From contig JAUSIT010000034.1 in NCBI GenBank assembly GCA_030647965.1, forward strand, positions 1 through 45,103: a stretch of DNA of 45,103 bases, in the 5' to 3' direction. The notes beneath the pieces were generated by a model. The model was not told the DNA's origin. It did not search any database and saw only the letters and a program-made list of their open reading frames with translations. Positions 1 through 45,103 of this stretch are shown here, piece after piece. Made by a program: the position numbers and the translations under genes. Position 1 is the stretch's first letter; each line of letters begins with the position of its first letter. The DNA comes from Nanobdellota archaeon. Lineage in GTDB: Archaea > Nanobdellota > Nanobdellia > Pacearchaeales > GW2011-AR1.

Positions 1-436
1 CAGTTATATCTTTAAGTTCAATGTCTTGTTTTCTATTAATTTTCATCCACCAATGCCATAAAGCTTTGAAGTCTTTAACAAAATGTTTTGGAGATAAGTA
101 GTTTTTACCATCATGTCTTTTAATAGTTCCATTTCTCATATCTACGAAGAAACTAAAAAGTTGAATTTCAGTTATGTCAGTTATCTTGGTTAAATTAAAT
201 CTTTTTTCAAATGCTTTTGACAAAGCAATTAACCTCTGCCTCAAAACATTTAATCTAATATAACTTCTAGAACCTTTTTTAGAAGTTGCACAAATATTTA
301 ATCCAGATTCCATATCATTTAGAAAACGCAAAGTTAAATCAGAATTCTCCTTGCTAATTTCAGGGATGCCTGATTGGTTTTTCTCCTTCCACGCAAGGTA
401 TCTTTCTTTGTTTTTATACGGGTCTATCTTCGTCAT
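1..436 (-). CDS. Tyrosine recombinase/integrase-like protein, N-terminal part, truncated by window edge
   Basis: Manual minus-strand translation from ATG at 436 is open to the edge: MTKIDPYKNKERYLAWKEKNQSGIPEISKENSDLTLRFLNDMESGLN...KKGSRSYIRLNVLRQRLIALSKAFEKRF...FFVDMRNGTIKRHDGKNYLSPKHFVKDFKALWHWWMKINRKQDIELKDIT. Resembles the SAM-like core-binding domain of archaeal integrases. Catalytic domain is outside the window. Confidence 0.65.
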   Translation of the reverse strand, partial: MTKIDPYKNKERYLAWKEKNQSGIPEISKENSDLTLRFLNDMESGLNICATSKKGSRSYIRLNVLRQRLIALSKAFEKRFNLTKITDITEIQLFSFFVDMRNGTIKRHDGKNYLSPKHFVKDFKALWHWWMKINRKQDIELKDIT

Positions 437-572
437 GTTAGGTTGTCTGGTCTGTCCATCTCAGGGGTTTTTATATCTTGTCGTCTGGATGTGTCACAGG
501 AACGTGACTGAGAGAAAGGAGGAATGGAGGTAATTTTTCTGAAACATACACCATTAATATTAGGAAAGTCTT

Positions 573-1520
573 TTGGCAGGTTTTAAATATGTAAGGGTGT
601 TTTGGAAAAGTGATCTAATGGTAGAAGACTTAAAAGAATTTGAAAAATTAATCAATGAGAAGAATATTTCTGATGTAGATACCATGATGGAAGAATCGAA
701 AAGATTGGTGAAAGATAAAATTCCTGATTTTGAAAAGAAGTACAATGAAGTCATCCAGAAAAGAGGAATAGTTATAGATGCATCAATAACCCTTGAAACA
801 GCATTCGATGAATTAATAACCAAAACCGGGGGGGAGGATTTAGTCATGAATCCAGAAAAGAAAGAGTTTCATTTGATTACTGGTCTAAGGGGAAAAGATG
901 AACTTGGAGGATTGGGTTTCAAGCAAAAAGTATCTCTTGTAAAAGGAATTCTAAGAAAAAATGAGGAAGAAGCCGTTTATCGGGATTATATTCAAAGCGA
1001 GAAATGGAAAGAAAAAAATAATCAATTTGTAAGTCATTTTAAGAAATGCGCAAAATGTGATGGCATTGAAAACCTAAGCTCTTTTCATATTAGTCTTGAA
1101 AACTTTGGTGAAGAAGAAATTTCAGACGTAGAAGTTCTATGTTGGCTTTGTCAAATGAGACGGAAGCCGATAAAAATTGAATTGTTAAAAATGCCCGACC
1201 CACCACTATTAGCAGATTTAGAAAAAATAGTAACAATAAGAGATATCTTTGCTCACGTAGCTATTAATTGGCTATCAAATAATTTAGAGTTTAATGATAC
1301 TACCCCCTATACTAAACATTTCTTTAAATTCAATCCAAATTGGAAAAACGTAAATGTCGCGTTCAAGGAGTTCATGGATCTTCAAAAAGAAATGTTAGAA
1401 CTTATTCCTGTATATATAAAAGGAGTTTTATTAAAAAGGGAGATTTTTTCTCAATTTCTTTTAGGAAAACCCTATAGCGAAATATTAGACGATTTTGAAA
1501 AACTAAAAGGAATGCCTTGA
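573..1520 (+). CDS. Hypothetical protein with two CxxC pairs (possible zinc-binding/HNH-like)
   Basis: 315 aa ORF, TTG start; KCAKCDG...VLCWLCQ. Confidence 0.6.
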   Translation: MAGFKYVRVFWKSDLMVEDLKEFEKLINEKNISDVDTMMEESKRLVKDKIPDFEKKYNEVIQKRGIVIDASITLETAFDELITKTGGEDLVMNPEKKEFHLITGLRGKDELGGLGFKQKVSLVKGILRKNEEEAVYRDYIQSEKWKEKNNQFVSHFKKCAKCDGIENLSSFHISLENFGEEEISDVEVLCWLCQMRRKPIKIELLKMPDPPLLADLEKIVTIRDIFAHVAINWLSNNLEFNDTTPYTKHFFKFNPNWKNVNVAFKEFMDLQKEMLELIPVYIKGVLLKREIFSQFLLGKPYSEILDDFEKLKGMP

Positions 1521-1561
1521 TAAACAGACGTCACACCAAAATACCATGATGACGAGTTCCG

Positions 1562-1747
1562 CGGCGGGAGCATTTTTTCTATTGAATGTAATGAAATAGA
1601 AATCCTTTGGGAAGGGATACGAAGCCGGAGGGTTCGAATCACTTCAATTCAATTTTAAGGAATTGAAGTTTCCAAAATTTTGAAAAAATTTTGAGAACCG
1701 GCGGGAGCATTTCTATTATTAAATATAATGAAATAGAAATCCTTCTG
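1562..1747 (+). repeat. Direct repeat GGCGGGAGCATTT-hairpin-AATAGAAATCCTT (x2) flanking GGTTCGAATC plus hairpins
   Basis: Copies at 1563-1610 and 1700-1744, each followed by an ATTTCTATT/AATAGAAAT stem. Between them: GGTTCGAATCACTTCAATTC (1631-1650) and ACTTCAATTC/GAATTGAAGT hairpin. Confidence 0.75.
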
Positions 1748-1758
1748 AACAAAATAAT

Positions 1759-1968
1759 TTATATTCTCTTCTTTTTTCTCTTCCCAACTTTTCTAGCTCG
1801 TGCAGATTTTCCTTGCTCTACTCCTGCAATTGCTATACCTAACCCAACTAAAGCAATAATAAGCCAGATAGCCTGATTAACATTATTATAACCTAAACTT
1901 GTAAAAATTTCCAATGTAAAAGACATTAATAAAATAATCAGTCCTAAAAAAAATAATTTGTTATTCAT
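1759..1968 (-). CDS. Small membrane protein (two predicted TM segments, basic C-terminus)
   Basis: 69 aa hydrophobic ORF. Confidence 0.6.
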   Translation of the reverse strand: MNNKLFFLGLIILLMSFTLEIFTSLGYNNVNQAIWLIIALVGLGIAIAGVEQGKSARARKVGKRKKKRI

Positions 1969-2091
1969 TGTTTCCTCTTTTATATAATCTCTAGTGTTTT
2001 TCTTTTTAAAAATCTTTTGTAAAGCAACTCTAGTTAAAAATCAAAGATTTTATATATAAGGTATACCTCCCAGATTACATTAAAAAAGAGA

Positions 2092-2325
2092 ATGGTAAAT
2101 CACATAAACCACAATCATACAAATCAAGAAAGTTTAATGACTAACAAATTTATATACAAATCTTCAATTGAAGCACTTATTATAGTAATAATCTTCATAG
2201 GAATTTATTTCTTAACTAAAAACAGCTTATATGCACTTGCAATAATTTTAATTTATTTTATCTCAAGATATTTTTATAAAAGAATAAATAATAATTCTCA
2301 TAAAAATCACAATTTAACTAAATAA
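2092..2325 (+). CDS. Small hypothetical membrane protein
   Basis: 77 aa, hydrophobic stretch. Confidence 0.45.
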   Translation: MVNHINHNHTNQESLMTNKFIYKSSIEALIIVIIFIGIYFLTKNSLYALAIILIYFISRYFYKRINNNSHKNHNLTK

Positions 2326-3183
2326 TCCTTCTATTTTTTCTATATCTAAAACACTCTTTGCATTAACAATTTGTCTTCTTAATTCTTTTGCATTTTTCTT
2401 TGCTTTTGTAAAATTCAATGCCTGCATTTTTATCTGTGAAAATTTCAAGTTATATTTTTCAGCAAGAGCAATATAATCCTTAAAATCAATTTTTATTTTC
2501 TTGCCTTGCAATTTTGCAAAAATTTCAGGATTTCCCATAGCTTCTCTTCCAATCATAACAAAATCAAATGTTTTCAAAAACTCATCTGCATTTTCTGCAT
2601 TTACATTACCTGAATAAATTACAGGAATAGAAAGATTTTTCTTTAATTTTTCTGCAAATTTTATATCAGGAATTCCAGAATATCCTTGGCTTGCAGTTCT
2701 TGGATGAATGCAAATTGCATCGCAGTATTTTTCTGCAATTTTTGCAATTTTCAAAGCATCATCTGATTTTCTTAATTTAATGCTAATTGGTTTTTTTGTA
2801 GATTTTTTCATTATTTTTAATATATTTTCAATAACTTCTAATTTATCATGCATAAAAGAGCCAAATCCAAGATCTTTTGCAGTTTTAGCAGGGCATCCCA
2901 AATTAAAATCAAATAAAGAAACTTTTTTCTCATATTTTTTTATAAATTCTTCAACCCCCCTTTCAGATGTTGAAAAAATTTGCAGCGCAGGTTTATCATC
3001 TAAAATCAATTCCTGTTTTGTAAGAGGATTAACCATCCCAGTATAAACTAATCCACAACCTGCTTTTTTACATAATAATCTAAAAGCAATATCATTCACA
3101 TCCGCCATTGGGGCAAGAAGATACCTATTTTCCAGTTTCAAATTTCCAATTCTTATATTTCCCATTACAAACCTAATGGACAA
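2314..3183 (-). CDS. dus: tRNA-dihydrouridine synthase family protein
   Basis: FMN TIM-barrel motifs: LAPMADVNDIAFRLL, NLGCPAKTAKDLGFGSFMHD, ISIKLR, CIHPRTASQGYSG, IYSGNV, MIGREAMGNPEIF. Confidence 0.9.
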   Translation of the reverse strand: MSIRFVMGNIRIGNLKLENRYLLAPMADVNDIAFRLLCKKAGCGLVYTGMVNPLTKQELILDDKPALQIFSTSERGVEEFIKKYEKKVSLFDFNLGCPAKTAKDLGFGSFMHDKLEVIENILKIMKKSTKKPISIKLRKSDDALKIAKIAEKYCDAICIHPRTASQGYSGIPDIKFAEKLKKNLSIPVIYSGNVNAENADEFLKTFDFVMIGREAMGNPEIFAKLQGKKIKIDFKDYIALAEKYNLKFSQIKMQALNFTKAKKNAKELRRQIVNAKSVLDIEKIEGLFS

Positions 3184-3215
3184 AGGTTTTTAAATATAAA
3201 AGGGCTAAGACAATT

Positions 3216-3935
3216 ATGAAAAATTTAGCGTTTATATTTATTCTAGGCATATTACTTGCTGGGATGAGCTTTGTTTTAGCTGAAAATGAATCTAATCAAC
3301 AAACAGATAATGATTCAGATTTATTAATCTCTCCAAATCCAACTACAACAGATTCTACAACTACCACAACTATAAACTCGGCACAAAAGGGAAAAGACTT
3401 AGATATGAATGCAATTAAAAATTTGAAAGACAAGATTAAAGCAAATGAAGAAGAAATAAAACAATTAAAAAGTGAAATAAAAGAAAACAAAAAATTAAGA
3501 ATTAATGAGAAAAATATTGATATAAATGTTTTAACAGATGATCAAAAAGAAATCATAGCTGAAAAAATAAATGCTAAAACAGGATTAAATTTAAGTTCAG
3601 AAGATATTGATAATAAAACAATTTTAAGAGCATTATTATCTAATGGAAGAAATGCAGAAGTTAAAATAATGCCAAATACTGCTTCTGAAACAGCAATAAA
3701 AAGATTAAATACTCAATGTGAAGAAAGAAACTGCACTGTTGAATTAAAAGAAGTTGGAACAGGAACTGAGAAAAAGCTAGCATATGAAGTAAGAACAGAA
3801 AATAATGCAAAAGTATTATTCTTATTCAAAAATAAAAAAGTTTTAACAGCACAAGTTGACGCAGAAACAGGAGAAATTATCCCAGGCTCTGTAAAAAAAC
3901 CTTGGTGGTCTTTTATGGCAAGAGATAGCAAATAA
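3216..3935 (+). CDS. Secreted/anchored hypothetical protein with signal peptide, Thr-rich linker and coiled coil
   Basis: MKNLAFIFILGILLAGMSFVLAE signal; C-terminal VLFLFKNKKVLTAQVDAETGEI resembles a PepSY-type strand pair. Confidence 0.6.
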   Translation: MKNLAFIFILGILLAGMSFVLAENESNQQTDNDSDLLISPNPTTTDSTTTTTINSAQKGKDLDMNAIKNLKDKIKANEEEIKQLKSEIKENKKLRINEKNIDINVLTDDQKEIIAEKINAKTGLNLSSEDIDNKTILRALLSNGRNAEVKIMPNTASETAIKRLNTQCEERNCTVELKEVGTGTEKKLAYEVRTENNAKVLFLFKNKKVLTAQVDAETGEIIPGSVKKPWWSFMARDSK

Positions 3936-4040
3936 GAATATTGCCCAAAATTTCTATTAAAAACTACTAAATTCCCGAATATGTATTAATTTTAAAGTGG
4001 TAGGATAAAAATATATACTTTTAATAATTGTATAAAATAA

Positions 4041-4265
4041 GCTGACGAGGACATTTCAGTTGTCCTGAAAAGGATGTTAATATAATCGCCTCTGTCAAGT
4101 GTTCGACTATTAGTATGAAGACTGGACTATAACTCTTCATACGAAATCTACACTTGTTAAGCGTGATTATATGGCGAAAAAGATAACCTTTAAAACGAGT
4201 CGATAGATTAAGATTGATTTCGATATTTATTTAAGGCACTTTTTCACTGAGTCCAGTTTGTCAGC
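4041..4265 (+). ncRNA. Candidate structured RNA (closed by GCTGAC/GTCAGC, internal long hairpin and possible pseudoknot)
   Basis: TATAATC(4081)/GATTATA(4165), CAAGTGT(4096)/ACACTTG(4150), ATGAAGA(4115)/TCTTCAT(4134); apical loop CTGGACT complementary to AGTCCAG(4250). Confidence 0.5.
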
Positions 4266-4317
4266 CATTTTTTTAAAAATCAAAAAAACAATGAGGCCCA
4301 CACATTAAGCCCTTTGT

Positions 4318-4377
4318 TTTTAGGATGCTCAGAAATGAGCGCCTAAAGGATGTGGTTTTAGCCACATTTCTGACATA
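4318..4377 (+). repeat. Dispersed TCAGAAATG...CATTTCTGA palindromic repeat, copy 1
   Basis: TTTTAGGATGCTCAGAAATG...GGTTTTAGCCACATTTCTGACATAA; second copy at 39392-39453. Confidence 0.7.
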
Positions 4378-4379
4378 AA

Positions 4380-4556
4380 ATGAAAAAGAAAACAAAAAAG
4401 GTTGTGAAAAAGAAAGCAATTTCTAAAAAGAATAATAGAAGTTTATGTAGAAAACCTAGTAAGGGAAATAAATCTTCAAAAGTTAAAAAATTAATAAAAC
4501 TTGCAAAAATGAATAAAGGCAAGAAAACAAAGAAAAAACCTTCTAAAAAGAAATAA
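4380..4556 (+). CDS. Lysine-rich 58-aa basic protein
   Basis: Manual translation (below ORF-track cutoff): MKKKTKKVVKKKAISKKNNRSLCRKPSKGNKSSKVKKLIKLAKMNKGKKTKKKPSKKK*. Confidence 0.55.
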   Translation: MKKKTKKVVKKKAISKKNNRSLCRKPSKGNKSSKVKKLIKLAKMNKGKKTKKKPSKKK

Positions 4557-4564
4557 GTCTCATA

Positions 4565-4716
4565 TTTAATTAGTAATGAAAATCTTTTTGAAAAAATTAG
4601 TGATTAATTAATAGTTGGGAGGCGCAAAAAGTTTTACTCTTGTAATAAGTAATACCAAATAGAAGAGCAAAACTTTTTCTAGCCGACTTAGTATCATAAT
4701 GAAATGCAATTATCTA
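4565..4716 (+). repeat. Dispersed multi-hairpin repeat (family A), copy A1, containing 53-bp inverted-repeat insert
   Basis: GATTAATTAATAG..GGAGGCGC-[4626-4678 hairpin]-CTAGCCGACTTAGTATCATAATGAAATGCAATTAT. Confidence 0.75.
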
Positions 4717-4720
4717 GTAA

Positions 4721-5326
4721 TCAAATCTTTACACTATATTCAAAAACCCTATCATAAGGTATAAACCATTTTACTGTATCTTGAATGCTTGCTTTTTCAA
4801 TTATCTTTCTAAATAATCTTATTGAATTGCCAGATGCAGAAATAGCAACATTATGAATATTATTTTTTTTCATAAACTTAAATAAATCCTTCATAAATAC
4901 CCTTACTCTTTTTTCAACATCTTCAAAAGACTCGCCTTTTGGAGGCCTATCATAAAATCCCCGATGCCATTTATCAAATTGTTCTTTTCCATATTTTTTA
5001 ATTATAAAATCATGAGTTTTTCCTTCAATTAAACCATAACTTCTTTCAATCATCCGGTCATCTTTAATTTGCTTAGCACATTCTGGATGATATTTTAATA
5101 CTTCTTTTAAAGTATTTTTAGAACGAGATAATCTAGTATAAAATGCAACTTCTATTTTTTTGTTCTTTAATTTTTTTGCAATTATTTTTGCTTGTTTAAT
5201 TCCTAAAGAAGTTAGCTTAGCATCTTTAAAACCAGTAAATATTTTATCCCTATTATATGTTGTCTGTCCATGTCTAAAAACATAGATATGATATGTTTCT
5301 TTCATAGATAATCTACAAAAAATCAA
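4721..5326 (-). CDS. Histidine phosphatase superfamily (phosphoglycerate mutase-like)
   Basis: FRHGQTTYNRDKIFTGFKDAKLTSLGIKQA (RHG motif), AISASGNSIR. Confidence 0.85.
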   Translation of the reverse strand: MIFCRLSMKETYHIYVFRHGQTTYNRDKIFTGFKDAKLTSLGIKQAKIIAKKLKNKKIEVAFYTRLSRSKNTLKEVLKYHPECAKQIKDDRMIERSYGLIEGKTHDFIIKKYGKEQFDKWHRGFYDRPPKGESFEDVEKRVRVFMKDLFKFMKKNNIHNVAISASGNSIRLFRKIIEKASIQDTVKWFIPYDRVFEYSVKI

Positions 5327-5365
5327 TATAAAAACATTTTTATAACTCTAAATCTTAAAAATATT

Positions 5366-5689
5366 ATGAATAATTTAATTATAATAATTGTAGGGGCAAT
5401 ACTAATCTTATTATTCTTTTTTGTATTTAAATTAGAACACTGGGGCAAAAGAATAAAATTAATTGCGATATTAATAATTGGAGTAATGCTTTATTTTTCT
5501 GCAGTAAGTTTCTTTAATTCAGGAGAAGATAATATAAAATTAGACTCTCCAAAGTCAATAATGAATGGGGTCTGGGGCTATTTTGGCTGGCTAGGGAATA
5601 CTTTATTTAGTTTAGTAGATATAACTAAGAACATGGGCAAAAGCGTAGGAAATGTCATAAAAACGAATTATACAAAAGCAGATAGATAA
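5366..5689 (+). CDS. Hypothetical membrane protein
   Basis: 107 aa, two N-terminal hydrophobic segments. Confidence 0.55.
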   Translation: MNNLIIIIVGAILILLFFFVFKLEHWGKRIKLIAILIIGVMLYFSAVSFFNSGEDNIKLDSPKSIMNGVWGYFGWLGNTLFSLVDITKNMGKSVGNVIKTNYTKADR

Positions 5690-5690
5690 A

Positions 5691-5957
5691 TTATTTATGA
5701 TAAACGACATCATGATGATCATAATCTAGAAGTCTTATAGCTTTTTCATTTTCTAAGATTTCATAAGTAATAACAAAATTTCTAATGTGAACACTTCTTT
5801 GTCCAGCCATATTACCTGTTAGTGGCTCCCCAATCTGAGGATTTTCTAAAATATCATTTATTTTTCTAGTAAGAATTTCAAACTGAAGTTTATCTTTTTT
5901 AGAAAGTTTAAAAAATAATTTATCTAATCGTTCAGATACATAAAGTGTATAAGTCAT
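5691..5957 (-). CDS. RelE/ParE-family toxin-like protein
   Basis: FKLSKKDKLQFEILTRKINDILENPQIGEPLTGNMAGQRSVHIRNFVITYEILENEKAIRLLDYDHHDVVY. Confidence 0.85.
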   Translation of the reverse strand: MTYTLYVSERLDKLFFKLSKKDKLQFEILTRKINDILENPQIGEPLTGNMAGQRSVHIRNFVITYEILENEKAIRLLDYDHHDVVYHK

Positions 5958-6196
5958 TAAGCATACCTCTTGTTAAAATCTTCTATGCCCCCAACTTTAA
6001 TAAATTTTCCTTTACTTATAGAATTAAGTCTCTGTAAATATTCTTCCCTTACTTTTGGTTTTTCTTCAATTTGAGCTTTTATGAAAATATCTATCTGTTT
6101 GCTCATACTCATTCCATTCTGCTTGCAAAATTCAGAAAATTTATTATAAGTTTCTTCTTCCAAGTTAAATGTTTTTAATACCATCTTATTTAACAT
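5957..6196 (-). CDS. RelB-like antitoxin (RHH type)
   Basis: Overlaps toxin start; KTFNLEEETYNKFSEFCKQNGMSMSKQIDIFIKAQIE. Confidence 0.75.
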   Translation of the reverse strand: MLNKMVLKTFNLEEETYNKFSEFCKQNGMSMSKQIDIFIKAQIEEKPKVREEYLQRLNSISKGKFIKVGGIEDFNKRYA

Positions 6197-6243
6197 TATT
6201 TAATGTTATTTAAATACTTTTTGGAGAACAAATGTTTACACTC

Positions 6244-6386
6244 AAGCCACCTCCTGCCCGTCGGTGACTTTTTTAAAATATTATAATAGTTCTTTTCTTC
6301 TCACTTTCAATTCTTGTGAATTGAATAGGTCAGAAATTTTTAATTTCTGAATGGACTTCTTTTCTTTCTAAGAAAAGAAGGTATAA
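6244..6386 (-). repeat. Three-hairpin segment between tRNA-Thr 3' end and a duplicate of that 3' end
   Basis: GGAGGTGGCTT duplicated at 6244-6254; hairpins CTTCTTTTCTT/AAGAAAAGAAG, TCAGAAATT/AATTTCTGA, TTCAATTC/GAATTGAA. Confidence 0.75.
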
Positions 6387-6531
6387 AGCCACCTCCGGGG
6401 ATCGAACCCGGGACCTCGTCCTTTTTGTAATTCCCAAGCAGTATAAGTTTTCTCTTACCTGAGAGCTTCTCTTTTTCTAAAAGAGAAACTTCTACCAAGG
6501 ACGCGCTCTAACCAGACTGAGCTAAGGCGGC
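6387..6531 (-). tRNA. tRNA-Thr(GGU) with ~70-nt intron in the anticodon loop
   Basis: GCCGCCT...AGGTGGC acceptor; D arm GCTC/GAGC; CGTCC TTGGTA-[intron]-GGACG; T arm CCGGGTTCGATCCCCGG. Confidence 0.88.
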
Positions 6532-6583
6532 TTAATTCTTGAAAAATCCCAAAATTTATAAATGCTTTCTATACTAGACTTAC

Positions 6584-7084
6584 ATGGAAAAGAAAGAACA
6601 ATGTTCTGAAGAATGTTTAGAAAAACTTAAATTAGATTATGCAAAATTTCAAGAAAAATATAATTTACCTACATTTGAAAAACTTTCAGAAGATTTTGAA
6701 ATAGAAAAGCTAATTGAAAAAGAATCAATATTTCTTTTAAAAGATATTTCAAAAGTCATATTTGAAAAAATAGGTTTCTATTTAAGAATGCTTGAAAATT
6801 TAGTTAATCCTTCAGGCCATTCAATGTCTATATTTTTAATTTTAAAAAATCTAAATGAAGATGATAAAGAAGAAATAAATAAAATATACAGAAGACTTTC
6901 AAAAATAGAATTAAAAACAATGAAAATTGATTTAGTCCATGATGAAAAAAAAGAAGCAGAATTTATCAAAGAAACCTATAATGAATGGAATGAAATAAAG
7001 CTTCAATTATACAAACTAACAGAAAAATTTGAAAAAGGCTTTGAAGAAAACAACAAACCAGCAAAAAATGATTATTTTGGGTAA
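6584..7084 (+). CDS. Hypothetical coiled-coil protein
   Basis: 166 aa ORF. Confidence 0.55.
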   Translation: MEKKEQCSEECLEKLKLDYAKFQEKYNLPTFEKLSEDFEIEKLIEKESIFLLKDISKVIFEKIGFYLRMLENLVNPSGHSMSIFLILKNLNEDDKEEINKIYRRLSKIELKTMKIDLVHDEKKEAEFIKETYNEWNEIKLQLYKLTEKFEKGFEENNKPAKNDYFG

Positions 7085-7085
7085 A

Positions 7086-8717
7086 TCACAAGCTCAAAAA
7101 TCCAATATTCAGTTCAAATGCAGAAACAGGCATTTTTAATTTCCAGTTGCTTAAAACTCTTGGAGCAACTTCTCCGATAATTCCTATTTCAAAATTATCT
7201 ACAAATATCTTTGCACTTCTGCCAGGGATAAAATTAAAATTATCAAATTGTTCTAACCTATATGATTTATCCAGCATTTTAAATAAATAATCTAAAACAG
7301 ATTTTAATTCTGTAAAATTAACACTATCATGGCTCAAGGCAACACATAATCTTTCTTTTTCTTCTACACCATTTGAATTGCTCTTATCTAAAGAAAAAAC
7401 CTTTCCAATTTCAAACATTTTTTGAGGATATGCAGAATCAGAATTTTCAGATAAAATCTTTAATAAATTTGAAGCTAAATCCATTCTTAAGACATTATAC
7501 TCTGTTTTTGAATTTTCAATTTCAATAAAATCTTTAAAATCATAATTCATTTTTTTAATATCATCTTTTATAGCCAAATGAAATGAAGAAACTTCAAGAA
7601 GATTTAATCCAACTAAAATTTCTCTAATAATATTTTTCAAAACTTCTCTTTTATCTTCTTCTCCAACAGTTGAAATTTTAGGAAGCTCTGCATTAAAATT
7701 TTCATAACCATAGCCAATTGCAACTTCTTCTGCAATATCAACCCAGTGTAAAATATCTGCCCTGTATGCAGGAATTAAAACCTCTCCTTTTTCATATTCC
7801 AAACCCATTTTTTGCAAATATTTAATAAAATCTTTTTCATTTAAATTTAATCCAAGAGTTTTATTTATATCAGAAAGATTAACTTTTATTTTTTCTGGCT
7901 TTAAATCAGGAGAAATAAAATTTTCTGAATCCTGAATTTCCATTGCATAAATCTGCCCGCCCATGTCTGCCAAAGTAGAAGCAATAATATTAATTGTTTT
8001 TTTAAGATAAACTAAATTTGAACCAGAGCATTCAATAAAAACTTCTTTTGTATTCTCATCTATTTTTCCTGTTTCTCTTGAATTTATAATTGGAGGCATA
8101 CTTAAAACCTTATTATTAGCATCAATAAAAACAGGATATAAATCATAACCTTCAAGCAAAAAGGCATAATCTCTTCCAGTAGGATGCTGTCTTAGTATCT
8201 GAGCTCCTGTTAATTCTTTGTCAAATTCTAAAGGAATAAATTTTATTTCATCTGGTTTTTTTGCAGTATATCTTATTGGAAGTTTTATTTTTTCCAAAGG
8301 ATAAATTCCAATTGCAAGTTTTTTTCTTTTTCTTCCTAAAGTTAAATGTAATTTTTCTTGAATATCAATAATCTCTTTTATTTTTTCATTATCTAATTTC
8401 AAACCCTTAACAATCGCACAAGCAGTATAAGGTCTTACAGATTTCACAGGCTTTTCAATTTTTACAACATAATCTTTCAAAGGTTTATTTACATTATATT
8501 CTGCAAATTTCTTTTTTCCCAAATACTGAAGCAAAGATCTGCAAAAGCCCTGATATGAAAGCAAATCAGGCCTGTTTGGAAAAACCTCAATAGATATTTC
8601 ATTATCAGAAACACTTTCAACAGGAGTTCCCATCATAGTAATAGTATTATCCATTTCTTTGTCCATCTTGCCAACTTTCTTTTCAAATTGTTTTTTGTCT
8701 ATTGTTAGTATTGTCAT
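7086..8717 (-). CDS. pheT: Phenylalanyl-tRNA synthetase beta subunit
   Basis: Archaeal PheT: VEVFPNRPDLLSYQGFCRSL, VFIECSGSNLVYLKKTINIIASTLADMGGQIYAMEI, EEVAIGYGYENFNAELP. Confidence 0.95.
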   Translation of the reverse strand: MTILTIDKKQFEKKVGKMDKEMDNTITMMGTPVESVSDNEISIEVFPNRPDLLSYQGFCRSLLQYLGKKKFAEYNVNKPLKDYVVKIEKPVKSVRPYTACAIVKGLKLDNEKIKEIIDIQEKLHLTLGRKRKKLAIGIYPLEKIKLPIRYTAKKPDEIKFIPLEFDKELTGAQILRQHPTGRDYAFLLEGYDLYPVFIDANNKVLSMPPIINSRETGKIDENTKEVFIECSGSNLVYLKKTINIIASTLADMGGQIYAMEIQDSENFISPDLKPEKIKVNLSDINKTLGLNLNEKDFIKYLQKMGLEYEKGEVLIPAYRADILHWVDIAEEVAIGYGYENFNAELPKISTVGEEDKREVLKNIIREILVGLNLLEVSSFHLAIKDDIKKMNYDFKDFIEIENSKTEYNVLRMDLASNLLKILSENSDSAYPQKMFEIGKVFSLDKSNSNGVEEKERLCVALSHDSVNFTELKSVLDYLFKMLDKSYRLEQFDNFNFIPGRSAKIFVDNFEIGIIGEVAPRVLSNWKLKMPVSAFELNIGFLSL

Positions 8718-8937
8718 TTTTCATTTTTATAAATCCAATTTCAGTTTTTTTATCTATGTTAAATAATGCTTTCCATAAAATTATTTCAGAACCTGCTACA
8801 AATAAAGTTATTGAAATTAATGCAGTAGTATCTGTGGGAGAGCCAACTAATTTCCAAAGAGCTACTCCTACAATTAAACAAATTATTATCCAAAATATTA
8901 TATCTTCTGTTTTCATTTTATTACCTAAAAAGGACAT
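8683..8937 (-). CDS. Small two-TM membrane protein between pheT and pheS (alternative start at 8916)
   Basis: MKTEDIIFWIIICLIVGVALWKLVGSPTDTTALISITLFVAGSEIILWKALF. Confidence 0.6.
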   Translation of the reverse strand: MSFLGNKMKTEDIIFWIIICLIVGVALWKLVGSPTDTTALISITLFVAGSEIILWKALFNIDKKTEIGFIKMKNDNTNNRQKTI

Positions 8938-8995
8938 ACAGCCCTAAAGCAACCAGCCCGATTACTATTATCCAAATTATTGTATCTATTTCCAT
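8921..8995 (-). CDS. 24-aa single-TM micro-ORF
   Basis: Manual translation MEIDTIIWIIVIGLVALGLYVLFR*; resembles TM1 of the next ORF. Confidence 0.4.
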   Translation of the reverse strand: MEIDTIIWIIVIGLVALGLYVLFR

Positions 8996-9061
8996 GTCAT
9001 TTTTTCCAGAACTTCCCATTCTGAAATTTGTCCTCTACAAATGAAGAATTGAAATTTTGCT

Positions 9062-10597
9062 TCATCTTTTCCAAAATTTCATATCTCTTAATTTAGCTAT
9101 ATCATTTTTGTATATTTCTCTGAAATCAGTTATATTAAAAAATTCCATTAAAATCCTGTCAAATCCCGGGCCCCATGCTAAAACCGGTATATGTCTTCCA
9201 AAAATAGGAATAGTAACTTCTGGTCTAAACATTCCTGCTCCGCCAAGCTCAACCCATTTTTTATGAATAGGATGAAATATATCTATTTCCAAACTAGGTT
9301 CTGTATATGGAAAATAAGCAGGCCTTATTCTAATTTTTTCATAGCCCATTTTTTTGAAAAAATCTTTTAAATATCCAAGTAATTGCCTAAAATTAGCATT
9401 TTCATCAACAACAATTCCTTCTGTTTGATTAAATTCAACTCCATGACTCCAGTCAACAGTTTCATTTCTAAAACACTTTCCAAGAGCAAAATACTTTGAA
9501 GGATATTCTTTATTTTCAGCTATTTTTTTTAGTGTCTGAATTGACAAGCAAGTTGTATGAGTTCTTAATAAAACCTTTTTTGCATCTTTTTCATTCCAAT
9601 TATACTGCCAGCCCTTGCTTCCATCCATACCATTTTCATGTGCTTTTTTTATTGATTCAACTATTTTTTTATCAGGAAGTTTTGCTTCAATTCCTTTAAT
9701 AAAAAATGTATCTTGCATTTCCCTTACAGGATGGTCTTGTGCAGTAAATAAAGCATCAAAATTCCAAAATCCAGAAACAACCATATTATTATAAGGCATT
9801 TCTTTAAATCCCATTTCAATCCATATCTTCTTAGCATATGCTGTTGTCTGATTCACAAAATGTTTTTTACCACCATAAATTCTTGGAACAGGAGAAATAA
9901 CATCATATCTTCTGAATTTTTTTCCTTTCCATGCATTTGTTTTTAAAATTTTAGAGTTTAATTGTTCAATTAAATTTTCATCTAAATTTGACTTAGAAAT
10001 TTCTTTTCCAAGTTCTGTTAATTTTACACTAATTATTCTTTTATCTTCAATAGAAATTATATCTTTTCTTGATTCAAGATTTTTAAAAGCATATTTTTCT
10101 TCAGGTTCTAATAAATCAAATTCAACAGGCAATTTTTCAAGAAATAACTCTTCAAGCATTTTTTTAGTTAATTCTTGTTTGCTTGCAGTTAAAATAATTT
10201 TTCCAGAAGAAATTTCAATAAATGCCTTTTTTTTCAAAACACCAAAAGCAATTCTAAGTTCATTTTCATTTAAATCACAAACTTTTCCAACCTCATCAAG
10301 TTTAATCTCTCTTTTCTTTTCAAGTTCATTCAATAATCTTCTTTCAGGAAGCTGTTTTTTCAAATAATAAATGCCATTAATTCCTGCCTGAATTATTTTT
10401 TTCTCTTTTACATCTAAATCAACAAGTTTTTTATTTTTTAAGAATTCTAAAGCTCTTAAAGTAGTAGTCATATCTGTTCCAGATTTTTCAGAAATCTTAT
10501 CAACCCCAATAAAACTATCAGAAAGATGAGGTAATACTTTTCTCTCTATAGGGGATAAAGATTCTACAAGAGTCTTTTTATCAAATGTTTTATCCAT
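9062..10597 (-). CDS. pheS: Phenylalanyl-tRNA synthetase alpha subunit
   Basis: Class II motifs: HPVREMQDTFF, LRTHTTCLSIQTL, GKCFRNETVDWSHGVEFNQTEG, WVELGGAGMFRPEV, LAWGPGFDRILM. Confidence 0.96.
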   Translation of the reverse strand: MDKTFDKKTLVESLSPIERKVLPHLSDSFIGVDKISEKSGTDMTTTLRALEFLKNKKLVDLDVKEKKIIQAGINGIYYLKKQLPERRLLNELEKKREIKLDEVGKVCDLNENELRIAFGVLKKKAFIEISSGKIILTASKQELTKKMLEELFLEKLPVEFDLLEPEEKYAFKNLESRKDIISIEDKRIISVKLTELGKEISKSNLDENLIEQLNSKILKTNAWKGKKFRRYDVISPVPRIYGGKKHFVNQTTAYAKKIWIEMGFKEMPYNNMVVSGFWNFDALFTAQDHPVREMQDTFFIKGIEAKLPDKKIVESIKKAHENGMDGSKGWQYNWNEKDAKKVLLRTHTTCLSIQTLKKIAENKEYPSKYFALGKCFRNETVDWSHGVEFNQTEGIVVDENANFRQLLGYLKDFFKKMGYEKIRIRPAYFPYTEPSLEIDIFHPIHKKWVELGGAGMFRPEVTIPIFGRHIPVLAWGPGFDRILMEFFNITDFREIYKNDIAKLRDMKFWKR

Positions 10598-10627
10598 AAA
10601 ATCCTAAGACTTCGGTTATTTAAAAAT

Positions 10628-10727
10628 CTTGTTTAAAGTCAAGGACTTTGAAATTTCCCCTGTCGTAAGCCTTGATTTATTAGGAAAAGTCAAAATTTTC
10701 CTCAAAATTTTGGTCTTTTACTATAAG
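10628..10727 (+). repeat. Dispersed two-hairpin repeat (family F), copy F1
   Basis: AAGTCAAGG/CCTTGATTT then AGGAAAAGTC..GGTCTTTTACTATAAG. Confidence 0.6.
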
Positions 10728-10755
10728 CTAATTAATTTTAATCTAATCTTCTTAA

Positions 10756-11346
10756 TTATTTTAAAGTAAGGATTTTTCTTATTTCTTCATTAAATTTTTT
10801 TGCTCTATTCAATGAAGTTTCTGCTTTATTCTGCATTGCAATTTCCCCCATTTCATAAGTAAATTTTCCCCTTTTATCTTTTTCATAAGAATAATCTTCA
10901 ATAAGAGATTTTGCTTTTTCTTTTCCGAGAATTTCAGAAGCTTCTTCTCCTGCTTCTTTGAATTCTTCAACTAGACTTTTTTGTATCTTCCCAGTTAAAT
11001 AAAAATAATAAACTAAGGCATTAAAAGTAATTAAATGAATTGAAGCACTATCTGTTTTAATTTTAATACCTTCATGTTCTAACAATGCTCGAGCCATATA
11101 AAACATAGAGTAATAACTTGCATTAACTACCCATAAAAATCCATTAAAGTTCGGAAATCCTATTGCTTTTTGAATATTTTTATTTGTTGAAACTTCAAAT
11201 AGAAGTTTGGCAGAATCCAGAGAATTATTTGCATTATTAATAAAAAAATTTTCAAATTTGCCTAATTTTTCTTTTACAAGAGAATTATCATTAAGGAATC
11301 TTCTAATATTTCCTTTAATTATTTCAATTTCTTTATTGTCTAGCAT
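10756..11346 (-). CDS. HEPN-domain protein (partner of MNT nucleotidyltransferase)
   Basis: SLDSAKLLFEVS...FNGFLWVVNASYYSMFYMARALLEHEG; overlaps upstream MNT gene. Confidence 0.75.
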   Translation of the reverse strand: MLDNKEIEIIKGNIRRFLNDNSLVKEKLGKFENFFINNANNSLDSAKLLFEVSTNKNIQKAIGFPNFNGFLWVVNASYYSMFYMARALLEHEGIKIKTDSASIHLITFNALVYYFYLTGKIQKSLVEEFKEAGEEASEILGKEKAKSLIEDYSYEKDKRGKFTYEMGEIAMQNKAETSLNRAKKFNEEIRKILTLK

Positions 11347-11926
11347 TTTTTAATATCCTATAATAATTCTCTGCCCCAAATAGCAGAATATGTTTATTTA
11401 ATGTTTCATTGAAAAGATTAATACTATCTCTTTTATTTATCATTTCATAAGCACTTTCTGCAGAGATTATATTAATATCAAATTTTTTTGAAAAATTAGA
11501 AGCAATATTTTCAACAATTCTTTCAATTTCATTTATTTTTTCTTTTTCTTGAATTATTAGAAGAATATCTATATCCCTTGATTCTTTTGATTCAACTAAA
11601 GAGCCAAATACTAAAAATACAAAAAAGTCAATATTCATCTTGTCTAAAACATCATTAGTAAATAAGTTAATTGTCTTATTTTTAAGAAATTTATTAGTTC
11701 TCAATGATTCTATATAAGCAATATGCTGTGAATCTCCCCTATAATTTAATGATAATAATTTTTTATTATCTTTTATTAAAAGATTTTCATCCATAAGAGC
11801 ATTAATTGACCTATGAACTAAAGGATAAGCTTTATTTATTATTTTAGATATTTGCTTTATGCTGAATTTTTCATTTATTTTTGAAACAAATACTTTCATT
11901 ATTTCTATTTGAGTTTTTGTAAACAT
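11333..11926 (-). CDS. HTH plus minimal nucleotidyltransferase (MNT) domain protein
   Basis: FLVFGSLVESKESRDIDILLII (GS-x-DxD type motif) with N-terminal winged HTH. Confidence 0.8.
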   Translation of the reverse strand: MFTKTQIEIMKVFVSKINEKFSIKQISKIINKAYPLVHRSINALMDENLLIKDNKKLLSLNYRGDSQHIAYIESLRTNKFLKNKTINLFTNDVLDKMNIDFFVFLVFGSLVESKESRDIDILLIIQEKEKINEIERIVENIASNFSKKFDINIISAESAYEMINKRDSINLFNETLNKHILLFGAENYYRILKNARQ

Positions 11927-12034
11927 TTTTTAAGTATAACCTTTTAGGTATAACTATATACCTTTTAAGTTATATATAAACTTTCCTAGTATTATGCATT
12001 CTAATAACTTTTAAAATTAGAAAAATAGATTAAT

Positions 12035-13771
12035 TCAATACAATATATTATGTATATTTTTCAACTTCTGTATATGCTTTTTCTTGTCTATTTCAAGATT
12101 TCTAGAACTCTCATTTATTATTTGTGAAAGCTCTTCTCCCGCAATTACCTTAGGTAAAATAACATAATCTGCCCCTTTAGCATATAAACCTAAAGCATCA
12201 TCAATTTTATCTGCAGTTAAAATTACTTTTGTTTTACGATTTTTATGCTTTATTTTTTTTAATAAAAATAAGTTGTCCTCTTCATTTGGAAGAGTGCTTA
12301 TTACTAAATTAAATTTTTCAAGTTCAAGATTATCCAAAATTTCAGGACTGCTTAAATCCCCATAAATACACGAAATCTTTTTCTTTATTAAAGAATTAAC
12401 TATTTCAGGATTATGATCAATAACAATAATGTCATCTTTATCTTTAATTAATTCTTTAAGCAAAACGCTTCCCATTCTATGGCATCCTATAAGCAAAACC
12501 GTTTTCTCTTTTTTATCAATATATTCTAAATTTTCTTTAACAGGTAAAAATCTAAGCATTTTAAGTGGCTTTCTAAAAAATAAATACAAATGATTTTCAT
12601 ATTTTATAGAATAACTTGTTAAAGTAATACTAATCATAGTAACTAAAACTATTGCTGAAAAACTAGTAGAATCAAAAACATTAAAACTCAAACCAATCAT
12701 TCCAATTATTAAAGAAAATTCGGATAGCTGTCCAAGAGATAGTGCAGTCAAAAAGCTTGTTTTAGGCCTATAGCCAGACACTCTTAACAAAATTAGGGTA
12801 ATGAATGGCTTTACTAAAATCGCCCCTAAAAACATAAATATCAATAAATTAAATGTTGAAGAAATATTAGTCAAAACAATTTGCATTCCCAAAGAAACAA
12901 AAAATAAAATTGCAAAAAAGTCTCTTAATGAAGAAATTCTAGATTCTAATTCTAATTTAAACTGTGAATTTGCAAGAGAAATCCCTGCAATAAATGCTCC
13001 AATTACAATTGATAAATTAAAAAAATATGCAAGAAGAACAAATAAAAATAAAACAGCTAAAGAAGATAATAACAATAATTCCAAAGAACGAGCTGCAAAT
13101 CTAAATAATTTATTTAAAACAAATAAATGCAAAATAAATGCAATTGCAATGATAGATAATAATTTTAACAAAGCCCCAACAACCAAAGATATTGAAACAT
13201 CATTAGACATTAAGATAGCAACAGCAAAAATAGCAAATAAATCCTGCAAAAGCAAAATTCCAAGAATTAATCTTCCATGCATTGTTACTAATTCATTTTT
13301 ATCAGAAAGTAATTTAACAACAACCATTGTTGAGCTAAATGCTAAAATAATTCCAATATAAACAGATTGGATTAAATTTAAATTAATTAATTTTCCTGCA
13401 AAAAAAGCAATTAAAAAAACTAAAATAACCTGAAAAAATCCAATTAAAAATATTTTCTTTAAATTAGCTTCTTTAATTTTCTTAAATGAAATTTCAAGTC
13501 CTGCTGTAAAAAGCAAAAATGCAATTCCAATTTCAGAAAAAGCATATATCAAAGAAGTATTTTTTACAAGCCCAAAAACAAGAGGCCCTGCAATCAAACC
13601 AGTTATTACATAAGCAGGAATTAAAGGTTGTTTTAAACTTCTAGCAATAAACGCAAAAATAGCAGATATAATTAAAATCATTGCAATATCAAATATAATT
13701 GATTTATCTGCAGGAAGAGTATTAAGATTAGAAGTTAGTTGCAAAAATCCTGTTATCCAATCACCTACCAT
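12035..13771 (-). CDS. CPA2-type cation:proton antiporter (Kef-like) with TrkA-N domain
   Basis: Multi-TM N-terminus; KTVLLIGCHRMGSVLLKELIKDKDDIIVIDHNPEIV..GDLSSPEIL. Confidence 0.9.
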   Translation of the reverse strand: MVGDWITGFLQLTSNLNTLPADKSIIFDIAMILIISAIFAFIARSLKQPLIPAYVITGLIAGPLVFGLVKNTSLIYAFSEIGIAFLLFTAGLEISFKKIKEANLKKIFLIGFFQVILVFLIAFFAGKLINLNLIQSVYIGIILAFSSTMVVVKLLSDKNELVTMHGRLILGILLLQDLFAIFAVAILMSNDVSISLVVGALLKLLSIIAIAFILHLFVLNKLFRFAARSLELLLLSSLAVLFLFVLLAYFFNLSIVIGAFIAGISLANSQFKLELESRISSLRDFFAILFFVSLGMQIVLTNISSTFNLLIFMFLGAILVKPFITLILLRVSGYRPKTSFLTALSLGQLSEFSLIIGMIGLSFNVFDSTSFSAIVLVTMISITLTSYSIKYENHLYLFFRKPLKMLRFLPVKENLEYIDKKEKTVLLIGCHRMGSVLLKELIKDKDDIIVIDHNPEIVNSLIKKKISCIYGDLSSPEILDNLELEKFNLVISTLPNEEDNLFLLKKIKHKNRKTKVILTADKIDDALGLYAKGADYVILPKVIAGEELSQIINESSRNLEIDKKKHIQKLKNIHNILY

Positions 13772-13816
13772 TTTCTATAAGATATAATACAAAAATCTAT
13801 TTTTATATGTTTTGTG

Positions 13817-14464
13817 TCAGCTAAAATCAACAGCATCTCTTACTTGCTCACTAGACATACCTAAACTAAATAAAAATGCCTTTAGCTCATTCTCGCTTCT
13901 TAACTGACTTTCATTTTCAGCAAAACTTGCTATTTTTATTTTGCACTCTGCTTTTCTGCATACTTTTATATTTTGCATGATTTTTGCCAAAAGCAAGGAT
14001 TTTTCTTTTCCTTCTAACTTCAGAATATCTGAAAAATTAATTACAATTGAAATATTTTTTTCTCTTGCTTCTTTTGCAACAACATGATTTAATCCAGAAT
14101 CTCTTTGCTTAACGCCATCTCTAAAATGCCCTCTTTCAGGAGAAACCAGATAATCGATTTTGCATGTTTCAATTATTCTTCTGTTAAAATCATCATCTTT
14201 TCCCAAAATAGCAATCTTTTTCTTGCTCAAACTGGATGTAATCCTTTGGGTCGTTCCCAGTTTGAGGCTTGAAAAATCCCCGTTAACTTGAGTTTGGGAT
14301 TTTTCATTATGTCCTTTTAAAAATTCAATAATCTTTCTAATTTCTTTTTCATCAGAATCAATCAAATATCCATCAAAATCTTCTTTTAGCTCATTTTTTG
14401 ATTTTACTTTCTGAAAAATTAATATTCCTTTTTCTTTCTTAAGCGGTTGTAAAATTATGTCCAT
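13817..14464 (-). CDS. RNase P protein p30 (Rpp30/RNP3), with in-frame palindromic insert
   Basis: IETCKIDYLVSPERGHFRDGVKQRDSGLNHVVAKEAREKNISIVINFSDIL; insert SQTQVNGDFSSLKLGTTQRITSSL. Confidence 0.88.
   Translation of the reverse strand: MDIILQPLKKEKGILIFQKVKSKNELKEDFDGYLIDSDEKEIRKIIEFLKGHNEKSQTQVNGDFSSLKLGTTQRITSSLSKKKIAILGKDDDFNRRIIETCKIDYLVSPERGHFRDGVKQRDSGLNHVVAKEAREKNISIVINFSDILKLEGKEKSLLLAKIMQNIKVCRKAECKIKIASFAENESQLRSENELKAFLFSLGMSSEQVRDAVDFS
14226..14305 (-). repeat. In-frame two-hairpin palindromic element within rpp30
   Basis: Minus strand GAAAAATCCC-AAACTCAAGTTAACG-GGGATTTTTC, AAGC, CTCAAACTGG..CCAGTTTGAG. Confidence 0.8.
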
Positions 14465-14478
14465 AAATTTTCTCCATT

Positions 14479-15159
14479 CTATCCAAAGATTAAACTTCCT
14501 TTAAATTTCTTTCCAGAAATAATATTTTCAATATCATTTAAACTTCCAGTAATATATGTTGGAATTTTATGTTCCATTATAATTTTTGAAGCATTTTGAT
14601 CAAGAACATAATGCTGACCTGCTTTAAATTTCATTTTATTTGCAGTTTCATAAAAGTTTTTCCAAGAAATATATTTTATAAATTTTGCATTTTTATTTGT
14701 TTTTGGATTTTTATCAAATATCCCTCGAACATTAGTTAGATTAATAAATGAAGTTTTCAAATAAGCAGCAAGATTTGCAGCAGTACCATCAGAAGTATTT
14801 TTTTCTTTATATCTTAAAGCCCCGCAAAAAACAATCTGGTTTTTTCTTAATAAATTTTTAACTTCATGCATATTATCTGGAATTGTTTCATTTGCTTCTT
14901 TTCCAATAATTTTAGTCATTAAGCTTGCATTTAATTTTGTTACATAAATTCCAATTAAAGATTGATTTTTTGTTTTCTGTCCTAATTTTTGAAGTGATTT
15001 AATATATCTTCTTGCAGTAGAACCTCCACCAGTCACAACAACAAATTTCTTAGATTTATGTCTTTCAATCATTTCTTTAAATTCTTTTAAGAAATTATAA
15101 TCAACTTCATTTGGCACAATTCTACTCCCGCCAAGACTAATCACCCACACTTTTTGCAT
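14479..15159 (-). CDS. pyrH: Archaeal UMP kinase (amino-acid kinase family)
   Basis: VWVISLGGSRIVPNEVDYNFLKEF, VVVTGGGSTARRYI, DGTAANLAAYLKTSFINLTNVRGIFDKNP. Confidence 0.88.
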   Translation of the reverse strand: MQKVWVISLGGSRIVPNEVDYNFLKEFKEMIERHKSKKFVVVTGGGSTARRYIKSLQKLGQKTKNQSLIGIYVTKLNASLMTKIIGKEANETIPDNMHEVKNLLRKNQIVFCGALRYKEKNTSDGTAANLAAYLKTSFINLTNVRGIFDKNPKTNKNAKFIKYISWKNFYETANKMKFKAGQHYVLDQNASKIIMEHKIPTYITGSLNDIENIISGKKFKGSLIFG

Positions 15160-15223
15160 AATATCATAAAAGAAAATGTGTTTTTATAATTAACTAAGCG
15201 GTTAAATAAACTATCTGCCCAAA

Positions 15224-15410
15224 ATGCAACTATGTTAAGATGATTTGTTCTAAAGAACAAGAATAAATGGAATCTTCTAGCGAAGATTATGATTAATTAA
15301 CTAATCCATAGGAGACGCAAAAAGTTTTACTCTTGCAATAAGTAACGCAAGATAAAAGAGTAAAACTTTTTCTAGGTGACTTAATATCTTAACGAAGTGC
15401 AATAATTAGT
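15224..15410 (+). repeat. Family A multi-hairpin repeat, copy A2, with 53-bp insert at 15319-15371
   Basis: TTGTTC/GAACAA; GGAATCTTC-TAGC-GAAGATT; GGAGACGC-[insert]-CTAGGTGACTTAATATCTTAACGAAGTGCAATAATTAG. Confidence 0.85.
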
Positions 15411-15437
15411 AAATGTAAAGTTCATCAGTTTACTTAA

Positions 15438-15818
15438 CTAAATCTCTTCAATAGAATGGATTATTCTGCATTTTGCAAAAATACCCAATGTCCATCCATT
15501 ATCAGCTTTTTCTAAAGATAAAATTTTTTCAGGACTATAAATTCCAGGATCTCCAGAATACATTGCAGCCCCGCCTTCAAGCTCAATTCCTTCAAGCTCC
15601 CCTTTAGAATTTATTGAATAATGTCCATCTCTAAATCCGCCTTCAAGATTAGTTCTTATTATATCAAATTCTTTTAATAATCCCTTTTCAAACAAATATC
15701 TAAATGGAGTATCTCCATATACTAAAGGGTCTGCTCCGTTTTCATCCATATTAGCAATATATTTTTCTAAAGAACCATATTCTTTTATTGTTTCATTAAG
15801 CCAATTTTCAGTTCTCAT
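15438..15818 (-). CDS. Hypothetical protein
   Basis: 126 aa ORF. Confidence 0.55.
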   Translation of the reverse strand: MRTENWLNETIKEYGSLEKYIANMDENGADPLVYGDTPFRYLFEKGLLKEFDIIRTNLEGGFRDGHYSINSKGELEGIELEGGAAMYSGDPGIYSPEKILSLEKADNGWTLGIFAKCRIIHSIEEI

Positions 15819-15856
15819 TAAAATATCACAAAATTTTTATTTAAAAGAATTTATAT

Positions 15857-15953
15857 GTTTACTTTATAGCAAAGGATATTGATTTTTCATCAGTTATGCC
15901 TTTGCTATTCAGGAAAAGACATAAAGAGCAAAATCTTTTACTTTATTGTAAAC
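15857..15953 (+). repeat. Family F two-hairpin repeat, copy F2
   Basis: ATAGCAAAGG/CCTTTGCTAT; AGGAAAAGA..TCTTTTACTTTAT; closing GTTTAC/GTAAAC; contains AAGAGCAAAATCTTTT. Confidence 0.65.
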
Positions 15954-16219
15954 AACTTATCATCATTAACATCAAAAACTCCAAGCCTTACCCCCGAATC
16001 AATCCAGCCATGAGAATAATTTAGTGCAGCAAAAGCATTTACAAAATCTTCTTTTTTATGAAAATGATGAGCATCTGAAACATAATTTTCAGCCATTTCA
16101 ATTATCTCTTTTGCTTCTTTTTCTTTTCCTTTAATTATATTTTTCTTTACTTCTTTCAAAGCTTTTTCAGTCAAGCTAAAATACTTATTTAATTTTTCTA
16201 AAGTTATTTTGTCATTCAT
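15938..16219 (-). CDS. DUF357-like protein
   Basis: Start moved to MNDKITLEKLNKYFSLTEKALKEV to avoid overlap with the upstream gene; AENYVSDAHHFHKKEDFVNAFAALNYSHGWID. Confidence 0.75.
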   Translation of the reverse strand: MNDKITLEKLNKYFSLTEKALKEVKKNIIKGKEKEAKEIIEMAENYVSDAHHFHKKEDFVNAFAALNYSHGWIDSGVRLGVFDVNDDKLFTIK

Positions 16220-16220
16220 T

Positions 16221-16931
16221 TTAAAATCTCTGATTATAAACTGTGGAAAAATTTCCTTCCTTAAGATTTCGCTCTTTTTCCCAGGATTCCAATAAATCAA
16301 AAGGATTTTGTTTTTTTATTATAAATCTTGAACCAACAGTACTTGAAATAATTGAGTGAACTACAAAATTTTCAACAGCAACTCTGAAAAAACCCTCTAA
16401 TAAAGGAACTTTTGCTTCTGCAGAAATTATTTGTAAAATATCATTTATTTCATTAGGAGATAAACTAATTTTTGTGAATGTTTTTTGTCCATTTCTTATA
16501 ATAATAATATTCTTCCCAGCACCGGGACAATCAATAATTGACACACTAGGATCTTTTAAAAAAAAATCAATTTTTCCAAATTTTCCAGAAGGTACTAAAA
16601 AATTTCTAGGCGCAGGAGCAACAAAAGACTGTCTTTGAACTGTTAAATCCATTTTAGGATTTTGTGAAATAATCTGCATATTAGGAAGTGATTTTGGAAT
16701 TGGCAACGGCTCAATAAGCTTGCTAAAATCATATTTTTCAAGATCATCATTATCTAAAATACTAGAAGCGTATCCTGTCCTTTCAGAAATTTTTGGAACC
16801 AAATCAGCATTAATAACATCTTTTTTTTCATAAATAGTTGCTAATTTATTATAATAAATAGTTTTTAAAATAGCTAAAGTAAATGCTCTTACAAAAGGAG
16901 TATTTTCAAGTTCAATTGTCTTAGAAATCAT
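16221..16931 (-). CDS. Hypothetical protein
   Basis: 236 aa, overlaps upstream ORF stop/start. Confidence 0.65.
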   Translation of the reverse strand: MISKTIELENTPFVRAFTLAILKTIYYNKLATIYEKKDVINADLVPKISERTGYASSILDNDDLEKYDFSKLIEPLPIPKSLPNMQIISQNPKMDLTVQRQSFVAPAPRNFLVPSGKFGKIDFFLKDPSVSIIDCPGAGKNIIIIRNGQKTFTKISLSPNEINDILQIISAEAKVPLLEGFFRVAVENFVVHSIISSTVGSRFIIKKQNPFDLLESWEKERNLKEGNFSTVYNQRF

Positions 16932-17380
16932 ATTCTTGGAAGTGGCCTAGGATTTTGTGTTTCCTTAGGTGCGTTCATCTCTGAAGGAAAATTAAAAGAA
17001 GGTGTAGTCATTGAATCACTAGAACTTGTTCTTAATTGATCTTCAATTAATATTAATCCTTTTGCAATTGTTTTATTTTGATCAAGCAAAGAATCAATTT
17101 TATTTAACAAATCTTTATTTCCCTTATCAGAAGTTTCTTTTACAAAGCTTCTCGCAGATAATTCAAAAATTTCAAGCAACTTTACCATTTGATCTGTTAA
17201 ATTCTCAAATTTTATAGACATATTAGTCATTGCTTTTTGTAATCCAACAAAATTTTCAATTAATAATTCTTGAGTTTCTATTTGAGATAATTTTTTTTGA
17301 GAAGTTTTATTATGTTTTTTATGAGGGCCTTCAATATCCTCATCCATTATAGAACTATTCATTTCACCTTTTTCTTTCAT
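16928..17380 (-). CDS. Hypothetical coiled-coil protein
   Basis: 150 aa, overlapping start/stop with next gene. Confidence 0.65.
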   Translation of the reverse strand: MKEKGEMNSSIMDEDIEGPHKKHNKTSQKKLSQIETQELLIENFVGLQKAMTNMSIKFENLTDQMVKLLEIFELSARSFVKETSDKGNKDLLNKIDSLLDQNKTIAKGLILIEDQLRTSSSDSMTTPSFNFPSEMNAPKETQNPRPLPRI

Positions 17381-17437
17381 AAAATCTTTAGGTCAACATT
17401 ATTTATAAAGATTTCTTATTGGGTTTTTAGAAAAATA

Positions 17438-17526
17438 TGGGGTCAGGAGGACTCGAACCCCCATCAAGCGGTGTCTCACAAATAAATTTGCTGGAGCCGC
17501 TTATTCTACCTTTGAACTATGACCCC
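17438..17526 (-). tRNA. tRNA-Trp(CCA) with short (~16-19 nt) intron
   Basis: GGGGTCA...TGACCCC acceptor; AGCGG CTCCAG-[intron]-CCGCT; T arm GGGGGTTCGAGTCCTCC. Confidence 0.88.
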
Positions 17527-17570
17527 GATAGAAAACCATAATCTTGTTAATTTTTAAACTTTTATTTGAT

Positions 17571-18245
17571 TTATAAATTCTTAATATCTTCAATCTCACC
17601 AGAAGAAATAGAAGTTCCTGTATATTTTACAGCATATAAAATAGAGTCTAACAACGTTTTATCTTTTTTTAGATCTAATAAATCTCTTTCATATGCAAGA
17701 TATAATAATTCAGCAGAGCGTATAAATCTAAAATCTTTTAAATTTTTTAATTTGTTATTATCAACACTAACAGAAGAATGAAGTTTTTTTTCAAATATCT
17801 TTTTTAAATTTTCAGGATTTTCAACAAGCAGCCTTGTTGTTCTTTCATCAATAACAATAACATTATCGCATTTGCATAAATTTGAAAAAGCAAGACATGA
17901 AGTCTCTGCATTATGAATCAAATTAATATTTGTTCCAAGACTTTTAAAAGAACTATTTGCAATATCTAAAAGTCTTGCAGTTTCTTTTTCAAGCTGACCA
18001 TTAGAAATAAAATCAGAAGAAAGTTTTAAAATTCCTCTCTCAAGCAAATCTTTTATCCTTACTCCTTCAAATTCATATCTTTTAATTTTTAATGGCTTAT
18101 CAATAACTTCTGCCTTTACACTAGGTGTAATAATAAATTCTCCATTAAAATCTTTTTTTAACTTTTCCAAAATACCTAAAAGCCCATTCATTGTTAATGA
18201 AATTAAAGGCCCTGCATCAAAAACTAAATACTTTTTGGACTTCAT
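17571..18245 (-). CDS. PIN-like domain protein
   Basis: YLVFDAGPLISLTMNG...FIITPSVKAEVID. Confidence 0.7.
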   Translation of the reverse strand: MKSKKYLVFDAGPLISLTMNGLLGILEKLKKDFNGEFIITPSVKAEVIDKPLKIKRYEFEGVRIKDLLERGILKLSSDFISNGQLEKETARLLDIANSSFKSLGTNINLIHNAETSCLAFSNLCKCDNVIVIDERTTRLLVENPENLKKIFEKKLHSSVSVDNNKLKNLKDFRFIRSAELLYLAYERDLLDLKKDKTLLDSILYAVKYTGTSISSGEIEDIKNL

Positions 18246-18805
18246 TTTGCAAAAATATCTTCTACAAATTTAATTCTTTTTTTTATTGGCAATCCTTCAT
18301 TTAATCTAGCTTCGCTTACTGTTGATTGACCGATATAAGAAGACAAATCCCATAGACTAATTCCTAAAACCTCTGCAGTTCTTTCTGAACTTAACCCGTG
18401 TTCATACATTTTAAATGCTTTATTTATTTCTGCTTTTTGAAAAATATCCCTAATATATTCAGATAAATGTCCTGAAATTTTATTTATTGAATTTCTTATT
18501 TTTCCAACACTCTCCCTAAATTTTTCTATATCTTTTTTCTCAAGTGCTTTTATAGCAATATCTAAATTAATCAAAAAACTTTTGAAAAATTCATCCCAGT
18601 CAGGCATTTGTTTATAATTTTCTCTTTCCATTATTTTACCCAAAGAATAAACTAAAACAGCAGTAATGATATTATCTGGATCTTGATAAACAGTTGCAGT
18701 ATGAACTGTCTGATCTGAAAGAAGTTTTATTTTATAGAAATCATTATCATTTAATGCTTTTCTTGTCTCTTTTAAAATCCTCAGTATATTCTCAGCCTCT
18801 TGCAT
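18242..18805 (-). CDS. HTH-containing partner of the PIN-like protein
   Basis: Overlaps the PIN ORF start; GLSSERTAEVLGISLWDLSSYIGQ. Confidence 0.6.
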   Translation of the reverse strand: MQEAENILRILKETRKALNDNDFYKIKLLSDQTVHTATVYQDPDNIITAVLVYSLGKIMERENYKQMPDWDEFFKSFLINLDIAIKALEKKDIEKFRESVGKIRNSINKISGHLSEYIRDIFQKAEINKAFKMYEHGLSSERTAEVLGISLWDLSSYIGQSTVSEARLNEGLPIKKRIKFVEDIFAK

Positions 18806-18842
18806 AGAGATAATAAGAAAATAGATTATTTAAATATTAGTT

Positions 18843-19235
18843 TTATTTTATATCATTCAAAAAATGTTTAGGCAATATCCCTGTTTCTGCCAATATTTCA
18901 AGCCCATAATTCTCTCTGATTAATTCAACAGCTTTTTTGGCTTTTTGCATTTCATTGATTATAACTATTGAATCTATAATATTATCAGATTCTTCTAATT
19001 CTGATTTTAGTATTCCCTGATATCTATCTAACGAATAATTACAGGTTAAATTATATTCTTCAAAAAGATTAGTATATTCTTTCATCCCAGATGAAATTAT
19101 AAATTCTGCAAAAGATTCTTCTTCTAATTTTAATTCAAGTTTATTAGTTATAACTTTATATCCCACAACTTGATCATTTATCTTTGAAAAGTTAAGAGCC
19201 ATAAATAAAAGCAAAATGAAATTATTTATAAACAT
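18843..19235 (-). CDS. Hypothetical protein
   Basis: 130 aa ORF. Confidence 0.5.
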   Translation of the reverse strand: MFINNFILLLFMALNFSKINDQVVGYKVITNKLELKLEEESFAEFIISSGMKEYTNLFEEYNLTCNYSLDRYQGILKSELEESDNIIDSIVIINEMQKAKKAVELIRENYGLEILAETGILPKHFLNDIK

Positions 19236-19253
19236 TTATGGACTAGGATATGT

Positions 19254-19625
19254 ATGGACATAATACTTGACACCAATTTTATAATAACCTGTTTAAACCA
19301 AAAAATAGATTTTGTAAATTTAGCAAATGAATTATTTGATAAAGAAATCAACTGGGTTTTACCTCTAGAAGTCAAACAAGAGCTTGAAAAAATAAGCCAA
19401 ACCAAACTAAAAGACAGCAGAACAGCAGCTCTTGCCTTGCAATTCTTAAAACAGGTTAAAATCAGAGAGATAATACTTCATAACAAAAATACAGATAATG
19501 GCCTTGTAAACTACCTTAAAACAGATAATAAGGCTGTTCTGGCAACTTTAGATAATGGCCTTAAGAAAAGGGTAACTAACAGAATTTTAAGGGTAAAGGG
19601 CAAAAAAATGCTAGAAATTCTATAA
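19254..19625 (+). CDS. PIN-domain protein (Fcf1/Nob1-like small PIN)
   Basis: MDIILDTNFIITCLNQ..WVLPLEVKQELEKI..AVLATLDNGLKKRV. Confidence 0.75.
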   Translation: MDIILDTNFIITCLNQKIDFVNLANELFDKEINWVLPLEVKQELEKISQTKLKDSRTAALALQFLKQVKIREIILHNKNTDNGLVNYLKTDNKAVLATLDNGLKKRVTNRILRVKGKKMLEIL

Positions 19626-19677
19626 AATCCCCTAAAAAACAAAGTTTTATAAAGGAAATTTTTCTTTAGAAAATAAG

Positions 19678-20286
19678 ATGTTCTATTTAGCTGAAGTCGA
19701 GGATTATGTAAGAGTTGAACCAAAGCTTTTTGGGTTACACACAGCTGACGCTGTAAAAGAACAACTAAATAAAAGTTACAAAGATTTTCAAGATAAAGAA
19801 ATTGGAACAGTAGTTGATGTTTTAGAAGTTGTAGAAGTTTCAGACGGAATTATTATTCCAGATGATGGCGCTGCATATTATAAATCAAAATTCAAATTAA
19901 TTGTCTTTAAACCAGAGTTACAAGAATTAGTCTATGGAACAATTGACGAAATTACAAATTTTGGAGCTTTTATAAATTTGGGAGTTATAAAAGGAATGAT
20001 TCATATCTCTCAAACAATGGAAGATTTTGTTTCATTTTCAAAATCAGGTTCACTAACTGGTAAAGACGGTAAAAAGAGCATCAATATTAAAGATAATTGT
20101 ATGGCAAGAATTGTAGCAGTTTCATATAAAGGAGAAGAACCTAAAAGAGGATTAACAATGAGACAGCCAGGATTAGGAAAAATAGAATGGCTTAAAGCAG
20201 AAAAAGAAAAAGAAAAAATAAAAAAATCTATACCTAAAGCTAAAGAAGAAAAAAAAGAAAAAGCACCTAAGGAGAAGAAAAAATAA
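19678..20286 (+). CDS. rpoE1: RNA polymerase subunit E' (Rpb7-like)
   Basis: MFYLAEVEDYVRVEP..., S1 domain GTIDEITNFGAFINLGVIKGMIHISQ. Confidence 0.93.
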   Translation: MFYLAEVEDYVRVEPKLFGLHTADAVKEQLNKSYKDFQDKEIGTVVDVLEVVEVSDGIIIPDDGAAYYKSKFKLIVFKPELQELVYGTIDEITNFGAFINLGVIKGMIHISQTMEDFVSFSKSGSLTGKDGKKSINIKDNCMARIVAVSYKGEEPKRGLTMRQPGLGKIEWLKAEKEKEKIKKSIPKAKEEKKEKAPKEKKK

Positions 20287-20295
20287 AAATTAAAA

Positions 20296-20484
20296 ATGGT
20301 AAAAGAAAAAGCATGTTCAACTTGTAAGATATTATATGAAGGACAAAGATGCCCTATTTGCAATGAAACTACTTTTACAGAATCATTTAAAGGAAGAGTT
20401 AGAGTATTTAATCCTGAAGAATCAGAAGTTGCAAAAGAAATGAAAATAACACTAAAAGGAGAATATGCAATAAAAACAAAATAA
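20296..20484 (+). CDS. spt4: Spt4/RpoE'' zinc-finger elongation factor
   Basis: KACSTCKILYEGQRCPICNET, downstream of rpoE1. Confidence 0.9.
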   Translation: MVKEKACSTCKILYEGQRCPICNETTFTESFKGRVRVFNPEESEVAKEMKITLKGEYAIKTK

Positions 20485-20485
20485 A

Positions 20486-20779
20486 ATGGAATACAAAATA
20501 ATAAAACAAACTAAAAATCCTTTTTTAAACAGGGAAGAAATAATGATAGAAATAAAATCAGATTCAAACCCGTCTTATGATGAAATTAAAAAAGAATTAA
20601 AAAAAGATAATGAATTAACTATTGTTAAAAGAATACAAAGCAATTTTGGAAGGAAAACATTTGAAGCAGAAATATTTGTTTATGGATCAAAAGAATCAAA
20701 AGATAATGTTGAAAAAATAGCAAGAAAACAAAAAAAGAAATTAGAAGAAGAAGCTAAAGCAAACGAGGGGGCTAAATAA
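20486..20779 (+). CDS. rps24e: Ribosomal protein S24e
   Basis: QTKNPFLNREEIMIEI...FGRKTFEAEIFVYGSKES. Confidence 0.88.
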   Translation: MEYKIIKQTKNPFLNREEIMIEIKSDSNPSYDEIKKELKKDNELTIVKRIQSNFGRKTFEAEIFVYGSKESKDNVEKIARKQKKKLEEEAKANEGAK

Positions 20780-20789
20780 ATTTCTTACA

Positions 20790-20993
20790 ATGGCAATAAA
20801 AGCAAAAATAAAAGGAAAAAAGAAAAAAAAGAACAAACCAACTAGTAAGAAATATACAAAATATAAAATTGAAGGTGGCAAACTTATCAGAGAAAAATCA
20901 TGCCCAAGATGCGGCCCAGGAATATTTCTTTCATTAGGTTCAGGAAGACAGTATTGTGGCAAATGCCATTTCACAGATTTCTCAAAAAGCTAA
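20790..20993 (+). CDS. rps27ae: Ribosomal protein S27ae
   Basis: CPRCGPGIFL...RQYCGKCHFT. Confidence 0.9.
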   Translation: MAIKAKIKGKKKKKNKPTSKKYTKYKIEGGKLIREKSCPRCGPGIFLSLGSGRQYCGKCHFTDFSKS

Positions 20994-21022
20994 GATTTTA
21001 TATTAGGCGAATTCTAAGATTT

Positions 21023-21156
21023 TCATACAACTGCTCTAAAATAGTTTGCTTTAACAAGTAATTATACTAAGATTGTCTAGCGAAAATATCTACAATTAAT
21101 TAATTGATTGGGGGAGCTGCTAAGCGACCATAAAATAATGCGAAGCACAATATAGT
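21023..21156 (+). repeat. Family A multi-hairpin repeat, copy A3 (no 52-bp insert)
   Basis: CATACAACTGC..ATAGTTTGCTTTAACAAG..TGTCTAGCGAAAAT..ATTAATTAATTGATTGGGGGAGCTGCTAAGCGACCATAAAATAATGCGAAGCACAAT. Confidence 0.65.
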
Positions 21157-21383
21157 AGTTGGTTTAAGTTAGACGATTTAGAACTTTTTCTATAGAATTA
21201 AATTATTAAAAAGAGCAGTACAAATATTAAAAAATATTAGCTAATAATCTGCTCAAAAACTCTTTTTGTTTTATAATGTTAAAAATGATGAATCGCTTTT
21301 TTAGAGCATTTTTAATCATCCTAAAAATCCATAAGATTTTTTTGATAAATCTCCTTTAATTAAAATTAATTATCAATTAATAA

Positions 21384-21439
21384 CCCTGGAAGAGGCTCCT
21401 AGAGCGTTCAAAAAGATGCCCTATTCGCCTCTTCTGGGG
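21384..21439 (+). ncRNA. Candidate hairpin RNA with 13-bp stem
   Basis: CCCTGGAAGAGGC/GCCTCTTCTGGGG, fully paired only if G-U allowed on + strand. Confidence 0.35.
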
Positions 21440-21569
21440 AAAAAGAGGTGATAATAATTAAACAAAAAAAGAGTATTTAAACCTTTCGATTATGTTGTAA
21501 CTAGCTAATGACAGCACAAAACAACAGCACTTTAAAAATGTTTATTAATCAATCAAATATAAATGGATT

Positions 21570-22394
21570 ATGGGTGAAAAAAAAGAGGAATTAAATTCAA
21601 AAATTAATCAATCCCAATTTTATGATCTTATTACAAAAGACGATTTAAGCTGGCAGACAATTATTTATGATTTAATCAGAACAGAACAGCTTGATCCATG
21701 GGATATTGATATAAAAATTTTAGCAGATAGATACTTACAAATTATGCAAGAAATAGAAGAAATAAATTTTTTTGTTTCTTCAAAAGTTCTTTTAGCATGT
21801 TCCTTACTTTTAAGATTAAAATCAGAAATTCTAATCAACGATTATATACAAAGTTTAAACGAAGCACTATATGGAAAAAAAGAAGAGAAAAAATATGACT
21901 ATGGAAGAATTGAAATAGATGAAGATGAAATTCCGATTTTAATACCAAGAACTCCTTTAGCAAGATTAAAAAAAGTTACACTGCCAGAATTAATGTCTGC
22001 ATTAAATAAAGCAATTGAAACAGAAAATAGAAGAATAAAAAAAGAGATAAAAGTAAAACAAGCAGAAAAATCTGCTTTAGTTGTTCTCCCAAGATCAGAT
22101 AGAATTCCTTTAAAAACAAGAATAGGAGATATTTATTGTGTTATTAAAGGATATTTTACAACTCCTGAAAAATCAAGAATGGCATATTCAGAATTAGCTC
22201 CAACTCGAACTGAAAAATTAAGTTCATTTCTTCCAATTCTCCATTTATCTAATCAAGAAAGAGTATATCTAGCACAAGACAATCATTTTGAAGAAATATA
22301 TATGACTTTAGAAAGAACTAAAGAAGAGCTTGAAAAAATAAGAATAGAAATGGAAGAAATTGCAATAGAAGATGCGAAGATTAAGGAAGATTAA
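21570..22394 (+). CDS. scpA: Segregation and condensation protein A
   Basis: DLIRTEQLDPWDIDIKILADRYLQIMQEIEEINFFVSSKVLLACSLLLRLKSEIL. Confidence 0.9.
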   Translation: MGEKKEELNSKINQSQFYDLITKDDLSWQTIIYDLIRTEQLDPWDIDIKILADRYLQIMQEIEEINFFVSSKVLLACSLLLRLKSEILINDYIQSLNEALYGKKEEKKYDYGRIEIDEDEIPILIPRTPLARLKKVTLPELMSALNKAIETENRRIKKEIKVKQAEKSALVVLPRSDRIPLKTRIGDIYCVIKGYFTTPEKSRMAYSELAPTRTEKLSSFLPILHLSNQERVYLAQDNHFEEIYMTLERTKEELEKIRIEMEEIAIEDAKIKED

Positions 22395-23533
22395 TTTTTA
22401 AATAATTCTTTCTCGCTAATAGCTTCTTCTTTCCCACTTTTCATATCCCTTATTTTTAATTTTTTCTTTTTAATTTCATCTTCTCCCAAAAATATTACTT
22501 TACCAATCCCATAACTATTTGCATAATCTAATGCTTTGCTTACCTTACCAAAAAATAAATTTACAGCTTTTTCTTTTTCTCTTAATTTTTCAGCCAGCTT
22601 AACAGCTTCTTTATCCTGGCCAATGCTAATAATTAAATATTTATCTTCTTTAGATTTTATTTCTGAAACATTTGAAATTCTATCTAAACCAAAAGAAATT
22701 CCTGTTGATTGTACTGCATTAACTAAATAACTACCTCCTGCAATAATTGTTTCTTTAATTTCAGCTGTTTTAATCTCAAAAACACTTCCATTATAATAGC
22801 TTAAACCTCTAACAAGGTAAGGTTGAAAAATAATCTTTGTACTAAACATCTCACAATATTCTTTTAATTCTTCAATTTCCTTATAAGAATTATATTTCTT
22901 AAAAAAAGATTCTGGTTTTTTTAGTATTTCTAATATTTTTTCAGCATCTAATTTTTTTAAATTTTCTTTTAATTCTTTTTCACTTAATTTATCAAATTTA
23001 TCAATCTCTCTTAAAACTTGTTCTTTTTGTTTTATTTTTTGCTCTTCTAATATTTCATTTAGTAATTTTCTATTATTAATATAAATAATTCCCTTAATTC
23101 CAAGCTCTTTCATTATTTTATCTGCCATGGTCAAAATCTCTGCTTCATCTTTTATTGTTGAACCAATAATATCTGCATCACACTGAGTAAACTGCCTAAA
23201 CCTATTTGAGGTAGCTGGCTCATCCCTAAAAACAGCGCCTATCTGATATCTTTTATAAGGTAATTTTTTATTTGAAGCAAGTCTTTTTAATTGAAAGGTA
23301 AATTCATATCTTAATGCTAATTTTCTTTTTCCTTTATCTTCTAATTTATAAATATCTGAAACAGTTTCATCATTAGTATTATTTCCTCTTACAAATTCTT
23401 CGTATTCAACAATAGGAGTTTCAGCTGGCTCAAAACCATATGATTTAAAATTCTTAGAAATAATATTTACAGTTGTCTCTCTTTTCAAAGCTTCTTCACC
23501 TGAAAAATCTCTAAATCCTTTTACTGTTTCCAT
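22391..23533 (-). CDS. hisS: Histidyl-tRNA synthetase
   Basis: KGFRDF, LRYEFTFQLKR, YQIGAVFRDEPATSNRFRQFTQCDADIIG, GGSYLVNAVQSTGISFGLDRI. Confidence 0.95.
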   Translation of the reverse strand: METVKGFRDFSGEEALKRETTVNIISKNFKSYGFEPAETPIVEYEEFVRGNNTNDETVSDIYKLEDKGKRKLALRYEFTFQLKRLASNKKLPYKRYQIGAVFRDEPATSNRFRQFTQCDADIIGSTIKDEAEILTMADKIMKELGIKGIIYINNRKLLNEILEEQKIKQKEQVLREIDKFDKLSEKELKENLKKLDAEKILEILKKPESFFKKYNSYKEIEELKEYCEMFSTKIIFQPYLVRGLSYYNGSVFEIKTAEIKETIIAGGSYLVNAVQSTGISFGLDRISNVSEIKSKEDKYLIISIGQDKEAVKLAEKLREKEKAVNLFFGKVSKALDYANSYGIGKVIFLGEDEIKKKKLKIRDMKSGKEEAISEKELFKN

Positions 23534-23534
23534 T

Positions 23535-24110
23535 TTATTTACTTAAATCATTTAATTGTTGATTATTTAATAATGTTTCTTTGCATAATTTAATTGCTTG
23601 ATTAACTGCTTCTTCTGGAGTTTTTGCAGAAATAACTTTTCTTCTTTTTCTGTTATCAAAATATTGATTTGCTAATTTATCACTCCACCCACCACTTCCT
23701 TCTATTGCAACCATAGGGATATTTGACTGATAAGCGATTGCTAATTCTGTTAGTGTTCCAGATCCTCCACTTATTGAAATTATTGCATCACAACTATTTA
23801 CTAAAACAAATTCTCTGCCACCCCCTCTTTCTAATCCTGTAACAATTAATATATCTGTATTTTCTTTATCATAAATATTATTCCCCTTCCCATAAGTCAC
23901 GCCAACAGTTAATCCATTAAATTTCTTAGCTCCTCTTGCAGCAGCAGTAGATAAACTATCATAATCTTTTTCTGCACCATAAACAGTAATATTGCCAGAT
24001 TTTGCAATTAACTCTCCAATTTGCTCTGCAATATTTTCTATTTCTTTGCTATAATTTAAATCTGCAGCACTTCCCATAACGCCAATTTGAAATTTTTTAG
24101 TCATTTTCAT
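23535..24110 (-). CDS. TIGR00725-type LOG/Rossmann family protein
   Basis: IGVMGSAADLNYS..., LVNSCDAIISISGGSGTLTELAIAYQSNIPMVAIEG. Confidence 0.8.
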   Translation of the reverse strand: MKMTKKFQIGVMGSAADLNYSKEIENIAEQIGELIAKSGNITVYGAEKDYDSLSTAAARGAKKFNGLTVGVTYGKGNNIYDKENTDILIVTGLERGGGREFVLVNSCDAIISISGGSGTLTELAIAYQSNIPMVAIEGSGGWSDKLANQYFDNRKRRKVISAKTPEEAVNQAIKLCKETLLNNQQLNDLSK

Positions 24111-24387
24111 TAAAAGAAAGTATTACCTTTTTTTCAAAATTTAGTTTAGATAATAAACATCCTTTTTCCTTGCATTTATCTTTTAATTCTGTTTTATATA
24201 AATTAATGCTTAAATCAAGATATTCTCTTGCACTTCCGCCCCTAATCTGAGCTTCATATTCGGCCAGTTCTAATTTTAATTTATAAAATCTATAAGAACA
24301 AAATCTGCATGATTTTCTCTGTTCTTCTAACATTTCTTCAGGAATAAAATTATAAATACCCTCAACAAAAGGTTTATCAAATTTCAT
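24097..24387 (-). CDS. Hypothetical Cys-containing protein (trimmed start; true start may lie a little upstream)
   Basis: MKFDKPFVEGIYNF..CRFCSYRFYKLKLE..; the upstream part of the 244-aa ORF runs through tRNA-His and its repeats. Confidence 0.55.
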   Translation of the reverse strand: MKFDKPFVEGIYNFIPEEMLEEQRKSCRFCSYRFYKLKLELAEYEAQIRGGSAREYLDLSINLYKTELKDKCKEKGCLLSKLNFEKKVILSFNEND

Positions 24388-24519
24388 ATTAAACTCCAAT
24401 AGAAATTTAATTGATAATTCATAAAAATTTGAGGGCTGATGAAAACAATCACAGCTTTGTTCAGCTACATTGTTATTCTCCACTAAATTCAATATAGGAA
24501 AATTCTCTCCTTTGTTAAA

Positions 24520-24684
24520 GGCGGTAGGAGGCTCAGAAAATTTAGAATTTTCTGGGACTTCAAAATTCACATTTTGGAATACTTCCCAAACATTATAAAG
24601 GGCGGTAGGAGGCTCAGAAAATTTAGAATTTTCTGGGACTTCAAAATTCACATTTTGAAGTGAATTCTTCCCTCCTTTGTTAAA
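24520..24684 (-). repeat. Two ~80-bp tandem units carrying duplicated tRNA-His 3' end plus paired hairpins
   Basis: GGCGGTAGGAG at 24520 and 24601 duplicates the end at 24685; hairpins CAGAAAAT/ATTTTCTG and CTTCAAAAT/ATTTTGAAG. Confidence 0.85.
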
Positions 24685-24756
24685 GGCGGTAGGAGGGAAT
24701 CGGACCCTCGTCAAGCGAGCCACAGTCGCCCATTCTACCATTGAACTACAACCGCC
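24685..24756 (-). tRNA. tRNA-His(GUG)
   Basis: G-1:C73; anticodon arm GGCGA CTGTGGC TCGCT; T arm GAGGGTCCGATTCCCTC. Confidence 0.9.
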
Positions 24757-25009
24757 ATTGTAAGGAACCAAGGTTCCTTGACATTCAACTTCCTTTGAAA
24801 TTGGGTCAAGCCTGATTCCATTGTTATTCAATTTTTTAATTGAAAATGGTATAAAAACATTATCCTTGCATACATTGAAATTATTAGAATTATAAGCGTT
24901 GCTAAAAAAGTCTTTCTTAATACAGACTATGGGGATACCCCCATTGTTTAGTTTCAGCTATCATAAAATTTAACAAGAATTAAACTATTTAAAATTATCT
25001 ATTTACAAA

Positions 25010-26797
25010 TTAATAATCATAATAATTCTTTACTCTTATTATTACAACAATAACTGCTATAATAACAATTACAGAAATAAGGGAAATAAGTATTATCCAC
25101 CATAATTTTTCATTCTCTAAAGCTCCAGAAGAACCATTAAGAGTTAAAATACATCCCTCATTAGTCTGACATTCATAACCACTTTCACATCCACATGAAG
25201 AACATTTATTTATTAAAGTTAAATCAGAATCACAGTATTTGGGTTTAGTGCTTGAACATAAATAAATAGAAGTTCCATCACTGCATTTATTTGAAGAAGT
25301 AGGCCCTCCAGAAATATAAGGAGTTACTTCTAAATCTACAAAACTAGAATAAGTTTCTTTTCCATTAATATCTTTTGCATATGCTTTCCATTGATATTTT
25401 CCTGCTGTTAAAAATAAATAAGTTGAAACACTATCAGTTGTGCCTGTTGTCTGAGAAAATTCACTTTGTTCAATACTCTCTCCTTTAGAATCATAAACAA
25501 TAACTCCTATTTTAGATAATCCATCACTATCACTAGTAGAAAAACTAAATTTAATCTCAGAATCTTTATTTAATGCAACTTTTGCACCATCAGAAGGACT
25601 TTTTTTAGTTATACTGGGAGAATCTGTTGAACTATCTGTTGCTAACCTTATATAAAAATTTCTTGGGCCAGAAACACTTTCCTTGCTCGAATTATCTTTA
25701 GCATAAACTTTCCAATAATAATCTCCTTTTGAAAAATTAAATGTAAAATTAAAATAAGCTTTAGTGCCAGAAGCAGGAGAACTTTTATTTATAATCAATG
25801 TACCTGCAGAATTATAAACAAGCAAATTAGTAATATTTAATTTATAATCATCTGCTACAGAATAATTAAAACCAATATTCGTTTGAACATTATCATTGTT
25901 TATTTTAACTAAATAATCAGCTGCAGGAGAAATAAGCTCTGATGAAGGTGCAGAAAGTGCAGAAAGTGATTGGGTAGACAATACTTCTAAATCTCTTGAA
26001 ATAAGAACAGAAGATTGACCTGCACTATCAATTGCATAAACAATCCAAGTATAATTTCCTACAAATAATTTTCTAAAAAAATTATCATTAATTTCTTTTA
26101 GTGAACCTACGCTGCCATAACTATATTCGCTAACCAATTTATTATCTGATTTATTATAAATACTAAAATTAATTTTTTTAATTCCAAAGTCATCAGTTGC
26201 AGAATGATTAAAATAAATTACAATTGATTGAGTAGGATTTGCAGAATATATTTTAGCATTATCTATAGGATATAAATTAGTTATTTGGGGAACACTATCG
26301 CTTTTAACAGAAATCATACGAGTAATAGAACGGCTAGTTTTATCATTAATATTTGTTGCATAAACTATAATATAATAATTATTAGGAGATAAAATTCTTA
26401 TACTAGAAACATTTGATTGTATTTGTCCCGCAGGATAATTTTGCACATAAAAATCAACAAAATTTCCAGCATCATTATGTAAAGAAATATTCATTACTTT
26501 TAATGGAACTGTATCACTTAAAGAACAATTAATTCTTACATCTGCTTTTCCATCACTATCATTTGCATATACATAAAAAATAGAATTTGCTACAGGAAAA
26601 ATTTTATCTTCAGGGATTAAAGGAGAATCAGAAACAACCATCCCAGTTATAACATTCCCAGTAATTGTATTTAATCTTTCAAGATTATTAAGTCCACTTT
26701 CAAAATTACCATTTAAAGAATAAATTGAAATAAAAGCCAAAAATATAATTAAAACTAAGAAAACAACTATTGAATTTCCAAGAACTTTATTTTTCAT
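25010..26797 (-). CDS. Large surface protein: signal/anchor, repeated Ig-like domains, Cys-rich stalk, C-terminal TM
   Basis: Repeats ending ..YTWIVYAIDSAGQ, ..YYWKVYAKDNSSK, ..YQWKAYAKDINGK; C-terminal IILISLISVIVIIAVIVVII. Confidence 0.8.
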   Translation of the reverse strand: MKNKVLGNSIVVFLVLIIFLAFISIYSLNGNFESGLNNLERLNTITGNVITGMVVSDSPLIPEDKIFPVANSIFYVYANDSDGKADVRINCSLSDTVPLKVMNISLHNDAGNFVDFYVQNYPAGQIQSNVSSIRILSPNNYYIIVYATNINDKTSRSITRMISVKSDSVPQITNLYPIDNAKIYSANPTQSIVIYFNHSATDDFGIKKINFSIYNKSDNKLVSEYSYGSVGSLKEINDNFFRKLFVGNYTWIVYAIDSAGQSSVLISRDLEVLSTQSLSALSAPSSELISPAADYLVKINNDNVQTNIGFNYSVADDYKLNITNLLVYNSAGTLIINKSSPASGTKAYFNFTFNFSKGDYYWKVYAKDNSSKESVSGPRNFYIRLATDSSTDSPSITKKSPSDGAKVALNKDSEIKFSFSTSDSDGLSKIGVIVYDSKGESIEQSEFSQTTGTTDSVSTYLFLTAGKYQWKAYAKDINGKETYSSFVDLEVTPYISGGPTSSNKCSDGTSIYLCSSTKPKYCDSDLTLINKCSSCGCESGYECQTNEGCILTLNGSSGALENEKLWWIILISLISVIVIIAVIVVIIRVKNYYDY

Positions 26798-26864
26798 CTC
26801 TTTTCACCTAATATAGATTTATTATAGAAAATCCCCTTAATAAATTTAATTATTATCGATTAGA

Positions 26865-26990
26865 TTATGCTATCGCAAAAAAGTTTTGCTCTTACAATGG
26901 TTAATTAATAAATATAAGAGTAAAACTTTTTGATTAATGGAATCTCTTAGCAGAGATTAACGATTAATTAATACATTACCATACGGATTA
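26865..26990 (+). repeat. Family A repeat, copy A4a with insert 26878-26931
   Basis: Insert followed by GATTAATGGAATCTC-TTAGCA-GAGATTAACGATTAATTAATAC. Confidence 0.7.
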
Positions 26991-27034
26991 GATAGAAATC
27001 AGAATTTATTGTCTTGCTCAACCCATCCTAACTT

Positions 27035-27132
27035 AAAGACTAGTGAAATTATTTATTAATTACTCTAAGCTATCGCTAGATAGCTATCTTATTTTTGCTT
27101 GTTCAAGCAAACTATTTCAACGCAGTTGCATA
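27035..27132 (-). repeat. Family A repeat, copy A4b (no insert)
   Basis: Minus strand ATATGCAACTGCGTTGAAATAGTTTGCTTGAACAAGCAAAAATAAGATAGCTATCTAGCGATAGCTTAGAGTAATTAATAAAT. Confidence 0.75.
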
Positions 27133-27166
27133 TATTAAAACTCTTACAAAACATCACAAACCCCTA

Positions 27167-30034
27167 TCAAATCTTCAAACTCACAACTTTAGAAATATTA
27201 TCCTGCATACTTACACCATATAGTGTTGAAGCTTCTGTAATTAAAGAATCATTATGTGTAATAATTATATACTGCTGGCCAGAAACCATGTATTTCTTTA
27301 TTAAAGCAGCCAATATTTCAGAATTATTTTTATCTAATGCAGAATCAATTTCATCTAAAATATAAAAGCAATAAGGATTATACTCTTGTATTGCAAAAAT
27401 TAAAGAAATAGCAACTAATGTTTTTTCTCCCCCAGACAGACTAGTTATATCAAAATACTTTCCTTTCCCAACCTTGACAATTATATTTAAACCACCTTCA
27501 AATGGATTTTGTTTATTTTCCAAATCTAAAAATACCTCTCCTTTTCTGCTTAATTGTGAAAAGTTTCTTGTAAAAAATGCATTTATTGCTTCTAAAGTTT
27601 GCATAAACGCTTTTCTTTTTTTCTTGTCAATTTCAAGTATAATTCTATAAATCTCTTCTTTTTCTTTTTCAATTGTCTGAACTTTTTCTTGTATTTGCTC
27701 ACACTGCTGTTTTACTGTTTCATAAACTTCCAATGCCTTAAGATTAACACTCCCTATTTGGGCAAATTTTATCTGCCATTCTGAAAGTCTTTCTTTTAAT
27801 TGTTCAAAAGGCATATGCATTAATTCAAAACTTTCAAATTCCTTAAACTCATATTTAAATGAATCGAGTTTTGCTTCAACCTGTGCTTTCTGTATTTTTA
27901 ACAAATTATTTTTATCTTCATAATTTCTTATAGTATGTTGCAAACCAATAACTGCTGTTTCAATTGCTTTTTGCTTGTCCTGAAATGAATTTTTATCATT
28001 AAAATATTTCTGAAATTTTTCATATAATTCCTGTTCACTCTCTTCTTTTTTAAAAAGAACTTTTTTGCTTTCTGAAAGTTTTTCAACAATAATATTTAGC
28101 TCACCTTGAGATTCTTCAATATCTCTAACCAAGGATTTTATTTCAACTCCAAATCTATTTAATTCTCTTTGTTTTATTGCAACTTCAGTATCAACATCAA
28201 CATCTGAAAGAGAAATTTCCTGAATCTTAAGCCTTGTTTCATCATAATCTGCTTCAACATTTTTTAATTTATCAAATTCTTTTATTAAAGTAGATATTTT
28301 TAGAGTTATTTCACTAAGTTCAATTTTTATTTGTTCTTGGGTTGCAGATAATTTTTTAATTTGATTCTTTTTTTCTTCTGCATTTTTTAATTTCATAATG
28401 TCCATATCAAGGCTGTTTAATTTTGTTTCAAATTGAGATAAAGAATTTTTCAAAGAAGATATTTTTTCCTGTAATTCTAATCTTCTTTGGTCATTTTGCT
28501 TTTGTTTTTGGCTAAAACTCTCTATTTTTTTATTGGAATTAGATATAACTTCTTCAAGATGCTGTTGAGTAATCTTGCTTTTGCATAAAGGACAAATATC
28601 TAACTTAACAATATCTTGTTTTAATTTATCTTCTCTAGAGATATCCCTTAATAAAATCGCATTTTCTTTTTCCAATTCTAAATTTTCCTTTTCAGAGGAA
28701 TTAATCTGTTCTTTTATTTTTTCTATTGTTTGTTTAGTTTCTTGTTTTAAAGAAGTTGCTTTTTCAAAAGATTTAGCATAAACAATTTCATCGGACAAAG
28801 AAGAAATATTTGTTTCAATAATTTCAACTTCTCGTTTTAACTCAATCATAGATTTCTGTCTTTCAGATTTCCTATTTTCTAAAGTAGCTAATTCAGATTT
28901 AATAACATAAAATCTCCTCCTATTTTTTTCAAGCAAATCAAATCTTTCCTGATAATCTTTTGATTTTTCCTGTTGTTTTTTAATTTCAGGAGAAGAAACC
29001 TTTATTTCTGAAATTTCTTTTTCAAGAACCTTTATCCTTTCATCTAAATTCTGTTTTTTATTCTTATTTTCATCCAAACGCAATTCAAAATTTTCTTTTC
29101 TTGCAATAAATCCTGCAATCTGTGCTTTTAATTCTGAAATTTCTTTATGCAATGATTCTTGCTCATTATTTGTTGAAGATTGAACCAGCTTATTTATCTG
29201 GCTTATTTTTCTTTCCAATTCTGAAATTTCATCATTTTTTTCATGAATATGTTTTTTTATCTTTTCAATTTCATTATTTTGATTTCCAATAGAATTATTT
29301 ATATCTCCTATTTCTTTTTCTTTTTCTTTAATATCTTTATTTAACAAACTTGCCTTACATCTTTTTATTAAAGTTTCAAGTTTTTGATAATTTAATGCAT
29401 CTTGTCTTTCTTTTTCTAAATTTCTTAAATAACTAGATTTTTCTTTTAAAACAGCAGAAACTTCTTTTAACTTTTCATCTGTTTTTTCAATTTCATGCAG
29501 AGATTTTTCTTTTCTTGTTTCATAAATTGAAATTCCTGCAACCTCTTCTATGATTTTTCTTCTTTCTTCAGGATTTATCTTAATTAAAGAATTAATTTCT
29601 CCTTGAAGAATAATATTAAATCCATTTGGGTCTACTCCTGCCTGTGCTAAAAGTTCAAGCAATTCTTGTCTTGTTTTTGTTTCCTTATTTATCTTATAGA
29701 TAGATTGCCCATTTTTTCTTAAAATTCTTGTAATAATTACTTCATTAGATTCTACTCCAAAAACTCTATCAGAATTATCAAAAACTAATTCTACAACTGC
29801 TTCATTTGCAGCTTTATGAGCCTTATTACCAGAAAATAATAAATTAGCAGCTTTTGCAGCTCTAATAGATTTTATAGATAATCTTCCTAAAACAAAACAT
29901 AGTGCATCTGTAACATTGCTTTTACCACTTCCATTTGGTCCAACAACAACATTCATTGAATTTTCAAAAAGAATTTCAGTTTTATTTGCAAATGACTTAA
30001 AGCCATGCATCACCAACTTTTTTATATAAGGCAT
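27167..30034 (-). CDS. smc: SMC-family ATPase with central CPLC (zinc-hook-like) motif instead of a recognisable hinge
   Basis: KLVMHGFKSFANKTEI..VVGPNGSGKSNVTDALCFVLG..; C-terminal SLSGGEKTLVAISLIFAIQEYNPYCFYILDEIDSALD; CPLC at residues 481-484 of 955. Confidence 0.92.
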   Translation of the reverse strand: MPYIKKLVMHGFKSFANKTEILFENSMNVVVGPNGSGKSNVTDALCFVLGRLSIKSIRAAKAANLLFSGNKAHKAANEAVVELVFDNSDRVFGVESNEVIITRILRKNGQSIYKINKETKTRQELLELLAQAGVDPNGFNIILQGEINSLIKINPEERRKIIEEVAGISIYETRKEKSLHEIEKTDEKLKEVSAVLKEKSSYLRNLEKERQDALNYQKLETLIKRCKASLLNKDIKEKEKEIGDINNSIGNQNNEIEKIKKHIHEKNDEISELERKISQINKLVQSSTNNEQESLHKEISELKAQIAGFIARKENFELRLDENKNKKQNLDERIKVLEKEISEIKVSSPEIKKQQEKSKDYQERFDLLEKNRRRFYVIKSELATLENRKSERQKSMIELKREVEIIETNISSLSDEIVYAKSFEKATSLKQETKQTIEKIKEQINSSEKENLELEKENAILLRDISREDKLKQDIVKLDICPLCKSKITQQHLEEVISNSNKKIESFSQKQKQNDQRRLELQEKISSLKNSLSQFETKLNSLDMDIMKLKNAEEKKNQIKKLSATQEQIKIELSEITLKISTLIKEFDKLKNVEADYDETRLKIQEISLSDVDVDTEVAIKQRELNRFGVEIKSLVRDIEESQGELNIIVEKLSESKKVLFKKEESEQELYEKFQKYFNDKNSFQDKQKAIETAVIGLQHTIRNYEDKNNLLKIQKAQVEAKLDSFKYEFKEFESFELMHMPFEQLKERLSEWQIKFAQIGSVNLKALEVYETVKQQCEQIQEKVQTIEKEKEEIYRIILEIDKKKRKAFMQTLEAINAFFTRNFSQLSRKGEVFLDLENKQNPFEGGLNIIVKVGKGKYFDITSLSGGEKTLVAISLIFAIQEYNPYCFYILDEIDSALDKNNSEILAALIKKYMVSGQQYIIITHNDSLITEASTLYGVSMQDNISKVVSLKI

Positions 30035-30135
30035 AATTGAGATAAGAAACTAGGATTTTTAAAGGTTAAGGGGTTATTTCAAAGATTGTTTTGAATTACA
30101 ATTAATTTAATAAACAGAATTTAAAGAATAATTTA

Positions 30136-30423
30136 ATGAAAAATCTTAATCACCTTGTTAAAAAATTATTAGGGGGAAAAACTATAACCTTATTTTATAA
30201 CCGATACAATGATGGAAGTGAAGAAAATCCAGATATTACAATAGACCATTTATTCGCGGAAATTGAAACTTCTGAGACCTATAAAGATATTGTTATTAAA
30301 CTTTCAAAAGAAAATGATGAGACTATTTGGGATACTTATGAGGTATATCGTATCCCATACCTAACTAATTTTAAGATATTAAAAAGTATTTTAAAAGAAG
30401 CAACAAAACAAAGCCATAATTAA
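30136..30423 (+). CDS. Hypothetical protein
   Basis: 95 aa ORF. Confidence 0.45.
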   Translation: MKNLNHLVKKLLGGKTITLFYNRYNDGSEENPDITIDHLFAEIETSETYKDIVIKLSKENDETIWDTYEVYRIPYLTNFKILKSILKEATKQSHN

Positions 30424-30462
30424 TGCTTCCAAAATTTACTTAGGTAGAAGTTTTTAAGATTA

Positions 30463-30879
30463 TTAATCAAAATTTCTAATAAGATATTCTCTATTATATA
30501 AGTATTTTTCATGGGGGGTTAAAAATGTCTTGCTTTTATTATGAAATAATTCAATTCTTTTAAGTAATTCTTCCATAGTATAAGTTTTATTAATCTCTAA
30601 ACCATAGCCTCTTTCACATACACTATCTTCCAAATCATCGCCACATCCCTCATCTCGACGTTCACAAAAAGGATTTTTATGATTACAGATTGAATCAAAA
30701 CCTTTGACAATTTTTACTTCTTGTTCAGGATTTTCTAATAATTTTTCAATTAATTCTTTTAAAAATCCTACAAATTCTTTACCATAATTATCATATCTTA
30801 CACCAAAATCTTTAAAATTGGTAAGAAAATTATACCCTATGCAATCAACATGATGCGCCCTAAGCTCAATACTATCCAT
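30463..30879 (-). CDS. DUF1284-like Cys-rich protein
   Basis: LRAHHVDCIGY...VKGFDSICNHKNPFCERRDEGCGDDLEDSVCERGYGL. Confidence 0.65.
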   Translation of the reverse strand: MDSIELRAHHVDCIGYNFLTNFKDFGVRYDNYGKEFVGFLKELIEKLLENPEQEVKIVKGFDSICNHKNPFCERRDEGCGDDLEDSVCERGYGLEINKTYTMEELLKRIELFHNKSKTFLTPHEKYLYNREYLIRNFD

Positions 30880-30918
30880 TAAAATTAAGATAATTAATCA
30901 TTTATAAAAATATCTTAT

Positions 30919-31590
30919 TCAAAATTCTAATTTCTTCTGCTCTTGTTTTGCCTTAACCTTATCATAAGTATCCCAAGATTTTCTTATAATTCCTTTATCC
31001 CCGAATTTATCAATATTTTCTTCTAAAAACTTACAAGTAACAGGGTCTGAACAATAGCCAGAGCCAAATTCTATATTAAACTCCTTTTTTATTTTTTCAA
31101 TTTCACTATCTCGAGTAGTTTTTGCAATTATAGAAGCAGCAGAACAGCATATATGATTAACATCTGCTTTATGTTCAATAATAAACTCAACAATTTCTTT
31201 TCTCTCAACATGCAAGGCAAGATAATTTTTCCATGATTCAGTATTAGGAGAAGGGCAATCAACAATTACCTTAACTTTTTCACTCTGATCTTTAATTAAA
31301 ACATTTATAATTCTCGCAGCTTTTACTGCTTCTATCCTATTCAAATTAGTTCCTGCCTTGCCCCTTGAATCAATTTCATCAGGAAAGGCTAATTCAACAC
31401 AAGTTTTAAAATTTTTAAGAATTTTTTTTGCAATTTCTTCTCTTTTTAATGGAGTTAGTTTTTTTGAATCTTTTACCCCCCATCCAGCAAGTTTGGGTTC
31501 ATCTTTTTTTTCAATTAAAACTCCTGCTAAAACCATTGGGCCAATTACAGGCCCTCTTCCAGCATCATCAATCCCAATTAAAATATCCAT
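30919..31590 (-). CDS. rnhB: Ribonuclease HII
   Basis: IGIDDAGRGPVIGPMVLAGVLI, WGVKDSKKLTP, ADVNHICCSAASIIAKTTRD, GSGYCSDP. Confidence 0.95.
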   Translation of the reverse strand: MDILIGIDDAGRGPVIGPMVLAGVLIEKKDEPKLAGWGVKDSKKLTPLKREEIAKKILKNFKTCVELAFPDEIDSRGKAGTNLNRIEAVKAARIINVLIKDQSEKVKVIVDCPSPNTESWKNYLALHVERKEIVEFIIEHKADVNHICCSAASIIAKTTRDSEIEKIKKEFNIEFGSGYCSDPVTCKFLEENIDKFGDKGIIRKSWDTYDKVKAKQEQKKLEF

Positions 31591-31643
31591 TTAGCTAATA
31601 AATGAGAAAGCTTTATAAGCATTTTTGAGTAGTTAAATAATAT

Positions 31644-31719
31644 AGCGGGATGGAGCAGACTGGTTAGCTCGCGAGGCCCATAACCTCGAGGTCGTGTGGT
31701 TCAAATCCCACTCCCGCTA
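31644..31719 (+). tRNA. tRNA-Met(CAU), initiator-like (A1:U72)
   Basis: AGCGGGA...TCCCGCTA; anticodon arm CGAGG CCCATAA CCTCG; T arm GTGGTTCAAATCCCAC. Confidence 0.9.
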
Positions 31720-31729
31720 TTAACTTAAG

Positions 31730-32368
31730 ATGGAAAACACTCAACAACCAAAACAAAAAGAGAAAGTAAGAGAAAAAGTAAAAAGGGCAAGAGAAAATGT
31801 AAAAAGAGTAAGTAAAGAAGTCACTCAAGGAGTTAAAAAAGAAATAAAAGAAGATTTTTTTAATGTACCAAATACATTAACACTATCAAGATTATTTTTT
31901 GCATTTATAGCAGTATACTTATTATTTTCAGGCTATTCTAGAATTTTAGTTGCAGTTATATTTTCAATTGCTGCAATAACAGATTTTTTTGATGGATACT
32001 TGGCAAGAAAATTAAAACAAACAACGTCTATAGGTGCAAGACTTGATCAAGTAATAGATAGAATTTTTACAGCAATAGTTGTTTTTGCTTTGCTTTTCTA
32101 TTTTATAAAATTTAATATGAATGGGATAATGTTACTAGCACTAGTCTCTTCAAGAGAAATTATAGGATTACCTGGTTTTATAATAAGAATAATAAAAAAT
32201 AAAGATGCTTACAAAGTAAAATATGTAGGAAAAATAACTACTTTAGTTCAATCATTTGCCCTTGCATTTATAATTGCAGGATTTAGTTTTAGTGTTTATT
32301 TTGCAATTGCAACTTGCATTGTTGGAATTTTATCAGGATTTGATTATCTAAAAGATTCACTAAACTAA
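31730..32368 (+). CDS. CDP-alcohol phosphatidyltransferase
   Basis: DFFDGYLARKLKQTTSIGARLDQVIDRI signature, multi-TM. Confidence 0.92.
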   Translation: MENTQQPKQKEKVREKVKRARENVKRVSKEVTQGVKKEIKEDFFNVPNTLTLSRLFFAFIAVYLLFSGYSRILVAVIFSIAAITDFFDGYLARKLKQTTSIGARLDQVIDRIFTAIVVFALLFYFIKFNMNGIMLLALVSSREIIGLPGFIIRIIKNKDAYKVKYVGKITTLVQSFALAFIIAGFSFSVYFAIATCIVGILSGFDYLKDSLN

Positions 32369-32391
32369 AAAGAATAATAAAAAAGGTAAAA

Positions 32392-32625
32392 ATGTCAGGA
32401 CCCGGACCAGGAAAAATTAAGTTAGGAAAAGCAGATGTTTATTTACACATAAAAGGAAAATCAGGAGCAACAGTAACTCATTTAGACATTGAATTAAACA
32501 AATTAAATAAAATAATAAAATCAGGTGAAAGCACTTATGTTGGTGGAAAAAATGGCGGAATTTTTATAGGCTTAAAAAAAGAAATGATAAAAAAAGCTGA
32601 AAAAAGTTTTTCTAAGAAAAAATAA
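32392..32625 (+). CDS. Small conserved-looking hypothetical protein
   Basis: 77 aa; MSGPGPGKIKLGKADVYLHIKG. Confidence 0.5.
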   Translation: MSGPGPGKIKLGKADVYLHIKGKSGATVTHLDIELNKLNKIIKSGESTYVGGKNGGIFIGLKKEMIKKAEKSFSKKK

Positions 32626-32706
32626 GATTTATTCAAACATCCTACTTTTAGTTCTTGGAGGAATATTGCCTGTTCTTGGTGTTTATTGATTAAATATTCC
32701 TTTAAT

Positions 32707-33213
32707 TTATTCTTCAATTATTTCTTTTGTTTGGGATAATATTTTTTGAGACAATTCCAAAAGCTCTTTGTATAAATTCTCGTTAAGGGAAAGTTTTGTT
32801 CCATATTGATATTCTTCTCTTATTTCAGTGCTTGTTGATGTTTCTTTTTGAATCTCAAGTGAAGAAATTTTATCTAATAATTTTTTATCTAAACTTATTT
32901 TCTTGTCTTCAATCAAACTTTCTATTAATGCAAATGTGCATTCTTGATTTCCAGATTCATATCCAAATTTAGCTGCAATTGCAAGAAGACATTGATACAT
33001 AGAATAGAAAAATGCACTTGCAGACCAGTCAGAATAGCCAATTTTTGAAAAGTCTATTCCTCCTTTTAAGTTATGTTCTGCTTTTTTAATATGTTCTAAA
33101 GCTTGATTTCTGTCTGGCTTTACTATCACAAGACCTCTAGGTTTTTCATTATTTTTCAGTTCTTTTTCTGCTTTTTGCAAGCACCAACTTAATTTATTTT
33201 TTGCAGGGCTCAT
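32707..33213 (-). CDS. HEPN-domain protein (second MNT/HEPN pair)
   Basis: ALEHIKKAEHNLKGGIDFSKIGYSDWSASAFFYSMYQCLLAIAAKFG; overlaps upstream MNT. Confidence 0.75.
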   Translation of the reverse strand: MSPAKNKLSWCLQKAEKELKNNEKPRGLVIVKPDRNQALEHIKKAEHNLKGGIDFSKIGYSDWSASAFFYSMYQCLLAIAAKFGYESGNQECTFALIESLIEDKKISLDKKLLDKISSLEIQKETSTSTEIREEYQYGTKLSLNENLYKELLELSQKILSQTKEIIEE

Positions 33214-33791
33214 TGTAAAACTCCTAAAATATTTTCTTCACCAGAAATAATTATTCCTTTCACAGCATTTAATACAACTTTATTTCTTTCATCTATATGT
33301 TTTTTTAAATCGTCCATTGTTTGATATATTGGATGAATTTTTTTATCATTAAGTAAATTTATGCTTTCAATTTCTTTTTTAACTTTTTCAAAATTTTTCT
33401 TATTTACTATAATTAAAGTATCTATGTCTCCTGCATCTTTCTCTTTTTTTAATACTGAACCAAACAAGATAATTGTATCTGCAATTTTCATTTTTTCAAG
33501 TTCTCTAATCCATCTTTTTACATAAGGAGAAGACTCTTCTACTTCTTTTTTTAAAAGGAATTTAATATATTGCTTGGCATAGTCATTTTTAAAATTAATT
33601 TTGTAAATATTTGCTCTTCCAATTTTTCTAGATAAAAGTATACCTTCTTTTTCTAGATTCTTTGCTATCTTCAGAGCTCCCATAGAGCTAATCCCAATAA
33701 GTGGGGATATATTATTTGCATTATATTCTATTTCAGGACTTTTCAAAATAGTCAGAATAAAAAGCATTTTATTATCTTTTTTGTTTTTCAT
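33210..33791 (-). CDS. HTH plus MNT nucleotidyltransferase-like protein
   Basis: IILFGSVLKKEKDAGDIDTLIIV. Confidence 0.8.
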   Translation of the reverse strand: MKNKKDNKMLFILTILKSPEIEYNANNISPLIGISSMGALKIAKNLEKEGILLSRKIGRANIYKINFKNDYAKQYIKFLLKKEVEESSPYVKRWIRELEKMKIADTIILFGSVLKKEKDAGDIDTLIIVNKKNFEKVKKEIESINLLNDKKIHPIYQTMDDLKKHIDERNKVVLNAVKGIIISGEENILGVLQ

Positions 33792-33912
33792 GTTCCTAAT
33801 GTAAACTTATAGTTTATATAACTAAACTTATAGTTTATATATGTTTCTGTTAAGTAATTCACACAAAAATATTATGGACTATAAATGTTCTTCAAAAGAT
33901 TCAGATATGCTG

Positions 33913-34300
33913 GCCATGATTCGAACCTTTCGAATCTTAGAATATAAATGAGGGGAAGAGCACACAACAATTTTCTTTGAAAATTCTTGGTGACTTCGGT
34001 TCTTGCGAATTGCAGTGCACACAACAATTTTTTCTCAAAAATTCTTGGTGGCTCCAATTCTTGCGAATTGAAGCATTCGAACCTTTCGAATCTTAGAATA
34101 TAAATGAGGGGAAGAGCTCATGACAATTTCTTCGAAATTCTCAGATCCTCCAATTCTTACGAATTGAAGTGATTCGAACCTTTCAAATCTTAGAATATAA
34201 ATGAGGGGAAGAGCACACAACAATTTTCTTTGAAAATTCTTGGTGACTCCAATTCTTACGAATTGAAGTGATTCGAACCTTTCAAATCTTAGAATATAAA
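33913..34300 (-). repeat. Tandem ~96-157 bp units carrying the tRNA-Leu 3' end plus hairpins
   Basis: CTCTTCCCCTCATTTATATTCTAAGATTYGAAAGGTTCGAAT repeated; GAGGGGAAGAG starts at 33950, 34107, 34203 and 34302 (tRNA). Confidence 0.88.
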
Positions 34301-34495
34301 TGAGGGGAAGAGGATTCGAACCCCTGTAAGCACTAAGCTACAGGATTTCTTATGTCTCCTCGAAAGGAGGTTGATTGTCACAAAAAATTTGCTTTTATAT
34401 TCTTTTCGTTCTATTCTAAAAGCGAATTTTTTGAAGGAACCTTGGTTCCTTACATAACTTAAGTCCTGCCCGTTTGGCCACTCCGGCACCCCCTC
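34301..34495 (-). tRNA. tRNA-Leu(UAA), type II, with ~110-nt structured intron
   Basis: GAGGGGG..(T)CCCCTC; CAGGA CTTAAG-[intron]-TCCTG; long variable arm; T arm AGGGGTTCGAATCCTCT. Confidence 0.87.
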
Positions 34496-34521
34496 AGATA
34501 AATATGTTAAAAAAAGCTAAT

Positions 34522-36084
34522 TTAAAAAGATTTGTTTAAAAAATTTTCAAGGTATTTTAGCCGATTACAAGCATCAATATAAGCTTCTATAGCACTTTTG
34601 ACAGAATCTGTATTTTCACTTCGTCCAATTACTTTCCACCCATTTTTCTGTAATTTTAATTGAGTAAAGCCCATTGCATCAGAACCCTTGCCTTTAGAAA
34701 CTACTTTAAAATCAATAAGCTCATAATTATTTTGAACAAGACTTTTAATAGCATTTATTGCAGCATCAACCTGCCCGTTTCCTTCTGCATAACTTGTTTT
34801 TATTTCATTATCTATTTTAAGTTCAATTGTAACTTTCAAAATTTCATTAATAACTGGATGATAAGAAATTAATTTATAGTGTTTTGGAATTTCCTCGCCA
34901 TTATTTATTGCCCTTACAATATCTGCATCATCAATTTCTTTTAATTTATCTGCAATAGAAAAAAAAGTCTTTGCAGCTTTTTCAAAGTCATCATCATTTA
35001 ATTTAATCCCCAAGGATTCATATTTTGCTTTTAATGCTCTTCGTCCAGAACGAGGTCCAAAAGTAATAATGCTTTCAACACCAAAATCCACAGGATCCAT
35101 TATTTCATAAGTTTTTGAATCTTTTATAATTCCTGACTGATGTATTCCTGCTTCATGAGCAAATGCATTTTTTCCAACAACAGATTTATTTGGAGAAGGC
35201 TCAATTCCAGTATATTTACTTACTAATCTACTGGTTTCTCCAATTAATTTAGTATTTATATTTGTCTCTGCAATTTTTCTAGTTTTTAAAATTGCAATAA
35301 CTTCTTCTAAAGAAGTATTACCTGCTCTTTCTCCAATTCCATTTATTGTAACTTCAATTTGTCTTGCACCTGCCCTTATTTCTTCAATTGTTGTTGCACT
35401 AGCCATTCCAAAATCATTATGATTATGAACAGAAAAAATTGCATTAAATCCTTTTTCCCTTATTTTCTTAATTACATAACTAACTTTTTCATAAGCTTCA
35501 TTAGGCAAAAGCCAGCCAACAGTATCTGGCAAATTAATTGTTGTTGCTCCTGCTTTAATTACTTCACAAACAATATCAACAATATAATCACTATCACTTC
35601 TTCCAAAATCCTCACATGAAAATTCAATATCATTTGTATAATGTTTTGCTTTTTTTATTGAATTTACTGCCTGTTCAATAACCCAATTTCTATCTTTTCC
35701 AAATTTTCCCTGAATATGAATATCACTTGTTCCAATAAAAAGATGAATTCTTTTTTTATATGCAGGCTCTAAAGACTTTCCAGCAGCTTCAATATCAGAA
35801 TCAATTGTTCTAGCCAAAGAACAAATAATCGGTCCATCTTTAGTTCCAACTTTTTCTGCAATTGTTTTAATTGCTTCAAAATCTCCAGGAGACGATGCTG
35901 CAAATCCTGCTTCAATAATATCAACACCCAATTTAGCAAGTTGTTTTGCAATTTCTAATTTCTCTTCAGGAAACATATGAAAGCCAGATGCCTGCTCTCC
36001 ATCTCGCAAGGTAGTATCAAATACAATTATCTTTTCTTTTCCTTCTAGTTCATTATTATCAAAAGCAGTATTATCATTTATCAT
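34522..36084 (-). CDS. leuA: 2-isopropylmalate synthase/homocitrate synthase family protein
   Basis: FDTTLRDGEQASGFHMFPEEKLEIAKQLAKLGVDIIEAGFAASSPGDFEA, HNHNDFGMA, NGIGERAGNTSLEEVI, LeuA-dimer-like C-terminus. Confidence 0.88.
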   Translation of the reverse strand: MINDNTAFDNNELEGKEKIIVFDTTLRDGEQASGFHMFPEEKLEIAKQLAKLGVDIIEAGFAASSPGDFEAIKTIAEKVGTKDGPIICSLARTIDSDIEAAGKSLEPAYKKRIHLFIGTSDIHIQGKFGKDRNWVIEQAVNSIKKAKHYTNDIEFSCEDFGRSDSDYIVDIVCEVIKAGATTINLPDTVGWLLPNEAYEKVSYVIKKIREKGFNAIFSVHNHNDFGMASATTIEEIRAGARQIEVTINGIGERAGNTSLEEVIAILKTRKIAETNINTKLIGETSRLVSKYTGIEPSPNKSVVGKNAFAHEAGIHQSGIIKDSKTYEIMDPVDFGVESIITFGPRSGRRALKAKYESLGIKLNDDDFEKAAKTFFSIADKLKEIDDADIVRAINNGEEIPKHYKLISYHPVINEILKVTIELKIDNEIKTSYAEGNGQVDAAINAIKSLVQNNYELIDFKVVSKGKGSDAMGFTQLKLQKNGWKVIGRSENTDSVKSAIEAYIDACNRLKYLENFLNKSF

Positions 36085-36240
36085 ATTATGTAAAATTCTT
36101 GGATTAGTTTAAAAAACTAATCACAAGTCTAAGAGAAGCAGTCCTAAAAGAGTATTTAATTTTAAATTATTAATTGTCATAAAATAAGAATACTTATCGG
36201 ATTTTTAAAGGTTTTGAATTTATTTTAATCAAGATTTACT

Positions 36241-36423
36241 AATTATTGTACTTCAAAAGATTTTGCTCTTCTATCTTGCGTACCCATTGCAAGAGCGAAA
36301 TCTTTTCGTTAAGATATTAAGTCGCCTATCGGCTCCTAACGATTTATTAACAAATAATAATTGTCGCCAGACAATTCCATTAATTTTTGCTAAAAGCAAA
36401 CTATCGCAACGCAGTTGCATACT
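36241..36423 (-). repeat. Family A repeat, copy A5, with insert 36255-36306 in a different position
   Basis: Minus strand GCAACTGCGTTGC..TTTGCTTTTAGCAAA..GGAATTGTC-TGGC-GACAATT..GGAGCCGATAGGCGACTTAATATCTTAACG-[insert]-GAAGTACAATAATTAG. Confidence 0.85.
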
Positions 36424-36436
36424 AAGTTTTATAAAA

Positions 36437-36619
36437 TTACTTCCCCGTCTTTTTCTCAACTTCTTCTTTTAATTTATCCCTGAATTTCTTCTGACACAAA
36501 GAGCAAACATAAACTTTTTCATTTTTATCCTTATTTTTTATCTTTATAATAGTCCCAGTAGTTTTATCTAAAAAAGTTTCAGATATTTCATCATTGCATA
36601 AACAACATTTTTCCGTCAT
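36437..36619 (-). CDS. Small four-Cys zinc-finger-like protein
   Basis: CCLCNDEI...VYVCSLCQKKF. Confidence 0.5.
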   Translation of the reverse strand: MTEKCCLCNDEISETFLDKTTGTIIKIKNKDKNEKVYVCSLCQKKFRDKLKEEVEKKTGK

Positions 36620-36745
36620 AAAATAACTAAAATAACCCTATTTTAATACTTTTCTTTATATGTTTTTACAACTAAATATTTAAAAACCTAAAAATTAATT
36701 AAATTTTAGTTTAAAAAAATTTAAAAAAAGAAGGTAAAATAAAAA

Positions 36746-37033
36746 ATGGGCTCGTGCTTGGATTTAAGAAAATATCAAGATGCAGATGCAGTAGAAAGTG
36801 CATTTGCAAAGATAGTTTCTGGAAAATCAGGTTATAAACCAGTAATTGAAAGAAGAATTGATCCTGTAAAATGCGATAAATGCGGAAAGCTAATTGAAGG
36901 CACTGAAAAATTCTGCCCAGACTGCGGGAATCCCATAAAAAGAAAACCTACTTCTACAAAATGCAAAAAATGCAATAACTTCTATAATGACGAAGATACC
37001 TTTTGTTCAGAATGCGGAACAAAACGGGAATAA
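36746..37033 (+). CDS. Double zinc-ribbon protein
   Basis: CDKCGKLIEGTEKFCPDCG..CKKCNNFYNDEDTFCSECG. Confidence 0.75.
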   Translation: MGSCLDLRKYQDADAVESAFAKIVSGKSGYKPVIERRIDPVKCDKCGKLIEGTEKFCPDCGNPIKRKPTSTKCKKCNNFYNDEDTFCSECGTKRE

Positions 37034-37049
37034 ATCTTACTTCTAAAAG

Positions 37050-37185
37050 CATTTTGCACTTCGTTCTTATATTAAGTTGCTAGCTCTGAATGATTTATTA
37101 AAAATAAACTATTATCTTATTTTAGAACAGTATTAATTATTCGTAATTTCCGCTAGGAAATTCCATTAATCCTGCAGCAGCATAT
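37050..37185 (-). repeat. Family A repeat, copy A6 (no insert)
   Basis: Minus strand ATTAATGGAATTTCC-TAGC-GGAAATTACGAATAATTAAT..AGAGCTAGCAACTTAATATAAGAACGAAGTGCAAA. Confidence 0.78.
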
Positions 37186-37240
37186 TTTGTCCAAAGGACT
37201 TCCTAATTAACTTTATAATATTGATTTCTTAGTAAAATAC

Positions 37241-38968
37241 ATGAGAATAGCAACAATTCAAAAGGAAAAATGCAAGCCAGAAATGTGCAATAACTTATGT
37301 GCTAAAATCTGCCCTGTAAATAAAAAAGACAAAGAATGCATTATAGTAAAAGAAAAGGCAGAAATAGATGAAGAATTATGCATTGGATGTGCAATCTGTC
37401 AAAATAGATGTCCTTTTGAAGCGATTGATATCATTAATCTGCCCTCAGTTGATAAAAAAAATCTAGTTTATAGATATGGAAAAAATGGCTTTGCCTTGTA
37501 TAATCTTCCAGTTCCAAAAGAAAATGCAGTCCTAGGCTTACTAGGAAGAAATGGCATAGGAAAATCAACAGCCGGTGAAATTTTATCTGGAAAGAAAAAA
37601 ATAAATTTTGGACAAGAAGAAGCGAGTGATAAAGAAATAAAAAGTTTTTTTCAAGGAACAGAATCATTAAGATATTTTGACTCTCTCAAAAATAAAAAAA
37701 TAGCTTACAAACCACAAAACCTTTCATTTCTCTCTGTTGATTTAAGTGCAATAGAACTATTAAAAAAAAGAGGAACTGAAAAAAGAATAAAAGAACTTGC
37801 AAAAAGATTAAATGTGGAATATATTCTGGAAAATAAATTAAACAAGCTTTCAGGAGGAGAGCTTCAAAAAATAGCAATTATTGCTGCAACACTTTCTGAA
37901 GCAGATTTATATTTTTTTGATGAACCATTAGCCTATTTAGATATTTCAGAAAGATTAAGGGTAAGTGATTATATTAAAGAAATTGCAGCAGGAAAAACAG
38001 TTATTGTTGTTGAACATGATTTATTAATTTTAGATTATTTAACAGAATACTTAAATATTTTTTATGGACAACAAGGTTGTTTTGGTTTTGTTTCAGGAGT
38101 TAAATCAAGCAAATATGGAATTAATTCTTATTTAGCCGGATTTTTAAAAGAAGAAAATTTAAAAATAAGGGACAAAGCCCTAAATTTTAATTTTGCAAAA
38201 AACAAAACAACATTTGGCAAAAAAATTGCAGAATGGCCTGATTTTAACAAAAAATTTGAAAAATTCAGTCTAGAAGTAAAATCAGGAGAAATAAATCAAA
38301 ATAATGTTATTGGAATTCTTGGAAAAAATGGAACAGGAAAAACAACATTTGTAAAATGCCTCGCAGGATTAGAAGAAATTGAAATTCAAGGGAAAAAGAA
38401 AAAATTAGATTTAAAGTTAGATATATCATACAAACCTCAATATTTATTTACAGATTCAGAAGAACTTGTCTCAGATGTAATTAGAAAAGAAAAAATTGAT
38501 AAAAAAATTGCATCCACCTTTAATCTTGAAGTTTTGCATTTAAAAAAAATAAAAGAACTTTCAGGGGGAGAGCTTCAAAGATTTTCAATTGCAAGATGTT
38601 TATCAAAACCAGCAGATATTTATCTAATTGATGAACCTTCTGCATACTTGGATGTTGAAGAAAGAATTTCAGTTGCAAGAGCAATAAAAGATTTAATGGT
38701 TGAAAAAGAAAAAACAGCATTTGTTGTTGACCATGATTTACTTTTAATTTCATATCTAGCAGATTCAATACTTGTTTTTACAGGAGAATCAGGAAAGCAT
38801 GGAAAAAGTTCAGAAATACTAGGATTTGAACAAGGTATAAGTCAATTGCTAAAAGAATTAAATATAACCCTAAGAAAAGATAAAGAATCAGGAAGACCCA
38901 GAATAAATAATAAAGATTCTGTTCTAGATAGAGAACAAAAAAGAGAAAATAAATGGGCAATGTTTTAA
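37241..38968 (+). CDS. ABCE1/Rli1 ribosome-recycling ATPase
   Basis: N-terminal FeS CysX domain, CIGCAICQNRCPFEAIDIINLP, twin ABC domains GRNGIGKST and GKNGTGKTT with LSGGELQ. Confidence 0.95.
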   Translation: MRIATIQKEKCKPEMCNNLCAKICPVNKKDKECIIVKEKAEIDEELCIGCAICQNRCPFEAIDIINLPSVDKKNLVYRYGKNGFALYNLPVPKENAVLGLLGRNGIGKSTAGEILSGKKKINFGQEEASDKEIKSFFQGTESLRYFDSLKNKKIAYKPQNLSFLSVDLSAIELLKKRGTEKRIKELAKRLNVEYILENKLNKLSGGELQKIAIIAATLSEADLYFFDEPLAYLDISERLRVSDYIKEIAAGKTVIVVEHDLLILDYLTEYLNIFYGQQGCFGFVSGVKSSKYGINSYLAGFLKEENLKIRDKALNFNFAKNKTTFGKKIAEWPDFNKKFEKFSLEVKSGEINQNNVIGILGKNGTGKTTFVKCLAGLEEIEIQGKKKKLDLKLDISYKPQYLFTDSEELVSDVIRKEKIDKKIASTFNLEVLHLKKIKELSGGELQRFSIARCLSKPADIYLIDEPSAYLDVEERISVARAIKDLMVEKEKTAFVVDHDLLLISYLADSILVFTGESGKHGKSSEILGFEQGISQLLKELNITLRKDKESGRPRINNKDSVLDREQKRENKWAMF

Positions 38969-39021
38969 AATATATACCCTAACATAATAATCCTTAAAAA
39001 CTTCTTTTAAGTTATTTAATT

Positions 39022-39270
39022 ATGGCAAACACAAAAGAAAAATTAGAAACTCTTGATTGCCCTGTAATAGAAGGTGGAGTGATTACTCAAAGACCAAATA
39101 CATTTTCTACTAAAGGTGGGTTTTGGGATGATTGCAATCAAGCAGTATATGATCTTAGTACCCCTTATCTTGACAGAGATGAACATAAAGCTACAATTAA
39201 TGGCAAAACATATCTTGAATGCCGCATAATAACTGATCAATATTGCAAAAAAAGGTCAGTAAGAGAGTAA
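39022..39270 (+). CDS. Hypothetical protein
   Basis: 82 aa ORF. Confidence 0.45.
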   Translation: MANTKEKLETLDCPVIEGGVITQRPNTFSTKGGFWDDCNQAVYDLSTPYLDRDEHKATINGKTYLECRIITDQYCKKRSVRE

Positions 39271-39391
39271 TATTTTAATAAAATTTTAATAAAATTCTAA
39301 TCAATCTCTAAAGGTTCAATATTAACCTTATTTCTTAGTTCATTATCAAAAAATTCTTGATACAACGCACTAAATATTTAATTTGTTAGAA

Positions 39392-39453
39392 TTTTAGGAT
39401 GTTCAGAAATGCAACACATTAAATTAGGTGATTTTAACTGCATTTCTGACATA
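39392..39453 (+). repeat. Dispersed TCAGAAATG...CATTTCTGA palindromic repeat, copy 2
   Basis: TTTTAGGATGTTCAGAAATGCA...GATTTTAACTGCATTTCTGACATAA, 11-bp stem. Confidence 0.7.
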
Positions 39454-39720
39454 ATGAGTAACTAAAAAATCAGCAGTATCTGCAAGGTGATTATTTTTTA
39501 AAGCGCAATAGCAATCGATTATTTTTTCTTTAGGATATTGATTCAAGGCAACAAGAACTCTACCTCTTTGTGCTTTTTCATTATCTTCAAAAAGCATTGT
39601 AATTTCGTTTTCTGCTGCAATTAATCCTCCCCTAATTAATCCTGCTTCATAAATCAAAGAAATTTCTCTTCTTTTATTTCTTTTTTTCTCTTTAATTAAT
39701 ACACTAACTAAATCAGCCAT
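39424..39720 (-). CDS. Hypothetical protein
   Basis: 98 aa; C-terminal codons overlap the repeat at 39392-39453. Confidence 0.5.
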   Translation of the reverse strand: MADLVSVLIKEKKRNKRREISLIYEAGLIRGGLIAAENEITMLFEDNEKAQRGRVLVALNQYPKEKIIDCYCALKNNHLADTADFLVTHYVRNAVKIT

Positions 39721-39765
39721 ATTATAATTAATAAAATAGGATTTATAATAATTTAGCTATTTGAA

Positions 39766-41163
39766 CTATCTATTTGGCTTCATCCATCTATATGAAAAAT
39801 ACATTAGCTCTTCTCTTGTTTCTTTTATAAAATCCTTTCTTGCTTTTTTTCCATCAAAGGTCTCAACTTCCCTTACTTCTTTTAATTTTGATATCATTGC
39901 AAAATAAACTATAAATCTTGCAATTGCACTTAATAAAAATACTAATAAGATAGGAGTTAATCCAAAAATAACAAAATCATGTGAAGCAATAAATCCCCCA
40001 ATAGTTGCTCCGATAAATATTCCTATTCCGTTTAAAACATTATAATATGCAACACATAATGCAACCCTTTGCCTTGTTACAGCATCATAAATAAAATTAA
40101 CAACAGCAAGATTAAATCCTGCCCACATTGCTCCAGATACAAGTTCCATTATAAAAAGATAAAGAACTAAAATAATCATATTATACTCTGCAACTAAAGG
40201 AGAAACAAACCAAACTAAGGGGATAAATGGAATATAAAATCCAGTAATCTTAATTACTCTTAAATTTCCATATTTATCTGCAAACTTACCCCAAATAGGC
40301 ATAAATATTAAAGGACTTATAAAACTTGAAATAATAATTATAGTATAAGTAATATAACTAAAATGCAAATCTTTTAGCATATATACTGAAAAAAATGGAG
40401 AAGCTATTGCTGTTGCAAACATAATTAATGCAACAAAAACAGAAAATTTTCCAAAATTGCTTTCAGGAATCTTTTTTACAAACTGTCTAAAACTAAAATA
40501 ATATCCTTTTTCAAATTTTAATTCAGGTTCATAGTGTTTTGTAAATAAATAGGCAGAAATAGCTCTTCCAATAAAAGACATGCCAAAAATAATTGCAAAT
40601 CCAATAAATAATTGGGTGTGTTTAAAATAATCTAAAATAAATCCTCCAAAAAGCATTGCTACTAAAGCAACAGCACCTAAAATTTTATTTCTTGTTCCAA
40701 AATACTTACCTTTATCTTTTGTAACAATATCACTCATTAAAGAATTCCATGCAGGAGATAAAATTGCTCCACAAATAATCAGAATAGTATAAATTAAAAT
40801 AACAAAGTTGGAACTAGTATTTGAGTTAAGGTCTTTATAAAAAAAGAAAAAACCAATTGCAATCAATGGAAGCCAAATTAATGATTGTAAAAAAACACTA
40901 AAAATTAATAATTTTTTTCTTGAATACTTTTCAATAATCTTTGAACTAAATAATTGTGAAAGATTTCCCAATAAAGTAGGGATAGAAGTCAGCAAAGCAA
41001 TTTGATTATTATTTGCACCAAGAGCTAAAGCATAAGCACTAATATATCTAAGACCAAAACCATCCATTAAACTAAATGCACATCCCTCTTTTATGCTTAA
41101 TTTTTTTGTTTTCTCTCTTTTTAAAGCATCATCACAAATCGCACAATTTTCTTTTTTTTCCAT
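39766..41163 (-). CDS. Major facilitator superfamily transporter
   Basis: About 12 hydrophobic segments; FADKYGNLRVIKITG loop motif. Confidence 0.82.
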   Translation of the reverse strand: MEKKENCAICDDALKREKTKKLSIKEGCAFSLMDGFGLRYISAYALALGANNNQIALLTSIPTLLGNLSQLFSSKIIEKYSRKKLLIFSVFLQSLIWLPLIAIGFFFFYKDLNSNTSSNFVILIYTILIICGAILSPAWNSLMSDIVTKDKGKYFGTRNKILGAVALVAMLFGGFILDYFKHTQLFIGFAIIFGMSFIGRAISAYLFTKHYEPELKFEKGYYFSFRQFVKKIPESNFGKFSVFVALIMFATAIASPFFSVYMLKDLHFSYITYTIIIISSFISPLIFMPIWGKFADKYGNLRVIKITGFYIPFIPLVWFVSPLVAEYNMIILVLYLFIMELVSGAMWAGFNLAVVNFIYDAVTRQRVALCVAYYNVLNGIGIFIGATIGGFIASHDFVIFGLTPILLVFLLSAIARFIVYFAMISKLKEVREVETFDGKKARKDFIKETREELMYFSYRWMKPNR

Positions 41164-41294
41164 TATATAATCCTTTTTTCATTATTTTTTCATTTTGAAA
41201 TTACATTCACCGCTTCTGCTATTTTTAAACCCTTTGATAGCATCCTAGAGTAAATAAAAAAAGAAATAGAAAAAAATAAAAAATAAAATTTATT

Positions 41295-41374
41295 CTTGTT
41301 ATAGTCAAAGACATTGACATATTCTCATTTAGTCATTGACTATTTAGGGAAAGACTTATGTCTTTCACTATAAG
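41295..41374 (+). repeat. Family F two-hairpin repeat, copy F3
   Basis: ATAGTCAA/TTGACTAT; TTTAGGGAAAGAC-TTAT-GTCTTTCACTATAAG. Confidence 0.65.
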
Positions 41375-41378
41375 TATT

Positions 41379-41567
41379 TTATTTCTTAACAAGGAAGTAT
41401 ATTGCATACAAAGCAGATAATCCTACTAAGTAATATACAATGCTAGCTGCAACACCAGTACCTAATAATGTTTCAACTAAGTTATAACCTAAAGCTGTAA
41501 AAGCCCAGTTTAAACCACCAATTATCAGGATAACCATTGCAATCCAGTCTAAAACGTTTTTCTCCAT
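41379..41567 (-). CDS. DUF378 small membrane protein
   Basis: LDWIAMVILIIGGLNWAFTALGYNLVETLLG..YYLVGLSALYAIY. Confidence 0.85.
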   Translation of the reverse strand: MEKNVLDWIAMVILIIGGLNWAFTALGYNLVETLLGTGVAASIVYYLVGLSALYAIYFLVKK

Positions 41568-41646
41568 TTTATTAACCTCCTTTTATGAAAATACTAAGGG
41601 GGTTTTCTATTTAAAGCTTATCTTTTAGGGAGAGATTATCTTTTTA

Positions 41647-41833
41647 CATACAACTTTGTTGAGATAGTTTGTTCAAATGAACAAAAATTAATGGAATTTT
41701 CTAGCGAAAATTACTATTAATTAATAAATCGTCAGGAACCGCCAAAAAGTTTTGCTCTTACAATAAGTAACGACAATAGAAGAGCAAAACTTTTTCAGGT
41801 GACTTAGTATTTTAACGAAGTGCAATCATTAGA
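41647..41833 (+). repeat. Family A repeat, copy A7, with insert 41744-41795
   Basis: CATACAACTTTGTTGAGATAGTTTGTTCAAATGAACAAAAATTAATGGAATTTTC-TAGC-GAAAATTACTATTAATTAATAAATCGTCAGGAACCGCC-[insert]-CAGGTGACTTAGTATTTTAACGAAGTGCAAT. Confidence 0.88.
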
Positions 41834-41888
41834 GAATATATTCAATATAATCCCAAACATTTATTAAGAAAAATCCCATAAAAATTCT

Positions 41889-43670
41889 ATGAAAGAGGTT
41901 ATACTAAAATTAATTGAAAAAGAGCTTAAAGGCAAGTTAAAAAAAGAAGAAATTGAAAAATTAATTGAAATCCCCCCTTCTGATAAAATGGGAGATTATT
42001 CTTTCCCATGCTTTTCCTTAGCAAAAATAGAGAAAAAAAGTCCATTGCTTATTGCAGAAGAACTAAAAGAAAAAATACAACTTCCAATAGAAATTTCAAA
42101 TACAGATGCAAAAGCAGGCTATCTTAATTTTTTTGTAAATAAAAAAATGCTTGCTAAAAAAATACTTGAAAAAATTATAAAAGAAAATAAAAATTTTGGA
42201 AAAACAAATATTGGCAAAAATAAAACAATTGTAATTGATATGTCTTCCCCAAATATTGCAAAACCTTTTGGAATTGGGCATTTAAGATCAACAATAATAG
42301 GAAATTCAATTGCAAATATCTGTATGTATAATGGCTTTAAAGTAATCAAAATAAACTATCTCGGAGATTGGGGCACTCAATTTGGAAAGCTAATTGTAGG
42401 TTATAAAAAATTTGGAAATGCTTCACAATTAAAAAAAGATCCAATAAAACATCTTTATGAAGTTTATGTAAAAGCCAATAAAGAATCTCAATCACAGCAA
42501 GCTGAGAGAGATTCTTTAAGCCTCCAAATGGGAACGAACAAGAATAATCATAACAAGCTACAGAGTATTAAACCCATTTGTAGCAATAAAGAAGATTATG
42601 AGCAAGAAGCAAGAGACTGGTTTAAAAAATTGGAAAATGGAGATAAAGAAGCACTAAAATTCTGGAAAACCTTTAAAGAACTAAGCTTAAAAGAATTTGA
42701 AAAAATTTACAAATTACTAAACATTCAATTTAATGTTATTTCTGGTGAATCTTTTTACAATACTAAAATGGAAAATACAATTCAAGAACTAAAGAAAAAA
42801 AATCTTTTAATAGAAAGTCAAGGAGCTTTTGTTGTTGACTTAGAAAAATATAATTTAGGATACTGCTTAATTCAAAAAACAGATGGAGCAACACTCTATG
42901 CAACAAGAGATATTACTGCTGCAATAGACAGGCATAATAAATTCAAGTTTGAAAAAATGATTTATGAAGTAGGTTCAGAACAAAAACTTCATTTTAATCA
43001 GGTTTTCAAAGTTTTAGAGTTAATGGGATATAAATGGGCTGAAAATTTAATTCATGTAGAACATGGATTATATCTAGGAGAAGATAACAAAAAACTTGCA
43101 ACAAGAAAAGGAAAAACCATTTTTATGCAAGATATTTTAGATGAAACAATTCAGCTTGCTAAAAAAGAGCTTGAATCTAGATATAAACTTTCTAAAAAAG
43201 AATTAGAATCTCGAAGCTTAAGTATTGCAAGAGCAGCAATATTTTATGGGGATTTAAAAAATTATAGAGCAAATGATATGGTTTTTGATATTGAAAACTT
43301 TATTTCATTTAATGGAAATACAGGCCCTTATTTACAATACAGCTATGCAAGAGCAAATTCAATTTTAAAAAAAGTAAAAAAATCAACAGCCAAATACGAA
43401 CTATTTGACTTAAAAGAACAAGAAATAAAATTAATAAAAAAATTAAATGATTTTCCAGAAACTATTTTTAAAGCATATGAAAAACTTAGTCCTTCTGAAA
43501 TTTCAAATTATTCATATGAACTATCTCAGATATTCAATGAATTTTACCAAGAATGCCCTGTTATTGGCTCAATTGAACAAAATTTCAGATTAAAACTTGT
43601 TGAAGCATTTAGAGATGTAATGAAAAATTCTTTAAATTTGCTAGGAATTGATGCAATAGAAGAAATGTGA
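41889..43670 (+). CDS. argS: Arginyl-tRNA synthetase, with in-frame palindromic insert
   Basis: VIDMSSPNIAKPFGIGHLRSTIIGNSIANI, NYLGDWGTQFGKL; insert KESQSQQAERDSLSLQMGTNKNNHNKLQSIKPICSNK. Confidence 0.95.
   Translation: MKEVILKLIEKELKGKLKKEEIEKLIEIPPSDKMGDYSFPCFSLAKIEKKSPLLIAEELKEKIQLPIEISNTDAKAGYLNFFVNKKMLAKKILEKIIKENKNFGKTNIGKNKTIVIDMSSPNIAKPFGIGHLRSTIIGNSIANICMYNGFKVIKINYLGDWGTQFGKLIVGYKKFGNASQLKKDPIKHLYEVYVKANKESQSQQAERDSLSLQMGTNKNNHNKLQSIKPICSNKEDYEQEARDWFKKLENGDKEALKFWKTFKELSLKEFEKIYKLLNIQFNVISGESFYNTKMENTIQELKKKNLLIESQGAFVVDLEKYNLGYCLIQKTDGATLYATRDITAAIDRHNKFKFEKMIYEVGSEQKLHFNQVFKVLELMGYKWAENLIHVEHGLYLGEDNKKLATRKGKTIFMQDILDETIQLAKKELESRYKLSKKELESRSLSIARAAIFYGDLKNYRANDMVFDIENFISFNGNTGPYLQYSYARANSILKKVKKSTAKYELFDLKEQEIKLIKKLNDFPETIFKAYEKLSPSEISNYSYELSQIFNEFYQECPVIGSIEQNFRLKLVEAFRDVMKNSLNLLGIDAIEEM
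42480..42586 (+). repeat. In-frame two-hairpin palindromic element within argS
   Basis: AAAGAATCTC..GAGATTCTTT, AAGCCTC, CAAATGGG AACGAAC..CCCATTTG. Confidence 0.8.
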
Positions 43671-43675
43671 AAAAT

Positions 43676-44179
43676 TTAATAAAACTGATTTAAAGGATTA
43701 TAATTTTCAAGATATTTTATAAAACCATTAAATTTCTTTTCTTCATCAAAGGAAAAAGATTCATTTGTTTTTAATTTACTAACAACTCGTTTACAGTCCT
43801 GAACAAAGCCTTGCATGCATTTTTTTCCATCTTTGGTTTTCTCTCTTTCTTTATTTTGGCACAAATAGCTAAACATTGCACTATAAATTTCAGATTCCTT
43901 TGGAAAACAAACTCCTTTTGCATCTCGGGTATTAAAATAATCTTTAACAGAATAAATTTCAGTCAAATTCTTTCCTTCAGACATTTCACTATCTATTTTA
44001 TTTAAAATCTGTTCTAAAAAATTTAAACTCTCTCCTTCTTTATTTTTAATGTTTTCAGAAAATCTTTCATATTTCATTTTTTCTACATTTCTTAAAATAG
44101 GATGATCTTCTGGCAAAAAAGAATAGCAAGTTGATAAAAATTCAGAAAAACTTGGTTTTGAATATTTGTCTTGTTCCAT
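43676..44179 (-). CDS. Hypothetical protein
   Basis: 167 aa ORF, adjacent to next gene. Confidence 0.55.
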   Translation of the reverse strand: MEQDKYSKPSFSEFLSTCYSFLPEDHPILRNVEKMKYERFSENIKNKEGESLNFLEQILNKIDSEMSEGKNLTEIYSVKDYFNTRDAKGVCFPKESEIYSAMFSYLCQNKEREKTKDGKKCMQGFVQDCKRVVSKLKTNESFSFDEEKKFNGFIKYLENYNPLNQFY

Positions 44180-44180
44180 T

Positions 44181-44678
44181 TTATTTGATTTGATATTCAG
44201 CTAAACTTTTTTCAAGAGTAGAATCTAATTTTTCAATTCTTCTTACACTTTCAGTTTCATTAAAATCTCTTTCAACATAATGTTCTGGCCTGCATACTCT
44301 CCCATTAGCAATAGGTCCAAAACCAAATTGCTCTTCTTCAACATTATACTTTTCAATATAAGCTCTTATAAAATCCCCTGCTTGAATATTAGCAAATCCA
44401 TTATAAATTATTTTTTTAACAGAATTACTATCTAAACTTTTAACATCTAATTCTAATCTTGCAGAAGCACCAGCATTATAATGTGGACTAACTCCACCAA
44501 TTAACATTTCACTCATAGGAGTAATAGAATTATTATAGGTTAAAGTTAAAGCTCTTTCAACACTAAATTCAACAGGAATAATCAATTCTTCTTTTGGCCT
44601 AGACCTTTTTCTTAATTCTTCATCAGCTTTTTCAAAAGACTCTCTTATTGATTCTGTAAAACCATCACTAGTTACCAT
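44181..44678 (-). CDS. Hypothetical protein
   Basis: 165 aa ORF. Confidence 0.6.
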   Translation of the reverse strand: MVTSDGFTESIRESFEKADEELRKRSRPKEELIIPVEFSVERALTLTYNNSITPMSEMLIGGVSPHYNAGASARLELDVKSLDSNSVKKIIYNGFANIQAGDFIRAYIEKYNVEEEQFGFGPIANGRVCRPEHYVERDFNETESVRRIEKLDSTLEKSLAEYQIK

Positions 44679-44744
44679 AAAAACAAATCTACAATCCCTT
44701 TTATAAAGATTATTGTGTTTTAAACAATATAACTAAATACTAAT

Positions 44745-44892
44745 TAAGGTAATTCATCAATTGTTTTGTTCTCACAAAGATTAATGGAATTTTCTAGCGA
44801 CAAAAGATTTTACTCTTTCATATTGCATACTTATTGCAAGAGTGAAATCTTTTGAATTACGTTTAATTAATAAAAAGTTTAGGAGACGCTAG
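44745..44892 (+). repeat. Family A repeat, copy A8, interrupted within its TAGC hairpin by insert 44802-44853
   Basis: ATTAATGGAATTTTCTAGCGAC-[insert]-GAATTACGTTTAATTAATAAAAAGTTTAGGAGACGCTAG. Confidence 0.8.
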
Positions 44893-44914
44893 AAAAAGTT
44901 TTGCTCTTTTTATG

Positions 44915-45083
44915 TCAAGAACCCTCGGAATAAATTTCGGGGCGTATCTCGGGTTCTTGAGCACCCTAAAAATTGTTTTTTCTTACTGTTGAAAATCTTC
45001 CAATTAGATTTTTAATCACTATCAGAAACTCCTGTTTCTGAAGTCGCGAACTAAAGTGGGGAGTTTGCAAAAAACAATTTTTT
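44915..45083 (+). ncRNA. Candidate multi-hairpin structured RNA/element
   Basis: TCAAGAACCC/GGGTTCTTGA; AAAAATTGTTTTTT/AAAAAACAATTTTT enclosing three hairpins (AAAATCT/AGATTTT, TCAGAAAC/GTTTCTGA, GCGAACT/AGTTTGC). Confidence 0.45.
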
Positions 45084-45103
45084 TGGTATCAAAAGAACAA
45101 TAA

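Follow-up and report, generated by a model that had tools for sequence, protein, structure and literature searches.

A palindromic insert in rpp30

The gene for RNase P protein component 3 (rpp30) of a Nanobdellota archaeon carries two adjoining hairpins within its reading frame, and the locus raises the question of whether these are an ordinary part of the gene or a repeat that was inserted into it, as an earlier note had proposed. The gene lies in a window of 45,103 nucleotides (positions 1-45,103 of contig JAUSIT010000034.1) from a fragmented MAG that is 85% complete. The features of the locus are as follows:

13817-14464 (-), rpp30, RNase P protein component 3; 215 aa, with the insert at residues 53-80
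14220-14308 (-), palindromic element in rpp30, both terminal 5-mers included (AATGA left, AAGAA right); 84-bp unit
14270-14306 (-), hairpin 1 of the rpp30 copy, TGAAAAATCCC / GGGATTTTTCA; 10-bp stem, with covariation
14226-14266 (-), hairpin 2 of the rpp30 copy, CTCAAACTGGG / TCCAGTTTGAG; 10-bp stem, with covariation

The product matches Pfam RNase_P_p30 (E 5e-17) and PDB 6k0a, a solved archaeal RNase P component 3 (E 1e-11). On the minus strand the element reads CAT AATGAAAAATCCC...GGGATTTTTCA AGC CTCAAACTGGG...TCCAGTTTGAG C AAGAA, the unit being measured from one AATAA-like 5-mer to the other. Both 10-bp stems are found where the earlier note had placed them, and the element is in frame as claimed, though the 24-26 residues attributed to the insert were too few: it spans 28 codons, N53-S80 (NEKSQTQVNGDFSSLKLGTTQRITSSLS), within the 215-aa ORF. 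SQTQVNGDFSSLK is an example of the predicted insert peptide within Rpp30.

Stems of this kind are far more frequent in the window than chance would give. With at least 3 G/C, loops of 8-40 and overlapping registers counted, the window holds 19 perfect 10-bp stems; Markov-1 random sequence holds 1.35 on average and no more than 5. Two adjoining perfect 10-bp stems occur in the window at the rpp30 site only, and were absent from 20 Markov-1 random windows. An Rfam search of the window returned tRNAs only, with no family at the rpp30 site.

The earlier note had suggested alignment with homologues as a check, since residues shared by close relatives would speak for a conserved part of Rpp30. Residues N53-S80 are absent from all 29 aligned homologues, drawn from the same family and order, and in the two nearest (G031 and G006) the flanks of the insert are joined directly. 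The AlphaFold model of the protein is confident overall (mean pLDDT 85, core blocks >90); in it the insert has a low pLDDT (about 50-62) and forms the loop between helix 39-61 and strand 83-87. An exposed, flexible loop is thus suggested by the model.

A second copy in argS

The related copy reported in the arginyl-tRNA synthetase gene is indeed present, on the opposite strand:

41889-43670 (+), argS, arginyl-tRNA synthetase (TIGR00456, E 6e-147); 593 aa, with the insert at residues 197-232
42477-42589 (+), argS copy of the element, AATAA at both ends (AATAAAGAA repeated); 108-bp unit
42479-42518 (+), hairpin 1 of the argS copy
42522-42583 (+), hairpin 2 of the argS copy, CTCCAAATGGG / CCCATTTGTAG

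Its identity to the consensus is 94%. Two mismatch-free occurrences of the AAGCCTCnAAnnGGGAACGA core are present in the window, where 0.07 would be expected even when up to 3 mismatches are allowed. The argS orthologues of E14 (G057) and G026, with identities of 63% and 61%, align to residues 1-201 and 235-593, the two pieces being adjacent in each, and the alignment has a single 35-residue gap at the insert in 4/4 orthologues. As judged from the alignment, these orthologues are precise empty sites at the residue level. The structural model, built on five sequences, is weak overall (69.8), with the insert largely below 50 and residues 211-234 at pLDDT <50, so that exposure of the insert is only hinted at.

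Copies in the genome and conserved structure

Pattern, BLAST and covariance-model searches found 16 elements in the genome, 14 of them beyond the rpp30 and argS copies; the lack of any further copies, which the earlier note named as grounds for abandoning its proposal, is not what the genome shows. Ten are short, with 69-109 bp per unit, and six are long (161-183 bp), with an additional module of 75 bp in which two more hairpins form. This module was considered as an independent repeat and rejected, its clear matches being restricted to the six long copies. Five short copies lie inside genes. Besides rpp30 and argS these are:

On C31 of this genome, a protein of unknown function
On C6 of this genome, a sugar-nucleotidyltransferase-like protein (relative 3pnn)
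On C20 of this genome, a GT2-TPR glycosyltransferase

All five are in the sense orientation, have lengths that are multiples of 3 and use one reading phase, which in typical copies gives N-[KE]-x-S-Q...S-N-K. The copy on C20 is among the two weakest motif matches and is a real in-gene copy; C18 (L012), a 3-mismatch motif match without hairpins, was dropped.

The paired structure is conserved. When 14 of this genome's copies are aligned, 94% of the 308 cells are paired, and both sides have changed in 10 of 22 pairs, a level reached by none of 500 shuffles. Fifteen copies from other genomes are likewise 94% paired, with 6 pairs changed on both sides, and their covariation score was also reached by 0/500 shuffles. 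The stems are, on these alignments, evidently kept through compensatory changes. Covariance model R1 finds the rpp30 element with E 2.5e-13. Model R2, built from the 15 other-genome copies and from none of this genome, recovers both window copies (argS, E 5e-18; rpp30, E 4e-11); the one remaining match in the window has E 0.15 and falls on the argS hairpin read on the reverse strand. The rpp30 copy is divergent and shortened.

Other repeats occur around these copies. A second palindromic mosaic family, intergenic, occupies window positions 4596-4713, 15224-15406, 36250-36404, 41648-41840 and 44760-44854, with the modules AAAAAGTTTTGCTCTT...AAGAGCAAAACTTTTT and ATTAATGGAATTTTCTAGCGAAA in varying combination. 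At 24512-24657 lie two copies that are 95% identical and start 81 bp apart; they contain the palindrome CAGAAAATTTAGAATTTTCTG and are situated a little past the 3' end of a tRNA gene at 24685-24755 (-); the ORF called over them, 24097-24831, is a translation of the tRNA gene. Four tandem repeats of about 99 bp, of two alternating types, lie at 33917-34369. Elsewhere in the genome, L061, L062 and L063 are mosaic palindromes whose inner hairpin, GTAGCAAGCTAC-GGAGTATT, also occurs in the loop of hairpin 2, a hint of a modular superfamily.

Distribution across Nanoarchaeota

A fixed pattern of the element, run against 85,462 species genomes, matched 13 stretches, all in Nanoarchaeota MAGs: Pacearchaeota 36_23, Pacearchaeota NC_groundwater_179, Nanoarchaeota E14 and C20, and Woesearchaeota 53_31. 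Viral contigs, when searched, gave no match. Of 281 genomes sampled from the class, 21 gave R2 matches, and these belong to ten families. By the fixed-pattern scan, the repeat family is spread through Nanoarchaeota and found only there.

In-frame genic copies are also present in E14 (L144, L152 and L154), in the Nanoarchaeota C20 genome (L139 and L142) and in G026 (L120 and L124). Their hosts, named by eye, include a putative pilin-like protein whose insert immediately follows the start codon, a protein with a putative HisE-like part at its end and one with a putative N-terminal acylphosphatase-like part. These seven copies rest on ORF continuity, and orthologue empty sites refer to rpp30 and argS. 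In G026 the element also occurs as head-to-tail tandem copies sharing one AATAA, along with partial internal duplications (L116, L117, L118 and L121).

Reading frame and coding constraint

All 12 genic copies from the four genomes are in sense orientation, a multiple of 3 in length and open without a stop in phase 0, the other five frames being open in 0, 0, 1, 4 and 0 of them. Of 31 non-genic copies, 13 have an open phase 0; the other five frames are open in 2, 1, 6, 7 and 1. The in-gene multiple-of-3 rule is partly what survivorship alone would give. The length bias extends to non-genic short copies: multiples of 3 make up 16 of 21 in carrier genomes versus 10 of 27 elsewhere in the class (Fisher p 0.009; binomial p 7e-5 against an expectation of one-third), with both p-values optimistic because the copies share ancestry. 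Going by these sequences, intergenic copies in carrier lineages tend to be frame-compatible too, whereas those of more distant relatives do not.

The copies of G026 and the Nanoarchaeota C20 genome differ in the length of hairpin 1 or its loop, and their middle is therefore read in another frame, as FKPQTVNY or FKPPNG instead of SLSLQMGT. The shifted-frame units nevertheless remain open and a multiple of 3. Since both peptide readings are kept open, it is openness of the frame, rather than the peptide, that seems to matter. One scenario, which we hold tentatively and at somewhat less than even chances, is that a hairpin repeat present throughout the class was tamed in some lineages, where selection at the level of the element keeps a length of 3n and one stop-free frame, whatever the peptide, and so makes insertion into genes survivable.

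Element ends

The left end of the element is AATAA, and the right end is AATAA, AATCA or AATGA; copies with AATAA on either side are common. In three copies the two ends deviate in the same way (AATTAA in L104, GATAA in L106, AATGG in L146), which suggests a possible target duplication, whereas the AATAA/AATCA asymmetry between left and right, recurrent among copies, would suggest ends borne by the element and argue against duplication. Terminal inverted repeats are absent, the left AATAAARAATCCC and right GAGCAATAA not being mutually inverted. No transposase could be linked to the element family.

In the rpp30 copy (AATGA) and L146 (AATGG), the left flank differs from AATAA at positions that are paired; both copies (n=2) carry the matching complement in the inner arm of hairpin 1 and have a similar right flank. 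A guide-like hairpin 1, whose inner arm pairs with the target strand, was considered on the basis of rpp30 and L146, but two cases are too few for such a claim.

Nature of the element

The element repeats within and between genomes, conserves its paired structure, has clean empty sites in orthologues and obeys the rule on frame and length in all 12 genic copies. It is very probably a non-autonomous, multi-copy repeat of two tandem hairpins, about 70-115 bp long and bounded by AATAA-like 5-mers. Copies would insert at A+T-rich AATAA sites, between or within genes. In this lineage the element would be frame-compatible, having one stop-free sense frame and a unit length of 3n, and a copy landing in the open phase would therefore be read through as a peptide of 25-36 residues that the host protein presumably tolerates as an exposed loop or terminal tail. 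The element was likely mobile in the past, a factor supplied in trans acting on its hairpin DNA; the insert is probably translated, and its peptide may be near-neutral, in which case the element would behave as tolerated selfish DNA. The element is thus best read as a palindromic repeat of MITE-like character that is tolerated as an insert in surface loops and works like the Rickettsia palindromic elements (RPEs).

The identity of the factor in trans bears on a refinement of this reading, in which the element descends, as a non-autonomous derivative, from an IS200/IS605-type (Y1 HUH) transposon and is moved as single-stranded DNA by TnpA. Such an origin calls for two subterminal hairpins, no terminal inverted repeats and fixed short end sequences, and the element does have hairpins near both ends, lacks a terminal inverted repeat and often has AATCA on the right while the left stays AATAA, as if the ends were element-specific. 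Y1 genes are also common in the class, occurring in 20 of 52 relatives and 9 of 18 element-bearing genomes. However, the Y1 transposase (PF01797) was not found in the window's genome, G021 or G026, nor is there a Y1 gene in carriers that are 96-99% complete (for example G209, G251, G163, G168 and G180). None of 38 Y1 loci has ends matching the element models, the best being a weak match with E 0.21. A Y1 transposase is not supported as the mobilizer, and we consider this derivation unlikely.

Three further explanations were weighed. Some archaeal mRNAs are spliced, and an insert this highly structured might in theory be removed as an intron, for example through a bulge-helix-bulge site. Splicing requires neither a 3n length nor an open frame, yet 12/12 genic copies have both; intergenic copies of the same family exist, and no Rfam family is present at the rpp30 site, which makes an intron very improbable. 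Selection of the peptide as a useful module, spread for its function in proteins, would account for the likeness of translated copies across genera (the argS insert is 49-70% identical to E14 copies). It is extremely improbable given that the hosts are unrelated (rpp30, argS, a sugar-nucleotidyltransferase-like protein, a GT2 glycosyltransferase and a pilin-like protein), that the insert position ranges from the N-terminus to the C-terminal part, and that the frame shift in G026 and the C20 genome changes the peptide while length and openness are kept. Lastly, the divergent, shortened state of the rpp30 copy and the fragmented MAG would fit chance palindromes in an assembly artefact or in a loop that was extended in the ordinary way in this lineage. 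The chance of this is close to nil, as the independent model R2 finds the rpp30 copy, matching copies are spread over many contigs and recur in MAGs that were assembled independently, and adjoining 10-bp stems are not expected at random.

Relation to known palindromic repeats

In their title, Ogata et al. 2002 reportedly call protein-coding palindromes a unique but recurrent feature of Rickettsia. RPEs and the Wolbachia palindromic elements are palindromic, 100-150 bp long and inserted in frame at exposed positions of unrelated genes (PMC2229807, PMC3767692, PMC10969869). The Nanoarchaeota element shares with them its stem-loops, its intergenic and in-frame genic copies, its unrelated hosts and the lack of a known mobilizer. 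It differs in having two tandem hairpins rather than one long stem with terminal inverted repeats, in its AATAA-like bounding 5-mers and in its archaeal host. The resemblance to RPEs drawn by the earlier note holds for behavior: the insertions are stop-free and in frame in 12/12 genic copies, and the palindromic stem-loop repeat, with units of 69-109 bp (161-183 bp in the long form) beside the ~100-150 bp of RPEs, also lies between genes. It does not extend to membership of the RPE family, from which the element is set apart by its Nanoarchaeota hosts and by the pattern scan.

The earlier note knew of no archaeal description, which proved to be wrong. Palindromic repeats with coding potential, some of them in protein genes, were described in Methanocaldococcus jannaschii by Suyama et al. 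2005 (FEBS Lett 579:5281), according to PMC2229807 and PMC2996958. By those citations, the two share an archaeal host, palindromic structure, coding potential and a location inside protein genes; M. jannaschii belongs to a different phylum, and the fixed pattern of the present element matched Nanoarchaeota only.

Miniature elements derived from IS200/IS605 also have subterminal hairpins and no terminal inverted repeats, but here the host genome has no Y1 transposase and no autonomous element with these ends was found. REP/REPIN (GTAG-tagged) repeats are similarly palindromic and multi-copy, with mosaic and tandem arrangements, whereas the Nanoarchaeota element is longer, has two hairpins and is often in frame within genes, in a genome without a RAYT-type (Y1) gene. 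A literature search, to which most subscription journals were closed, found no description of such repeats in DPANN archaea. The Nanoarchaeota family is probably new, and its kind is already known from RPEs and the M. jannaschii repeats.

Implications

A further family of this kind in DPANN archaea suggests that several reduced-genome lineages have independently admitted selfish repeats to their core genes, which here include those for RNase P and a tRNA synthetase. The coding-compatible and non-coding branches of the family stand side by side, making element-level selection testable against survivorship. For annotation there is a warning as well, as extra loops of 25-36 residues in Pacearchaeota proteins may derive from repeats.
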